Shown in pieces: positions 1-64,000 of a stretch of DNA of 64,000 bases; within the stretch, counting starts at the first letter, position 1; each line of letters begins with the position of its first letter. The notes under the pieces were generated by a model. It ran no database searches and was not told the origin of the DNA. It worked only from the letters and a program-made list of their open reading frames with translations. The position numbers and the translations under genes were made by a program. Source of the stretch: Streptomyces violaceoruber. GTDB lineage: Bacteria; Actinomycetota; Actinomycetes; Streptomycetales; Streptomycetaceae. The stretch lies in contig NZ_CP137734.1 in NCBI RefSeq assembly GCF_033406955.1, positions 6,882,001 to 6,946,000 of the forward strand. Direction: 5' to 3'.

Positions 1-1580
<1,580 letters not shown>

Positions 1581-1598
1581 CGGGCCGCACAGGCGCAC

Positions 1599-1645
1599 AC
1601 ACGAGAGGGGCTCCCGTACGCACTGTACGGGAGCCCCTCTCGTGT
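1599..1645. terminator. Bidirectional terminator between convergent rel and DUF349 genes
   Basis: A perfect 21-bp inverted repeat (arms 1599-1619 and 1625-1645, loop GCACT) fills the 78-base gap between two convergent genes. It is symmetrical and lacks a long T tract on either strand, as is usual for high-GC actinobacterial terminators. Confidence 0.85.
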
Positions 1646-1658
1646 CCGGTCGGCGACG

Positions 1659-2888
1659 TCAGCCGCCGAACTCGTGCAGTCCCTTGAGCGCCTGGTCGAG
1701 GAGCGCCTGGCGGCCCTCCAGCTCACGCGCGAGCTTGTCGGCCTTGGCGTCGTTGCCCTGGGCGCGCGCCTGCTCGACCTGGGAGCGCAGCTTGTCCACG
1801 GCGGCCTGGAGCTGACCGGTCAGGCCCTCGGCACGCGCGCGTGCCTCCGGGTTGGTCCGGCGCCACTCGGCCTCCTCGGCCTCCTGGAGGGCCCGCTCGA
1901 CCGCGTGCATCCGCCCCTCGACCTTCGGCCGGGCGTCGCGCGGCACGTGGCCGATGGCCTCCCAGCGCTCGTTGACCGAACGGAACGCGGCGCGCGCCGA
2001 CTTGAGGTCGGTGACCGGGACGAGCTTCTCGGCCTCCGTGACCAGCTCTTCCTTGAGCTTGAGGTTCTCCGACTGCTCGGCGTCCCGCTCGGCGAAGACC
2101 GAGCTGCGGGCGGCGAAGAACACGTCCTGGGCGCCGCGGAAGCGGTTCCACAGGTCGTCCTCGTGCTCGCGCTGGGCCCGGCCCGCGGCCTTCCACTCGG
2201 ACATCAGGTCGCGGTAGCGCGCGGCCGTCGGTCCCCAGTCCGTCGAGTTCGACAGCGCCTCGGCCTCGGAGACCAGCCGCTCCTTGATCCGCCGGGCCTC
2301 CTCGCGCTGTGCGTCGAGCTGCGCGAAGTGCTGCTTGCGGCGCTTGGAGAACGCCGAGCGGGCGTGCGAGAAGCGGTGCCACAGCTCGTCGTCGGACTTG
2401 CGGTCCAGACGCGGCAGACCCTTCCAGGTGTCGACCAGGGACCGCAGCCGCTCACCGGCCGCCCGCCACTGGTCCGAGCGCGCCAGCTCCTCGGCCTCGG
2501 CGACCAGGGCCTCCTTGGCGCCACGCGCCTCGTCGGACTGCTTGGCCCGCTGGGCCTTGCGCTCCTCGCGCCGGGTCTCCACGAGCGCGACGAGCTGGTC
2601 CAGCCGGGCCCGCAGGGCCTCCAGGTCGCCGACCGCGTGGTGCGCGTCCACCTGCTCGCGCAGGTGGTCGACGGCGGTCTGGGCGTCCTTGGCCGACAGG
2701 TCGGTGGTCTTCACCCGCTTCTCGAGGAGGCCGATCTCGACAACCAGGCCTTCGTACTTGCGTTCGAAGTAGGCCAGTGCCTCCTCGGGGGAGCCTGCCT
2801 GCCAGGATCCGACGACCTTCTCGCCGTCGGCCGTACGCACGTACACGGTCCCCGTCTCATCGACGCGGCCCCACGGGTCGCTGCTCAC
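1659..2888 (-). CDS. DUF349 domain protein, coiled-coil rich
   Basis: A 409-residue, highly charged helical protein with repeated DUF349 units; motifs such as W..AGERLRSL, W..TAARYRDLMSEWK and W..IGHVPRD recur about every 70 residues. A long C-terminal coiled coil runs over about residues 340-400. No catalytic motif or membrane segment is visible. The start is a GTG giving MSSDPWGRVDETGTVYVRT. It is convergent with rel and shares its terminator. The family has no established biochemical role in actinobacteria, so the function is unknown; a nucleic-acid or ribosome-associated structural role would be a guess. Confidence 0.88.
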   Translation of the reverse strand: MSSDPWGRVDETGTVYVRTADGEKVVGSWQAGSPEEALAYFERKYEGLVVEIGLLEKRVKTTDLSAKDAQTAVDHLREQVDAHHAVGDLEALRARLDQLVALVETRREERKAQRAKQSDEARGAKEALVAEAEELARSDQWRAAGERLRSLVDTWKGLPRLDRKSDDELWHRFSHARSAFSKRRKQHFAQLDAQREEARRIKERLVSEAEALSNSTDWGPTAARYRDLMSEWKAAGRAQREHEDDLWNRFRGAQDVFFAARSSVFAERDAEQSENLKLKEELVTEAEKLVPVTDLKSARAAFRSVNERWEAIGHVPRDARPKVEGRMHAVERALQEAEEAEWRRTNPEARARAEGLTGQLQAAVDKLRSQVEQARAQGNDAKADKLARELEGRQALLDQALKGLHEFGG

Positions 2889-3023
2889 AGCGCCTCCTCC
2901 ACATGATGCCGGCGGAGGGCTTCGCTACCCCCGGGCATCGTCCACAGTTTCGTCTCGGCCAACATAGGCGACCGGCGGGTGGCCTGTCCGCATCCCGCAC
3001 GACCGAACTTTCGCTGATGGGGG

Positions 3024-3857
3024 TCAGGATTTCGAGACGGTTGCCTTGTCGATCACGACCGTCGCGTTGGGTGCGGTGTTGCCCGTCGTCGGGTCCGCGG
3101 GCTGGGCTCCCGCGGAGGCGATCTTCTTCAGGACCGTCATGCCCTCCTTCGAGACGGTGCCGAACGGGGTGTAGCTCGGGGGCAGCTGGCTGTCCTGGTA
3201 CACGAGGAAGAACTGGCTGCCGCCCGAGTCCGGCTGACCGGTGTTCGCCATCGCCACCGTGCCCGCCGGGTACACGTTGTCCTTGAGGCTCTTGTCCTTC
3301 AGGTTCTCGTCCGGGATGTTGTAGCCGGGACCGCCGTTGCCCTGGGCCGTGGGGTCGCCGCACTGCAGCACGTAGATGCCCTCGGTGGTGAGCCGGTGAC
3401 ACTTGGTGTGGTCGAAGTAGCCCTTGCCGGCCAGGAAGTCGAACGAGTTCACGGTGTGCGGTGCCGCGTCCGCCTTCAACGCGAGGTCGATGTCACCGCA
3501 CGTGGTCGCCAGCTTCATCGTGTACTTGGCCGACTTGTCGACGGTCATCGCAGGTTCCTTCTTCCAGGTCTGCGTCTTGACCTTGCCCTCGGCCGGCTTG
3601 TCGCACGGGTCCGGCGCCTTGCTGGGCGCCGAGGCGCTCGGGGTGACCTCCGCGCCCGCGTTCGTCTTGTCGTCGTCGTCCCCCAGGACCACGCCGGTCG
3701 TGTACAGCGCGACGCTGCCGATCAGAATCACGCCGAGCACCGACGCTATAGCGGCGTTGCGCATGCGTGCCTTGCGTCGCGCGGAGGTGCGTCGCTGCTG
3801 CTGCCGCAAGAACTTCTCCCGGGCGAGCTGACGCCGCCGCTGCTCCTGGGTGACCAC
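3024..3857 (-). CDS. Membrane-anchored cyclophilin-type peptidyl-prolyl isomerase
   Basis: The 277-residue protein has a very basic cytoplasmic N-terminus (residues 1-33), one transmembrane segment at about 34-56 (AAIASVLGVILIGSVALYT), a Ser/Pro/Ala-rich linker and a cyclophilin domain from about 110 to the end. Cyclophilin landmarks include TVNSFDFLAGKGYFD, GYNIPDENL, GTVAMANTGQPDSGGSQFF and YTPFGTVSKEGM. It should catalyse proline isomerisation outside the membrane. The GTG start at 3857 has a GGAGAG ribosome site just upstream. It is divergent from the hydrolase gene at 4041. Confidence 0.92.
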   Translation of the reverse strand: MVTQEQRRRQLAREKFLRQQQRRTSARRKARMRNAAIASVLGVILIGSVALYTTGVVLGDDDDKTNAGAEVTPSASAPSKAPDPCDKPAEGKVKTQTWKKEPAMTVDKSAKYTMKLATTCGDIDLALKADAAPHTVNSFDFLAGKGYFDHTKCHRLTTEGIYVLQCGDPTAQGNGGPGYNIPDENLKDKSLKDNVYPAGTVAMANTGQPDSGGSQFFLVYQDSQLPPSYTPFGTVSKEGMTVLKKIASAGAQPADPTTGNTAPNATVVIDKATVSKS

Positions 3858-4040
3858 CGGGTTCTCTCCTCATGCGTCTTCGTGTGCCGACCGGTACGCG
3901 TGGGTGCGATGAGCCGACCGTGGGCGTGTAGCCCCGTACCGTATATGGGTTCGCTGAGGAATCGGCACCGCCGGTAGGCTCTGACCATGGGCGCGACCCG
4001 TTCGCAAGCCCACCCGTACCGACCCAAACGAAGGACGATC

Positions 4041-4748
4041 GTGCTCATTGCCGGGTTCCCCGCCGGTGCCTGGGGGACGAACTGCTACCTCGTCGCCCCC
4101 GCCGCCGGTGAGGAGTGCGTGATCATCGACCCGGGCCACCAGGCGGCCCCCGGAGTCGAGGAAGCGATCCGCAAGCATCGGCTCAAGCCCGTCGCCGTCG
4201 TCCTCACCCACGGCCACATCGACCACGTCGCCTCGGTCGTCCCGGTGTGCGGCGCCCACGACGTGCCGGCCTGGATCCACCCCGAGGACCGCTTCATGAT
4301 GAGCGACCCCGAGAAGGGGATCGGTCGCAGCATCGGCATGCCGCTCATGGGCGAGCTGACCGTGGGGGAGCCGGACGACGTCAAGGAGCTGACCGACGGC
4401 GCGCGGCTGGCGCTGGCGGGCCTGGAGCTGACCGTCGCGCACGCCCCGGGCCATACCAAGGGGTCGGTGACCTTCGGCCTGCCCGAGGCGGCGGACATCC
4501 CGCCGGTGATGTTCTCGGGCGACCTGCTGTTCGCCGGCTCCATCGGACGCACCGACTTCCCCGGTGGCTCCATGGACGACATGCTCGAGTCCCTGGCACG
4601 CGTGTGCCTGCCGCTCGACGACTCGACCGTGGTGCTCTCCGGACACGGCCCCCAGACGACCATCGGCCAGGAGCGCGCCACCAACCCGTACTTGCGGCAG
4701 GTGGCCGCCGGCCAGGGCGCTCCCGACGCGCCCCGACGAGGAATGTGA
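4041..4748 (+). CDS. Metallo-beta-lactamase-fold hydrolase (glyoxalase II-like)
   Basis: The first metal motif THGHIDH covers residues 56-62, followed by the GHTKG histidine, the SGDLLF aspartate and a C-terminal LSGHGP histidine, so the full metal-ligand set of the family is present. I chose the GTG at 4041 ([18 protein letters not shown]) because AAGGA precedes it by about five bases and homology-like sequence begins there; an ATG at 3987 would add 18 residues. The length of 235 is typical of short glyoxalase II-like enzymes. hisS begins 11 bases downstream, so the two are probably co-transcribed. The substrate cannot be told from sequence. Confidence 0.9.
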
Positions 4749-4759
4749 CGAGACCTTCC

Positions 4760-6022
4760 GTGAGCACCTTCAAGGCCCCCAAGGGCACGTACGACCTGCT
4801 GCCGCCCGACTCCGCCAAGTTCCTGGCCGTCCGCGAGGCGATCGCCGCCCCGCTGCGCAACTCCGGCTACGGCTACATCGAGACGCCCGGCTTCGAGAAC
4901 GTCGAGCTGTTCGCGCGCGGCGTCGGTGAGTCGACCGACATCGTGACCAAGGAGATGTACGTCTTCGAGACCAAGGGCGGCGACCGGCTCGCCCTGCGCC
5001 CGGAGACCACCGCTCCCGTACTGCGCGCGGTCCTGGAGGCCAACCTGCACAAGGCGGGCAACCTGCCCGTCAAGGTCTGGTACTCGGGCTCGCAGTACCG
5101 CTACGAGCGCCCCCAGAAGGGCCGTTACCGCCACTTCTCCCAGGTCGGCGCCGAGGCGATCGGCGCCGAGGACCCGGCCCTGGACGCCGAACTGATCATC
5201 CTGGCCGACCAGTCGTACCGCGCGCTCGGTTTGCAGGACTTCCGCATCCTGCTCAACTCCCTGGGCGACCAGGAGTGCCGCCCCGTCTACCGGGCCGCTC
5301 TCCAGGACTTCCTGCGGGGGCTCGACCTGGACGAGGAGACCCTGCGCCGCGCGGAGATCAATCCGCTGCGCGTTCTGGACGACAAGCGCCCGGACGTCCA
5401 GAAGCAGCTCACCGAAGCCCCGCTGCTGCGCGACTACCTGTGCGACGCCTGCAAGGCGTACCACGAGGAGGTGCGCGAGCTGATCACGGCGGCGGGCGTG
5501 GTCTTCGAGGACGACCCGAAGCTGGTCCGCGGCCTGGACTACTACACCCGCACGACGTTCGAGTTCGTCCACGACGGCCTCGGCTCCCAGTCCGCGGTGG
5601 GCGGCGGCGGCCGCTACGACGGCCTGTCCGAGATGATCGGCGGCCCCTCGCTGCCCTCGGTCGGCTGGGCCCTCGGCGTCGACCGCACCGTCCTCGCCCT
5701 GGAGGCGGAGGGCATCGAACTGGACATCCCCTCCGCCACCTCCGTCTTCGCGGTCCCGCTCGGCGAGGAGGCCCGCCGGATCCTGTTCGCCAAGGTCACC
5801 GAGCTGCGCAAGAACGGCGTCGCCGCCGACTTCTCCTACGGCGGCAAGGGCTTGAAGGCCGCGATGAAGGCGGCCAACCGCTCCGGCGCCCGCTACACCC
5901 TGGTCCTGGGCGAGCGGGATCTCGCCGAGGGAGTGGTCCAGCTCAAGGACATGGAGTCCGGCGAGCAGACCGCGATCGGCGTCAACGAGATCGTGGCGGA
6001 GCTGGAGTCGAGGCTCGGCTAG
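4760..6022 (+). CDS. hisS: Histidine--tRNA ligase
   Basis: The 420-residue class II synthetase begins with [17 protein letters not shown]. It has motif 2 ([22 protein letters not shown]), the histidine-binding [13 protein letters not shown] segment and the GGGGRYDGL block, followed by a C-terminal anticodon-binding domain. It charges tRNA-His in the cytosol. The GTG start at 4760 is supported by the protein start; the open frame extends far upstream only as a shadow of the preceding gene. A hairpin terminator follows. Confidence 0.97.
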
Positions 6023-6038
6023 CGGGCCGACACCCTTC

Positions 6039-6068
6039 GGGGCACGCGTTTTCGCTCGCGCGTGCCCC
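6039..6068 (+). terminator. Terminator hairpin after hisS
   Basis: Perfect 10-bp arms GGGGCACGCG (6039-6048) and CGCGTGCCCC (6059-6068) around a 10-base loop, 17 bases after the hisS stop. There is no U tract. Confidence 0.75.
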
Positions 6069-6215
6069 TGAGGAACGCGTGGTGGCCAAAACGCGCCGCC
6101 CCGGAGTGATCGCCGATCCGTTCATAGGCTCATCGAACGGTGCCCATACAGGCTTGTGCGGCACAATGGCCCCTGCCCGAAGCAGGCCCCACTCCCCAGT
6201 GACGGAATCGGCGTG

Positions 6216-6878
6216 ATGAGCAAGACGACAGTGAAGGACGTCTCCACCGTGGCAGAGTCCGCGCCGGACAGCGGCACCCGCACCCCGCGTACCGAGGGCG
6301 GCAGCCGGGCCCTCGCGCTGCTGCTGGTGATCACGGGCGCGGCCGGCCTGCTCGCCGCGTGGGTCATCACGATCGACAAGCAGAAGATCCTCGAGGCCAA
6401 GGTCGCCGGCACCACGTTCACGCCCGGCTGCAGCCTCAACCCGGTCGTCTCCTGCGGCAACATCATGGAGAGCGACCAGGCCTCGGTCTTCGGCTTCCCC
6501 AACCCGATGCTCGGCCTCGTCGCCTACGGCATCGTCATCTGCGTCGGCATGAGCCTGCTCGCCCGTGCCACCTACCCGCGCTGGTACTGGCTGACCTTCA
6601 ACGCCGGCTGCCTGTTCGGCGTCGCGTTCGTCTCGTGGCTGCAGTTCCAGTCCCTGTACCGGATCAACTCGCTGTGCCTGTGGTGCTGCCTGGCCTGGGT
6701 CGCCACGATCCTGATGTTCTGGTACGTGACGTCCTTCAACGTCCGCAAGGGCTTCCTGCCCGCGCCGGGCTGGCTGCGCGGCTTCTTCGGCGAGTTCACC
6801 TGGGTCCTGCCGGTGCTGCACATCGGCATCATCGGCATGATGATCCTCACCCGCTGGTGGGACTTCTGGACCAGCTGA
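6216..6878 (+). CDS. Vitamin K epoxide reductase (VKOR) family membrane protein
   Basis: The 220-residue polytopic protein has a cytoplasmic N-terminus of about 30 residues and then five apparent hydrophobic segments. The paired cysteines of the family are visible: a C..C pair in CSLNPVVSCG after the first membrane segment and the quinone-proximal CxxC in SLCLWCCLAW. VKOR homologues in actinobacteria re-oxidise periplasmic disulfide-forming partners and pass electrons to menaquinone. I chose ATG 6216 (MSKTTVKDVSTVAES); an upstream in-frame start at 6156 has no ribosome site. No DsbA-like partner is fused or adjacent. Confidence 0.92.
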   Translation: MSKTTVKDVSTVAESAPDSGTRTPRTEGGSRALALLLVITGAAGLLAAWVITIDKQKILEAKVAGTTFTPGCSLNPVVSCGNIMESDQASVFGFPNPMLGLVAYGIVICVGMSLLARATYPRWYWLTFNAGCLFGVAFVSWLQFQSLYRINSLCLWCCLAWVATILMFWYVTSFNVRKGFLPAPGWLRGFFGEFTWVLPVLHIGIIGMMILTRWWDFWTS

Positions 6879-6890
6879 CCGGCCTTCCGC

Positions 6891-6919
6891 GCGGGCGGGC
6901 CCACCGGGCCCGCCGCGTT
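6891..6919 (+). terminator. Hairpin after the VKOR gene
   Basis: Inverted repeat GGGCGGGCCC (6893-6902) / GGGCCCGCC (6906-6914), beginning 15 bases after the stop. It sits about 30 bases before the rarA start, so it may also act in the rarA 5' region. Confidence 0.6.
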
Positions 6920-6947
6920 GTCGGTGCGGTCATTTAGGGTTCAAGGC

Positions 6948-8303
6948 GTGGAGCCCGATCTGTTCACCGCCGCAGCCGAAGAACGCCAGGAGAAGGACCC
7001 GACCGGCAGCCCCCTCGCCGTGCGGATGCGCCCGCGCACCCTCGACGAGGTCGTCGGCCAGCAGCACCTGCTCAAGCCCGGATCCCCCCTGCGCCGCCTG
7101 GTCGGCGAGGGCGCGTCCGGGCCCGCGGGGCCCTCCTCGGTCATCCTCTGGGGCCCGCCGGGCACCGGCAAGACCACCCTGGCGTACGTCGTCTCCAAGG
7201 CCACCAACAAGCGGTTCGTCGAGCTGTCGGCGATCACCGCGGGCGTCAAGGAGGTCCGCGCGGTCATCGACGGCGCCCGCCGCGCGGTCGGCGGGTACGG
7301 CAAGGAGACCGTCCTCTTCCTCGACGAGATCCACCGCTTCAGCAAGGCCCAGCAGGACTCCCTGCTCCCGGCCGTGGAGAACCGCTGGGTCACCCTGATC
7401 GCCGCCACCACCGAGAACCCGTACTTCTCGGTGATCTCCCCGCTGCTCTCCCGCTCCCTCCTGCTCACCCTGGAACCCCTCACCGACGACGACGTCCGGG
7501 ACCTGCTGCGCCGCGCCCTGACCGACGAGCGCGGCCTGAAAGGCGCCGTCACCCTGCCCGGGGACACCGAGGAGCACCTCCTGCGCATCGCGGGCGGCGA
7601 CGCCCGGCGCGCGCTCACCGCGCTGGAGGCCGCCGCCGGGGCCGCGCTCGACAAGGGCGAGGCGGAGGTCGGTCTGACCACGCTGGAGGAGACGGTCGAC
7701 CGGGCCGCGGTGAAGTACGACCGCGACGGCGACCAGCACTACGACGTCGCCAGCGCCCTGATCAAGTCCATCCGCGGTTCCGACGTGGACGCCGCCCTGC
7801 ACTACCTGGCCCGGATGGTCGAGGCCGGCGAGGACCCCCGCTTCATCGCCCGGCGCCTGATGATCTCGGCCAGCGAGGACATCGGCCTGGCCGATCCGAA
7901 CGCACTGCAGATTGCCGTCGCCGCCGCCCAGGCCGTCGCCATGATCGGCTTTCCCGAGGCCGCCCTCACCCTCAGCCACGCCACCATCGCCCTGGCGCTG
8001 GCCCCCAAGTCCAACGCCGCGACCACCGCCATCGGCGCCGCCCTGGACGACGTGCGCAAGGGCCACACCGGACCGGTCCCGGCCCACCTGCGCGACAGCC
8101 ACTACAAGGGCGCGGGCAAGCTCGGACACGGGCAGGGCTACGTGTACCCGCACGACCTGCCCGAGGGGATCGCCGCCCAGCAGTACGCCCCGGACGGACT
8201 CAAGGACCGGACGTACTACACGCCGACCCGGCACGGCGCCGAGGCCCGGTACGCGGACGCCGTGGAGTGGACCCGCGGGCACCTCGGTCGCAAGCCGTCC
8301 TGA
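6948..8303 (+). CDS. rarA: Replication-associated recombination ATPase RarA/MgsA
   Basis: An AAA+ ATPase of 451 residues. Walker A is GPPGTGKT at about 69-76, and Walker B/DExH appears as [16 protein letters not shown]. The C-terminal part carries the RarA tetramerisation and clamp-loader-like domains ([19 protein letters not shown]). It acts at stalled replication forks in the cytosol. The GTG at 6948 ([15 protein letters not shown]) is preceded by AAGG and matches the family start; a GTG at 6918 would add ten residues lying over the upstream hairpin. Confidence 0.95.
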
Positions 8304-8597
8304 GCAGCCTGTAGAATCCCTCGGAGTGCCGTGTCCCGTGCAGTCAGAACGGGACGACCGGCCGGAACCCTCACGGGTTCCAGGAGCGTCGCGCACCGTC
8401 GATGGTGTCGCGGGCAGCCCACCACCACCCGGCTTCCGGGAGCGGTCGGTGGGCCACTCGCGTGCTGCACGTATGTGCCCAGACCAGGGGAGCGGCTGCC
8501 CGGCAGGTCCCGAGCGGACCCGGCGGGTTTCCCCGGCTGCGGATTGCGACCTCCCTCAACCCTGACAAGCCGGAAACCCAGAAAAGAGACACAGACA
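8304..8597 (+). promoter_or_regulatory. Promoter and highly structured leader of rpsD
   Basis: The 294-base gap holds a -10 like TAGAAT (8312-8317) with no clear -35, then a chain of stable hairpins. H1 is GTCCCGT/ACGGGAC (8333-8339/8349-8355). H2 is GGAACCC/GGGTTCC (8364-8370/8375-8381). H3 is nested, with outer GCCCACC/GGTGGGC (8417-8423/8448-8454) and inner CCCGG/CCGGG (8428-8432/8436-8440). Further GC-rich pairing continues to about 8550, and the last 50 bases are less structured. Ribosomal protein genes are often controlled through such leaders by their own product; that role is inferred here. Confidence 0.6.
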
Positions 8598-9212
8598 GTG
8601 GCGAACCAGCCCCGCCCCAAGGTCAAGAAGTCGCGTGCCCTCGGCATCGCGCTGACCCCGAAGGCCGTCAAGTACTTCGAGGCCCGCCCCTACCCGCCGG
8701 GTGAGCACGGCCGCGGCCGCAAGCAGAACTCGGACTACAAGGTCCGTCTGCTCGAGAAGCAGCGTCTGCGCGCGCAGTACGACCTCAGCGAGCGCCAGCT
8801 CGTCCGCGCCTACGAGCGTGCCTCCAAGACCAACATGAAGACCGGCGAGGCCCTGGTCATCGAGCTCGAGCGCCGTCTCGACGCGCTGGTCCTGCGTTCG
8901 GGCATCGCCCGCACGATCTACCAGGCCCGTCAGATGGTCGTGCACGGCCACATCCAGGTCAACGGCCAGAAGGTCGACAAGCCGTCCTTCCGTGTCCGTC
9001 CGGACGACGTGGTGCAGGTGCGCGAGCGCTCCAAGGAGAAGACGCTCTTCACCATCGCCCGCGAGGGTGGCTTCGCCCCCGACGGCGAGACCCCGCGCTA
9101 CCTCCAGGTGAACCTCAAGGCCCTGGCGTTCCGCCTGGACCGCGAGCCGAACCGCAAGGAGATCCCGGTGATCTGCGACGAGCAGCTCGTCGTCGAGTAC
9201 TACGCCCGCTGA
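8598..9212 (+). CDS. rpsD: 30S ribosomal protein S4
   Basis: The 204-residue S4 starts [21 protein letters not shown]. The S4 RNA-binding domain is visible at about residues 95-155 ([31 protein letters not shown]). The N-terminus has no CxxC pairs, so this is the zinc-free type of S4. The GTG at 8598 fits the family start. The gene is alone behind its own leader rather than in the alpha operon with rpsM, rpsK and rpoA, as is usual in streptomycetes. S4 binds 16S rRNA early in 30S assembly. Confidence 0.97.
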
Positions 9213-9256
9213 TCCAGCGGAAACGCTGAACGAGCAGGCGCAGTACCAGCGGTACC

Positions 9257-11446
9257 TCAGCCCGCCGTCTCCCCGCCCTTCCGGGTGGGCGAGGCGGCGG
9301 GCTTCGCCGTCCGGGCGCCCGCCGGCGCCCGCCGCACGGCCGTCGGACGCGGCGCCGGCAGCGAGGCCCTCGCCCCGGGCCGGCGCAGGGCCCGCGCCAC
9401 CGCTTCCCGGCGCCCGAGCCGCGCCCCGTGCCGTACGCACTCCTCGTACCGCTCGTCGCCCAGCTGCTCCCGGGCCGCGGCCTCGCACAGCTCGTGCGGC
9501 GCGTTGTAGTGCGCCGAGCCGAACAGCGGCAGCCCCACCGACGGCCACATCCGCCCCGCCGCGCCCTGGAGCACCGCAGCCTCCGCCGCGTCGCCCTCCG
9601 CCACCGTGACCAGGGCCAGCAGCTCCACCGCGAGCACCGAGCCCAGCTGGTCGCGGAAGCGGTGCGCGCTGCCCAGGCAGTCGGCCAGCAGCTCGCGGGC
9701 GCGGACCGGCTCACCGTCGCTCCAGGCCGCGTAGGCGAGGACGTACAGGGCGTACCCGCGGGCCCAGCGCTCGCCGTGGTCCTCGCACACCTGGCGCACG
9801 TCCTCGCACAGGCGCACCGCGTCCGGCAGATCGCCCTGGAAGGCCCGGGCCATCGCCAGCTCCACCTGGCCCATCAGCACGTTGCTGTTCAGCTCGCCGA
9901 TCTCCCGGTAGCGGTGCAGCGCGGAGCGCAGCAGCGTCTCCGCGCGCGGCAGGTCGTCCGTCACCAGCGCCAGACAGCCGGTGCGGTGCTCCGCGTACGC
10001 CGCCGCCGTCGGATTCGCCGAGCGCTCCGCCTCCTCGCGGCACTCCTGGAGCGCCGCCAGCGCGGGCACCGTGTCGCCCTGGAGGATCGCCACGTAGGCG
10101 AGCACCCACAGCGCCTTCAGCCGGGACTGCTCGCCGGCCGTCGGCTCCGCGTCCAGCCGCACCGCCTGCTCCAGCCAGTGCCGCCCCTCCGACAGCCGGC
10201 CGCAGCCCACCCAGTGGAACCACAGGGCGCCCGCCAGGTACTGGCCCAGGTGCGCGCCGTCCGGTTCGTCCAGGCAGTGCTCCAGGGCGCTGCGCAGGTT
10301 GGGCAGTTCGGCGTCCACCCGCGCGGCGACCTCGCCCTGGCGCGGCGAGAACCACTCCAGCTCGCACCAGGTCGCCAGGCCCACGTACCAGTCCCGGTGC
10401 CGCCGCCGCAGCCGGTCCGCGTCCCCCGTCGCCGCCAGCCAGTCGGCGCCGTACGCCCGTACCGTGTCGAGCATCCGGTAGCGCACCCCGGCCGGGGACT
10501 CCTCGCGGGTCAGCACGGACTGGGAGAGCAGGGCGCAGAGCACGTCGAGCACGTCGTCGGCCGGCATCCCGTCCCCGCTGCACACGTACTCGGCGGCCTC
10601 CAGGTCGAACGGCCCGGCGAACACCGAAAGCCGCGCCCACAGCAGCCGCTCCGGCGGCGTGCACAGCTCGTGGCTCCAGCCGATCGCCGTGCGCAGCGTC
10701 CGGTGCCGGGGCAGCGCGGTGCGGTCCCCGCCCGTCAGCAGCCGGAACCGGTCGTCGAGGCGGCGCAGCATCTGCCCCGGCGACAGCGCGTCCAGGCGCC
10801 CCGCCGCCAGCTCGATCGCCAGCGGGATGCCGTCCAGACGCCGGCACAGCTCGCGCACCTCCCGCTGGTCCGCGTCCGGGTCCGCGTCGTGGTCGCGGGC
10901 GACGCTCCGCTGCCCGGCCCGGACCGTCAGCAGCTCCACCGCCTCCTCCGTGCCCAGCGGTGCCAGCGGAACCAGCCGCTCGCCGGCCACCCCCAGCGGT
11001 CTGCGTCCCACGGCCAGCACGCTGAGCCCCGGTGCGCGGCCCAGCAGCTCGGTCACCAGCGCCGCGCAGGCGTCCACCAGGTGCTCGACCCCGTCCAGGA
11101 GCAGCAGCAGCTCCCGCTCGGCCAGGTGCGCGAGCAGCGTCTCGCGGGGCAGCCGGGTCGTGTGGTCGGTCAGCCCCAGTGCCTCCACGACCGCGTAGTC
11201 GACGAACTCCTCGTCCCGCACCGGCGCCAGCTGGACCCGCCACACCCCGTCCCGGGGCGCGCGGCGCGCGGCCGCCCGCGCGGCCAGCCGGGACTTGCCG
11301 ACACCGCCGGAACCGGTGAGGGTCACCAGTCGCGCGGAGTCCAGCGTCCGCGCCAGCTCCGCCAGCTGCGCCCCTCTCCCGACGAAGGCGTCGAGCTCCA
11401 GTGGGAGGTTGCCGTGCGGGATGCCGTCGCGCCGATGGTCTCGCAT
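9257..11446 (-). CDS. STAND-type ATPase with TPR region, AfsR/LuxR-regulator-like but without DNA-binding domain
   Basis: About 729 residues. The N-terminal part matches the NTPase module of large streptomycete regulators: FVGR at about 21-24, Walker A TLTGSGGVGKSRLA around residues 42-54 (Lys 51), Walker B LLLLLDGVEHLVDA, and a downstream RLDGIPLAIELAAGRL segment. The C-terminal half is a helical TPR-like repeat region, and the tail is a Pro/Ala/Arg-rich stretch. Neither an N-terminal OmpR-type domain nor a C-terminal LuxR helix-turn-helix is visible. The start is uncertain: ATG 11446 begins just before the conserved block, with an alternative at 11509. It is convergent with rpsD. Confidence 0.85.
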   Translation of the reverse strand: MRDHRRDGIPHGNLPLELDAFVGRGAQLAELARTLDSARLVTLTGSGGVGKSRLAARAAARRAPRDGVWRVQLAPVRDEEFVDYAVVEALGLTDHTTRLPRETLLAHLAERELLLLLDGVEHLVDACAALVTELLGRAPGLSVLAVGRRPLGVAGERLVPLAPLGTEEAVELLTVRAGQRSVARDHDADPDADQREVRELCRRLDGIPLAIELAAGRLDALSPGQMLRRLDDRFRLLTGGDRTALPRHRTLRTAIGWSHELCTPPERLLWARLSVFAGPFDLEAAEYVCSGDGMPADDVLDVLCALLSQSVLTREESPAGVRYRMLDTVRAYGADWLAATGDADRLRRRHRDWYVGLATWCELEWFSPRQGEVAARVDAELPNLRSALEHCLDEPDGAHLGQYLAGALWFHWVGCGRLSEGRHWLEQAVRLDAEPTAGEQSRLKALWVLAYVAILQGDTVPALAALQECREEAERSANPTAAAYAEHRTGCLALVTDDLPRAETLLRSALHRYREIGELNSNVLMGQVELAMARAFQGDLPDAVRLCEDVRQVCEDHGERWARGYALYVLAYAAWSDGEPVRARELLADCLGSAHRFRDQLGSVLAVELLALVTVAEGDAAEAAVLQGAAGRMWPSVGLPLFGSAHYNAPHELCEAAAREQLGDERYEECVRHGARLGRREAVARALRRPGARASLPAPRPTAVRRAPAGARTAKPAASPTRKGGETAG

Positions 11447-11620
11447 GAAACACGGAGCGTACTGAACCGTGTTCACTCCGTACAATCGCTTCACCGAACC
11501 CGGCCGCACCGCGCCGCGCGCGACGGGGAATCCGGTACGGAGCCCCGCGCCCGGCGCGATAGGCTCGGTGCACGACTTTCCCGATGTTCAGGCACGTCTT
11601 TCAGGGAGCGGGTGCACACA

Positions 11621-12061
11621 GTGTCCGGTGGCGAGGTGGCCGGGATCCTGGTGGCCGTCTTCTGGGCGATCCTGGTCTCCTTCCTCGCCGTCGCACTGGC
11701 GAGGCTGGCCCAGACGCTCAGGACGACCACCAAGCTCGTGGCGGACGTGACCGACCAGGCGGTCCCGCTGCTGGCCGACGCCTCGGCGGCGGTGCGCAGC
11801 GCGCAGACCCAGATCGACCGGGTCGACGCGATCGCCTCCGACGTCCAGGAGGTCACCTCGAACGCCTCCGCGCTGTCCACCACCGTGGCCTCCACCTTCG
11901 GCGGCCCGCTGGTCAAGGTCGCGGCGTTCGGGTACGGCGTGCGCCGGGCACTCGGCGGTCGCAAGGAGGACATGTCCGCCCCGGCCGACCAGGCGCGGCG
12001 TACCGTGATCGTGGGCCGCACGCTCCCGGCCGCGCGGCGGACGAAGCGGAAGAAGGGCTGA
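11621..12061 (+). CDS. DUF948 membrane protein
   Basis: A 146-residue protein with one N-terminal transmembrane segment (GILVAVFWAILVSFLAVALA), then an amphipathic helical region typical of DUF948 proteins (VADVTDQAVPLLADASAAVRSAQTQ) and a basic C-terminus (AARRTKRKKG). The function is unknown; relatives are envelope-associated, coiled-coil-like proteins. Two GTG starts fit, 11612 and 11621. GGAG lies 3 bases before the first and 12 before the second, so the choice is open. The next gene follows after 7 bases and then alaS overlaps it, so the three look like one operon. Confidence 0.85.
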   Translation: MSGGEVAGILVAVFWAILVSFLAVALARLAQTLRTTTKLVADVTDQAVPLLADASAAVRSAQTQIDRVDAIASDVQEVTSNASALSTTVASTFGGPLVKVAAFGYGVRRALGGRKEDMSAPADQARRTVIVGRTLPAARRTKRKKG

Positions 12062-12068
12062 CCGAGCG

Positions 12069-12425
12069 ATGTTCCGCCGTACGTTCTGGTTCGGCACCGG
12101 CGTGGCCGCCGGTGTGTGGGCCACCACCAAGGTCAACCGGAAGCTCAAGCAGCTCACCCCCGACAGCCTCGCCGCCACCGCGGCGAACAAGGCGCTCGAC
12201 GTGGGCACCCGGGTCAGGGACCGCGCGGTGGGTTTCGCACTCGACGTCCGCGACAACATGGCCCAGCGGGAGGCCGAACTGGACGACGCGCTGGGCCTGA
12301 AGGCCCCCGTCGACCGTGAACTGCCCGCACCGAGGCACCACGCCGCCATCGAGAACAGCAAGGACCCCGAGTACGTCGTCGACGACAGGACGACGCACTC
12401 GTACAACCGGAATGAGGACCACTGA
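12069..12425 (+). CDS. DUF6167-type small membrane-associated protein
   Basis: The 118-residue protein begins [22 protein letters not shown], a short hydrophobic stretch with flanking basic residues, and continues as an amphipathic helical region with a polar C-terminus. I recognise the streptomycete family usually found between the DUF948 protein and alaS, but no function is known. The stop shares one base with the alaS ATG (TGATG), indicating translational coupling. Confidence 0.82.
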
Positions 12426-15097
12426 TGGAGTCGGCCGAGATTCGTCGCCGCTGGTTGAGCTTCTTCGAGGAGCGCGGTCACACCGTCGTCCCTTCGGCGT
12501 CGCTCATCGCGGACGACCCGACTCTGCTCCTCGTCCCGGCCGGCATGGTGCCCTTCAAGCCCTACTTCCTGGGTGAGGTCAAGCCGCCCTTCGACCGCGC
12601 CACCAGCGTGCAGAAGTGCGTGCGCACGCCGGACATCGAAGAGGTCGGCAAGACCACCCGGCACGGCACGTTCTTCCAGATGTGCGGCAACTTCTCCTTC
12701 GGCGACTACTTCAAGGAAGGCGCCATCACCTACGCCTGGGAGCTGCTCACCAGCGCCCAGGACAAGGGCGGTTACGGCCTCGACCCCGAGCGCCTGTGGA
12801 TCACCGTGTACCAGGACGACGACGAGGCCGAGCGCATCTGGCACGACGTCGTGGGCGTCCCCTCCGAGCGCATCCAGCGCCTCGGCAAGAAGGACAACTA
12901 CTGGTCCATGGGCGTCCCCGGCCCCTGCGGCCCCTGCTCCGAGATCAACTACGACCGCGGTCCCGAGTTCGGCGTCGAGGGCGGCCCCGCCGTCAACGAC
13001 GAGCGGTACGTGGAGATCTGGAACCTCGTCTTCATGCAGTACGAGCGGGGCGAGGGCATCGGCAAGGAGGAGTTCGAGATCCTCGGCGAGCTGCCGAGCA
13101 AGAACATCGACACCGGCCTCGGCCTGGAACGCCTCGCCATGATTCTGCAGGGCGTGCAGAACATGTACGAGATCGACACCTCCATGGCCGTCATCAACAA
13201 GGCCACCGAACTGACCGGCGTGGCCTACGGCGACGCCCAGGCCTCGGACGTCTCCCTGCGCGTGGTCACCGACCACATGCGCACCTCCGTGATGCTCATC
13301 GGCGACGGCGTCACCCCCGGCAACGAGGGCCGCGGCTACGTGCTGCGCCGCATCATGCGCCGCGCCATCCGCAACATGCGCCTGCTCGGCGCCACCGGCC
13401 CGGTCGTCAAGGACCTCATCGACGTCGTGATCGGCATGATGGGGCAGCAGTACCCCGAGCTGGTCACCGACCGCGAGCGGATCGAGAAGGTCGCCCTCGC
13501 CGAGGAGAACGCCTTCCTGAAGACGCTGAAGGCCGGCACCAACATCCTCGACACCGCCGTGAGCGACACCAAGGCCTCCGGCGGCACCGTCCTCGCCGGC
13601 GACAAGGCGTTCCTGCTCCACGACACCTGGGGCTTCCCGATCGACCTCACCCTGGAGATGGCCGCCGAGCAGGGGCTGTCCGTGGACGAGGACGGCTTCC
13701 GGCGCCTGATGAAGGAGCAGCGGGAGCGCGCCAAGGCCGACGCCCAGGCCAAGAAGACCGGTCACGCCGGTGCCGGTGCCTACCGGGAGATCGCCGACAA
13801 GGCCGGCGCCACCGACTTCGTCGGCTACACCGACACCGAGAGCGAGTCCACGATCGTCGGCATCCTCGTCGACGGCGCCTCCTCCCCGGCCGCCACCGAG
13901 GGCGACGAGGTCGAGATCGTGCTGGACCGCACCCCGTTCTACGCCGAGGGCGGCGGCCAGATCGGCGACACCGGCCGGATCCGGGTCGACACCGGCGCCG
14001 TGATCGAGGTCCGCGACTGCCAGAAGCCGGTGCCGGGCGTGTACGTCCACAAGGGCGTCGTCCAGGTCGGCGAGGTCACGGTCGGTGCCAAGGCGCAGGC
14101 CTCCATCGACGACCGCCGCCGCAAGGCCATCGCCCGCGCCCACTCGGCGACCCACCTCACCCACCAGGCGCTGCGCGACGCTCTCGGCCCGACGGCCGCC
14201 CAGGCCGGTTCCGAGAACCAGCCCGGCCGCTTCCGCTTCGACTTCGGCTCGCCGTCCGCCGTGCCGACGGCCGTGATGACCGACGTCGAGCAGAAGATCA
14301 ACGAGGTGCTCGCCCGCGACCTCGACGTGCGCGCCGACGTCATGGGCATCGACGAGGCCAAGAAGCAGGGCGCCATCGCCGAGTTCGGCGAGAAGTACGG
14401 CGAGCGCGTGCGCGTCGTCACCATCGGCGACTTCTCCAAGGAGCTGTGCGGCGGCACCCACGTGCACAACACCGCCCAGCTCGGCCTGGTCAAGCTGCTC
14501 GGCGAGTCCTCCATCGGCTCCGGCGTGCGCCGCATCGAGGCCCTGGTCGGCGTGGACGCCTACAGCTTCCTCGCCCGCGAGCACACGGTCGTCGCCCAGC
14601 TCCAGGAGCTGATCAAGGGCCGTCCGGAGGAGCTGCCGGAGAAGGTCTCCGCGATGCTCGGCAAGCTCAAGGACGCCGAGAAGGAGATCGAGAAGTTCCG
14701 CGCGGAGAAGGTCCTCCAGGCCGCCGGCGGTCTCGCCGACTCCGCCAAGGACGTGCGCGGCGTGGCCCTGGTGACCGGCCAGGTGCCCGACGGCACCACC
14801 GCCGACGACCTGCGCAAGCTGGTCCTCGACGTGCGCGGCCGCATCCAGGGCGGCCGGGCCGCCGTCGTGGCGCTGTTCACCACGGTGAACGGCAAGCCCC
14901 TCACGGTCATCGCCACCAACGAGGCCGCCCGCGAGCGCGGCCTGAAGGCCGGTGACCTGGTGCGCACCGCCGCCAAGACCCTCGGCGGCGGCGGTGGCGG
15001 CAAGCCGGACGTCGCCCAGGGCGGCGGCCAGAACGCGGCCGCCATCGGTGACGCCGTCGACGCCGTCGAGCGCCTCGTGGCGGACACCGCCAAGTGA
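12425..15097 (+). CDS. alaS: Alanine--tRNA ligase
   Basis: An 890-residue class II synthetase. The N-terminal catalytic domain opens with [18 protein letters not shown] and contains [19 protein letters not shown]. The editing-domain zinc ligands are present as HSATH at 573-577 and CGGTH at 675-679, so hydrolysis of mischarged Ser/Gly-tRNA should be intact. A Gly-rich segment ([15 protein letters not shown]) lies in the C-terminal oligomerisation domain. It overlaps ruvX by four bases. Full family length. Confidence 0.97.
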
Positions 15098-15597
15098 GCA
15101 CGCCCGAGAACGACCAGGCGGACGGCCCCAAGATCCGCCGCGGCCGCCGCCTGGCCGTCGACGTCGGCGACGCCCGCATCGGGGTCGCGTCCTGCGACCC
15201 CGACGGCATCCTCGCCACCCCGGTGGAGACCGTCCCCGGCCGCGACGTCCCGGCGGCGCACCGGCGCCTGCGGCAGCTGGTCGCGGAGTACGAGCCGATC
15301 GAGGTCGTCGTCGGCCTCCCCCGCTCCCTCAAGGGGGGCGAGGGGCCGGCCGCCGCCAAGGTCAGGCGCTTCACGCAGGAGCTGGCCAAGGGCATCGCGC
15401 CCGTCCCGGTCCGGCTGGTCGACGAACGCATGACGACGGTCACCGCCAGCCAGGGACTGCGCGCCTCCGGGGTGAAGTCCAAGAAGGGCCGGTCCGTCAT
15501 CGACCAGGCCGCCGCCGTGATCATCCTCCAGCAGGCCCTGGAATCCGAACGGGTGTCAGGCAGGCCACCCGGCGAGGGCGTCGAAGTGGTCATCTGA
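15094..15597 (+). CDS. ruvX: Putative pre-16S rRNA nuclease / Holliday junction resolvase-like YqgF
   Basis: A 167-residue RNase H-fold protein. The first acidic motif is [16 protein letters not shown], followed by the [14 protein letters not shown] and LVDERMTTV motifs. YqgF homologues process the 5' end of 16S rRNA; the older name reflects a predicted resolvase role. The GTG start lies in a GTGA overlap with alaS, so translation is probably coupled. Confidence 0.93.
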
Positions 15598-15725
15598 TCG
15601 CGGTACGGTAACGTTCCGCGCGATGCGGAGGCATTCGAACAGCCACCGCACAGCAAGAGGCGGAACGGAAGCGGGCTCTTCGGCAAGGGCCCCGGTCCCC
15701 GTCGCCTCGCGGCTCTAGGGGATCG

Positions 15726-17474
15726 ATGACTGAGTATGGCCGGGGCCCAGGCTCCGAACCGTGGCATCCGGAGGACCCGTTGTACGGGGACGGCGGATGG
15801 GGCGGACAGCAGGCCCAGGCGGGTCAGCAGTCCCCCTACGGCGGCCAGCCGCAGCAGTATCCGGAGCAGCAGGCGCAGCAGGGTTACGGCGACTGGAGCA
15901 ACGGCGGCCAGGCGTCGTACGGCGACGGGCAGCCCCAGTACGACCAGTACGCCCACCAGCACCCCGAACCGCAGTACGACCCGTACGGTCAGCAGCAGTA
16001 CGACCAGCACCAGTACGGTCAGCAGCAGTACGACCAGCAGTACGCACCCCAGGCCCAGCCGCAGCAGGGCTACGACAACGGCGGCTGGAGCGGCGGCGCA
16101 CACCCCCAGGCGCAGTACCCGGCCGACCCGTCCGACCCCTACGGACAGCAGGCCGGCGGCTACGGCGCCGAGCAGCCCGACTTCTACGGCACCCCCGAGG
16201 CGTACCCGCCGCCGGAGCCGCCCACCCGCAGGCGCGCCGAGCCCGAGCCGCAGCGCACCGACTGGGACCCCGGACCGGACGAGGGGGAGCACGCCTTCTT
16301 CGCCGGCGGGGACGCGGACGGGGACGACGACGCGCCGGGCGACGGCCGCGAAAGCCGGGAGGAGCGCAGAACCAGGGGGGGCGGCAAGCCCAAGAAGCGC
16401 CGCAGCGGATGCGCCTGTCTGGTGGTCTGCCTGGTACTCGGCGGCGGCGTGGCAGGCATCGGGTATTTCGGCTACCAGTTTTACCAGGATCGTTTCGGCG
16501 CGGCCCCGGACTTCGCGGGCGGCGGCAACGGCGAGCAGGTGACCGTCACCATCCCCAAGGGCGCGGGCGGTTCCACGATCGGCCAGGAACTCAAGCGGCA
16601 GGGCGTGGTGAAGAGCGTCGACGCGTTCATCTCCGCCCAGCAGAGCAACCCCCGCGGCAAGAGCATCCAGGACGGCGTGTACACGCTGCAGAAGGAGATG
16701 TCGGCCGAGAGCGCGGTCGAACTCCTGCTCAGCCCGAAGAGCCGCAGCAACCTGATCATCGCCGAGGGCAGGCGCAACGCCGACGTCTACAAGCTCATCG
16801 ACAAACGCCTCGAGGTGAAGGCGGGCACCACCGCCGAGGTCGCCAAGTCCGAGTACAAGAGCCTCGGCCTGCCCGACTGGGCGCTGAACCACAAGGACGT
16901 CAAGGACCCGCTGGAGGGCTTCCTCTACCCGTCCAGCTACTCGGCGGCCAAGGGGCAGAAGCCCGCGGACGTGCTCAAGCAGATGGTGGCACGTGCCAAC
17001 GAGCAGTACGAGAAGATCGGCCTGGAGCAGAAGGCGGAGGGACTCGGCCTCGAAGGCCCGTGGGAGCTGCTCACCGCCGCGAGCCTGGTGCAGGCCGAGG
17101 GGAAGACGCACGAAGACTTCCGCAAGATGGCCGAGGTCATCTACAACAGGCTCAAGACCGACAACACCGAGACGAACCAGAAGCTCCAGTTCGACTCGAC
17201 CTTCAACTACCTCATGGGCCAGAGCAAGATCCACATCAGCGAGTCCGAGATCAACACCAACCCGGACCCGTACAACACCTACTACCACCGGGGCCTGCCG
17301 CCCGGACCCATCAGCAACCCCGGCGAAGAGGCCCTGCAAGCGGCGCTCAACCCCACCGAGGACGGCTGGATCTACTTCGTGGCCACCGACGGCGTGAAGA
17401 AGACCGAGTTCGCCAAGACCCACGACGAGTTCCTGAAGCTGAAGGACAAGTTCGATGCCAGCTCCGGCAACTGA
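15726..17474 (+). CDS. mltG: Endolytic murein transglycosylase MltG with Gln/Tyr-rich N-terminal region
   Basis: A 582-residue type II membrane protein. Residues 1-160 are low complexity with repeated QQYDQ/QYGQ units; a charged linker follows, then a transmembrane segment at about 229-252 and the extracellular YceG/MltG domain. The presumed catalytic Glu is E458 in ASLVQAEGK. MltG cuts nascent glycan strands near the membrane and sets their length. The cytoplasmic Q/Y/G-rich region is an actinobacterial extension. TAGGGGATCG precedes the ATG. The 3' end overlaps aroE by 20 bases. Confidence 0.93.
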   Translation: MTEYGRGPGSEPWHPEDPLYGDGGWGGQQAQAGQQSPYGGQPQQYPEQQAQQGYGDWSNGGQASYGDGQPQYDQYAHQHPEPQYDPYGQQQYDQHQYGQQQYDQQYAPQAQPQQGYDNGGWSGGAHPQAQYPADPSDPYGQQAGGYGAEQPDFYGTPEAYPPPEPPTRRRAEPEPQRTDWDPGPDEGEHAFFAGGDADGDDDAPGDGRESREERRTRGGGKPKKRRSGCACLVVCLVLGGGVAGIGYFGYQFYQDRFGAAPDFAGGGNGEQVTVTIPKGAGGSTIGQELKRQGVVKSVDAFISAQQSNPRGKSIQDGVYTLQKEMSAESAVELLLSPKSRSNLIIAEGRRNADVYKLIDKRLEVKAGTTAEVAKSEYKSLGLPDWALNHKDVKDPLEGFLYPSSYSAAKGQKPADVLKQMVARANEQYEKIGLEQKAEGLGLEGPWELLTAASLVQAEGKTHEDFRKMAEVIYNRLKTDNTETNQKLQFDSTFNYLMGQSKIHISESEINTNPDPYNTYYHRGLPPGPISNPGEEALQAALNPTEDGWIYFVATDGVKKTEFAKTHDEFLKLKDKFDASSGN

Positions 17475-18294
17475 CCGGCGCCGGGCCGCCGTGCTCGGCT
17501 CCCCGATCGCCCACTCGCTCTCCCCGGTGCTGCACCGCGCCGCCTACGCGGAGCTGGGCCTCGCGGACTGGACGTACGACCACTTCGACGTGGACGAGGC
17601 GGCCCTGCCGGGCTTCTTCGAGGGACTCGGGCCCGAGTGGGCGGGGCTGTCGCTGACCATGCCGCTCAAGCGGGCGGTGATCCCGCTGCTCGACTCGGTC
17701 AGCGAGACGGCGGCCTCCGTGGACGCGGTGAACACCGTCGTCCTCACCGAGGACGGCCGCAGGACCGGCGACAACACCGACATCCCCGGCATCGTCGCCG
17801 CCCTGCGCGAGCACGGCATCGAGAAGGTCGAGTCCGCCGCGATCCTCGGCGCCGGCGCCACCGCGTCCTCCGCGCTCGCCGCGCTGGCCCGGATCTGCAC
17901 CGGCGAGGTCACGGTCCACGTGCGCAGCGAGGCCCGCGCCGCCGAGATGCGGGGCTGGGCGGAACGACTCGGCGTCGACGTGCGCCTCGCCGACTGGGCG
18001 GACGCCGCGGAGGCACTGCGCGCCCCGCTGGTCGTGGCCACCACCCCGGCCGGTGCCACCGACGCGCTCGCGGCCGCCGTCCCCGAGATGCCCACCACGC
18101 TCTTCGACGTGCTCTACGACCCCTGGCCCACCGCGCTCGCCGCCCGCTGGTCGGCGCACGGCGGTGCCGTCGTCAGCGGCCTGGACCTGCTGCTCCACCA
18201 GGCCGTGCTCCAGGTGGAGCAGATGACCGGCCGGGCGCCGGCACCGCTGGCCGCCATGCGAAAAGCGGGGGAGCACGCGCTCGCGGATCGCTAG
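17455..18294 (+). CDS. aroE: Shikimate dehydrogenase
   Basis: 279 residues. The shikimate-binding motif SPIAHSLSPVLHRAAY lies at about residues 16-31, the catalytic Lys sits in SLTMPLKRAV, and the NADPH-binding region is AAILGAGATASSALAAL. It reduces 3-dehydroshikimate to shikimate in the cytosol. The start codon lies inside the end of mltG, so expression follows the alaS-ruvX-mltG transcript and is separate from aroC-aroK-aroB, which begins 620 bases further on. Confidence 0.95.
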   Translation: MPAPATDRRRAAVLGSPIAHSLSPVLHRAAYAELGLADWTYDHFDVDEAALPGFFEGLGPEWAGLSLTMPLKRAVIPLLDSVSETAASVDAVNTVVLTEDGRRTGDNTDIPGIVAALREHGIEKVESAAILGAGATASSALAALARICTGEVTVHVRSEARAAEMRGWAERLGVDVRLADWADAAEALRAPLVVATTPAGATDALAAAVPEMPTTLFDVLYDPWPTALAARWSAHGGAVVSGLDLLLHQAVLQVEQMTGRAPAPLAAMRKAGEHALADR

Positions 18295-18342
18295 GATCCC
18301 GTCCGGTTCCGCAGGGGGCGGAACGGGAGGGGAAGACGATCC

Positions 18343-18708
18343 ATGTACACAGGCGTGCCGCTGGCCTCGGCCAAGACCCAGATCTTCGAGGCCGTGCTGG
18401 GCTTCCTGCCCGACTGGGTGCAGATCATGGTGCTCGCCCTGATCGTGCTCGCCGTCGTCGCGGGCTGGGTGGTCAAGGTGCGGCGCAGGCTCGTCCGGCG
18501 CCGCGCGAGCCGCGCGGGCCTGCCCCTGCCCGGGGCGGCGCGGCAGGGCACCGGCGCCGACCACCTGGGGGCCTACCCACCACCGCAGCCGGGGCAGAGC
18601 GGGGCCGACTTCCTCGGTCCCTACGCTCCGGCGCAGCGGCAGGAGAGCGGCGCGGACTTCCTGGGGGCCTACGCTCCGGCGCGGCAGCAGGACGACCGGC
18701 CCGCGTGA
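18343..18708 (+). CDS. Small membrane protein with GADxLGxYxP repeats
   Basis: 121 residues. One hydrophobic segment (WVQIMVLALIVLAVVAGWVV, about 26-45) is followed by a strongly basic stretch (KVRRRLVRRRASR) and three copies of a short motif: GADHLGAYPP, GADFLGPYAP and GADFLGAYAP. By the positive-inside rule the repeat tail is cytoplasmic. I know of no function. The ATG is preceded by GGGGAAG, a good ribosome site. It lies between aroE and aroC. Confidence 0.82.
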   Translation: MYTGVPLASAKTQIFEAVLGFLPDWVQIMVLALIVLAVVAGWVVKVRRRLVRRRASRAGLPLPGAARQGTGADHLGAYPPPQPGQSGADFLGPYAPAQRQESGADFLGAYAPARQQDDRPA

Positions 18709-18913
18709 CGCCGCCCGGGTCGGCCGCGGCCGTCGGACGTTCCGTCCGCGTTCCGTCCGCGCGTCCGGCAAATGGACCGGCGACCGGGTCCATCGGCCGG
18801 ACGTGGGAGGATCGGAGGCGGCGGACCGGGGCCGCGCACCCGGTCGGACCGTCGCGTACGCGAAGAAGGCGCGTACGCGGGGCATACCGGGGCGCGAGCA
18901 CTGAGGAGCACCG

Positions 18914-21698
<2,785 letters not shown>

Positions 21699-21750
21699 TA
21701 CCCCGGTGCGCCGTTCCGCCCGATTCGCCGGGCGGGACGGGCACTTCGGG

Positions 21751-21788
21751 CCGCCCCCGGCCGTTCACCAAACGACGGCCGGGGGCGG
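21751..21788 (+). terminator. Terminator of the aroC-aroK-aroB operon
   Basis: Perfect 14-bp arms CCGCCCCCGGCCGT (21751-21764) and ACGGCCGGGGGCGG (21775-21788) around a 10-base loop, 52 bases after aroB. A weaker hairpin (CCGCCCG/CGGGCGG) precedes it near 21720. Confidence 0.85.
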
Positions 21789-21864
21789 TACCGTTCGGTA
21801 GCACGACGGCGGGCCCCTTCCCGTCGTCAGCGCCCATCGCCTGTACGAGACGGAGTGGCACCGG

Positions 21865-22752
21865 ATGCAGCACCCCGTGGGTTCTCCGCTGCCGCCGCCC
21901 CATCAGCCGGGGCACGGACCGGTCCCCGGCTGGTCCCCGGCCGCACACCACCCCGGCCCGCCCCAGGGGCCCGCCCCCGTGCCCCCTCCGGCGCCGGGGT
22001 ACCCCATGGCACCGAGGCCGGTCCCGCACCCGGGCCCTGCCCCGGTCCCGCACCCGGGCCCCGCCCCGGCCCCGCACCAGCCGGCTCCCGCCCCGCCCGC
22101 GCCGGACACCACCGGCCACGTGCCGCTGCCGCCCGGCGGTCCGGTGGCCGTGCCCAGCGTGCCCCCCGCCACGGCCGCCGCGCCCGACCCCACCACGACC
22201 ACCCTCGCGGTGCTGCTCATCGGCCCCGCGGGCGCGGGCAAGACCAGCGTGGCCAAGTACTGGGCGGACCACCGCCGGGTCCCCACCGCGCACATCAGCC
22301 TCGACGACGTGCGCGAGTGGGTCCGCTCCGGCTTCGCCGACCCCCAGACCGGGTGGAACGAGCACTCGGAGGCGCAGTACCGCCTGGCCCGCCGCACCTG
22401 CGGCTTCTCCGCGCGCAACTTCCTCGCCAACGGCATCTCCTGCATCCTCGACGACGCGGTCTTCCCGGACCGCCCGGTCGTCGGCCTCGGCGGCTGGAAG
22501 CGGCACGTCGGCCCCGGCCTGCTCCCCGTCGTCCTCCTGCCGGGCCTGGACATCGTCCTGGAGCGCAACGCCGAACGCAGCGGCAACCGGCGCCTCACCG
22601 ACGAGGAGGTCGCCCGCATCCACGGCCGCATGGCCGGCTGGTACGGCTCCGGCCTCCCCATCATCGACAACTCCCAACTCGACATCCCGGAAACCGCCCA
22701 CCTCCTCGACGAGGTCCTCTCCCGCTCGATAGCCAGCCCCCCGAACTGGTAG
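21865..22752 (+). CDS. P-loop NTPase/kinase-like protein with proline-rich N-terminus
   Basis: 295 residues. The first 100 or so are Pro/His/Ala-rich with repeats of PHPGPAPVP type. Then comes a P-loop domain with Walker A LIGPAGAGKT at 118-127 and an SLDDVREW segment typical of zeta-toxin- or polynucleotide-kinase-like ATPases that act on small or nucleic substrates. A lid-like VLERNAERSGNRRLTDEEV segment precedes the DNSQLDIPETA end. The substrate is unknown. A GAGACGGAGT ribosome site lies ahead of the ATG. Confidence 0.82.
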   Translation: MQHPVGSPLPPPHQPGHGPVPGWSPAAHHPGPPQGPAPVPPPAPGYPMAPRPVPHPGPAPVPHPGPAPAPHQPAPAPPAPDTTGHVPLPPGGPVAVPSVPPATAAAPDPTTTTLAVLLIGPAGAGKTSVAKYWADHRRVPTAHISLDDVREWVRSGFADPQTGWNEHSEAQYRLARRTCGFSARNFLANGISCILDDAVFPDRPVVGLGGWKRHVGPGLLPVVLLPGLDIVLERNAERSGNRRLTDEEVARIHGRMAGWYGSGLPIIDNSQLDIPETAHLLDEVLSRSIASPPNW

Positions 22753-22767
22753 ACGCCGTTCAGGCCA

Positions 22768-22799
22768 GCGCCCCATAGGGGCGCGGGGAACTGCGCGAG
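22768..22799 (+). repeat. Dispersed intergenic repeat, copy 1
   Basis: Hairpin GCGCCCC (22768-22774) / GGGGCGC (22778-22784) followed by GGGGAACTGCGCGAG, beginning 15 bases after the preceding stop. Copies 2 and 3 are at 25176-25206 (inverted) and 54856-54887. The family is probably a small palindromic intergenic repeat that can act as a terminator. Confidence 0.75.
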
Positions 22800-22931
22800 A
22801 AACCCCCACCGGCCTGTCAGGCGCCATACGACAAGAAGACCCACCCCAGTTGGCGCGCCCCGCATCTCCCGGCCCCGCCCACTCGGCCCACCCGAGCGGC
22901 GCCCCCACCGGCGGAGCCATACGCTCGGCTC

Positions 22932-24038
22932 ATGTCAGAGGTCTACGCGGCCCGCCGGACGCGCCTACGGGAACGCTGCAACGCGGGCGGCAGCGCGGCG
23001 GCGCTCGTCTCCCGGCCCGCCAACGTGCGCTATCTCGCGGGCGCCGCCCCGCACGGCGCCGTGCTGCTCCTCGGCAGGACCGAGGATCTGCTGGTCTGCT
23101 CGGGCTCGCCGGACGACCGGCCGACGCAGGGCCGCCCCGACGAGTCGCTGCCGGTGCGTGCGCTGTCCGGCCCCGGCGGCGATCCCGCCGTCGCGGCCAC
23201 CGACCTCGCCGCGGACCAGGGCGCCGAGTCCCTCGCCACCGAGGACCACCACCTCACCGTGGTCCGGCACCGCGCCATGCGCTCGGTCGCGCCGGCGCTG
23301 CGCCTGACCGACCTCGGCCAGGCCGTCGAGCAGCTGAGGGTGGTGAAGGACGAGGAGGAGATCTCCTGCCTGCGCATCGGCGCCGAGATCGCCGACCAGG
23401 CGCTCGGCGAGCTCCTGGAGTCCATCCTGGTCGGCCGCACCGAGCGGCACCTCGCCCTGGAGCTGGAACGCCGCCTCGTCGACCACGGCGCCGACGGCCC
23501 CGCCTTCCCCACCTCCGTCGGCACCGGACCCAACTCGGGGCGCCGCGGTCACCGGCCCACCGACCGGCGGGTCGAGGAGGGCGACTTCCTCTCCGTGTGC
23601 CTGGGCGCGACGTACCGCGGCTACCGTTGCGAGATCGGCCGTACGTTCGTCATCGGCACCTCGCCGGCCGACTGGCAGATCGAGTTGTACGACCTCGTCT
23701 TCTCGGCCCAGCGCGCCGGACGGGAGGCCCTCGCACCCGGCGCCGCCTGCCGCGACGTGGACCGCGCGGCCCGCCAGCCGCTGGACTCCGCGGGGTACGC
23801 CGAGCACCTTCCGGCACTCACCGGGCACGGTGTCGGACTCGAAATCGACGAGGACCCTCAGTTGGCCCCCGCGGCCATGGGTAAACTGGACGCTTGTGTG
23901 CCGGTCACCGTCGAACCGGGGGTTCACCTCCCGGGCCGGGGCGGGGTCCGGATCGATGACACGCTCGTCGTGCGCCCCGAGGCGGACGGCGGACCCGAGC
24001 TACTCACCATCACGACCAAGGAGCTGCTCGCGCTCTAG
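22932..24038 (+). CDS. M24 (aminopeptidase P/Xaa-Pro dipeptidase) family protein with altered metal ligands
   Basis: 368 residues with the creatinase-like N-terminal domain and the pita-bread C-terminal domain. Against the usual five ligands (Asp, Asp, His, Glu, Glu) I read: DFGA replaced by CLGA (C223), the SDMTRT Asp replaced by Glu in CEIGRT (E234), His kept in GHGVG (H299), Glu kept in VEPG (E328) and the last Glu replaced by Asp in RIDDT (D342). Classical dimetal peptidase activity is therefore doubtful. It lies 64 bases upstream of efp, a common genomic neighbour of Xaa-Pro peptidases. Confidence 0.88.
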
Positions 24039-24102
24039 CCTCGCGCTGTGCGCGCAACCCCGGGGTCGTCCACGTCAGTCCAGTCCAGGAGATTCCCAAA
24101 CC

Positions 24103-24669
24103 GTGGCTTCCACGAACGACCTCAAGAACGGCCTGGTGCTCAAGCTCGAAGGCGGCCAGCTCTGGTCCGTCGTCGAGTTCCAGCACGTCAAGCCCGGCAA
24201 GGGCCCGGCCTTCGTGCGCACCAAGCTGAAGAACGTGCTTTCCGGCAAGGTGGTCGACAAGACCTTCAACGCCGGCGTCAAGGTCGAGACGGCCACTGTC
24301 GACAAGCGTGACATGCAGTTCTCGTACATGGACGGCGACTACTTCGTCTTCATGGACATGGAGACGTACGACCAGCTGATGATCGACCGCAAGGTCGTCG
24401 GCGACGCCGCCAACTTCCTCGTCGAGGGCTTCGAGGCCACCGTCGCGCAGCACGAGGGCGAGGTGCTCTTCGTCGAGCTGCCGGCCGCCGTCGAGCTGAC
24501 CATCCAGGAGACCGAGCCCGGCGTCCAGGGCGACCGCTCCACAGGCGGCACCAAGCCGGCCACCCTGGAGACCGGTCACCAGATCAACGTCCCGCTCTTC
24601 ATCACCACCGGTGAGAAGATCAAGGTCGACACCCGTACGAGCGACTACCTCGGCCGGGTGAACAGCTAA
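24103..24669 (+). CDS. efp: Elongation factor P
   Basis: 188 residues with the three beta-barrel domains of EF-P. The tip of the domain I loop reads VKPGKGPAF with Lys 33 in the palindromic PGKGP context that is characteristic of actinobacterial EF-P, reported to work without lysine modification. It relieves ribosome stalling at polyproline stretches, several of which occur in proteins encoded nearby. CCAGGAG precedes the GTG by about ten bases. nusB starts two bases after the stop. Confidence 0.97.
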
Positions 24670-24671
24670 CC

Positions 24672-25100
24672 GTGGCTGCTCGCAATACGGCCCGCAAGCG
24701 CGCCTTCCAGATCCTCTTCGAGGGCGATCAGCGCGGCGCCGACGTCCTGACGGTGCTCGCCGACTGGGTCCGGCACTCCCGGTCCGACACCCGGCAGCCG
24801 CCGGTGAGCGAGTACACGATGGAGCTGGTGGAGGGCTACGCCGGTAGGGCCGAGCGCATCGACGAGCTGATCGCCCAGTACTCGGTCGACTGGACGCTCG
24901 ACCGGATGCCGGTCGTCGACCGCAACATCCTGCGCCTGGGCGCGTACGAGCTGCTGTGGGTCGACGCGACCCCGGACGCCGTCGTCCTGGACGAGATGGT
25001 GCAGCTGGCGAAGGAGTTCTCCACCGACGAGTCGCCCGCGTTCATCAACGGGCTGCTGGGCCGGCTGAAGGAACTGAAGCCCTCGTTGCGCCGCGAGTAG
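24672..25100 (+). CDS. nusB: Transcription antitermination factor NusB
   Basis: 142 residues, all helical, beginning MAARNTARKRAFQILFEGD and carrying the conserved DRNILRLGAYELLW and VVLDEMVQLAKEFS blocks. With S10/NusE it binds boxA of rRNA leaders. The GTG lies two bases after efp, so the two are co-translated. Confidence 0.96.
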   Translation: MAARNTARKRAFQILFEGDQRGADVLTVLADWVRHSRSDTRQPPVSEYTMELVEGYAGRAERIDELIAQYSVDWTLDRMPVVDRNILRLGAYELLWVDATPDAVVLDEMVQLAKEFSTDESPAFINGLLGRLKELKPSLRRE

Positions 25101-25175
25101 CTCCGCTGGTGGTGCGAGGACGTGACGCCGTGGGCGGTGCGGTGGGACGAACGGCCGCGGGCCGACCGTGGCCGG

Positions 25176-25206
25176 TCGCGCAGTTCCCCGCGCCCCTTAC
25201 GGGCGC
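25176..25206 (-). repeat. Dispersed intergenic repeat, copy 3 (inverted)
   Basis: The reverse complement reads as a GCGCCC/GGGCGC hairpin followed by GGGGAACTGCGCGA, matching the copies after 22752 and 54822. It lies in the convergent nusB-bldD gap, oriented as if following bldD. Confidence 0.72.
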
Positions 25207-25229
25207 GCCGAGCCTACGACGGGTAAAAA

Positions 25230-25279
25230 GCCGCCGGGGTGGCCGGGACCGTACGAACGGTTCCGGCCACCCCGGCGGC
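25230..25279 (-). terminator. bldD terminator (also facing nusB)
   Basis: A long hairpin with 17-bp perfect outer arms (25230-25246 and 25263-25279) and an inner CCGT/ACGG stem with loop ACGA. On the minus strand it is followed directly by five T residues (complement of 25225-25229), so it is an intrinsic terminator for bldD; on the plus strand only a weak T stretch follows. Confidence 0.88.
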
Positions 25280-25304
25280 ACGTTTCTGCTGAGGTGGTGG
25301 GGGC

Positions 25305-25808
25305 TCAGAGCTCGTCGTGGGACGCCACCGCGCGGCGCGCGTCCGCGTCCAGGACGCCCCAGCTGATCAGCTGCTCGGTGAGGACCGAGGGCGACTGGTC
25401 GTAGATGACGGCGAGTGTGCGCAGGTCGTCCTGGCGGATCGAGAGCACCTTGCCGTTGTAGTCACCGCGCTGCGACTGGATCGTGGCCGCGTACCGCTGG
25501 AGCGGGCCCGCCTTCTCGGCCGGCACGGTGGCCAGCCGCTCCAGGTCCAGGACCAGCTTCGGCGGCGGCTCGGCGGCGCCGCCCGGGGTGGTGCCCGGCA
25601 GCAGCTCCTGCACGGGGACGCCGTAGAAGTCCGCCAGCTCGGCGAGGCGCTGCACGGTCACGGCACGGTCGCCGCGCTCGTACGAACCGACCACGACGGC
25701 CTTCCAGCGGCCCTGGGACTTCTCCTCGACACCGTGGAGGGAAAGGCCCTGCTGGGTGCGGATGGCCCGGAGCTTGGCCCCGAGCTGTTTGGCGTATTCG
25801 CTGGACAT
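25305..25808 (-). CDS. bldD: Developmental master regulator BldD
   Basis: 167 residues, recognisable end to end as BldD. The N-terminal xre-type helix-turn-helix (about 8-65, AKLRAIRTQQGLSLHGVEEKS) binds operators. The C-terminal domain carries the cyclic-di-GMP signature RGD at 114-116 and RQDD at 125-128, all residues intact. BldD bound to a c-di-GMP tetramer represses sporulation genes during vegetative growth. It is divergent from the pyr operon and has its own terminator. Confidence 0.98.
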   Translation of the reverse strand: MSSEYAKQLGAKLRAIRTQQGLSLHGVEEKSQGRWKAVVVGSYERGDRAVTVQRLAELADFYGVPVQELLPGTTPGGAAEPPPKLVLDLERLATVPAEKAGPLQRYAATIQSQRGDYNGKVLSIRQDDLRTLAVIYDQSPSVLTEQLISWGVLDADARRAVASHDEL

Positions 25809-26060
25809 ATGGCTCCCCGGACAAGGTGTCGACGCGGCAGGCTGTGTTGTCGGCCGCGCGGCTGGTAACTCACTGTGAGGTTACGCAGCGTTACTCTGCT
25901 GCGTCAAGCCGAATGGTCCGCACCGACTCTTCCGTGGTATTCGCCATCCATTACTCCGTGCGGGTGATCGATGTGGGGCAGAGGAGTGACGGGGGAGTGT
26001 CAGGGGGGTCATCGGAGAGGTTCTGTGAGCCTGCTACCGTAGGTGGCGCATATCCGACGT
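25809..26060. promoter_or_regulatory. Divergent bldD/pyrR promoter region with palindromic operator candidate
   Basis: This gap is unusually AT-rich for the window between about 25865 and 25960. It holds the imperfect 20-bp palindrome GTAACTCACTGTGAGGTTAC (25865-25884) 57 bases upstream of the bldD start, next to GTTACTCTGCTGCGTCA (25890-25906), which contains TNACNC and GNGTNA half-sites like the BldD consensus. BldD is known to repress its own gene, so these are candidate autoregulatory sites. A TACCGT -10 candidate for pyrR lies near 26036. Confidence 0.6.
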
Positions 26061-26687
<627 letters not shown>

Positions 26688-26801
26688 CACCCCGCGTACG
26701 CACCCCTTCGTGCCGTACGCGTGCTCGGCGCGCCCCCGCACGCGCCCGGCCGCCCGAATTATCCCGCTCTTCCGCATGAATCGCCTTACGGAGCCTGACA
26801 G

Positions 26802-27782
26802 ATGCAGCGTCATCTCATCTCGGCCGCCGACCTCACCCGCGACGACGCCGTCCTGATCCTCGACACCGCCGAGGAGATGGCCCGGGTCGCGGACCGGCCG
26901 ATCAAGAAACTGCCGACCCTGCGCGGCCGCACCGTCGTCAACCTCTTCTTCGAGGACTCCACCCGGACCCGGATCTCCTTCGAGGCCGCCGAGAAGCGGC
27001 TGTCCGCGGACGTCATCAACTTCACCGCCAAGGGATCCAGCGTCTCCAAGGGCGAGTCCCTCAAGGACACCGCCCAGACCCTGGAGGCGATGGGCGTCGA
27101 CGCCGTCGTCATCCGGCACAGCGCCTCCGGCGCCCCCTACCGCCTGGCCACCTCCGGCTGGATCGACGCCGCCGTGGTCAACGCCGGGGACGGCACCCAC
27201 CAGCACCCCACCCAGGCCCTGCTCGACGCCTTCACCATGCGCCGCCGCCTGGTCGGCCGCGACGCCGGGCTCGGCAAGGACCTGGACGGCCGCCGGATCA
27301 CCCTCGTCGGCGACATCCTGCACAGCCGCGTCGCTCGCTCCAACGTCGACCTGCTGCACACCCTCGGCGCCGAGGTCACCCTCGTCGCCCCGCCCACCCT
27401 GCTGCCGGTCGGCGTCGAGACCTGGCCCTGCGAGGTCTCCTACGACCTCGACTCCACGCTGCCCAAGTCCGACGCGGTGATGCTGCTGCGCGTGCAGCGC
27501 GAGCGGATGAACGCCGCGTTCTTCCCCACCGAGCGCGAGTACTCCCGCCGCTACGGCCTCGACGGCGACCGCATGGCGAAGATGCCCGACCACGCCATCG
27601 TGATGCACCCCGGCCCCATGGTCCGCGGCATGGAGATCACCGCCGAGGTCGCCGACTCCGACCGCTGCACCGTCGTCGAGCAGGTCGCCAACGGCGTCTC
27701 CATCCGGATGGCCGTCCTCTACCTGCTGCTCGGCGGCAACGAGCCCGCCGTGTCCCACGCCCGCCCCACCGAGGAGAAGTAA
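26802..27782 (+). CDS. pyrB: Aspartate carbamoyltransferase catalytic subunit
   Basis: 326 residues. The carbamoyl-phosphate site [13 protein letters not shown] lies at about 48-60, with the HPTQALLDA motif and MHPGPMVRG near the end. It forms carbamoyl-aspartate in the second step of UMP synthesis. The ATG follows a GGAGCC site. pyrC begins four bases after the stop; no regulatory subunit gene (pyrI) is present. Confidence 0.97.
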
Positions 27783-27786
27783 GACG

Positions 27787-29073
27787 ATGAGCAAGACCCT
27801 GATCCGCGGTGCGAAGGTGCTCGGCGGCGAGCCGCAGGACGTGCTGATCGACGGGACCGTCGTCGAGGCGGTCGGCACGAACCTGTCCGCCGAGGGCGCG
27901 GAGGTCGTCGAGGCCGACGGCAAGGTGCTGCTGCCGGGCCTGGTGGACCTGCACACCCACCTGCGCGAGCCCGGCCGCGAGGACTCCGAGACCGTCCTCA
28001 CCGGCACCCGCGCGGCCGCGAGCGGCGGCTACACCAACGTCTTCGCCATGGCCAACACCTTCCCGGTCGCCGACACCGCCGGCGTCGTCGAGCAGGTCTG
28101 GCGGCTCGGCCAGGAGTCCGGCTACTGCGACGTGCAGCCCATCGGCGCCGTCACCGTCGGCCTGGAGGGCGCCAAGCTCGCCGAGCTGGGCGCCATGCAC
28201 GAGTCCGCGGCCGGCGTCACCGTCTTCTCCGACGACGGCAAGTGCGTCCACGACGCCGTGATCATGCGCCGCGCCCTGGAGTACGTGAAGGCCTTCAACG
28301 GCGTCGTCGCCCAGCACGCCCAGGAGCCCCGGCTCACCGAGGGCGCCCAGATGAACGAGGGCGTCGTCTCCGCCGAGCTGGGCCTCGGCGGCTGGCCCGC
28401 CGTCGCCGAGGAGTCGGTCATCGCCCGGGACGTGCTGCTCGCCGAGCACGTCGGCTCCCGCGTGCACATCTGCCACCTGTCGACCGCCGGCTCCGTCGAG
28501 ATCGTCCGCTGGGCCAAGTCCCGCGGCATCGACGTCACCGCCGAGGTCACCCCGCACCACCTGCTCCTCACCGACGAGCTGGTCCGGTCGTACAACCCGG
28601 TCTACAAGGTCAACCCGCCGCTGCGCACCGAGCGCGACGTCATGGCGCTGCGCGAGGCGCTCGCCGACGGCACGATCGACATCGTCGCCACCGACCACGC
28701 CCCGCACCCGCACGAGGACAAGGACTGCGAGTGGGCCGCCGCCGCCATGGGGATGGTGGGCCTGGAGACCGCGCTGTCCGTGGTGCAGGAGACCATGGTG
28801 GACACGGGCCTGCTGGACTGGGCCGGCGTCGCCGACCGGATGTCCTTCAAGCCCGCCAAGATCGGACAGGCCACCGGACACGGCCGTCCCGTCTCGGCCG
28901 GTGAGCCCGCCAACCTCACCCTGGTCGATGCGGCATACCGTGGCCAGGTGGACCCCGCGGGCTTCGCCTCGCGCAGTCGCAACACCCCCTACGAGGGGCG
29001 TGAGCTGCCGGGCCGTGTGACGCACACGTGGCTGCGGGGCAAGGCCACGCTCGTCGACGGGAAGCTCACGTGA
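27787..29073 (+). CDS. pyrC: Dihydroorotase
   Basis: 428 residues of the amidohydrolase fold. The first zinc motif is [12 protein letters not shown], with later ligands in VHICHLST and the catalytic Asp in [10 protein letters not shown], so this is the class I enzyme. It cyclises carbamoyl-aspartate to dihydroorotate. The stop overlaps the next start by four bases (GTGA). Confidence 0.96.
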
Positions 29074-29645
29074 CATCTGTAGCACCGGTAATCCTGCTGG
29101 CCGCCGAGAAGGAATCGGCGGAAGTGACCGACTGGGCCGCCCGGGTCGGCTGGGTCGTGGGCCTCGGCCTCTTCGTCGCGCTCGTCTACTGGCTGATGCG
29201 CGAGGGCTGGAAGTGGCGCGGCACGCTCCAGGGCGACCTGCCCGAGCTGCCCGCCGCGCCGGACGAGCCCGGCCCGGCGAAACTGAGCATGAGCGGCCGC
29301 TACCACGGCTCCACCACCGCCGGGCAGTGGCTGGACCGCATCGTCGCGCACGGCCTGGGCACCCGCAGCCGGGTCGAGCTGACCCTGACCGACGCGGGAC
29401 TGGACGTCGTACGCCCCGGCGCGGCGGACTTCTTCGTCCCCGTCGCCGCGCTGCGCGAGGCCCGGCTCGACAAGGGCATCGCCGGCAAGGTCCTCACCGA
29501 GGGCGGCCTGCTGGTCGTCACCTGGGCGCACGGCGACAAGCTGATCGACTCCGGCTTCCGCTCCGACCACGCGGCCGAGCACAACGAGTGGGTCGACACA
29601 CTGAACGACATGATCAACAAGACGGAAACGGAAGGCGCACGATGA
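29070..29645 (+). CDS. Membrane-anchored PH-like domain protein within the pyr operon
   Basis: 191 residues from a GTG overlapping the pyrC stop. A transmembrane segment occupies about residues 22-42 ([17 protein letters not shown]). The remainder is a beta-rich bacterial PH-like domain containing [21 protein letters not shown] and ending with a helix. It overlaps carA by four bases, so it is translated as part of the pathway operon, yet it has no catalytic motif. It may tether or scaffold, but its function is unknown. Confidence 0.87.
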
Positions 29646-30776
29646 CGACCTCCACCAGGGGAGCCCACCGGACTCCCGCCGTACTCGTCCTGGAGGACGG
29701 CCGGATCTTCCGAGGCCGTGCCTACGGGGCCGTGGGGGCCACCTTCGGCGAAGCCGTGTTCTCCACCGGCATGACCGGCTACCAGGAGACCCTCACCGAC
29801 CCGTCGTACCACCGCCAGGTCGTCGTGATGACCGCCCCGCACGTCGGGAACACCGGCATCAACGACGAGGACATGGAGTCCAGGAGGATCTGGGTCTCCG
29901 GCTACGTCGTGCGCGACCCCGCGCGCGTGCCGTCCAACTGGCGCTCGACGCGCTCCCTCGACCAGGAACTGGCCGCCCAGGGCGTCGTCGGCATCTCCGG
30001 CATCGACACCCGTGCCCTCACCCGCCACCTGCGCGAGCGCGGCGCCATGCGGGTCGGCATCTTCTCCGGCAACGCGCTGCCCGACGAGGGCACCATGCTC
30101 GCCGAGGTCCGCCAGGCCCCCGAGATGAGCGGCGCCGACCTGTCCGCCGAGGTCGCCACCACCGAGGCGTACGTCGTCCCGGCGATCGGTGAGAAGAAGT
30201 TCACCGTCGCCGCCGTCGACCTCGGCATCAAGGGCATGACCCCGCACCGCATGGCCGAGCGCGGCATCGAGGTGCACGTGCTGCCCGCCACGGCCACGGT
30301 CGACGACGTCTACGCCGTCGAGCCGGACGGCGTGTTCTTCTCCAACGGCCCCGGCGACCCCGCCACCGCCGACCACCCGGTCTCCGTGATGCAGGGCGTC
30401 CTGGAGCGCGGCACCCCGCTCTTCGGCATCTGCTTCGGCAACCAGATCCTGGGCCGCGCCCTCGGCTTCGGCACCTTCAAGCTGAAGTACGGCCACCGCG
30501 GCATCAACCAGCCCGTGCAGGACCGTACGACCGGCAAGGTCGAGGTCACCGCGCACAACCACGGATTCGCCGTCGACGCCCCGCTCGACCAGGTGTCCGA
30601 CACCCCCTACGGCCGCGCCGAGGTCTCCCACGTCTGCCTCAACGACAACGTGGTGGAGGGGCTCCAGCTCCTCGACCGGCCGGCCTTCAGCGTCCAGTAC
30701 CACCCCGAAGCGGCAGCCGGCCCGCACGACGCCGCCTACCTGTTCGACCGCTTCGTGAACCTCATGGAGGGCCAGC

Positions 30777-30784
<8 letters not shown>
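29642..30784 (+). CDS. carA: Carbamoyl-phosphate synthase small (glutaminase) subunit
   Basis: 380 residues. The class I amidotransferase triad is intact: Cys264 in LFGICFGNQ, His354 and Glu356 in YHPEA. The N-terminal small-subunit domain begins [18 protein letters not shown]. It supplies ammonia from glutamine to CarB, for both pyrimidine and arginine synthesis. The ATG overlaps the PH-like gene stop, and the end overlaps carB by eight bases. Confidence 0.97.
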
Positions 30785-34085
<3,301 letters not shown>

Positions 34086-34092
34086 CAGCCCC

Positions 34093-34122
34093 GAGGGGGA
34101 CACCGGAAACGGTGTCCCCCTC
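34093..34122 (+). terminator. Hairpin after carB
   Basis: Perfect 13-bp arms GAGGGGGACACCG/CGGTGTCCCCCTC with a GAAA tetraloop, followed by TTC. It lies eight bases after carB and would split the pyr operon, although pyrD starts only 60 bases later and read-through is likely. Confidence 0.85.
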
Positions 34123-34181
34123 TTCATGAGCCCCAGCGCACCACAGAGCCGCAGAGCCCCACCGAGGCTTCACGAGGACAC

Positions 34182-35284
<1,103 letters not shown>

Positions 35285-35288
<4 letters not shown>

Positions 35289-36130
35289 CGGTGATGGAGC
35301 CCTTCGGTGCCCGGCTGCGCCGCGCGATGGACGAGCGCGGCCCCCTGTGCGTCGGCATCGACCCGCACGCCTCCCTGCTCGCCGAGTGGGGCCTGAACGA
35401 CGACGTGGCCGGCCTCGAGCGCTTCAGCCGCACCGTCGTGGAGGCGATGGCCGACCGGGTCGCCGTGCTCAAGCCGCAGAGCGCCTTCTTCGAGCGGTTC
35501 GGCTCGCGCGGCGTCGCCGTCCTGGAGACGACGGTCCAGGAGGCGCGGGCGGCCGGCGCGCTGGTCGTCATGGACGCCAAGCGCGGCGACATCGGCTCGA
35601 CCATGGCCGCGTACGCCGAGTCGTTCCTGCACAAGGACGCGCCGCTGTTCTCGGACGCGCTGACCGTCTCCCCGTACCTCGGCTACGGCTCCCTGAAGCC
35701 GGCCGTCGACCTGGCGCGCGAGAGCGGTGCGGGCCTGTTCGTGCTGGCGCTGACCTCCAACCCGGAGGGCGGCGAGGTCCAGCACGCGGTGCGGGGCGAC
35801 GGGCGCAGCGTCGGGGCGACCATGCTGGCGCACCTGGCCGCCGAGAACGCGGGGGAGGAGCCGCTCGGCTCCTTCGGCGCGGTGGTCGGTGCCACGCTCG
35901 GCGACCTGTCCTCGTACGACCTGGGCATCAACGGTCCGCTGCTGGCGCCGGGCATCGGCGCCCAGGGGGCCACGCCCGCGGATCTGCCGCGCGTGTTCGG
36001 TGCGGCGCTGCGCAACGTGGTGCCGAACGTCAGCCGGGGTGTCCTTCGTCACGGTCCCGACGTGACCGCGTTGCGGACTGCTGCCGACCGCTTCGCGGTG
36101 GAGATCCGGACCGCGGTCACGGCGTCCTGA
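35285..36130 (+). CDS. pyrF: Orotidine 5'-phosphate decarboxylase (type 2)
   Basis: 281 residues. The active-site motif reads [19 protein letters not shown], and the long form with [10 protein letters not shown] belongs to the type 2 family found in actinobacteria. It converts OMP to UMP, completing the operon's pathway. Confidence 0.96.
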
Positions 36131-36215
36131 CCCTGGATACATCCTCAAATCAGAGAGAGTATGTCCTAAATGTCCGGCCTGGCGGAGGCTGACCAGGACT
36201 TTTCCGCTGTTCTCG

Positions 36216-36244
36216 CTGACTCTGGCGGACTTGACCGCTAGTCT
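36216..36244 (+). promoter_or_regulatory. Housekeeping-type promoter of the sIHF gene
   Basis: CTGACT (36216-36221), a 17-base spacer and TAGTCT (36239-36244), about 110 bases before the sIHF start. The 36131-36250 segment is AT-rich for this genome. A second TTGACC lies inside the spacer region. The leader from 36250 to 36353 holds a short inverted repeat (CACCAGGTGAGG) and no gene. Confidence 0.55.
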
Positions 36245-36353
36245 CCGTCGAGAGTCGTCGGGCGAGCGTGTTGCCCGTGGCTCACCAGGTGAGGGGCGAC
36301 CAGGTTCCTCACCGGTCCGTATCCGACAGTTCGACATCCGAGGTGACGTAGGC

Positions 36354-36677
36354 GTGGCTCTTCCGCCCCTTACCCCTGAACAGCGCGCAGCCGCGCTCGA
36401 AAAGGCCGCCGCGGCTCGCCGGGAGCGGGCCGAGGTCAAGAATCGACTCAAGCACTCCGGCGCCTCCCTCCACGAGGTCATCAAGCAGGGTCAGGAGAAC
36501 GACGTCATCGGCAAGATGAAGGTCTCCGCCCTCCTCGAGTCCCTGCCGGGCGTGGGCAAAGTCCGCGCCAAGCAGATCATGGAGCGACTGGGCATCTCCG
36601 AGAGCCGCCGCGTGCGCGGTCTCGGGTCCAACCAGATCGCGTCCCTGGAGCGCGAGTTCGGCAGCACCGGCAGCTGA
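36354..36677 (+). CDS. ihf: Actinobacterial integration host factor sIHF
   Basis: The 107-residue nucleoid protein begins [29 protein letters not shown] (long N-terminal helix). A helix-two-turn-helix DNA-binding region follows, with [22 protein letters not shown] and RRVRGLG. sIHF binds and compacts DNA and influences sporulation septation and antibiotic production in streptomycetes. The GTG at 36354 matches the known protein length; the open frame upstream is not coding. Confidence 0.97.
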
Positions 36678-36714
36678 GTCCGGACCACTCCGGGATTGCT
36701 GGAATAATCGCTGC

Positions 36715-37308
36715 ATGGCTGCAACACCCCGGGGGACGCCCCCCGTACCCCCGGACGCACGTCCGCGGCTGACCGTGCTCTCCGGCCCTTCGGGGGTCGG
36801 CAAGAGCACGGTCGTCGCCCATATGCGCAAGGAACACCCCGAGGTATGGCTGTCGGTCTCGGCGACGACCCGCAGGCCCCGCCCCGGCGAGCAGCACGGT
36901 GTCCACTACTTCTTCGTCAGCGACGAGGAGATGGACAAGCTGATCGCCAACGGCGAGCTGCTGGAGTGGGCCGAGTTCGCCGGCAACCGCTACGGCACGC
37001 CGCGCACGGCCGTCCTGGAGCGCCTGGAGGCCGGTGAGCCGGTCCTCCTGGAGATCGACCTCCAGGGAGCGCGGCAGGTCCGCGAGTCCATGCCGGAGGC
37101 CCGGCTGGTGTTCCTGGCCCCGCCCTCCTGGGACGAGCTGGTGCGCAGGCTCACCGGCCGGGGCACCGAACCGCCCGAGGTGATCGAGCGCCGCCTCGCC
37201 GCCGCCAAGGTCGAGCTGGCGGCCGAGCCGGAGTTCGACCAGACCCTGGTGAACACCTCCGTCGAGGACGTGGCGCGCGAGCTGCTAGCCTTGACGAACG
37301 TCGTGTGA
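36715..37308 (+). CDS. gmk: Guanylate kinase
   Basis: 197 residues. Walker A is [12 protein letters not shown] at about 24-35; the GMP-binding [19 protein letters not shown] block and the [10 protein letters not shown] lid are present. It converts GMP to GDP. It lies 37 bases after sIHF and 62 before rpoZ, a conserved cluster. Confidence 0.96.
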
Positions 37309-37370
37309 TCGCCACTGGTCACCCCGTGGTCATCCCGACCGAATCTTTCCCATCCATCGGAAGGTAGAGC

Positions 37371-37643
37371 GTGTCCTCTTCCATCTCCGCGCCCGAGGGC
37401 ATCATCAACCCGCCGATCGACGAGCTCCTCGAGGCCACGGACTCGAAGTACAGCCTCGTGATCTACGCGGCCAAGCGGGCCCGCCAGATCAATGCGTACT
37501 ACTCGCAGCTCGGCGAGGGCCTCCTCGAGTACGTCGGTCCGCTCGTCGACACCCACGTGCACGAGAAGCCGCTCTCGATCGCCCTGCGCGAGATCAACGC
37601 GGGGCTGCTGACCTCCGAGGCCATCGAGGGCCCGGCGCAGTAG
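37371..37643 (+). CDS. rpoZ: RNA polymerase omega subunit
   Basis: 90 residues with the omega core [29 protein letters not shown]. Omega stabilises the beta-prime subunit; in streptomycetes it affects development and antibiotic production. The GTG has GGAAGG upstream. Confidence 0.96.
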
Positions 37644-37689
37644 TACCAGCAGCATCGGCGGTAATATCTTCAGCCTTGCGCTGACTTAT

Positions 37690-37724
37690 CCACAGGCCCG
37701 GCAGCCCGACTGTCGGGCCTGTGG
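37690..37724 (+). terminator. Hairpin after rpoZ
   Basis: Perfect 11-bp arms CCACAGGCCCG (37690-37700) and CGGGCCTGTGG (37714-37724), loop 13 bases. The left flank also reads TTATCCACA (37686-37694). Confidence 0.75.
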
Positions 37725-37811
37725 TGTGTGATGGGTCGTACACGCAGTCCGAACGGCGCGAAGTCCGAACGGGGCGTGGTCCGAGCGCGTTATCCGAGCC
37801 GGGGAGAGACG

Positions 37812-39014
37812 GTGGACAAGCCCAAGGTCGTTCTGGGGGTCAGCGGCGGCATCGCCGCGTACAAGGCCTGTGAGCTGCTGCGCAGACTCACCGAGTCCGG
37901 ACACGAGGTCCGGGTCGTCCCCACCGCCTCCGCGCTGCACTTCGTCGGCGCCGCCACCTGGTCCGCCCTGTCCGGCAACCCCGTGTCGACCGAGGTCTGG
38001 GACGACGTCCACGAGGTCCCGCACGTGCGCATCGGCCAGCACGCCGACCTGGTCGTCGTCGCCCCGGCCACCGCCGACATGCTCGCCAAGGCCGCCCACG
38101 GACTGGCCGACGACCTGCTCACCAACACCCTGCTCACCGCCCGCTGCCCGGTCGTCTTCGCGCCCGCGATGCACACCGAGATGTGGGAGCACCCGGCCAC
38201 CCAGGAGAACGTGGCGGCACTGCGCCGCCGCGGCGCCGTAGTGATCGAGCCCGCCGTCGGCCGCCTCACCGGCGTCGACACCGGCAAGGGCCGGCTGCCC
38301 GACCCGGGCGAGATCTTCGAGGTCTGCCGCCGGGTGCTCGCCCGCGGGGTGCGCGAGCCCGACCTCGCCGGACGGCACGTCGTGGTCAGCGCCGGCGGCA
38401 CCCGGGAGCCCCTCGACCCGGTCCGCTTCCTCGGCAACCGCTCCTCCGGCAAGCAGGGCTACGCCCTCGCCCGCACCGCGGCCGCGCGCGGTGCCCGCGT
38501 CACGCTCGTCGCGGCGAACGCCTCGATGCCGGACCCGGCCGGCGTCGACGTGGTGCACGTCGGCACGGCGGTGGAGCTGCGCGAGGCGGTGCTGCGCGCC
38601 GCGGCCGACGCCGACGCCGTCGTCATGGCCGCGGCGGTGGCGGACTTCCGGCCCGCGACGTACGCCACCGGGAAGATCAAGAAGAAGGACGACCAGGAAC
38701 CGGCGCCGATCACCCTGGTGCGTAATCCGGACATCCTCGCGGAGATCTCCCAGACCCGGGCCCGCTCCGGACAGGTGGTCGTCGGCTTCGCCGCCGAGAC
38801 CGACGACGTCCTGGCCAACGGCCGGGCCAAGCTGAAACGCAAGGGCTGCGACCTCCTCGTGGTGAACGAGGTGGGGGAGCGCAAGACCTTCGGCTCCGAG
38901 GAGAACGAGGCGGTGGTCCTGGGCGCCGACGGCAGCGAGACACCGGTCGCCCACGGCCCCAAGGAAGCCCTGGCCGACACGGTCTGGGACCTCGTCGCCC
39001 GGCGGCTGGAATGA
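37812..39014 (+). CDS. coaBC: Bifunctional phosphopantothenoylcysteine decarboxylase / phosphopantothenate--cysteine ligase
   Basis: 400 residues. The N-terminal flavoprotein CoaC domain has LGVSGGIAAYKACELLR, the catalytic His in EVPHVRIGQHADL and the substrate-binding PAMHTEMWEHPATQENV. The CoaB ligase half starts near residue 190 (HVVVSAGGTREPLDPVRFLGNRSSGKQGYALA). Together they make 4'-phosphopantetheine for coenzyme A. The GTG at 37812 has GGGGAGA upstream; the ATG further up is out of context. Confidence 0.95.
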   Translation: MDKPKVVLGVSGGIAAYKACELLRRLTESGHEVRVVPTASALHFVGAATWSALSGNPVSTEVWDDVHEVPHVRIGQHADLVVVAPATADMLAKAAHGLADDLLTNTLLTARCPVVFAPAMHTEMWEHPATQENVAALRRRGAVVIEPAVGRLTGVDTGKGRLPDPGEIFEVCRRVLARGVREPDLAGRHVVVSAGGTREPLDPVRFLGNRSSGKQGYALARTAAARGARVTLVAANASMPDPAGVDVVHVGTAVELREAVLRAAADADAVVMAAAVADFRPATYATGKIKKKDDQEPAPITLVRNPDILAEISQTRARSGQVVVGFAAETDDVLANGRAKLKRKGCDLLVVNEVGERKTFGSEENEAVVLGADGSETPVAHGPKEALADTVWDLVARRLE

Positions 39015-39253
39015 ATGACCCATTTGCTCGAAGGAGCAGCGAAGACGACGCATTCGAGCGTGGCGCCCCTGGCCAAGGACGCTTCCTTCTGGGCAGAATG
39101 CCCGTGCCGCAGGTCACAGCCCTCCCGAGAGCTGAGACAGGTGGGCCCGCGGCAGAGTGCGACCGATAAACTGTTCTCGGACGTCGCCGGGTGCAGCTCC
39201 CCGTGCCGTCCACCAATGATCAGCCAGCAGCCGCTGCAACCCCAGGGAGCGTT
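39015..39253 (+). promoter_or_regulatory. metK upstream region
   Basis: 239 bases without a convincing gene. A GATAAACTGT stretch near 39165-39174 is a possible -10. A 90-codon open frame here has non-streptomycete codon use and no ribosome site. I saw no SAM-riboswitch core. Confidence 0.4.
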
Positions 39254-40462
39254 GTGTCCCGTCGCCTGTTCACCTCGGAGTCCGTGACCGAAGGTCACCC
39301 CGACAAGATCGCTGACCAGATCAGCGACACGATTCTCGACGCGCTTCTGCGCGAGGACCCGACCTCCCGGGTCGCCGTCGAAACCCTGATCACCACCGGC
39401 CTGGTGCACGTGGCCGGCGAGGTCACCACCAAGGCCTACGCGGACATCGCCAACCTGGTCCGCGGCAAGATCCTGGAGATCGGTTACGACTCCTCCAAGA
39501 AGGGCTTCGACGGCGCCTCCTGCGGCGTCTCGGTCTCCATCGGCGCGCAGTCCCCGGACATCGCGCAGGGCGTCGACACGGCGTACGAGAACCGGGTGGA
39601 GGGCGACGAGGACGAGCTGGACCGCCAGGGTGCCGGCGACCAGGGCCTGATGTTCGGCTACGCGTCCGACGAGACGCCGACGCTGATGCCGCTGCCGGTC
39701 TTCCTGGCGCACCGCCTGTCCAAGCGCCTGTCCGAGGTCCGCAAGAACGGCACCATCCCGTACCTGCGTCCGGACGGCAAGACCCAGGTCACCATCGAGT
39801 ACGACGGCGACAAGGCCGTCCGTCTGGACACGGTCGTCGTCTCCTCCCAGCACGCGAGCGACATCGACCTGGAGTCGCTGCTGGCCCCGGACATCAAGGA
39901 GTTCGTCGTCGAGCCGGAGCTGAAGGCGCTCCTCGAGGACGGCATCAAGATCGACACGGAGAACTACCGCCTCCTGGTCAACCCGACCGGCCGCTTCGAG
40001 ATCGGCGGCCCGATGGGCGACGCCGGTCTGACCGGCCGCAAGATCATCATCGACACCTACGGCGGCATGGCCCGGCACGGCGGCGGTGCCTTCTCCGGCA
40101 AGGACCCGTCGAAGGTCGACCGCTCCGCGGCGTACGCGATGCGCTGGGTCGCCAAGAACGTCGTGGCCGCGGGTCTCGCCGCGCGCTGCGAGGTCCAGGT
40201 CGCCTACGCCATCGGCAAGGCCGAGCCCGTGGGTCTGTTCGTGGAGACCTTCGGTACCGCCAAGGTCGACACCGAGAAGATCGAGAAGGCGATCGACGAG
40301 GTCTTCGACCTGCGCCCGGCCGCCATCATCCGCGCTCTCGACCTGCTCCGCCCGATCTACGCCCAGACGGCGGCGTACGGTCACTTCGGCCGTGAGCTGC
40401 CCGACTTCACGTGGGAGCGCACCGACCGCGTGGACGCGCTGCGCGAGGCCGCGGGCCTGTAA
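39254..40462 (+). CDS. metK: S-adenosylmethionine synthase
   Basis: 402 residues. The ATP-binding [16 protein letters not shown] lies near the N-terminus; DQGLMFGYA and the [19 protein letters not shown] signature are complete. It makes the cell's methyl donor; extra MetK activity is known to stimulate antibiotic production in streptomycetes. GGGAG precedes the GTG. Confidence 0.97.
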
Positions 40463-40497
40463 GGATCCAGGGCGCACCGCGCCCCACGGCAGGTGAC

Positions 40498-40532
40498 GAG
40501 GCCCGGCGCTCCCCGAGGGGGCGCCGGGCCTC
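40498..40532 (+). terminator. Terminator after metK
   Basis: Near-perfect stem: GAGGCCCGGCGC-T-CCCC (40498-40514) with GGGGCGCCGGGCCTC (40518-40532) around a 3-base loop, with one bulged T. Confidence 0.82.
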
Positions 40533-40586
40533 GCCATCTGTTCCGACCCCGGCGGTGTTGTCAGTGGCCTTTGCGAGAATGCAGGC

Positions 40587-42737
40587 GTGAGCAGCGAGAA
40601 CGGACCGGAGCAGGGCGGCGCGCAGGACGCGCCGCCCGAGCAGCTCGCGCTCATCCGGGAGACGGTGCGCAGGACGGCGGCCCCGAGGGCCAAGCCGCGC
40701 ACCTGGCGCGGGGCCGCGCTCGCCAAGGAGCTGCCGGTCGCCAGGGTCCTCGTCGACAAGGGCGTGCTGCACCTCGACCGGTACTTCGACTACGCCGTCC
40801 CCGAGGAGCTGGACGCCGAGGCCCAGCCGGGTGTCCGGGTGCGGGTGCGGTTCGGCGCCGGACGGCACCGGGTGCGGGACGGGCGGCGCGAGGGCGGCGG
40901 GCTCATCGACGGCTACCTGATCGAGCGGCTGGCGGAGTCCGACTACGCGGGGCCGCTGGCCGCGCTGGCCCAGGTCGTCTCGCCCGAGCGGATCCTCGAC
41001 GAAGAGCTGCTCGGCCTCGTCCGGGCGGTCGCGGACCGGTACGCGGGCAGCGTCGCCGACGTCCTCCAGCTCGCCGTACCACCGCGCAACGCGCGCGCCG
41101 AGAAGCGGGCCTCGCCGCAGCCACTGCCCGCACCGCCGGTCCCCGAGCCGGGGTCGTGGGCGCGATACGAGCAGGGGGCCGCGTTCGTGGCCGCCCTCGC
41201 GTCCGGCGGCGCGCCCCGGGCGGTGTGGAACGCGCTGCCCGGACCGCAGTGGACGGACGAGCTGGCGCGGGCCGTGGCGGCGACGCTGGCCTCCGGCCGG
41301 GGTGCCCTGGTGGTCCTGCCGGACGGGCGGGCGGTCGCCCGCGCCGACGCCGCGCTCACCGCGCTCCTGGGCGAGGGACGGCACGCGGTGCTCACCGCCG
41401 ACGCCGGTCCCGAGAAGCGGTACGCGCAGTGGCTCGCGGTGCGCCGGGGGGCCGTACGGGCCGTGATCGGGACCAGGGCCGCCATGTTCGCGCCGGTCCG
41501 GGACCTCGGCCTGGTCGCCCTGTGGGACGACGGCGACGACAGCCACAGCGAGCCGCACGCCCCGCAGCCGCACGCGCGCGAGGTGCTGCTGCTGCGCGCC
41601 GCCCAGGACCGGTGCGCCTTCCTGCTGGGCGGCTGGAGCTGCACCGTGGAGGCGGCCCAGCTCGTGGAGACCGGCTGGGCCCGGCCGCTGATCGCCGCGC
41701 GGGAGCAGGTACGGGCCGCCGTGCCGCTGGTGCGGACCGTGGGGGACCAGGACCTGGCCCGGGACGAGGCCGCCCGCGCCGCGCGGCTGCCCACCCTCGC
41801 CTGGCAGGCCGTCCGGGACGGGCTGCGGCACGGGCCGGTACTCGTGCAGGTGCCCCGGCGGGGTTACGTACCCCGGATGGCCTGCGCGGCGTGCCGGACG
41901 CCCGCGCGGTGCCGGCACTGTTCGGGCCCGCTGGAGGGGCAGGAGTCCGGATCCGCTCTGCGGTGCGGCTGGTGCGGGCGCGAGGAGAGCGCCTGGCACT
42001 GCCCGGAGTGCGGGGCGTTCCGGCTGCGCGCGCAGGTCGTGGGTGCCCGGCGGACCGCGGAGGAGCTGGGGCGGGCCTTCCCCGCCGTGCCCGTGCGCAC
42101 CTCGGGGCGGGAGCACGTGCTGGACACCGTGTCCGAGTCCCCGGCGCTGGTGGTGAGCACCCCGGGGGCCGAACCCGTCGCGGAGGGCGGCTACGCGGCG
42201 GCGCTGCTGCTCGACGGCTGGGCGATGCTCGGCCGCCCCGATCTGCGTGCCGGAGAGGACGCGCTGCGCCGCTGGCTGGCAGCCGCCGCCCTGGTGCGCC
42301 CGCAGAGCGCCGGGGGCACCGTCGTCGCGGTCGCCGAGCCGACGCTGCGGCCGGTGCAGGCGCTGGTGCGCTGGGACCCGGTCGGACACGCACTGCGAGA
42401 GCTGGCGGAACGGGCCGAACTGGGCTTTCCGCCGGTGTCGCGGATGGCGGCCGTGGCGGGGCCGCCGGATGCCGTGACCGGCTTCCTCGACGCGGTCGAA
42501 CTGCCCCGGGAGGCGGAGGTGCTCGGCCCGGTGCCCCTGCCGGTCACGCCGGCGGGGCGGCCGCGGCGGGTGGGGGCGCCCCCACCCGGGGAGCACTGGG
42601 AGCGTGCGCTGGTCCGGGTCCCGCCGGGGCGCGGGGCGGCGCTGGCCGGTGCGCTGAAAGCGGCTCAGGCGGCACGGACGGCCCGGGGGAGCGACACGGC
42701 GGTGTGGGTGCGGATCGACCCGCCCGACATCGGGTGA
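40587..42737 (+). CDS. priA: PriA-like primosomal protein lacking helicase motifs
   Basis: 716 residues aligning with PriA in its N-terminal DNA-binding domain (VDKGVLHLDRYFDYAVPEEL) and its central zinc region, with CxxC pairs at 433/436 through 472/475. The helicase is degraded: the Walker A site reads ALPGPQWTDEL with no GKT, and the DEAH box position reads WDDGDD. Actinobacterial PriA proteins are known to lack detectable helicase motifs, so this is a family trait rather than local decay. It may still load the replicative helicase or act structurally at forks. Confidence 0.9.
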   Translation: MSSENGPEQGGAQDAPPEQLALIRETVRRTAAPRAKPRTWRGAALAKELPVARVLVDKGVLHLDRYFDYAVPEELDAEAQPGVRVRVRFGAGRHRVRDGRREGGGLIDGYLIERLAESDYAGPLAALAQVVSPERILDEELLGLVRAVADRYAGSVADVLQLAVPPRNARAEKRASPQPLPAPPVPEPGSWARYEQGAAFVAALASGGAPRAVWNALPGPQWTDELARAVAATLASGRGALVVLPDGRAVARADAALTALLGEGRHAVLTADAGPEKRYAQWLAVRRGAVRAVIGTRAAMFAPVRDLGLVALWDDGDDSHSEPHAPQPHAREVLLLRAAQDRCAFLLGGWSCTVEAAQLVETGWARPLIAAREQVRAAVPLVRTVGDQDLARDEAARAARLPTLAWQAVRDGLRHGPVLVQVPRRGYVPRMACAACRTPARCRHCSGPLEGQESGSALRCGWCGREESAWHCPECGAFRLRAQVVGARRTAEELGRAFPAVPVRTSGREHVLDTVSESPALVVSTPGAEPVAEGGYAAALLLDGWAMLGRPDLRAGEDALRRWLAAAALVRPQSAGGTVVAVAEPTLRPVQALVRWDPVGHALRELAERAELGFPPVSRMAAVAGPPDAVTGFLDAVELPREAEVLGPVPLPVTPAGRPRRVGAPPPGEHWERALVRVPPGRGAALAGALKAAQAARTARGSDTAVWVRIDPPDIG

Positions 42738-42796
42738 GGCACGGAATCGGGTGAGGCGCGGAATCGGGTGAGGCACGGAATCGGGTAGGGCACGGA
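42729..42796 (+). repeat. Four tandem 17-bp repeats at the priA 3' end
   Basis: Unit ATCGGGTGAGGCACGGA at 42729, 42746 (one change), 42763 and 42780 (one change). The first copy contains the priA stop codon, so the array grew from the end of the gene. Confidence 0.9.
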
Positions 42797-42805
42797 CAGG
42801 CCGCG

Positions 42806-42840
42806 GCCCCGCCGTCCCCGGGGAGCCGGGAGGGCGGGGC
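42806..42840. terminator. Hairpin between priA and the convergent HTH gene
   Basis: GCCCCGCC (42806-42813) / GGCGGGGC (42833-42840) with a CCCCGGGG palindrome in the loop. The remaining gap to 42926 holds degenerate GGCAGGC(A/G)CGAG repeats. Confidence 0.65.
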
Positions 42841-42926
42841 GGGTGTGACGCCTCGAACGGCCGGCCCGAGTGGCAGGCACGAGGGGCAGGCGCGAGCGGC
42901 CGGCACGCGTGGTCGGCCGGTGCGGA

Positions 42927-43786
<860 letters not shown>

Positions 43787-44719
43787 ATGAAGCTCGTCTT
43801 CGCCGGTACCCCCGAGGTCGCCGTTCCCGCCCTGGACGCCCTGATCGCCTCCGGGCGGCACGAGGTGGCCGCCGTCGTCACGCGGCCCGACGCTCCGGCC
43901 GGGCGGGGGCGCCGGCTGGTCGCCTCTCCCGTGGCCGAGCGGGCGGAGGAGGCGGGCATCGAGGTGCTCAAGCCGGCGAAGCCGCGCGACCCCGGCTTCC
44001 TGGAGCGGCTGCGCGAGATCGCGCCCGACTGCTGCCCCGTCGTCGCCTACGGGGCCCTGCTGCCCCGCGTCGCCCTTGACGTGCCCGCCCGCGGCTGGGT
44101 CAACCTGCACTTCTCGCTGCTGCCCGCCTGGCGCGGCGCCGCCCCCGTGCAGCACGCGCTGATGGCGGGCGACGAGATCACCGGCGCGTCCACCTTCCTG
44201 ATCGAGGAGGGCCTGGACTCCGGCCCCGTCTACGGGACGGTCACCGAGACCGTCCGCCCCACCGACACCAGCGGCGACCTGCTGACCCGGCTGGCCTTCG
44301 CCGGTGCCGGTCTGCTCGCGGCCACCATGGACGGCATCGAGGACGGCAGCCTGGAGGCCGTGCCGCAGCCCGCCGAGGGCGTCACCCTGGCCCCGAAGAT
44401 CACCGTCGAGGACGCGCGGGTCGACTGGACCGCCCCGGCGCTGCGCGTGGACCGGGTGGTGCGCGGCTGCACCCCGGCCCCCGGCGCCTGGACCACCTTC
44501 CGGGGCGAGCGGCTCAAGCTCGTGCAGGCCGTCCCCCTGCCCGACCGGAGCGACCTGGCCCCGGGGCAGCTCGCCGCCGGGAAGAACAACGTGTACGTCG
44601 GCACCGGCTCGCACGCCGTCGAGCTGCTGTGGGTGCAGGCGCAGGGCAAGAAGCCGATGCGGGCCGCGGACTGGGCGCGCGGGGCGCGGATCACCGAGGG
44701 CGAGCGGGTCGGCGACTGA
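43787..44719 (+). CDS. fmt: Methionyl-tRNA formyltransferase
   Basis: 310 residues. The N-terminal domain begins [19 protein letters not shown], and the formyl-folate binding/catalytic motif is [21 protein letters not shown]. The C-terminal OB-fold domain binds initiator tRNA. The family start is at ATG 43787; an earlier in-frame start lacks support. rsmB follows. Confidence 0.96.
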
Positions 44720-44807
44720 CCCGCGCCGCGGCGCCTCCGCATCACCGTTCACCTGCCCGGCGTACGCTGGTGAGCGCACTTCACCCCACACCCGGAGCAC
44801 CTTTTTC

Positions 44808-46235
44808 GTGAGCGAGCAGCCTCGTCGTCCCCGCAAAACCGGCAAGCCGTACCGCAGGCCCCAGAAGGACCCCGTCCGCATGCTCGCCTTCGAGGCGCTC
44901 AGGGCCGTGGACGAGCGGGACGCGTACGCCAACCTGGTCCTGCCGCCCCTGCTGCGCAAGGCACGGGAGAAGGAGGGCCCCGAGAAGTTCGACGCCCGGG
45001 ACGCGGCCCTCGCGACCGAGCTGGTGTACGGGACGCTGCGGCGGCAGGGGACGTACGACGCGATCATCGCGGACTGCGTGGACCGGCCGCTGCGCGAGGT
45101 CGACCCGCCGGTGCTCGACGTCCTCAGCCTGGGCGTGCACCAGCTGCTGGGGACGCGCATCCCGAGCCACGCCGCCGTCTCCGCCTCCGTGGAGCTGGCG
45201 CGGGTCGTGCTCGGGGACGGACGGGCCAAGTTCGTCAACGCCGTGCTGCGCAAGGTCGCGCGGGACGACCTGGACGGCTGGCTGGAGCGGGTCGCCCCGC
45301 CCTACGACGAGGATCCCGAGGACCACCTGGCCGTCGTGCACTCGCACCCGCGCTGGGTCGTCTCGGCGCTGTGGGACTCGCTGGGCGGCGGCCGGGCCGG
45401 CATCGAGGAACTGCTGGCCGCCGACAACGAGCGCCCCGAGGTCACCCTCGTCGCGCGGCCGGGCCGGGCCACCCGCGAGGAGCTCCTCGGCGAGGAGGCC
45501 GCCGTACCGGGGCGCTGGTCGCCGTACGCGGTGCGGCTGAGCGAGGGCGGCGAACCCGGGGCCGTCGAGGCCGTGCGGGAGGGCCGCGCCGGGGTGCAGG
45601 ACGAGGGCAGCCAGCTGGTCGCCCTGGCCCTCGCCAACGCGCCCCTGGACGGACCGGACCGGCGCTGGCTGGACGGGTGCGCGGGGCCGGGCGGCAAGGC
45701 CGCGCTGCTCGGAGCCCTGGCGGCCGAGCGGGGTGCCTTCCTGCTGGCCTCCGAAAAGCAGCCGCACCGCGCCGGGCTCGTGGCCAGGGCCCTGGACGGC
45801 AATCCCGGCCCCTACCAGGTGATCGCCGCCGACGGGACCCGCCCGGCGTGGCGGCCCGGGAGCTTCGACCGCGTCCTGGTCGACGTGCCGTGCACGGGCC
45901 TGGGCGCCCTGAGACGCCGGCCCGAGGCGCGCTGGCGGCGTCGCCCCGAGGACCTGGACGGCTTCGCCCCGCTCCAGCGCGGGCTGCTGCGCAATGCCCT
46001 GGAGGCCGTACGGGTCGGGGGCGTCGTCGCCTACGCGACCTGCTCGCCGCACCTCGCCGAGACCCGCGCCGTCGTCACGGACGTCCTGAAGCAGCACCCC
46101 GGCACCGAGCTGCTCGACGCCCGGCCGCTGCTGCCCGGCGTCCCCGGCCTCGGCGAGGGACCCGACGTCCAGCTGTGGCCGCATGTGCACGGCACGGACG
46201 CCATGTACCTGGCGCTGCTGCGCCGGACCTCCTGA
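44808..46235 (+). CDS. rsmB: 16S rRNA (cytosine(967)-C(5))-methyltransferase RsmB
   Basis: 475 residues. The N-terminal NusB-like RNA-binding domain covers about 25-170 (VRMLAFEALRAVDERDAYANLVL). The SAM-binding fold has LDGCAGPGGKAALL, and both RsmB cysteines are present: C362 in VPCTGLG and catalytic C412 in YATCSPH. The GTG 44808 start has GGAG ten bases upstream. It ends 20 bases from the convergent trypco2 gene. Confidence 0.95.
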   Translation: MSEQPRRPRKTGKPYRRPQKDPVRMLAFEALRAVDERDAYANLVLPPLLRKAREKEGPEKFDARDAALATELVYGTLRRQGTYDAIIADCVDRPLREVDPPVLDVLSLGVHQLLGTRIPSHAAVSASVELARVVLGDGRAKFVNAVLRKVARDDLDGWLERVAPPYDEDPEDHLAVVHSHPRWVVSALWDSLGGGRAGIEELLAADNERPEVTLVARPGRATREELLGEEAAVPGRWSPYAVRLSEGGEPGAVEAVREGRAGVQDEGSQLVALALANAPLDGPDRRWLDGCAGPGGKAALLGALAAERGAFLLASEKQPHRAGLVARALDGNPGPYQVIAADGTRPAWRPGSFDRVLVDVPCTGLGALRRRPEARWRRRPEDLDGFAPLQRGLLRNALEAVRVGGVVAYATCSPHLAETRAVVTDVLKQHPGTELLDARPLLPGVPGLGEGPDVQLWPHVHGTDAMYLALLRRTS

Positions 46236-46254
46236 ACGACGTCGTCGGGCGGCT

Positions 46255-46551
46255 CTAGCGTCTGCTCACCTTCACCCGCTCCCCGCCCGCCAGCTCCGGT
46301 TTCAGGTCCACCTGGACCTGATGGGTGGTCTGGTGGTCGACGGAGCCGCCCAGTTCGGCCGTCACCACGCCGATACGGACGCCGCCCCGGCCGCTGCCCG
46401 CGCGGTGGACCTGCACGGTGAAGGTCAGGCTCACGTTCTCCACGGCGAAACCGAGGTCCCGGCCCTCCGCGTCGGCGCGGGCCTCCTCCAGTTCGCCCCG
46501 GATCCGGCCGATCACCTCGGCCAGTCCCACGAAACCCGGTTCGTTCGTCAA
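46255..46551 (-). CDS. Trypco2 family protein (trypsin-co-occurring)
   Basis: 98 residues: an N-terminal helix (GLAEVIGRIRGELEEARADAEG) followed by beta strands (LGFAVENVSLTFTVQVHR, VVTAELGGS, HQVQVDLKP). This matches the small trypco2 family, which computational work has found next to trypsin-like proteases in bacterial conflict and signalling loci. The start is a TTG with a consensus GGAGG four bases upstream, so ATG-based gene calling would miss or mis-start it. It is divergent from the protease gene and shares its operator region. Its biochemical role is unknown; a protease partner or regulator is likely. Confidence 0.85.
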   Translation of the reverse strand: MTNEPGFVGLAEVIGRIRGELEEARADAEGRDLGFAVENVSLTFTVQVHRAGSGRGGVRIGVVTAELGGSVDHQTTHQVQVDLKPELAGGERVKVSRR

Positions 46552-46580
46552 TTCGCCTCCGTACAAAGCCCGTTCACTCT

Positions 46581-46600
46581 TGTCGCAGCAGTATGCGACA
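46581..46600. promoter_or_regulatory. Inverted-repeat operator between trypco2 and protease operon
   Basis: TGTCGCAGCAGTATGCGACA is a perfect 7-bp inverted repeat around six bases. It lies 30 bases from the trypco2 start and 27 from the protease start, over the expected -35 of the protease promoter, so a bound repressor could control both directions. Confidence 0.65.
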
Positions 46601-46614
46601 GGAGCAGACGCCCG

Positions 46615-46620
46615 TATAGT
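46615..46620 (+). promoter_or_regulatory. -10 element TATAGT of the protease operon, probably giving a leaderless mRNA
   Basis: TATAGT is near consensus and ends seven bases before the ATG at 46627, so transcription would begin at or next to the start codon. No ribosome site is present, consistent with a leaderless transcript. Confidence 0.6.
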
Positions 46621-46626
46621 TCGCAT

Positions 46627-48729
46627 ATGGCTGCTGGCGGGGGAGGCCCGGCCGTCTCGCCGATGGCGACGCCGAGCTGGGCGGTGCGGATCCGGGGAGC
46701 GGACGGGGAGATCGCGGGGGCCGGCATTCTGCTGACTCCGCAATGGGTGCTCACCTGCGCCCACGTGGTGGACCGGACGGCGGACGTGATGACCGCGGAG
46801 TTCGTCGGCGCGGTCGGCCACGGCGTGCCCGCGGTCCCCGCCAGGCTGGAGCGCGACGCCTACGTGCCGGAGACGCTGGACGCCGACGGGGACCCCAGCG
46901 GCGACGTGGCGCTGCTGCGGCTGGAGCGGCCCCGCCCCGCCGAGGAAACGGTTCGGCTGCACCGGCTGTCCGCACCCAACCGTGAGGTGCGGATGTACGG
47001 CTTCCCGTACGAGCACAACGGCGGCATCTGGTTCCGCGCCACCGCCGTCGGGGTCTGCGGACGCGACGGACAGGTGCAGCTGATCCCGGCCAGCCCCGGT
47101 GAACTGGCCAGCCCGGGGTGCAGCGGTGCGGGCGTCGCCGACAGCGACACCGGCGAGGTCATCGGCATGGTGCTCAGCGGCCAGGAGGACCGGCACGGCA
47201 ACCGGTTCTCCTTCATGAGTCCCGTCGAGACCATCGTGCGCCACCTGCCCCGGCTCGACCCCGTCACCACGGGCCCCAGCGCCGTCGACCCCCAACTGCG
47301 GTCCACCGCCGACGACATACTGCCGGAGCTGCTCGACCGGCCGTTCGCCCAGCGTCTCGCCGCCTGGCTGCGCGACGACGGCAGCCAGGTGAAGATCAGC
47401 GTCGTCCGGCACGGCGACGCGGCGCGCGAGGCCACCCTGCGCCGCGCCATCACCCTCGCCGACCGCGAGCTGCGCACACCGGTCTCCGTCGACCGGGCCT
47501 CGCTCGACCCGCCGGGCACCGTCCCGTCGGCCGGCGGTCACGACCTCGCCGTCTACGCGGAGGGGCGGACCTCGGCCGGAATCGCCGAGCGGATCGCCGA
47601 ACGCCTGGGGCTGCCGCACCCGGAGGAAGCCCCGCTGGAACGCATCCGCGCCGCGAGGGCCATCCTGAACCTGGTCGTCGTCGGAGTCGACGAGGCGGTC
47701 GATCCGCTCGGCGTGCTCGACCTGCTGGACGTGCTGCGTGCCGACGGCAGCCGCCTGCTGCTCGTCCTGCGCACGGCCGGGGACTGCCACCGCCGGGCCC
47801 GCGAGCAACTGCTCACCGAGCCCGAGCGGGGGCGGCGTGCCCGGCTCGTCGAGCGGCTGAAGGAGATCACCGGTCCGCTCGCCGAGGACCTGCGCGAACG
47901 CCTCGCCGCCGTGGCGCCCCAGGGCCTGCGCCCCCTCGACTCCGACCTGGTGGCCGCACACGCCGCCCTCGCCGACCTGCTCCGCGCGGCGGACGCTGCG
48001 GATCACGACGGGGAAGGCCAAGGGGAAGCGCTCCCCGGACCCGGCCCGGACCTCGCGCGGTACGAGCGGCTGGCCGACCGGGTCGAGGGCCGGCTGACGG
48101 CGGGTGTCGCGGCACTCGACCGGCTCCGCGACCGGCGCGACGAACTCGCCGGGCGCCTGCGGAGCTACCAGGTCATGCACCAGCACTCCCTGCGGGGCGA
48201 GGAGGACCCGGCGGTGGACGGCCTCTACCTCCGGGCCCACACCCTGCTCCGGGCGAGGCCCTGCGACGTGCGCGCGGCGGAAGCGGCGGTGGACGCCTAC
48301 ACCCGGCGCGTCGACGGCCACGCCGGAGCCACCGGACCGGTCGCCCGGGACGGGCACGGCGCCCGGGACGGTCACGAGGACGGGTACGGGTCCGGTGACG
48401 GCCGCGGAGCCCGGGACGGGGACAGCGGGGAGGACGGCCGCGGAGCCAGAGACGCGTACGGCGCCCGGGACGTCCACGGCGCCCGGGACGGGCATGGCCG
48501 AGGAGACGACGGCCGCGGTGCCCGGCCTGGTCACGGGACCGGGGACGGTCGCGGGGCCGGGGATGGCGGAGGGGACGGGCAGCGAGCCGGGGACGGTCAC
48601 GGCGCCCGGGACGGCTGCGGCGCCGGGGACGGCTGCGGCGCCCGGGACGGGTACGGCGCCCGGGACGGGTACGGCGCCGGGGACGGCTGCGGCGCCCGGG
48701 ACGGGTACGGCGGAGGGGATGCGTCATGA
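46627..48729 (+). CDS. Trypsin-like serine protease with degenerate NTPase-like region and Gly/Asp/Arg repeat tail
   Basis: 700 residues without a signal peptide, so cytoplasmic. A trypsin domain (about 15-215) has H46 (LTCAHVV), D93 (GDVALL) and S166 (GCSGAG), an intact triad. Residues about 235-400 resemble a STAND/AAA fold that has lost its P-loop: ISVVRHGDAAREATLRRAI stands where Walker A is expected, and NLVVVGVDEAVDP looks like Walker B. A helical segment (about 470-560) ends in the conserved ARPCDVRAAEAAVDAYTRRVD. Residues 573-700 are GARDGY/GAGDGC-like repeats. It is the first gene of the operon with the PknG-like kinase. Confidence 0.85.
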   Translation: MAAGGGGPAVSPMATPSWAVRIRGADGEIAGAGILLTPQWVLTCAHVVDRTADVMTAEFVGAVGHGVPAVPARLERDAYVPETLDADGDPSGDVALLRLERPRPAEETVRLHRLSAPNREVRMYGFPYEHNGGIWFRATAVGVCGRDGQVQLIPASPGELASPGCSGAGVADSDTGEVIGMVLSGQEDRHGNRFSFMSPVETIVRHLPRLDPVTTGPSAVDPQLRSTADDILPELLDRPFAQRLAAWLRDDGSQVKISVVRHGDAAREATLRRAITLADRELRTPVSVDRASLDPPGTVPSAGGHDLAVYAEGRTSAGIAERIAERLGLPHPEEAPLERIRAARAILNLVVVGVDEAVDPLGVLDLLDVLRADGSRLLLVLRTAGDCHRRAREQLLTEPERGRRARLVERLKEITGPLAEDLRERLAAVAPQGLRPLDSDLVAAHAALADLLRAADAADHDGEGQGEALPGPGPDLARYERLADRVEGRLTAGVAALDRLRDRRDELAGRLRSYQVMHQHSLRGEEDPAVDGLYLRAHTLLRARPCDVRAAEAAVDAYTRRVDGHAGATGPVARDGHGARDGHEDGYGSGDGRGARDGDSGEDGRGARDAYGARDVHGARDGHGRGDDGRGARPGHGTGDGRGAGDGGGDGQRAGDGHGARDGCGAGDGCGARDGYGARDGYGAGDGCGARDGYGGGDAS
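48343..48717 (+). repeat. Coding minisatellite of the protease C-terminus
   Basis: A 375-base array in which GGCGCCCGGGACGG-type units recur; the last 150 bases are a clean 18-bp period (six-residue GARDGY/C or GAGDGC). It is stop-free in several frames. Length variation between strains is expected. Confidence 0.88.
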
Positions 48730-48778
48730 CACCGAGAAGGTCCCGGCGCGACCCGCGGCCGCACGGGGAGCCCGCGGC

Positions 48779-51151
48779 ATGAGCGGAAGAGCCTGCGCCA
48801 GAGCCGACTGCCGGGGCGGCCACATCATGGTCACCGGGTTCTGCGACACCTGCTTCCGCCGTCCCCTCGCGCCCGAGCCCACCGCCACTCCACCCGATCC
48901 CGACCCCGACCCGGCCGGACCCGACGCACGGGGCCCCCGGCCCGCGCAGGGCCCGGGGGCCCCGGCCGCCGGAGAGCTGGACCGCGACGGACTGCTGGTC
49001 CTGCCCCACCTCCCCTCCCCGGACCCCTCCGAGGCCGCCGACACCGTCGCCCGGCCCCCCACCGGCGGCCGGCGCTGCGGCGTCGACAACTGCGCCGGCA
49101 CCATCGGTGTCTCCTACGACGGCGGCCCCGCGCCCGACCACGGGTTCTGCCCCGAGTGCGGGACCGAGTACTCGTTCCGGCCGAAGCTGCGCCCCGGAGA
49201 CCGGGTCGCCGGGCACTACGCGGTGCTCGGCTACCTCGCCGTCGGCGGCCACGGCTGGGTCTACCTCGCCGAGGACACCCGGGTGCCCGGCCTGCACGTC
49301 GTCCTCAAGGGCCTGATCAACACCGGCGACGCCGTGGCCCGCCGGGCGGCCGTCGAGGAGCGCCGCTCGCTCACCACGCTGCACCACCGCGACATCGTCC
49401 GCATCGTCACCCACGTCCAGCACCAGGTACCCGGCGACGCCGAACCGACCGGCTACATCGTGATGGAGTACGTCGGCGGCCGGTCCCTGTCCTGGATCCG
49501 CTTCGCCCCCGAGGAGGAGCTGGCGCGGCTGTTCGGCACCGGCGGCTTCGAGTTCGGGCACGTCATCACCTACGGCTGCAAGATCCTCGGCGCCCTGGAG
49601 TACCTGCACGACCGGGGCCTGCTGTACTGCGACATGAAGCCCGAGAACGTCATCCACTACGGCCGGGAGATCAAGGTCATCGACCTGGGCGCCATCCGCC
49701 GGATCGACGACCGCTCCTCCGGGCTCGTCCACACCCACGGATACGCCCCGCCGAAGCGCGAACGCGACCGGCGCGGACTCGACGTCGACAGCGACCTGTA
49801 CACCGTCGGCCGGACCCTCAAGGTGCTCGCCGAACGCGCCGCCCGGCCCGCCGGACTGGCCGCCCGCTCCTTCGAGGCGCTGATCCGCCGCGCCACCCAC
49901 CCCGAGCCCGCCGCCCGGTTCCGTTCCGCGGCCGAGATGGCCCGCCAGCTGTGGGAGGTGCTGCGCGAGGACCAGGCACTCGGCGGGCGCGAACCGTATC
50001 CCGAGCGCTCCACCCGCTTCGAGCCCACCGCGGCGGTCTTCGGCGCCGCCCTCGGCACCGTCCCGGCGCTCCAGTGGTGGACCCGACGCCCCGGAACCGG
50101 GACACCCGAGCTGCCGGCCGGCGCCCCCGAACCCCGGGCGGCGGCCCGGGCCCTGCCGGTCCCGCTCCCCGACGCCTCGGACCCGGCGGCCGTACTGCTC
50201 GGCGGGCTCGCCGCGGACACCCCCGACCGCATCGCCGAACGGTCGGCGGGCGACCCGGCGCTGCGGACCGTGGAGACGGCGCTGTGGCTGTGCCGCGCCT
50301 ACCTGGAGGCCGGGGACGCCGCGCGGGCCGAGGAGTGGGTGGCCCGCGCCAAGGGGTGGAGCGGCGACTACGACTGGCGGATCTTCTGGCACCGGGGACT
50401 GATCCACCTCACGCGCGACGCGGTGGACAAGGCGGAGGACGAGTTCGCCGCCACCTACGCGGCCCTGCCCGGCGAGGCGGCGCCCAAGCTGGCGCTCGGC
50501 TTCTGCGCCGAGTACCTCGCGGAGCGGCCCCGCGAGTCCGCCGGAGAAGGAGGCGGACCGGCCGACGCGCAGGCGGCCGCACGGATGCGGGCGCGTCAGG
50601 CGCAGGCCGAGGAGTTCTACGAGGCCGTCCTGCGCCGCGACCCCACCCAGGGCAGCGCCGCCTTCGGACTGGCCCGGGTCCGGCTGCGCCGCGCCGGACG
50701 CCGCCCGGCCGTCGACGTCCTGGACGGCGTGCCCACCACCTCCCGGCACTACGACGCCGCCCGCGTCGCGGCGGTGCGGATCCTGACCGGCAGGCTGCCG
50801 GACCGGCCCGCCCCGCTCGCCGCCGAACTGCGCGAGGCCGCCGAACGGCTGGCGGGGCTGCACCTGGACGGCAGCGGGTCCTGGGACCGGCTGGTCACCG
50901 AACTGCGCGAGCACGCGCTCGCCTGCCGCCCGCCCGGCGGCTGGGGGAGCGGCTTCCCCGCCGGCGAGCTGTGCGGCCCACAGGACACCGAGGAGGCGCT
51001 GCGCCGGCTGCTGTCCGCGTCGCTCAGACGCCTCGCCGACCAGGCGGGTGGCGTCGGCGAGCGCGGCGACCTGCTGGACACCGCGTACGCGGTGCTCCCG
51101 GCACCGGCCGGGCTGCGCGAGCTGGTGCGGGGGTGGCGGCGTACGGCGTGA
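48779..51151 (+). CDS. PknG-type serine/threonine protein kinase with zinc motifs and TPR domain
   Basis: 790 residues. Two Cx4C...CxxC clusters (C6/C11/C22/C25 and C100/C105/C124/C127) form rubredoxin-like modules. The kinase domain (about 140-400) has the Gly loop LAVGGHGWVYLA, K177, the catalytic loop YCDMKPENV (D285) and DLG in place of DFG (D302); YTVGRTL follows, all as in mycobacterial PknG. A TPR region fills about 450-790. No membrane segment is seen. ATG 48779 has GGAG eight bases upstream; ATG 48719 overlapping the protease is possible. Confidence 0.9.
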   Translation: MSGRACARADCRGGHIMVTGFCDTCFRRPLAPEPTATPPDPDPDPAGPDARGPRPAQGPGAPAAGELDRDGLLVLPHLPSPDPSEAADTVARPPTGGRRCGVDNCAGTIGVSYDGGPAPDHGFCPECGTEYSFRPKLRPGDRVAGHYAVLGYLAVGGHGWVYLAEDTRVPGLHVVLKGLINTGDAVARRAAVEERRSLTTLHHRDIVRIVTHVQHQVPGDAEPTGYIVMEYVGGRSLSWIRFAPEEELARLFGTGGFEFGHVITYGCKILGALEYLHDRGLLYCDMKPENVIHYGREIKVIDLGAIRRIDDRSSGLVHTHGYAPPKRERDRRGLDVDSDLYTVGRTLKVLAERAARPAGLAARSFEALIRRATHPEPAARFRSAAEMARQLWEVLREDQALGGREPYPERSTRFEPTAAVFGAALGTVPALQWWTRRPGTGTPELPAGAPEPRAAARALPVPLPDASDPAAVLLGGLAADTPDRIAERSAGDPALRTVETALWLCRAYLEAGDAARAEEWVARAKGWSGDYDWRIFWHRGLIHLTRDAVDKAEDEFAATYAALPGEAAPKLALGFCAEYLAERPRESAGEGGGPADAQAAARMRARQAQAEEFYEAVLRRDPTQGSAAFGLARVRLRRAGRRPAVDVLDGVPTTSRHYDAARVAAVRILTGRLPDRPAPLAAELREAAERLAGLHLDGSGSWDRLVTELREHALACRPPGGWGSGFPAGELCGPQDTEEALRRLLSASLRRLADQAGGVGERGDLLDTAYAVLPAPAGLRELVRGWRRTA

Positions 51152-51209
51152 GCACGCGAGCACGTGACGGTGCGAGGCAGCGACGACGTGGGCGAGGGGG
51201 CACGCAGAC

Positions 51210-52685
51210 GTGGAGACAGGAACGCCCCGGACGGGCGAGGCGGCCGGACAGGTGGCCGCCGGACTGGAGATCAGCCAGTGGAAGTACCTGCCCGGCGAGG
51301 CGGGCGACCCGCAGATGCACGCCATCCTCAGCGTGCGCGTGGACGGCACCGGGGGCGACGGCCACCCGGGCGGCCCGGTACTCGCGCAGGTGCTGGTCAT
51401 GGACTGCTCCAGCTCGATGACCTGGCCGGTGGAGAAACTGCACGCGGCACAGCGGGCGGCCGTCGCGGCGATCCGCAAGCTCCCCGACGGCACCCCGTTC
51501 GCGGTGGTCCGGGGCAACGAGCAGGCGGCCGTGGTGTACCCGGACACCCCGCGCATGGCCCGCGCTTCCGCCCGCACCCGGTCGCGGGCGGAACGCGCCG
51601 TGCGCGAGACGGTCGCGGGCGGCGGCACCTGCATCGGCGCCTGGCTGGACCTGAGCCGCCGGCTGCTGACGGAGCAGGACGCCCCCATCGGGCACGTCCT
51701 GCTGCTCACCGACGGCAAGAACCAGCACGACGAGCAGATGCCGCTCGCCCGGGTGCTGGAGGAGTGCGCGGGCCGGTTCGTCTGCGACGCCTGGGGCATC
51801 GGTGACGGCTGGGACGGCCGGGAACTGCTGCGGATCACCAGCCGACTGCACGGCAGCGCCTCGTCCGTGCGCGAGGAGGAGGCCCTGCCCGGTGAGTACG
51901 AGCAGCTGATGAACCGCCTGCTCACCAAGACCGTCCCCGAACTGGTCGTCTCCGTGACCGCCATGCCCGGGTGCACCGTGCGCTACCTCAAACAGGTCTT
52001 CCCCACCGAGGCGGAGCTGACCGCCGAGGACGGCACCGGCCGGTTCGTCACCCGGGCCTGGGGCGACGAGACGCGCCGCTACCAGCTGTGCCTGGCCGCC
52101 GACCCGACCGGCCGCCCACGGGGGGAGGACCTCCAGCTCGCCGTGGTCGCCGTCGACGTACCCGGCGGCCGCGAGGTCCGGCTGCCGCCGCCGCGGCCCT
52201 GCCTGGTGCACTGGACCGACGACCCGGCCCTGTCCCGGCACACCGACGCCCAGGTCGAGCACTTCGAGCAGCACCAGCGGCTCGGCGAGGCCGTCGCCGC
52301 CGCCACCGACGCCCACCGCCGAGGACAGCGCGACCTGGCCGAACAGCAGCTCGGCCGGGCCGTGCGGCTCGCCCACGCCATGGGCGCCGACGAGCAGCTG
52401 ACCCGGCTGGCCCGGCTGGTGCGGATCCAGGACGCGCCGTCCGGCCGGGTCGCCCTGCGCCCCGAGGTCACGGCCGTCGACTTCCAGCACCTGATCACCG
52501 CGAGCAGCCACAGCACCTACGGCCCCGCATCCGGCACCGGCACCGGCGTCGGGACCGGCTCCGGTGCGGCAGGCGGCGCGCCGGGCGGCGGGGCCACCGT
52601 GCCCTGCCCGGCCTGCTCGCGGAAGGCTCCGGCGGCCGCCCGGTTCTGCCCGGCCTGCGGCCACCGCTTCGGGGCGCGGCCGTGA
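51210..52685 (+). CDS. von Willebrand factor A domain protein with C-terminal zinc ribbon
   Basis: 491 residues. The vWA domain (about 35-230) has the MIDAS motif D65-C-S67-S-S69, GGGTCIGAW and LLTDGKNQH, so metal-dependent ligand binding should be intact. A beta-rich region follows, then a helical segment (about 340-410, QHQRLGEAVAAATDAHRRGQRDLAEQQ). A Gly/Thr linker leads to a CPAC-x10-CPAC zinc ribbon at the extreme end. It lies 58 bases after the kinase and overlaps the next gene by four bases (GTGA). It is probably a cytoplasmic adaptor in the same pathway. Confidence 0.9.
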   Translation: METGTPRTGEAAGQVAAGLEISQWKYLPGEAGDPQMHAILSVRVDGTGGDGHPGGPVLAQVLVMDCSSSMTWPVEKLHAAQRAAVAAIRKLPDGTPFAVVRGNEQAAVVYPDTPRMARASARTRSRAERAVRETVAGGGTCIGAWLDLSRRLLTEQDAPIGHVLLLTDGKNQHDEQMPLARVLEECAGRFVCDAWGIGDGWDGRELLRITSRLHGSASSVREEEALPGEYEQLMNRLLTKTVPELVVSVTAMPGCTVRYLKQVFPTEAELTAEDGTGRFVTRAWGDETRRYQLCLAADPTGRPRGEDLQLAVVAVDVPGGREVRLPPPRPCLVHWTDDPALSRHTDAQVEHFEQHQRLGEAVAAATDAHRRGQRDLAEQQLGRAVRLAHAMGADEQLTRLARLVRIQDAPSGRVALRPEVTAVDFQHLITASSHSTYGPASGTGTGVGTGSGAAGGAPGGGATVPCPACSRKAPAAARFCPACGHRFGARP

Positions 52686-53620
52686 GCACCACCGGCCGGG
52701 ACCTCGTCCGCAGACTCAGGCTGCTGCTCGTGCTGGCGACCGCGACCACCCTCGCGCTGTTCTTCGCCTACCGCGGCGTGCACGACGACACCGTTCCGCT
52801 GTCCACCGCGAGCACGCCCGGAATCCGCGCCGTCGACACCGCGCAGAGCGCGCTGCGCCAGGCGAACGCCGTGGTCCGCGAGACCGGCGCCGAGGGGGAC
52901 ACCAGCGGCGAGTTCCTCACCCAGGTCTCGGTCGCCCAGCAGAGCCTCGCCCTGGCCGCCTCGGAGAACGTCACCGGCCTGGCGGGCCGCCACGACGTCC
53001 AGACCGTCACCGGGCTGATCGCCGTCTACTCGGGCTGGGTGGAGCGCCGGGGCCGCGAACCGGAGGGCTCACCGCTGCGCGCGGCCTTCCTCCACTACGC
53101 CGAGAAGGTCCTCGGTCTCGAGGCCGAGGCCGGAACCGAGGGCGACATCATGAGCCGCCTGGACGCCCTGCGCGGCGAACAGCTGGCCGAGGCCCGGCGG
53201 CAGGCCGCCTTCCCCTGGCAGCTGTGGCTCGGCTGGTGCACGGTCGCGGTGCTGTACGCGGCCCTGTGCGGGGCGCTGCTGGAGAGCCAGCGGTTCCTGC
53301 GGCGCCGCTTCCGGCGGCCCGTGCAACTGCGGTTGCTGGCCGCCACCGCGGTGTGCGCCGTCGGCGTGCCCGTACTGGCCTGGCAGACCGTCTCGGCACA
53401 CCGAGCGATGACCGACTCCGTCGCCGAGGTACGGGTGCCGCCGGCCGCCCCGGAGGCCATCCCCGAGGTGGCCGACGAGGTGCAGGGCGCGCTCGCGGAC
53501 GCCGGGTTCTGGGCCTCGCTGTCCGACTGGATACTGCTGGGAGGGGCCGTGGTGGTGGCGCTGACGCTGTGGGGGCTGTGGCCGCGGATCGCCGAGTACC
53601 GGTTCCGGGGACGGCGATGA
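52682..53620 (+). CDS. Four-helix membrane protein with extracellular sensor-like loop
   Basis: 312 residues. Transmembrane segments lie at about 13-30, 181-200, 216-234 and 283-300. The positive-inside rule puts the N- and C-termini (VRRLR, RFRGRR) and the basic RFLRRRFRRP loop in the cytoplasm, leaving a 150-residue helical loop (31-180) and a short second loop outside. The layout suits a sensor or signal transducer. The GTG start overlaps the vWA stop and the end overlaps the solute-binding gene (ATGA). No catalytic motif. The architecture recalls mycobacterial GlnX, but homology is not shown. Confidence 0.83.
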   Translation: MSTTGRDLVRRLRLLLVLATATTLALFFAYRGVHDDTVPLSTASTPGIRAVDTAQSALRQANAVVRETGAEGDTSGEFLTQVSVAQQSLALAASENVTGLAGRHDVQTVTGLIAVYSGWVERRGREPEGSPLRAAFLHYAEKVLGLEAEAGTEGDIMSRLDALRGEQLAEARRQAAFPWQLWLGWCTVAVLYAALCGALLESQRFLRRRFRRPVQLRLLAATAVCAVGVPVLAWQTVSAHRAMTDSVAEVRVPPAAPEAIPEVADEVQGALADAGFWASLSDWILLGGAVVVALTLWGLWPRIAEYRFRGRR

Positions 53621-54822
53621 GCCGCCCGGGCGCCCGCACCCTGGGCATCCTCTGCGTCTGTCTGGTCCTGCTCGGCGCCGGGGTGTACGCCGGGGTGCGC
53701 TGGGCGCGCGACTGGCAGGGCTCGGTCACCCTGCTCGCCAACTGGAGCGGCACGGAACGCGAGCAGTTCGAGGAGCACGTCATCGAGCCGTTCGAGGAGA
53801 AGTACCGGATCGACGTCGTCTACCAGGGCAGCTCCGCGCTCAGCCAGGTGCTGGCCGCCGACATGGCGGCCGGCAACCCGCCCGACGTGGCGGTGCTGCC
53901 CGGCCCCGGCGAACTGCTCGCCTACGCCGTCGACGGCCGGCTCCACCCGCTGGACGGCCTCTTCGACGCCGGGGACTACGACCGGTTCTGGGCTCCCGAG
54001 GTCACCGTGCCGGGGCAGGGCGCCCACACGTACTGGCTGCCCGTGAAGACCGGCCTCAAGAGCATGGTCTGGTACGCCGGACCGGCACCGACGGCCGGGA
54101 CGGCCGGCCCTCCCGCACGGTGGTGCGCAGGCCTGGAGTCCGGCGCGACGTCCGGCTGGCCGGGCACGGACTGGGTCGAGGACATCCTGCTCCAGCAGGC
54201 CGGCCCACGGGTGTACGAGGAGTGGGCCAACGGCAGGCTGCCGTGGACCGACGACGCCGTGCGCAAGGCCTGGACGACCTGGGCCGACCTGGTGGGCGCG
54301 GGCGACCGAGCCCGCGTCGAGCAGGTGCTGACCACCGCCTTCGACGCCGACTGCGCGCCGGGCAGCCTGGAACACCAGGGTTCCTTCCGCGCCGGGCACT
54401 GGCGGCAGGAGGGCGGCGACCACGTCCACTCCTCCGAGGTCGTGCCCGGGGCCGGAGCGGACGCCGGCGCCTGGGAGGTCTCCGGCGACCTCGCGGCCGT
54501 ACTGAACCCGACCCCGGAGGCCGAGCGGCTGATCCGCTACCTCGCCGATCCGGACACCGCGCTGCCGGAGTACACGGCGAACAGGTCGGCCGCGGCCGAC
54601 GCCGACCAGGACGCCACCGAGCGGGAGATCTGGGCCATCCTGCGCGAACCCGGCCGGACCCGCTGCTGGGACGCCTCCGACGCGATGCCCCGCACCACCC
54701 GCGACGCCTTCCACCTGGCAGTACTGCGCACCTTCGCCGACCCGACGGCCCTGGACACCCGCCTCAGAGAACTGGACCGCCTGCGCGAACCCCAGAACCT
54801 CCCTGTCTGCGGCGCCGTCTGA
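53617..54822 (+). CDS. Membrane-anchored extracellular solute-binding protein, no transporter partner
   Basis: 401 residues. A signal-anchor (about 8-27) is present but there is no lipobox: no Cys follows the hydrophobic core at the right place. The body looks like a family 1 (MalE-type) binding protein: [68 protein letters not shown] and a helical C-terminus. No permease or ATPase gene is near, so it more likely senses than imports. The ATG overlaps the upstream membrane-protein gene. Confidence 0.87.
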
Positions 54823-54855
54823 ACGGGGGCTTCTTGTAGTCCGCGTCCACTGGAC

Positions 54856-54887
54856 GCGCCCCAGAGGGGCGCGGGGAACTGCGCGAG
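54856..54887 (+). repeat. Dispersed intergenic repeat, copy 2
   Basis: Hairpin GCGCCCC (54856-54862) / GGGGCGC (54866-54872) running into GGGGAACTGCGCGAG, 33 bases after the solute-binding gene stop. It matches copy 1 almost base for base and may terminate the operon. Confidence 0.75.
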
Positions 54888-54979
54888 CAACCCGCCACCG
54901 GGCCCGCGGCCGACGAACAACCCCGACCACCCCGGACCCATCCCGGCCCACCCCCGGAGGGCATGGCAGGCTTGGGCCC

Positions 54980-55666
54980 ATGGCCGCGCAGATCAACCCC
55001 AGCATCCTGTCCGCCGACTTCGCCCGCCTCGCGGACGAGGCCAAGGCGGTCGAGGGAGCCGACTGGCTCCACGTCGACGTCATGGACAACCACTTCGTCC
55101 CGAACCTCACGCTCGGTGTGCCGGTGGTCGAGTCCCTGGCCCGCGCGACCGACACCCCGCTCGACTGCCACCTGATGATCGAGGCCCCCGACCGCTGGGC
55201 GCCGCAGTACGTGGAGGCGGGCGCCGGTTCCGTCACCTTCCACGCCGAGGCGGCCGCCGCGCCGGTGCGGCTGGCCCGGGAGATCCGGGCCAAGGGCGCC
55301 CACGCGTCCATGGCGCTCAAGCCCGCGACGCCGGTCGAGCCCTACGAGGACCTGCTCCCCGAACTCGACATGCTGCTGATCATGACGGTTGAACCCGGCT
55401 TCGGTGGGCAGGCGTTCCTGGACATCATGCTTCCCAAGATCCGCCGCACCCGTGAGCTGATCAAGAAGCACGGTCTGGAGCTGTGGCTCCAGGTCGACGG
55501 CGGTGTCTCGGCGGCCACGATCGAGCGGTGCGCCGACGCCGGAGCCGACGTCTTCGTCGCGGGGTCCGCGGTGTACGGGGCGTCCGACCCGGCCGAGGCG
55601 GTACGTGCACTGCGCACGCAGGCAGACGCGGCGACCGCCGAGGCATCCTGGTCCTGCGACCACTGA
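54980..55666 (+). CDS. rpe: Ribulose-phosphate 3-epimerase
   Basis: 228 residues of TIM-barrel epimerase. The N-terminal [13 protein letters not shown], the metal-ligand [14 protein letters not shown] and [10 protein letters not shown], the [10 protein letters not shown] segment and the final VDGGVS block are all intact. It interconverts ribulose- and xylulose-5-phosphate in the pentose phosphate pathway. The ribosome site is weak (GGAGGG lies about 20 bases up). Confidence 0.96.
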
Positions 55667-55767
55667 GGAACAGAAAGTGAACGGCTCCCACCAGGGCTGA
55701 TCAAGTGCGCCGAATCTGCAAGGATGAACGGCGTATCCAGAGTGTGAACAGCAGTGAGGAGATCGCC

Positions 55768-56787
55768 GTGTCGGGTATGTCGGCGGGCCGTTCAGCCATG
55801 CGGATGGGACCCGCTGAGCTGGTCCAGGCGGCGGCCATGGCCCGCCGCTTCTACCTCGAGGGCAAGTCCAAGATCCAGATCGCGGAGGAGTTCGGCGTCA
55901 GCCGCTTCAAGGTGGCCAGGGTTCTCGAGACCGCCCTCGAGCGGGACCTTGTACGCATCGAGATCCGGGTGCCGGCCGAGCTGGACGCCGAGCGCTCGGA
56001 CGCGCTGCGCGCCCGCTACGGGCTGCGGCACGCCGTCGTGGTGGAGTCCCCGGCCGACGCCGAGGAGACACCCGACCCGGAGAACCTGGGGGAGGTGGCC
56101 GCCGACCTGCTCGGCGAGCTGGTCAACGAGGGCGACGTGCTGGGCCTGGCCTGGGGCCGGTCCACCATCCACATGGCGGCGGCGCTCGACCGGCTGCCGC
56201 CGTGCACCGTGGTGCAGCTGACGGGCGTGTACGACGCCGGGACCGCCGAGCGCGGCTCGGTGGAGGCCGTGCGCCGCGCCGCCCAGGTGTCGGGCGGCGA
56301 CGCCCACCCCATCTACGCGCCGATGCTGCTGCCGGACGCGGCCACCGCGCAGGCGCTGCGGCACCAGACCGGGATCGCCCGGGCCTTCGAGTACTTCGAC
56401 AAGGTCACGGTCGCCTGCGTCTCCATCGGCTCCTGGGAGCCCGGCATCTCGACCGTGCACGACATGCTCAGCGACGAGGAGCGCGCGCACTACGCCTCGC
56501 TCGGGGTCGCCGCCGAGATGTCCGCGCACCTCTTCGACGCCGAAGGGCGCCGGGTCGGGCGGGACCTGGGGGAGCGGTGCATCACCGTCAAGGCCGACCA
56601 GCTCCGGCGTATCCCCGAGGTCGTCGCGATCGCGGGCGGGCAGCGCAAGGCGGCGGCCATCGACGCGGTGCTGCGCTCCGGTCTCGTCACCAGCCTGGTC
56701 ACGGACACGTCGGCCGCGGACTACCTGATGACGGTCGGCTCGGCACCGAAGTCGACGCTCAACCGGACCGACCCCGACGGAATCTGA
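55768..56787 (+). CDS. SorC/DeoR-type transcriptional regulator
   Basis: 339 residues. The helix-turn-helix at about 25-50 (GKSKIQIAEEFGVSRFKVARVLETA) is followed by a SorC-type sugar-phosphate-binding domain (GLAWGRSTIHMAAALDRLPPCTVVQLTGVY, VACVSIGSWEPGISTVHDM, VVAIAGGQRKAAAIDAVLRSG). I chose GTG 55768 because GGAG sits six bases upstream; GTG 55744 would add eight residues. Placement next to rpe suggests a sugar-phosphate effector, but the target is unknown. Confidence 0.92.
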   Translation: MSGMSAGRSAMRMGPAELVQAAAMARRFYLEGKSKIQIAEEFGVSRFKVARVLETALERDLVRIEIRVPAELDAERSDALRARYGLRHAVVVESPADAEETPDPENLGEVAADLLGELVNEGDVLGLAWGRSTIHMAAALDRLPPCTVVQLTGVYDAGTAERGSVEAVRRAAQVSGGDAHPIYAPMLLPDAATAQALRHQTGIARAFEYFDKVTVACVSIGSWEPGISTVHDMLSDEERAHYASLGVAAEMSAHLFDAEGRRVGRDLGERCITVKADQLRRIPEVVAIAGGQRKAAAIDAVLRSGLVTSLVTDTSAADYLMTVGSAPKSTLNRTDPDGI

Positions 56788-56803
56788 CGGCCGGTCGGCA
56801 CGG

Positions 56804-56833
56804 GAGAGCAGAGAGCAGAGAGAGCAGAGAGCA
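56804..56833 (+). repeat. GAGAGCA tandem repeats before the barstar gene
   Basis: Four copies of GAGAGCA (one with two extra bases) in 30 bases, directly upstream of the GGAGAAGGGG ribosome site. The purine tract is rich in Shine-Dalgarno-like AGAG. Confidence 0.85.
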
Positions 56834-56852
56834 CGGAGAAGGGGCGCGGGAC

Positions 56853-57206
56853 ATGACCGAGGACTCCGCGGGACGGCTCGTGGTCACGCTGGACCTCGGC
56901 GGGGTCACGGACAAAGCGGGCCTGATGGACCGCTGCGCCCGTGACCTGGCGCTGCCCGACCGGTTCGGCCGGAACTGGGACTCCCTCGCCGACTCCCTCG
57001 CCGACCCCTCCGTGTGGCCCGAGGGCGCCGCCGACCGGGGTCTGGTCCTCGTCGTGGCGGGCTGGCGGGCGTACGCCGAGGCGCGGCCGGACGAGTGGGC
57101 CGTCGCCGAGGAGGTCTTCGCCGAGGCCACCGACCGCGGCCCGGGGCTGTTCGTCACCCTCGGCCCTGGAGGATCCTCCAGGGAGGCCGCTGACCAGCCT
57201 GGATGA
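56853..57206 (+). CDS. Barstar (barnase inhibitor) family protein
   Basis: 117 residues. The barstar core is clear: VTLDLGGVTDKAGLMDRCARDLALPDRFGRNWDSLADSLADPSVW. Barstars inhibit barnase-type RNases by plugging the active site. No RNase toxin gene is adjacent, so this is an orphan; in streptomycetes such genes are often chromosomal immunity-like or housekeeping copies. GGAGAAGGGG lies about ten bases before the ATG. Confidence 0.9.
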   Translation: MTEDSAGRLVVTLDLGGVTDKAGLMDRCARDLALPDRFGRNWDSLADSLADPSVWPEGAADRGLVLVVAGWRAYAEARPDEWAVAEEVFAEATDRGPGLFVTLGPGGSSREAADQPG

Positions 57207-57272
57207 TCTGCCCGGGGATTATCGGCCACCCGTCATGGGACAATGAAGTACGTGCTCTTTCCCCCTGGCTGA

Positions 57273-58757
<1,485 letters not shown>

Positions 58758-58783
58758 CCGGCGCCCGGCACGTCCACCGTCCC

Positions 58784-58815
58784 GTCAGGCCTGCTTGACG
58801 TCAGGCAGGCTTGAC
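58784..58815 (+). repeat. Two tandem 16-bp repeats upstream of the HTH gene
   Basis: GTCAGGCCTGCTTGAC (58784-58799) and GTCAGGCAGGCTTGAC (58800-58815), each ending in TTGAC, 15 bases before the next ATG. They could be a double operator or duplicated -35. Confidence 0.7.
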
Positions 58816-58829
58816 GCGACGCTGGACGC

Positions 58830-59225
58830 ATGACGACACCGCAGAGCATCGAGCCGCAGCACACCCTGCTGACCGCCGTGGCCCGCCTCGACGAGCTGCG
58901 CGCCCGCGAGTCCCTCGCCGGGTTCGGCAGCGACGACGAGGCCCTGGACCGCCCCCAGCTCCTGGAGCTGCTCGCACTGAGCGAGGTGGTCGCCCGCAAG
59001 GCCGCCTACGGGCGCCAGCTCACCGTCCGCGCCGCCCGCGAGGCCGGTGCCTCCTGGGCGCAGATCGGCGCCGCCCTCGGCACCAGCAAGCAGGCCGCCT
59101 GGGAGGCGCACACGCGCTGGATCGATGCTCAGGAGGCCGCCTGCGGCCAACCCGGGCAGATCGGCTTCGACGCCGCGGACGCGGCCGAGGCACGCGCCGC
59201 CGCGGGCGAGCCGGACGGCCACTGA
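58830..59225 (+). CDS. Small helix-turn-helix protein
   Basis: 131 residues, mostly helical. The helix-turn-helix segment ASWAQIGAALGTSKQAAWEAHTRW (about 75-98) closely resembles the one in the gene at 42927-43478 (W..(I/V)G.ALG.(S/T)KQA). The N-terminal part is an acidic helical region. No ribosome site is obvious ahead of the ATG. Function unknown; a DNA-binding regulator is likely. Confidence 0.82.
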   Translation: MTTPQSIEPQHTLLTAVARLDELRARESLAGFGSDDEALDRPQLLELLALSEVVARKAAYGRQLTVRAAREAGASWAQIGAALGTSKQAAWEAHTRWIDAQEAACGQPGQIGFDAADAAEARAAAGEPDGH

Positions 59226-59524
59226 CCAGGCCCGATCCACCGCCGTCGCCCCCCCCGGCGCACCACCGCACACCCCCGCGCGCAACGAACACCCGCGCTG
59301 CCGCGCCGAACGCAACGATCGTGCCCGAACGCGCAAGGTTGCTGCATTACCGGGGCACCGCCCCGCTCGTAGTGTTCTGCGCTGTACGTGGCGTGGCGGG
59401 GACCCCGCTCGGTGGGTCCCCGTTCTGCACGAGCGCGCCCGCCGGTCCCCGCCGCTCCCCAGACCCGCCGGGAGCCGTCCGCCCACCCCGGCGGCCCGAC
59501 CGGCAGCGACAAAGGAGTCAACGC
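59226..59524 (+). promoter_or_regulatory. Upstream region of the permease-Lrp operon with CGCAA motif array
   Basis: 299 bases without a gene. Three motifs CGCAACGAAC (59281), CGCAACGATC (59311) and CGCAAGGTTGC (59332) lie 30 and 21 bases apart. A hairpin GGGGACCC/GGGTCCCC (59398-59405/59414-59421) follows, then a C-rich stretch and AAAGGAG before the permease GTG. The motif trio recurs before the nitrilase gene. Confidence 0.6.
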
Positions 59525-61015
59525 GTGCTCGACCAAGGCGCACCCCCGCCCCACGACGCATCGGCCGTCCCACCGTCCCCGGGCCTGGCCGCGCGCCTCA
59601 TGCGCCGCAAGCCGGTGGAACGCCTGGTCGCCGAGGGCGGCCAGGGCGAGGGCGGCAGCCTCCGCCGCTCCCTCGGCCTCTGGCAGCTCACGATGATCAG
59701 CATCGGAGCCACCCTCGGCACCGGCATCTTCGTCGTCCTCGGCGAGGCCGTCCCCAAGGCCGGCCCGGCCGTCACGCTGTCCTTCGTCATCGCGGGCCTC
59801 ACCGCGCTCTTCTCGGCCCTGTCCTACGCCGAGCTGGCCGGCACCATCCCGGTCGCCGGATCCTCGTACTCGTACGCCTACGCCACCATGGGCGAACTGG
59901 TCGCCTGGATCTGCGGCTGGTGCCTGGTCCTGGAGTACGGCGTGTCCGTGGCCGCCGTCGCCGTCGGCTGGGGCGAGTACCTGAACGAGCTGCTCGACGG
60001 CACCATCGGCGTCACCCTCCCCGCGGCCCTGTCGGCACCGCCCGGCGACGGCGGCATCTTCAACCTGCCCGCGCTGATCGTCGTGCTCCTCGCCATGACG
60101 TTCCTGCTCGGCGGCGCCCGTGAGTCCGCCCGCGCCAACACGATCATGGTCGTCGTCAAGATCGCGGCCCTGGTGCTCTTCTGCGCGATCGGCGTGCAGG
60201 GCTTCCGCCCCGGCAACTACGAGCACTTCATGCCGCTCGGCATGGCCGGGGTCAGCGCGGCAGGTGCGACGCTCTTCTTCTCCTACATCGGCTTCGACGC
60301 CGCCTCCACCGCGGGCGAGGAGGCCAAGAACGCCCAGCGCGACCTGCCCCGCGCGATCATGCTGTCCCTGGTCATCGTCACGGTGCTGTACGTCCTGGTC
60401 GCGGCCGTCGCCGTCGGCGCCAAGCCCTGGCGGACCTTCACCGACTCCGAGGCGTCCCTCGCGCAGATCATGACCGACGTCACCGGGCAGACCTTCTGGG
60501 GCACCCTGCTGGCCTTCTGCGCGGTCGTCGCCATCGCCAGCGTCGTACTGACCGTCCTCTACGGCCAGACCCGCGTCCTGTTCGCCATGTCCCGCGACGG
60601 ACTGGTGCCCAAGGTCTTCTCCAAGGTCCACCCGAAGACCGGCGCGCCCCGCGCCAACACGCTGATCGTCTCCCTGTTCTGCGGCGTCCTCGCCGCCGCC
60701 GTCCCGCTCGGCCAGCTCGCCGACGCCACCAGCATCGGCACCCTCTTCGCCTTCGCGCTCGTCAACGTCGCCGTCGTGGTGCTGCGCCGGACCCGTCCCG
60801 AGATGCGCCGCACCTTCCGGGTGCCGTTGTCGCCGGTCCTGCCCGCGCTGGGCTTCGGCCTCTGCGTCTGGATGATGGGGAGCCTGTCCACCGTCACCTG
60901 GGTGGTCTTCGGTGTCTGGATGGCCGTCGGGCTCGTGTTCTACTTCGTGTACGGCCACCGCCGCTCCCGACTCGCCACACCGGTCCCGTCCGAGGCCCGG
61001 ACGCACCAGAAGTGA
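59525..61015 (+). CDS. APC-superfamily amino acid/amine permease
   Basis: 496 residues with about twelve hydrophobic segments starting near residue 55. The APC signature ISIGATLGTGIFVVLGEAVPKAGPAV and the IGFDAASTAGEEAKNAQRDLPRAI loop place it in the cationic/basic amino acid transporter branch. The GTG 59525 has AAAGGAG seven bases upstream. An Lrp-type regulator gene starts 15 bases after the stop, so substrate-responsive control is likely. The exact substrate cannot be read from sequence. Confidence 0.93.
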   Translation: MLDQGAPPPHDASAVPPSPGLAARLMRRKPVERLVAEGGQGEGGSLRRSLGLWQLTMISIGATLGTGIFVVLGEAVPKAGPAVTLSFVIAGLTALFSALSYAELAGTIPVAGSSYSYAYATMGELVAWICGWCLVLEYGVSVAAVAVGWGEYLNELLDGTIGVTLPAALSAPPGDGGIFNLPALIVVLLAMTFLLGGARESARANTIMVVVKIAALVLFCAIGVQGFRPGNYEHFMPLGMAGVSAAGATLFFSYIGFDAASTAGEEAKNAQRDLPRAIMLSLVIVTVLYVLVAAVAVGAKPWRTFTDSEASLAQIMTDVTGQTFWGTLLAFCAVVAIASVVLTVLYGQTRVLFAMSRDGLVPKVFSKVHPKTGAPRANTLIVSLFCGVLAAAVPLGQLADATSIGTLFAFALVNVAVVVLRRTRPEMRRTFRVPLSPVLPALGFGLCVWMMGSLSTVTWVVFGVWMAVGLVFYFVYGHRRSRLATPVPSEARTHQK

Positions 61016-61030
61016 AGTGAACGACCCGCA

Positions 61031-61483
61031 GTGCTGAACGATCTCGACGAACGCATCGTGCACGCCCTCGCCGAGGACGCCCGCCGCTCCTACGCGGACA
61101 TCGGGCAGTCGGTCGGCCTGTCCGCACCCGCCGTCAAACGGCGCGTGGACCGGCTGCGCGCCACCGGCGCCATCACCGGCTTCACCGTCCGCGTCGACCC
61201 CGCCGCGCTCGGCTGGGAGACCGAGGGGTTCGTCGAGATCTTCTGCCGCCGCAACACCTCGCCGGAGACCATCCAGCGGGGCCTGGAGCGCTACCAGGAG
61301 GTCGTGGCCGCGTCCACCGTCACCGGGGACGCCGACGCGGTCGCCCAGGTCTTCGCCTCCGACATGCGGCACTTCGAGCGGGTCCTGGAGCGGATCGCCG
61401 GGGAGCCCTTCGTGGAGCGCACCAAGTCCGTGCTGGTGCTCTCGCCGCTGCTGCGGCGCTTCTCGTCGGGCTCGCCCACGTAA
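61031..61483 (+). CDS. Lrp/AsnC-family transcriptional regulator
   Basis: 150 residues. The N-terminal helix-turn-helix (LDERIVHALAEDARRSYADIGQSVGLSAPAVKRRVDRLRATGAI) is followed by the RAM ligand-binding domain (GWETEGFVEIFCRRNTSPETI, VTGDADAVAQVFASDMRHFERVL). It follows the permease by 15 bases and probably responds to the amino acid or amine that the permease carries. Confidence 0.94.
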   Translation: MLNDLDERIVHALAEDARRSYADIGQSVGLSAPAVKRRVDRLRATGAITGFTVRVDPAALGWETEGFVEIFCRRNTSPETIQRGLERYQEVVAASTVTGDADAVAQVFASDMRHFERVLERIAGEPFVERTKSVLVLSPLLRRFSSGSPT

Positions 61484-61524
61484 TCCCATGGGCAGGACAC
61501 CGGCCGGCGTCTAGCATCGGTGCC

Positions 61525-61542
61525 ATGAGCCGACGACATTGA
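61525..61542 (+). CDS. Possible five-codon leader peptide MSRRH upstream of the MFS gene
   Basis: ATG AGC CGA CGA CAT TGA lies eight bases after a TAGCAT -10 (61512-61517; weak -35 TGGGCA at 61489-61494, 17-base spacer), so it would sit at the very 5' end of the mRNA as a leaderless mini-ORF. An imperfect stem follows (CGGAC...GTCCG, 61586-61608) between it and the transporter start. It uses two CGA codons, rare here. The role is inferred: ribosome-mediated control of the downstream gene. Confidence 0.4.
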   Translation: MSRRH

Positions 61543-61630
61543 TCCCCCCGCGCCACCCGTAGCGCCTCCTCCCGAGGGCCGCCCCGGACGCCGTACTCCG
61601 GTGTCCGATCCGCCCCCTCGGGAAGGCCTC

Positions 61631-62872
61631 ATGACCGTCTCACCTCTGCCCGAGCGTGCCGCCACCGCGCCCGCCGGAACCCGCCGGCTCGTGCGCACGC
61701 TGTACGCCTCCGCGTTCTGCGACGAGTTCGTCCTGCTCTACCCGGTGTACGCCCTGCTGTTCAGCGACACCGGCCTGTCCGTCTGGCAGACGGCCTCGCT
61801 GTTCGGCCTGTGGTCGCTGACCGGCATCCTGCTCGAAGTGCCCTCCGGCGCCTGGGCCGACGCCGTCTCCCGGCGGCTGCTGCTGATCCTCGGCCCGCTG
61901 CTCACCGCCGCCGGCTTCGCACTGTGGGTGCTCGCGCCCTCCTACGGCGCCTTCGCGCTCGGCTTCGTGCTGTGGGGCGCCGGCGGCGCGCTCGGCTCGG
62001 GCGCGCTGGAGGCGCTGGTCTACGACGAACTCGAGCGGGCCGGCGCGGCCGGCCACTACGCCCGCGTCATGGGCCGGGCCCGGGCGATCGGCATCGCCGC
62101 GACCATGTCCGCCATGGGCCTGGCCGGCCCGGTGTTCGCCCTGGGCGGCTACGACGCGGTGGGCGCCGCGAGCGTGCTCGCCTGTCTGGCGGCGGCGGCC
62201 GTGGCCACCCGGTTCCCCGAGCACCGGACACCCTCCGGCGGCGGCGAACGCTGGTCCGCGACCCTGCGCGCGGGACTCGCCGACGCCCGCGCCGACCGGT
62301 CCGTGCGCGGTGCGCTGCTCCTCGTGCCGGCCGTGACCGCGGTGTGGGGCGCGCTCGACGAGTACACGCCGCTGCTGGCGCACGACACCGGCGTGGCGGC
62401 CGAGACCGTGCCCTGGCTGCTGCTGGTGATCTGGGCCGGAGCCACGGCCGGCAGCCTGCTGGCCGGTGCGGCGGAGCGCCTGACCGCCAACGGGTTCGCC
62501 GCGCTGCTCACCGGTTCCGCGCTCGCCCTGGCCGTGGGCGGCCTGGCCGGCACACCGGCCGCCCTGGTCCTGGTGGCCCTCGCCTTCGGCGGCTTCCAGC
62601 TGGCGACCGTGCTGGCCGACGCCCGCCTCCAGCAGCGCATCGACGACACCGGGCGGGCCACCCTGACCTCGGTCGCGGGCCTCGGCACCGAGCTGGGCAA
62701 CCTCGCCACCTACGGCGCCTACGCGGCGGCGGCCACGGCATGGGGCCACGGCACCGCCTTCGCGCTCTCCGCGCTGCCCTACGTCCTGACGGCGCTGCTG
62801 CTGGCCGGCGCCGCCCGGACTACAGCCGCGGCTGCCAGGGCACGACGTCGAAGTCGCCGGTCCCCTTCCTGA
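61631..62872 (+). CDS. MFS transporter
   Basis: 413 residues with about twelve hydrophobic segments in two halves and a basic C-terminal tail (ARARRRSRRSPS). The motif GILLEVPSGAWADAVSRRLLLILGPLL is the MFS motif A region between helices 2 and 3, and FCDEFVLLYPVYALLFSDTGLS is the first helix. This branch usually exports drugs or metabolites. ATG 61631 has GGAAGG upstream. Its last 53 bases overlap the end of the opposite gene. Confidence 0.9.
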   Translation: MTVSPLPERAATAPAGTRRLVRTLYASAFCDEFVLLYPVYALLFSDTGLSVWQTASLFGLWSLTGILLEVPSGAWADAVSRRLLLILGPLLTAAGFALWVLAPSYGAFALGFVLWGAGGALGSGALEALVYDELERAGAAGHYARVMGRARAIGIAATMSAMGLAGPVFALGGYDAVGAASVLACLAAAAVATRFPEHRTPSGGGERWSATLRAGLADARADRSVRGALLLVPAVTAVWGALDEYTPLLAHDTGVAAETVPWLLLVIWAGATAGSLLAGAAERLTANGFAALLTGSALALAVGGLAGTPAALVLVALAFGGFQLATVLADARLQQRIDDTGRATLTSVAGLGTELGNLATYGAYAAAATAWGHGTAFALSALPYVLTALLLAGAARTTAAAARARRRSRRSPS

Positions 62873-63191
62873 CCTTCTCGAAGGGCGCCGACCCCACGCA
62901 CCGGGGCGGCTCCCCGCCCTCCGCGGGGCTGCCCGCCGCCGCCCAGCTGTTGCCGAGCCGGTCGTGGCGGCCCACGGTGGCCTCGGCCGCCAGAGGGGCG
63001 TCGAAGGTGAAGGTGACGTCGTCCCCCGCCGACCGGTACGGCTTGGCGGTGCCGGTCTGGGCGGCGGCCTCCCTCGGGGCGGGCCGTCGTGCGGTCTCCC
63101 GTCGGGGCCGGCGGCGACGGCCGCGCCCGTGGTGGCGGGGGTGAGCAGCAGGGCGGCGCAGAGCGCGGCGACCGTTGGGGCGGCGTCTCAT
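62820..63191 (-). CDS. Small secreted protein with apparent compensating frameshifts near its N-terminus
   Basis: As read, the gene encodes 123 residues: an Arg-rich N-terminus, then QTGTAKPYRSAGDDVTFTFD...VGRHDRLGNSW, a short beta-rich domain ending DFDVVPWQPRL. Codon use over the first 40 codons is poor (A/T in many third positions). The next frame over the same bases has normal codon use and reads as a signal peptide, TVAALCAALLLTPATTGAAVAA. Removing one C at the CCCC run near 63177-63180 and adding one near 63075 would join signal peptide and domain in one frame. Sequencing error or real mutation cannot be told apart here. Confidence 0.6.
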   Translation of the reverse strand: MRRRPNGRRALRRPAAHPRHHGRGRRRRPRRETARRPAPREAAAQTGTAKPYRSAGDDVTFTFDAPLAAEATVGRHDRLGNSWAAAGSPAEGGEPPRCVGSAPFEKVRKGTGDFDVVPWQPRL

Positions 63192-63501
63192 GGCGGTCGT
63201 CCCCCCTGGACCGAAGCCGGTGAACCGAACGGTCACCACGGTCCCGGCGCCGCGCCCGCGCCCCATCGCGCCCGGGACGGGAGCCGCCTGCGCCGCGCGG
63301 CGGGGAGGGCCGCCCCGGTCTGATCCCCGAGGACGAGTACCGCACCCGCCGGAGGGTGCGCAACGAATCGCCGTGGGGTGCCCCGGGCACGCAACGATCC
63401 GCTCACCGGCGCGCAACAGGTCCGTCTTGTCCGGCCGAGTCCGCCGACCGTACCGTCTATCTGGCCCCCTGAACCCCCCTCGTGACCGGTGAGGAACACG
63501 C
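63192..63501 (+). promoter_or_regulatory. Upstream region of the nitrilase gene with CGCAA motif array
   Basis: 310 bases without a convincing gene. Motifs CGCAACGAAT (63359), CGCAACGATC (63390) and CGCAACAGG (63412) lie 31 and 22 bases apart, nearly the spacing seen upstream of the permease. A TTGTCC (63427) with TACCGT 18 bases on is a possible promoter. GAGGA stands six bases before the ATG. Confidence 0.6.
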
Positions 63502-64000
63502 ATGCGCACCGCCCTGCTCCAGAGCTCCGGCCGCCCCGGCTCCACCGCCGAGAACCTCGAGGTCCTCGACGAGGCCGCGGGCCGCGCCGCAGCCGCGGGA
63601 GCCGCGCTGCTCGTCACCTCCGAGCTGTTCCTGACCGGATACGCCATCGGAGACGCCGTCGGCGTCCTCGCCGAGCCCGCCGACGGCGACGCGGCCGACG
63701 CCGTCGCGGAGATCGCCGGGCGCCACGGCCTGGCCGTCGCGTACGGCTATCCCGAGCGGGACGGGGAGCGCGTCTTCAACTCGGTCCAGCTCATCGCCGC
63801 GGACGGCACCCGGCTCGCGGGCTACCGCAAGACCCACCTCTTCGGCTGCTTCGAGCGCGACCACTTCACCCCCGGCGAGCAGCCCGTCGTCCAGGCCGAG
63901 CTGAACGGCCTCACCGTGGGCCTGATGATCTGCTACGACGTCGAGTTCCCGGAGAACGTCCGCGCCCACGCCCTGGCCGGCACCGACCTGCTGCTCGTCC
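63502..64000 (+). CDS. Nitrilase-superfamily carbon-nitrogen hydrolase, 3' end outside window
   Basis: The first 166 residues are visible, beginning MRTALLQSSGRPGSTAENLEVL. The catalytic triad of the superfamily is complete: Glu41 (TSELFLTGY), Lys110 (YRKTHLFG) and Cys144 (MICYDVEFPE). These enzymes hydrolyse amides or ureido groups; in actinobacteria close relatives lie beside amine oxidases in amine and amino-acid breakdown. The shared upstream motifs link it to the permease-Lrp operon. The gene runs off the right edge. Confidence 0.92.
   Translation, partial: MRTALLQSSGRPGSTAENLEVLDEAAGRAAAAGAALLVTSELFLTGYAIGDAVGVLAEPADGDAADAVAEIAGRHGLAVAYGYPERDGERVFNSVQLIAADGTRLAGYRKTHLFGCFERDHFTPGEQPVVQAELNGLTVGLMICYDVEFPENVRAHALAGTDLLLV

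Follow-up and report, generated by a model that had tools for sequence, protein, structure and literature searches.

In mycobacteria and corynebacteria, the solute-binding protein (SBP) GlnH, the membrane protein GlnX and the kinase PknG form an amino-acid sensing system (PMC6069109, PMC9769921). Trypco2 proteins are known from a different setting, having been defined by Kaur et al. (2020) beside trypsins in MoxR/vWA conflict systems (PMC7159879). In addition, a single sentence of a 2018 paper noted that the Ser/Thr kinases SCO1468 and SGR_4432 are genetically linked to SBPs, without describing a membrane protein, protease, vWA protein or Trypco2 (PMC6069109).

The window, that is, the whole 64,000-nucleotide stretch of Streptomyces violaceoruber DNA that was analysed, contained a locus with parts in common with each of these (Table 1). 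Coordinates and Pfam domains confirmed that five genes lie on one strand with overlapping or close junctions and that a trypco2 gene is divergent from them. The vWA/membrane and membrane/SBP junctions were 4-bp overlaps and the PknG/vWA junction was a 58-bp gap, while the trypsin/PknG junction was either an overlap of ~11 bp or a 49-bp gap, depending on the choice of kinase start. The start at 48779 (MSGRACARADC...) is probably the best one, because it matches the canonical Streptomyces kinase start (MSEAGRTCQRPGC...) and GGGGAG stands upstream.

Table 1. Genes and other features of the locus
Feature	Position	Strand	Evidence or remark
trypco2, Trypco2 protein of 98 aa (PF19631)	46255..46551	-	TTG start after GGAGG; Pfam 84 bits
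Divergent promoter region, 75 bp	46552..46626	.	between trypco2 and trypsin
Cytoplasmic trypsin-like protease	46627..48729	+	Pfam Trypsin and Trypsin_2; AlphaFold2 model
18-bp tandem repeat, coding for the variable tail of the trypsin protein	48342..48719	+	
PknG-type Ser/Thr kinase	48779 (alternative start 48719)..51151	+	Pfam PknG_TPR 178 bits, Pkinase 68, PknG_rubred 34
vWA protein	51210..52685	+	Pfam VWA_3
GlnX-like membrane protein, four TM helices	52682..53620	+	NCBIfam GlnX E 6.8e-14; hhalign; AlphaFold2 pLDDT 83
Membrane-anchored SBP	53617..54822	+	Pfam SBP_bac_1 56 bits

Like the GlnH-GlnX-PknG system, the locus combines a TPR-bearing PknG-type kinase, a four-TM membrane protein with an external helical bundle and an anchored SBP without a transporter, with the genes in the same operon. 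Unlike that system, it has an SBP of the SBP_bac_1 rather than the SBP_bac_3 family, a single external bundle instead of two and a kinase from a separate clade, and it adds trypsin, vWA and Trypco2 proteins. The protease/vWA partner is what is new relative to the GlnH-GlnX-PknG relay. Judging by gene order, SCO1468 is probably this locus or its orthologue. The preliminary description knew of no account of this combination, which holds for the six-gene system, for which no description was found in the open-access literature (most subscription journals lay outside the search), but not for the link between kinase and SBP, which had been mentioned for SCO1468 in 2018 (PMC6069109).

Co-occurrence and history of the gene set

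An SBP-anchored scan of genome contigs was used to collect the 80 best homologous loci, which came from Streptomyces, Actinacidiphila, Amycolatopsis and one Pseudonocardiales metagenome genome. The absence of an ABC transporter, remarked on before, extended to this set: permease-like ORFs were found near only two of the 80 loci, in both cases on the opposite strand at a distance of over 2 kb, in a two-query search of limited sensitivity. Co-occurrence was counted in the 64 loci with at least 8.5 kb upstream of the SBP gene. The SBP, as the query, is present in these loci by construction; the presence of the other genes does not depend on it. PknG and the membrane protein were encoded in all 64 loci, the trypsin in 50 and the vWA protein in 49, always on the SBP strand. 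The trypco2 gene was found in 26 loci, and in every one of these it was divergent and the trypsin gene was present. The preliminary description had made its reading hang on conserved co-occurrence, and the core was kept in 64 of 64 loci. The gene order recurred in dozens of loci at ~30-98% identity, an operon layout far beyond chance.

The trypsin and vWA genes were mostly present or absent together. Both were found in 48 of the 64 loci, neither in 13 and only one in 3 (Fisher p ~1e-10, a value that overstates independence as the loci are related). Two of the discordant loci (L096 and L142) have assembly gaps, and the third (L116) is the site of a trypsin-PknG fusion. Three-gene loci consisting of PknG, membrane protein and SBP occurred in both Streptomyces and Amycolatopsis. 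Since the Streptomyces loci that have neither trypsin nor vWA fall within the protease-bearing clade, this protease module was probably lost jointly. One protease-less locus (L110, the one such locus tested with Pfam) also had no rubredoxin domain in its kinase.

Several of the neighbouring genes were fused. The membrane protein and the SBP formed a single open frame in six loci (L053, L085, L086, L087, L136 and L150; positions 8879-11245 in L087), and in L116 a single frame of 1184 codons encodes both trypsin and PknG. Such fusions, which do not depend on gene order, hint that the neighbours act together. Further ORFs that looked fused, in L056, L078 and L096, were set aside as products of assembly gaps or of frames open by chance.

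Orthologues of the membrane protein were detected by profile search in 70 of the 199 sampled Streptomyces genomes, and in a class-wide sample the profile matched 15 of 297 genomes in all, few of them outside Streptomyces. SBP profile matches across the phylum were not used as a census, as there are probably many ordinary sugar-transport SBPs among them. Pairwise distances of the five genes were correlated (r 0.94-0.98), indicating near-equal divergence. In several genomes and species without the cassette at this site, rsmB and rpe were side by side, which points to probable insertion of the cassette as a unit between these two genes. Three genomes (G117, G047 and G093) had rsmB and rpe adjacent and carried the system elsewhere in the genome. 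From these sequence comparisons, the cassette looks like a mobile, co-inherited gene set present in about one third of Streptomyces species.

Properties of the encoded proteins

The kinase was predicted to consist of an N-terminal zinc ribbon, a rubredoxin domain, a kinase domain with the DLG motif and a TPR domain, and its core matched PDB 2pzi (E 9e-84). With rubredoxin, kinase and PknG TPR domains and the catalytic residues all in place, it is of the PknG type. The Lys/Glu/Asp/Lys/Asn/DLG residues were kept in 30 of 30 homologues, and the rubredoxin cysteines in all 27 homologues in which that domain was present. In the kinase tree, the canonical kinases of Streptomyces and other actinobacteria formed one separate branch (100/100), and the Streptomyces kinases of the window type formed a branch apart from it, so that the window kinase is not a same-clade orthologue of canonical PknG.

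Elsewhere, the genome encodes another PknG and a clear-cut GlnX, in a canonical operon (L035) with the order GlnX - GlnH (SBP_bac_3) - 444-aa coiled protein - PknG - PP2C - vWA - FHA. Because the same genome keeps this operon, the window operon is best read from sequence as a second, divergent paralogue of the canonical PknG system. PknG, vWA and GlnX proteins are homologous between the two (identity ~42% for the PknG kinase region and 37% for vWA), and the module at the C-terminus of the trypsin protein recurs in the 444-aa protein encoded before the canonical PknG. In contrast, PP2C, FHA and GlnH belong to the canonical operon, which has no protease or Trypco2, and the window cassette encodes no FHA protein and no phosphatase.

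The membrane protein had no match in Pfam, but was matched by the NCBIfam GlnX model NF058618 (51.8 bits, E 6.8e-14, far below the curated cut-off of 250 bits). Profile-profile alignment with canonical GlnX (hhalign probability 97.8, E 1.1e-12) covered the first external bundle and TM2-TM3, and a C-terminal segment ending in E-Y-R is common to both proteins. The window protein thus has the four TM helices, the homologous first external bundle (~37-175) and the EYR-type C-terminus (GLWPRIxEYR) of a GlnX. The long helices of its AlphaFold2 model fit a protein that spans the membrane four times and carries a single helical bundle outside. Its second external loop is only ~45 residues, too short for the helical tandem module of GlnX, and its length is 312 aa compared with 454 aa for the GlnX of the canonical operon in the same genome. 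Since the GlnX of C. glutamicum has two external bundles (PMC9769921), the membrane protein reads as a reduced relative without the second bundle, a distant GlnX homologue by sequence. Foldseek of the model against the PDB returned nothing significant (long-helix noise), and a PDB search with the profile gave no match.

The SBP has an N-terminal TM anchor, and a lipobox is present in some homologues. A lipobox flagged by regular expression in L041-L047 was discounted, as it falls within the TM segment. The SBP belongs to SBP_bac_1 by Pfam, and is thus a family 1 rather than a family 3 protein, as had been proposed; it is not an SBP_bac_3 amino-acid-binding lipoprotein like GlnH. The ligand is probably a saccharide-type solute, a soft guess from the family, because the nearest solved structures, which are saccharide-binding proteins, match weakly.

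The trypsin protein has no evident signal peptide. Its protease domain (aa 17-203) carries the catalytic residues H46, D93 and S166, and the His/Asp/Ser triad was kept in 26 of 26 homologues. The active sites of protease and kinase, previously called intact in the single sequences, are therefore intact across homologues, and the MIDAS of the vWA protein (D65-x-S-x-S, T140 and D168, followed by a C-terminal zinc ribbon) was mostly so. Beyond the protease lie a degenerate P-loop/STAND-like domain (~250-385), a coiled coil, an 'LRG..PCD..AE.AV' module (~480-565) and a tail of variable Gly/Asp/Arg-rich repeats (~572-700, ~120 residues) that is missing in loci L038 and L039. In the AlphaFold2 model (pLDDT 86, pTM 0.80), the protease fold is followed by an alpha/beta domain, with a Walker-B-like strand (VVVGVDEA) and a ruined P-loop, and the C-terminus is long and helical. 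The label of degenerate STAND is tentative because the only Pfam matches were sub-threshold ones to NPHP3_N, a STAND-like NTPase (E 0.05-0.3); the Foldseek results were filled by trypsin-fold matches and gave no assignment for this domain. Since the C-terminal module is shared with the 444-aa canonical protein (57 bits; ELRGRL...PCD...AE.AV), the protease appears to have been grafted onto a module already belonging to the PknG operon.

A -10-like box, CGTATAGT, stands 6-8 nt before the trypsin ATG and was kept in the more closely related loci by visual comparison, which suggests that the trypsin mRNA is leaderless; a leaderless mRNA has also been reported for glnX of C. glutamicum. A consensus promoter scan of the divergent promoter region found no sigma-70 match. 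The trypco2 gene is the only one found in the genome. It adjoins the trypsin-like protease gene, forming a Trypsin-Trypco2 pair, and it was beside trypsin in all 26 loci that have it.

A possible signalling route and its alternatives

The reading that we favour, and consider somewhat probable, is a relay from SBP through the GlnX-like protein to PknG that controls a protease/vWA complex. The anchored SBP would bind an extracellular ligand and dock on the external helical bundle of the membrane protein, which would report the binding state to the kinase's TPR domain inside the cell, a route drawn by analogy with the published GlnH-GlnX-PknG relay. The kinase would then control the cytoplasmic complex of vWA protein and protease, turning an outside cue into local proteolysis, and Trypco2 may restrain or escort the protease. 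PknG and GlnX homology, anchoring, intact active sites, co-inheritance and the membrane-SBP and trypsin-kinase fusions support this relay at the level of sequence; beyond these we infer the direction of signalling, phosphorylation of the protease and vWA protein, the role of Trypco2 and the ligand. The outside-to-inside pathway of the preliminary description is therefore supported by the GlnX homology, the SBP-membrane fusions and the canonical paralogue, its direction being the conjectural part. The joint loss of trypsin and vWA and the trypsin-kinase fusion tie these proteins to the kinase, and we take the kinase to regulate the protease rather than the reverse. Whether the full cascade leads from an extracellular ligand to regulated intracellular proteolysis is a more tentative matter, to which we give a little less than even credence.

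Because protease-less loci are nested in the protease-bearing clade, the sensor and kinase may be able to work without the protease, and another main substrate is possible. A rather unlikely alternative keeps the sensor axis and makes the output metabolic, through phosphorylation of a GarA/OdhI-like FHA protein, with protease and vWA as accessories, for example in turnover or maturation of the sensor complex. The three-gene loci show that the protease is dispensable, and canonical PknG provides a precedent (PMC6069109). However, about three quarters of the loci retain trypsin and vWA, which are lost together, one locus has a trypsin-kinase fusion, and the genome already possesses a canonical operon equipped with PP2C and FHA proteins of its own.

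The preliminary description also took the protease and vWA partners to suggest proteolytic or conflict-type signalling, of which the conflict part is only hinted at by the Trypsin-Trypco2 pair. In a biological-conflict or altruistic-death system, the protease would be set free as a lethal effector when a threat from outside the cell is sensed. The locus resembles the VMAP/iSTAND ternary systems of Kaur et al. 2020 (PMC7159879) in its pairing of a trypsin-like protease with Trypco2, its vWA protein and its degenerate NTPase-like domain, and patchy distribution and unit insertion would fit. Unlike those systems, the locus has an extracellular SBP as its input, not an intracellular sensor, together with a PknG kinase; the Pfam scan of the operon and flanking genes found no MoxR ATPase or VMAP, so that it is not a ternary system, and the STAND-like assignment is weak. 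There is likewise no nuclease or pore protein, and PADLOC returned only generic kinase and protease matches. We regard this reading as improbable. That a kinase-protease pair and an SBP used for scavenging are unrelated in function and merely travel together, as a cassette moving as a unit can carry unrelated genes, is very improbable given the retention of the core in 64 of 64 loci, down to ~30% identity and in different genomic contexts, and the fusions between neighbours.

What triggers the Ser/Thr kinases of bacteria is a long-standing question; few cases in which an SBP acts on one have been worked out, GlnH-GlnX-PknG among them. The relay proposed here would offer a second, independently diverged version. 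Its different SBP family, its simpler transmitter with a single bundle and its natural fusions make it tractable for studying signal passage across the membrane. Should the protease be the output, regulated proteolysis would come under PknG-type kinase control in about one third of Streptomyces, and the cascade would give PknG signalling a new kind of output, in which an extracellular cue gates a bacterial kinase-protease relay.

The protease tail and the rsmB-rpe site

The tail of the cassette's trypsin-like protease is encoded by an 18-bp minisatellite lying immediately 5' of the kinase gene, and is Gly/Asp/Arg-rich and variable.

The rsmB-rpe junction (window 46235-54980) may be an insertion hotspot. 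In some genomes rsmB and rpe adjoin; five loci (L221, L223, L224, L226, and L231) have no rpe within 1.5 kb and lack the cassette at this site.

PknG loci outside the cassette

Three-gene loci (PknG, membrane protein, and solute-binding protein) were found in Amycolatopsis (L105, L107, and L108). Their kinase was placed closer to the canonical kinases in the tree, and Pfam analysis, run on L105, identified no rubredoxin domain in it.

The products of the canonical PknG operon (L035), which lies in the same genome as the window, also include PP2C, vWA, and FHA proteins, and this operon is a full kinase-phosphatase-reader set. The C-terminal module of its 444-aa coiled protein is also present in the protease, and homologs of the coiled protein are likewise encoded close to PknG in L065 and L070. 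This protein is possibly a previously undescribed PknG partner.

Coordinates of the features
Feature	Position	Strand	Remark
Canonical Streptomyces PknG operon	L035:1737-13190		
18-bp minisatellite	window 48342-48719		two frames open
444-aa coiled protein	L035:9280-10614	-	between GlnH and PknG, canonical Streptomyces operon

Follow-up and report, generated by a model that had tools for sequence, protein, structure and literature searches.

A phased three-site CGCAA array before a permease–lrp operon and a davAB-like gene pair points to a small Lrp/AsnC regulon in Streptomyces

In a 64,000-nucleotide stretch of Streptomyces violaceoruber DNA (contig NZ_CP137734.1, positions 6,882,001 to 6,946,000; hereafter the window), similar triplets of CGCAA-type motifs precede an amino acid permease–lrp operon and a nitrilase gene, which raises the question of whether the two arrays belong to one regulon and which protein reads them. 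The motifs are CGCAACGAAC, CGCAACGATC and CGCAAGG before the permease gene, with steps of 30 and 21 nt, and CGCAACGAAT, CGCAACGATC and CGCAACAGG before the nitrilase gene, with steps of 31 and 22 nt; all six were found on the forward strand at the places, in the order and with the spacings that the original prediction had given (Table 1). The favoured answer, with a probability of about 0.8, is that the two triplets act as operators for a single small regulon serving uptake and oxidative breakdown of a basic amino acid, and that their reader is the product of the Lrp/AsnC gene at 61031, for which we use the name DavR.

Table 1. Features of the two arrays and of the genes that they precede (window coordinates unless prefixed).
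Feature	Position	Strand	Remarks
R1, permease array	59281..59295	+	Candidate site, CGCAACGAAC...; GCAA core invariant in 46/46 loci
R2, permease array	59311..59325	+	Candidate site, CGCAACGATCGTGCC; relatives often with inverted repeat CGCA-N7-TGCG
R3, permease array	59332..59346	+	Candidate site, CGCAAGGTTGCTGCA; promoter immediately downstream
Predicted -10 TAGTGT, permease–lrp promoter	59370..59375	+	TAnnnT 37–38 nt from R3 in 45/46 loci
APC-family amino acid permease	59525..61015	+	TIGR00909; AA_permease_C domain
Lrp/AsnC-family regulator (DavR)	61031..61483	+	Orthologous to SCAB_Lrp2 of S. scabies; candidate for binding at both arrays
R1, davA array	63359..63373	+	Candidate site, CGCAACGAATCGCCG; array in 57/58 loci
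R2, davA array	63390..63404	+	Candidate site, CGCAACGATC...
R3, davA array	63412..63426	+	Candidate site, CGCAACAGG...
Predicted -35 TTGTCC, davA promoter	63427..63432	+	TTG 14 nt from R3 in 57/57 loci
Predicted -10 TACCGT, davA promoter	63451..63456	+	TAnnnT 38 nt from R3 in 57/57 loci
davA-like amidase (carbon–nitrogen hydrolase)	63502..64000	+	Continues beyond the window end to L003:6290
davB-like flavin monooxygenase/oxidase	L003:6355-8052		Downstream of the davA-like gene, outside the window

Chance similarity is excluded by scans of the window, of random windows, of the genome and of the genus. The sequence CGCAACGAWY occurs four times in the window, always within these arrays, against 0.46 expected, and a scan for phased CGCAA-like triples picked out these two and no others in the 64 kb; 40 Markov-random windows yielded none. 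Across the whole genome of the strain (8.63 Mb), the double motif was found in these two places alone, and its strict form was found in 77 of 199 genomes of the genus; the reversed-pattern controls gave no match in the genome or in the 199. With a 70-position sequence profile, the two arrays scored 57.0 and 53.6 bits and the next best place in the genome 14 bits (E = 0.36), so that no further strong array, and with it no larger regulon, emerged from the profile scan of this genome. The original prediction had held the agreement to be unlikely by chance and had proposed a motif-model scan of the genome and its relatives; that scan bears it out, the trio being not scattered but confined to the two promoters in its own genome. 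Among 121 family genomes, weak additional profile matches were obtained (E about 0.0002–0.01), four of which were opened: L278 and L281 were without regulator or target gene, and L279 and L280 were the array of a paralogous regulator described below.

The triple tag is nearly letter-identical across Streptomyces at both gene groups. In 60 scored loci, comprising the strain itself and, by alternate sampling, 59 of the 121 linked genomes, the permease array was found in all 46 promoters scored, with the 30/21 spacing in 45 of them, one locus, whose permease began outside the stretch taken, being left out; the davA array was found in 57 of 58 promoters, with the 31/22 spacing in all 57, after exclusion of two loci without a davA match. 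A set of 80 named loci, partly shared with the genus sample and not independent of it, gave the permease array in 60 of the 61 scored, with 16 others absent and 3 lying at a contig edge; the davA array stood in 65 of 65, with 15 absent. Outside the strain's own family, the gap between permease and davA in family f17 contained CGCAA-like pairs and no clean triple at the matching promoter distance. The sites are invariant among the loci of relatives and the spacers variable; shared ancestry of the whole promoters was rejected as the cause of the likeness, since this extends to the sites and their distances and not to the spacers and leaders.

DavR combines an AsnC-type helix-turn-helix (PF13404, 57.9 bits against a cut-off of 27) with an AsnC_trans_reg ligand domain (PF01037, 52.1 bits against 25), and it has relatives in the PDB. 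A published 18-mer, OP1, has an exact match in one genome, 24 bp ahead of a gene that shares 93% identity with the lrp of the window, which identifies the latter as the orthologue of SCAB_Lrp2 (SCAB_75421), a 150-aa DNA-binding Lrp protein of Streptomyces scabies. It has been reported that SCAB_Lrp2 binds DNA upstream of its own gene in vitro, that tryptophan alone among the amino acids tried altered this binding, and that the protein represses txtR (PMC11609053). The probe was the DNA directly upstream of lrp, and the reported site is a different 18-bp sequence; the triple array and davAB are not mentioned in the available parts of that paper, and "permease" and "lysine" have 0 occurrences in its main text. 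Unlike the arrays here, OP1 maps to the permease gene, at its 3' end. Within 160 bp upstream of lrp, it showed at least four mismatches in all 60 loci, the same as in random windows, and OP1 was therefore rejected as a conserved site.

The distances from R3 to the promoter elements are almost fixed at both gene groups (Table 1). R1–R3 all lie upstream of the -35 in every promoter class, and no site covers the -10 or the start; at the permease promoter, a TTG-type -35 is absent at the usual place. An array placed exactly upstream of a conserved -35/-10 points to activation, and it is probable that DavR acts in this way. DavR would occupy each of the three sites, most likely in dimeric form; these are roughly three and two helical turns apart and face nearly the same side of the DNA, and the array would abut the -35 region at both the permease–lrp and the davA–davB promoter. 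With the amino-acid effector in plentiful supply, DavR would turn on uptake by the permease, its own gene and the two-step oxidative breakdown. Lrp/AsnC proteins include both activators and repressors. DavR might thus repress from the arrays, or R3, abutting the -35, might block RNA polymerase, until the amino acid releases DavR; the reported effect of SCAB_Lrp2 on txtR agrees with this (PMC11609053), but the position of all sites upstream of the -35 and a permease promoter without a TTG -35, as expected for an activated promoter, make repression rather unlikely.

The nitrilase gene is the first of a pair. Its partner codes for a homologue of L-lysine 2-monooxygenase/oxidase, so that the unit resembles a davA–davB pathway acting on a basic amino acid, lysine or another. 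The amide hydrolysis originally foreseen is thereby refined: with the nitrilase heading this unit, hydrolysis would be step two of a putative oxidative decarboxylation route, in which DavB converts a basic L-amino acid (most probably lysine, with arginine and ornithine as possible alternatives) to an amide and DavA hydrolyzes the amide to the acid. The in-window part of DavA scores 107.5 bits against PF00795 and reaches no NCBIfam equivalog cut-off; as a carbon–nitrogen hydrolase in one unit with davB, about 64 bp apart, it has the context of a 5-aminovaleramidase. DavB matches the lysine enzyme 3we0 at E 9e-237 and retains Asp238 and Trp235 of the basic side-chain pocket, which are kept in 133 of the 133 homologues covering those positions (of 169 distinct matches); this homology and the acidic residue for the side-chain amine make it a predicted lysine 2-monooxygenase. 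The Pseudomonas DavB–DavA lysine 2-monooxygenase/5-aminovaleramidase pathway (L-AAO/MOG, strain AIU 813) has a like enzyme pair with the side-chain-binding Asp kept, whereas the pair here is linked to an lrp gene and an array, and its DavB sequence carries Cys254 to Ala, Gln258 to His and Ala515 to Gly. Position 254, Ala in this DavB, sets the oxidase/monooxygenase balance in the model enzyme, according to the part of PMC5832979 available.

We consider it somewhat probable that lysine or another basic amino acid is both effector and substrate. Arginine as the substrate, with DavB–DavA yielding 4-guanidinobutyrate, is an improbable but not negligible choice: an agmatinase-family ureohydrolase gene adjoins davB in a locus of one other family (L259) and points to arginine there, the paralogous regulator adjoins an arginine/ornithine operon, and an arginine 2-monooxygenase has been described from Streptomyces griseus. 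A davB orthologue is presumably present in S. lividans. Against arginine, the accessible text of PMC5082578 states that the S. lividans genome is without an arginine monooxygenase, and that of PMC5832979 that lysine is the preferred substrate of the characterized homologue, arginine giving 6% relative activity. It is distinctly improbable that tryptophan is sensed and degraded through an indole-3-acetamide route. Its standing as the sole reported effector of SCAB_Lrp2 (PMC11609053) fits poorly with lysine as effector, DavB is distantly related to tryptophan 2-monooxygenase (4iv9, E 6e-60), and one pocket change, Ala515 to Gly, matches the aromatic enzymes; DavB is, however, far nearer to the lysine enzyme, and the tryptophan enzyme has Val and Phe in place of the retained Asp238/Trp235 pair, which disfavours DavB as a tryptophan monooxygenase.

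That the Lrp protein at 61031 unites both gene groups in one small regulon is supported comparatively, with two arrays only in its own genome; on the sequence evidence, this gene is the best candidate reader of both, and DavR very probably binds them. The grounds are its co-presence and co-absence with davB, its survival with the davA array after loss of the permease, and a paralogue with a similar array of its own. DavR and DavB occur together in 191 of the 199 genus genomes and are both missing in 7; the sole genome having DavB without DavR shows it on a contig of 3217 bp. Of the 122 genomes in which a single contig carries both genes, 121 have them within 14 kb of each other and in the same orientation. 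In 13 of the 60 loci the permease has gone together with its array, yet DavR is intact and the davA array is still present, and in one genome permease–lrp lies millions of bases from davA with both arrays retained. Where Streptomyces lack a permease upstream of lrp, no array was found there, so that autoregulation by DavR is not general. Multiple, helically phased sites, as here and at the paralogue, are typical of the Lrp/AsnC family; an inverted-repeat site of about 15 bp is also usual in the family, and here CGCA-N7-TGCG stands out clearly in permease R2 and, for SAT-type paralogues, in R1 as well as R2, whereas most davA sites are one-sided, with the left palindrome half only. To our knowledge, GlnR boxes are unlike CGCAA. 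It is very improbable that a different Lrp or a GlnR-like nitrogen-status protein reads the arrays, with lrp a mere neighbour, for although 13 Lrp/AsnC-type matches in the genome have an E-value of 1e-8 or better, the 10 further Lrp-type loci examined (the nearest paralogue, of CGCAG form, aside) are without a full CGCAA triple (two score 27/30 only with CGCAG allowed, and two reach 25–26), DavR and davB are jointly missing in 7 genomes, and DavR is kept where permease and array are gone.

The paralogue, about 55% identical to DavR, has its triple array before an arginine/ornithine operon, spaced 31/21 in 34 of 36 loci; in the loci read, dimethylargininase and ornithine aminotransferase genes adjoin. 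The start of its DNA-reading helix changes from SAP to S(A/S)T and its sites from CGCAA to CGCAG, a coincidence that represents a single inferred event. We take Rv2324 of Mycobacterium tuberculosis to be a further Lrp/AsnC member. Like the paralogue, it adjoins ornithine aminotransferase and dimethylargininase-type genes, beside the arginine-induced rocDE–Rv2323c, according to the portion of PMC4569260 available. Local ("feast/famine") Lrp/AsnC regulators generally share the AsnC-type helix-turn-helix and ligand domain, linked target operons and helically phased sites; what differs here is a rigid three-site geometry common to two paralogues, in which one helix residue and one site base change together. 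There is about an even chance that two paralogous Streptomyces regulators use a common rigid three-dimer operator, each driving a basic-amino-acid catabolic operon and insulated by the coupled helix/base change. If so, permease–lrp and davAB would make up the real regulon of SCAB_Lrp2, and what the published tryptophan/OP1 model covers would be a secondary site.

The proposed regulon would be a new one of an already known kind. For a regulator found in nearly all sampled Streptomyces, whose sole published role found concerns a single species, a physiological regulon, an operator and a probable pathway are proposed, and the gene pair suggests that Streptomyces may oxidize lysine (or arginine) by a davAB-type pathway. 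The fixed array–promoter geometry and the paralogue pair may also serve as a test bed for the action of phased Lrp dimers in transcription and for the avoidance of crosstalk between paralogues.

Each of the two arrays in the window (G000:C1:6882001-6946000, within our own single-contig genome of 8.63 Mb) consists of three CGCAA-type sites, R1, R2 and R3 in 5' to 3' order, and the genes around them are listed in the table below. The original prediction held that their agreement in order, sequence and spacing exceeds chance; all six motifs are located where it placed them, and a phased-triple scan returned these two arrays only from the window and none from random sequence. CGCAACGAWY occurs four times in the window against 0.46 expected, always inside the two arrays, and the double motif occurs twice in the whole genome (reversed control, 0). 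The motifs are not scattered at random through the genome: an array profile built from 36 arrays gave two strong matches there, at 57.0 and 53.6 bits, the next reaching 14 bits with an E of 0.36.

Features of the locus (window coordinates unless a locus is named)
Feature	Position	Description
Permease array	59281, 59311, 59332	R1, R2, R3
Permease	59525-61015	TIGR00909 and AA_permease_C domain
DavR	61031-61483	Lrp/AsnC regulator; both Lrp/AsnC domains exceed Pfam cut-offs
MFS gene		after the regulator gene
Short reading frame	62820-63193, minus strand	between MFS gene and davA array; secreted-protein-like, with an apparent frameshift close to the start; possible pseudogene
davA array	63359, 63390, 63412	R1, R2, R3
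davA	start 63502	nitrilase family; extends beyond window end
davB	L003:6355-8052 (retrieved locus)	flavin enzyme; about 64 bp behind davA

Among 199 genomes of the genus, the strict double motif was found in 77 and its reversed control in 0. Raw matches numbered 195 for the regulator and 191 for davB; the regulator matches in genomes G028, G120, G121 and G186 are a paralogue of about 55% identity only, davB of G028 lies on a 3217-bp contig too short for the regulator to show, and the davB fragment of G073 is interrupted by a contig end. After inspection, the two genes are jointly present or absent, with both in 191 of the 199 genomes and neither in 7, two of which are 78–82% complete. Among the 129 genomes listed for both genes, they share a contig in 122, and in 121 of these they lie at most 14 kb apart on the same strand. 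Loci were retrieved from 59 of the 121 linked genomes, giving 60 with our own; L146, whose permease start falls outside the stretch, and L131 and L136, which have no davA match, were left out of the respective array counts. The triple is present in 46/46 permease arrays (spacing 30/21 in 45 and 31/21 in one) and in 57/58 davA arrays (31/22 in 57/57), the site cores being invariant across loci and the spacers variable. Of 80 named loci, 61 were scored for the permease array, which 60 of them carry, and the davA array is present in 65/65; across the family, the profile matched at E 0.01 in 67/121 genomes and 12/17 genera.

Promoter distances refer to the G of R3. At 37–38 nt, 45/46 permease promoters and 57/57 davA promoters have a −10 element of the form TAnnnT; the TTG of the −35 element is located at 14 nt in 57/57 davA promoters and 0/46 permease promoters, whose consensus reads TTAC where the davA promoters have TTG. 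Assuming a transcription start about 7 nt past the predicted −10, the centres of R3, R2 and R1 would fall near −44, −65 and −96, respectively. We infer that sites abutting the −35, a weak permease −35 and near-whole-turn steps would be what an Lrp-type activator needs.

DavR, which is present and absent together with davB, is the candidate reader of both arrays. In 13/60 loci (e.g., L094, L107, L110 and L120), a deletion between guaB1 and lrp has removed the permease gene, with a 3' remnant left in some, including L094. These loci have lost the permease array, while the davA array is kept and the regulator is intact (93–98% identity), so the permease cannot be the regulator's only target. Their lrp genes are not preceded by an array, and autoregulation through the array is therefore not general. 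In G012, permease-lrp, davA and davB are located at three sites megabases apart (L179, L180 and L181), a separation reflecting either rearrangement or assembly error; both arrays are retained, none was found at the separated davB, and the layout, if the assembly is right, is as expected for action in trans.

As far as the literature search shows, the regulator gene is already known, and the regulon and its operator are new; the search, with subscription papers mostly outside its reach, found no paper on this array or regulon. SCAB_Lrp2 of S. scabies is the orthologue of the window's regulator: OP1, the 18-mer published for it, is exact in G580, 24 bp upstream of a gene that shares 93% identity with the lrp gene of the window. 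Going by the accessible part of PMC11609053, SCAB_Lrp2 binds DNA upstream of its own gene and represses txtR, and tryptophan alone had an effect; the words permease and lysine are absent from the paper's main text. OP1 was rejected as a conserved site, since in 60/60 loci the 160 bp upstream contain no match to it with fewer than four mismatches, and random windows do equally well.

Among solved proteins, DavB is closest to the Pseudomonas sp. AIU 813 L-lysine oxidase/monooxygenase (3we0, E 9e-237), with tryptophan 2-monooxygenase (4iv9) far behind (E 6e-60). It has been reported, in the available portion of PMC5832979, that Asp238 binds the side-chain amine, the residues named there being Asp238, Trp235, Cys254, Gln258 and Ala515; DavB retains the first two, whereas the others are replaced by Ala, His and Gly, respectively. 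Asp238 and Trp235 are present in all 133 homologues covering these positions (169 distinct matches). Because DavB is nearest to 3we0 and keeps both residues, davA-davB is read as a unit in which a basic amino acid would be oxidatively decarboxylated to an amide that is then hydrolysed. Closest homology points to lysine as the substrate; tryptophan, the sole published effector, conflicts with the enzyme evidence. Arginine could also be the substrate, and an agmatinase-family ureohydrolase gene (L259:4338-5285) adjoining davB in another actinobacterial family hints at arginine there; however, S. lividans is without arginine monooxygenase according to the accessible text of PMC5082578. In L131 and L136, davB is present, davA is not recognisable at E 1e-20, and R2 of the permease arrays is altered.

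The nearest DavR paralogue, 54% identical in our own genome, was found in 104/199 genomes. It has its own triple array of CGCAG or CGCAA sites in L290, L381-L409, L163-L166, L276, L279 and L280; spacing is 31/21 in 34/36 loci examined, with TTG at 14 nt in 36/36 promoters and the −10 at 37–38 nt in 34/36. The helix start reads GLSAPAVKRR in 167/167 DavR rows scored, and site base 5 is A at all three sites of 46/46 permease and 57/57 davA arrays. In 31 paralogues with S(A/S)T at the helix start, base 5 of R2 is G in 30/31, that of R1 is G in 20, T in 6 and C in 5, and that of R3 is G in 20, A in 9 and C in 2; R2 ends in CTGCG, the mirror of CGCAG, in 25/31 of the SAT type. Five paralogues retaining SAP have A at base 5 in 5/5, 4/5 and 4/5, and another, in L276, has CGCAA at all three sites. 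The SAT group forms one clade (support 99/98), which argues for one coupled helix/base event rather than many. In the loci read, the operon behind the paralogue has genes for a dimethylargininase and for an ornithine aminotransferase, each past an NCBIfam cut-off, and the nearest published parallel of this operon, from the accessible part of PMC4569260, is the Rv2324 cluster of M. tuberculosis; the paralogue and its array probably constitute a second small regulon, for arginine and ornithine breakdown.
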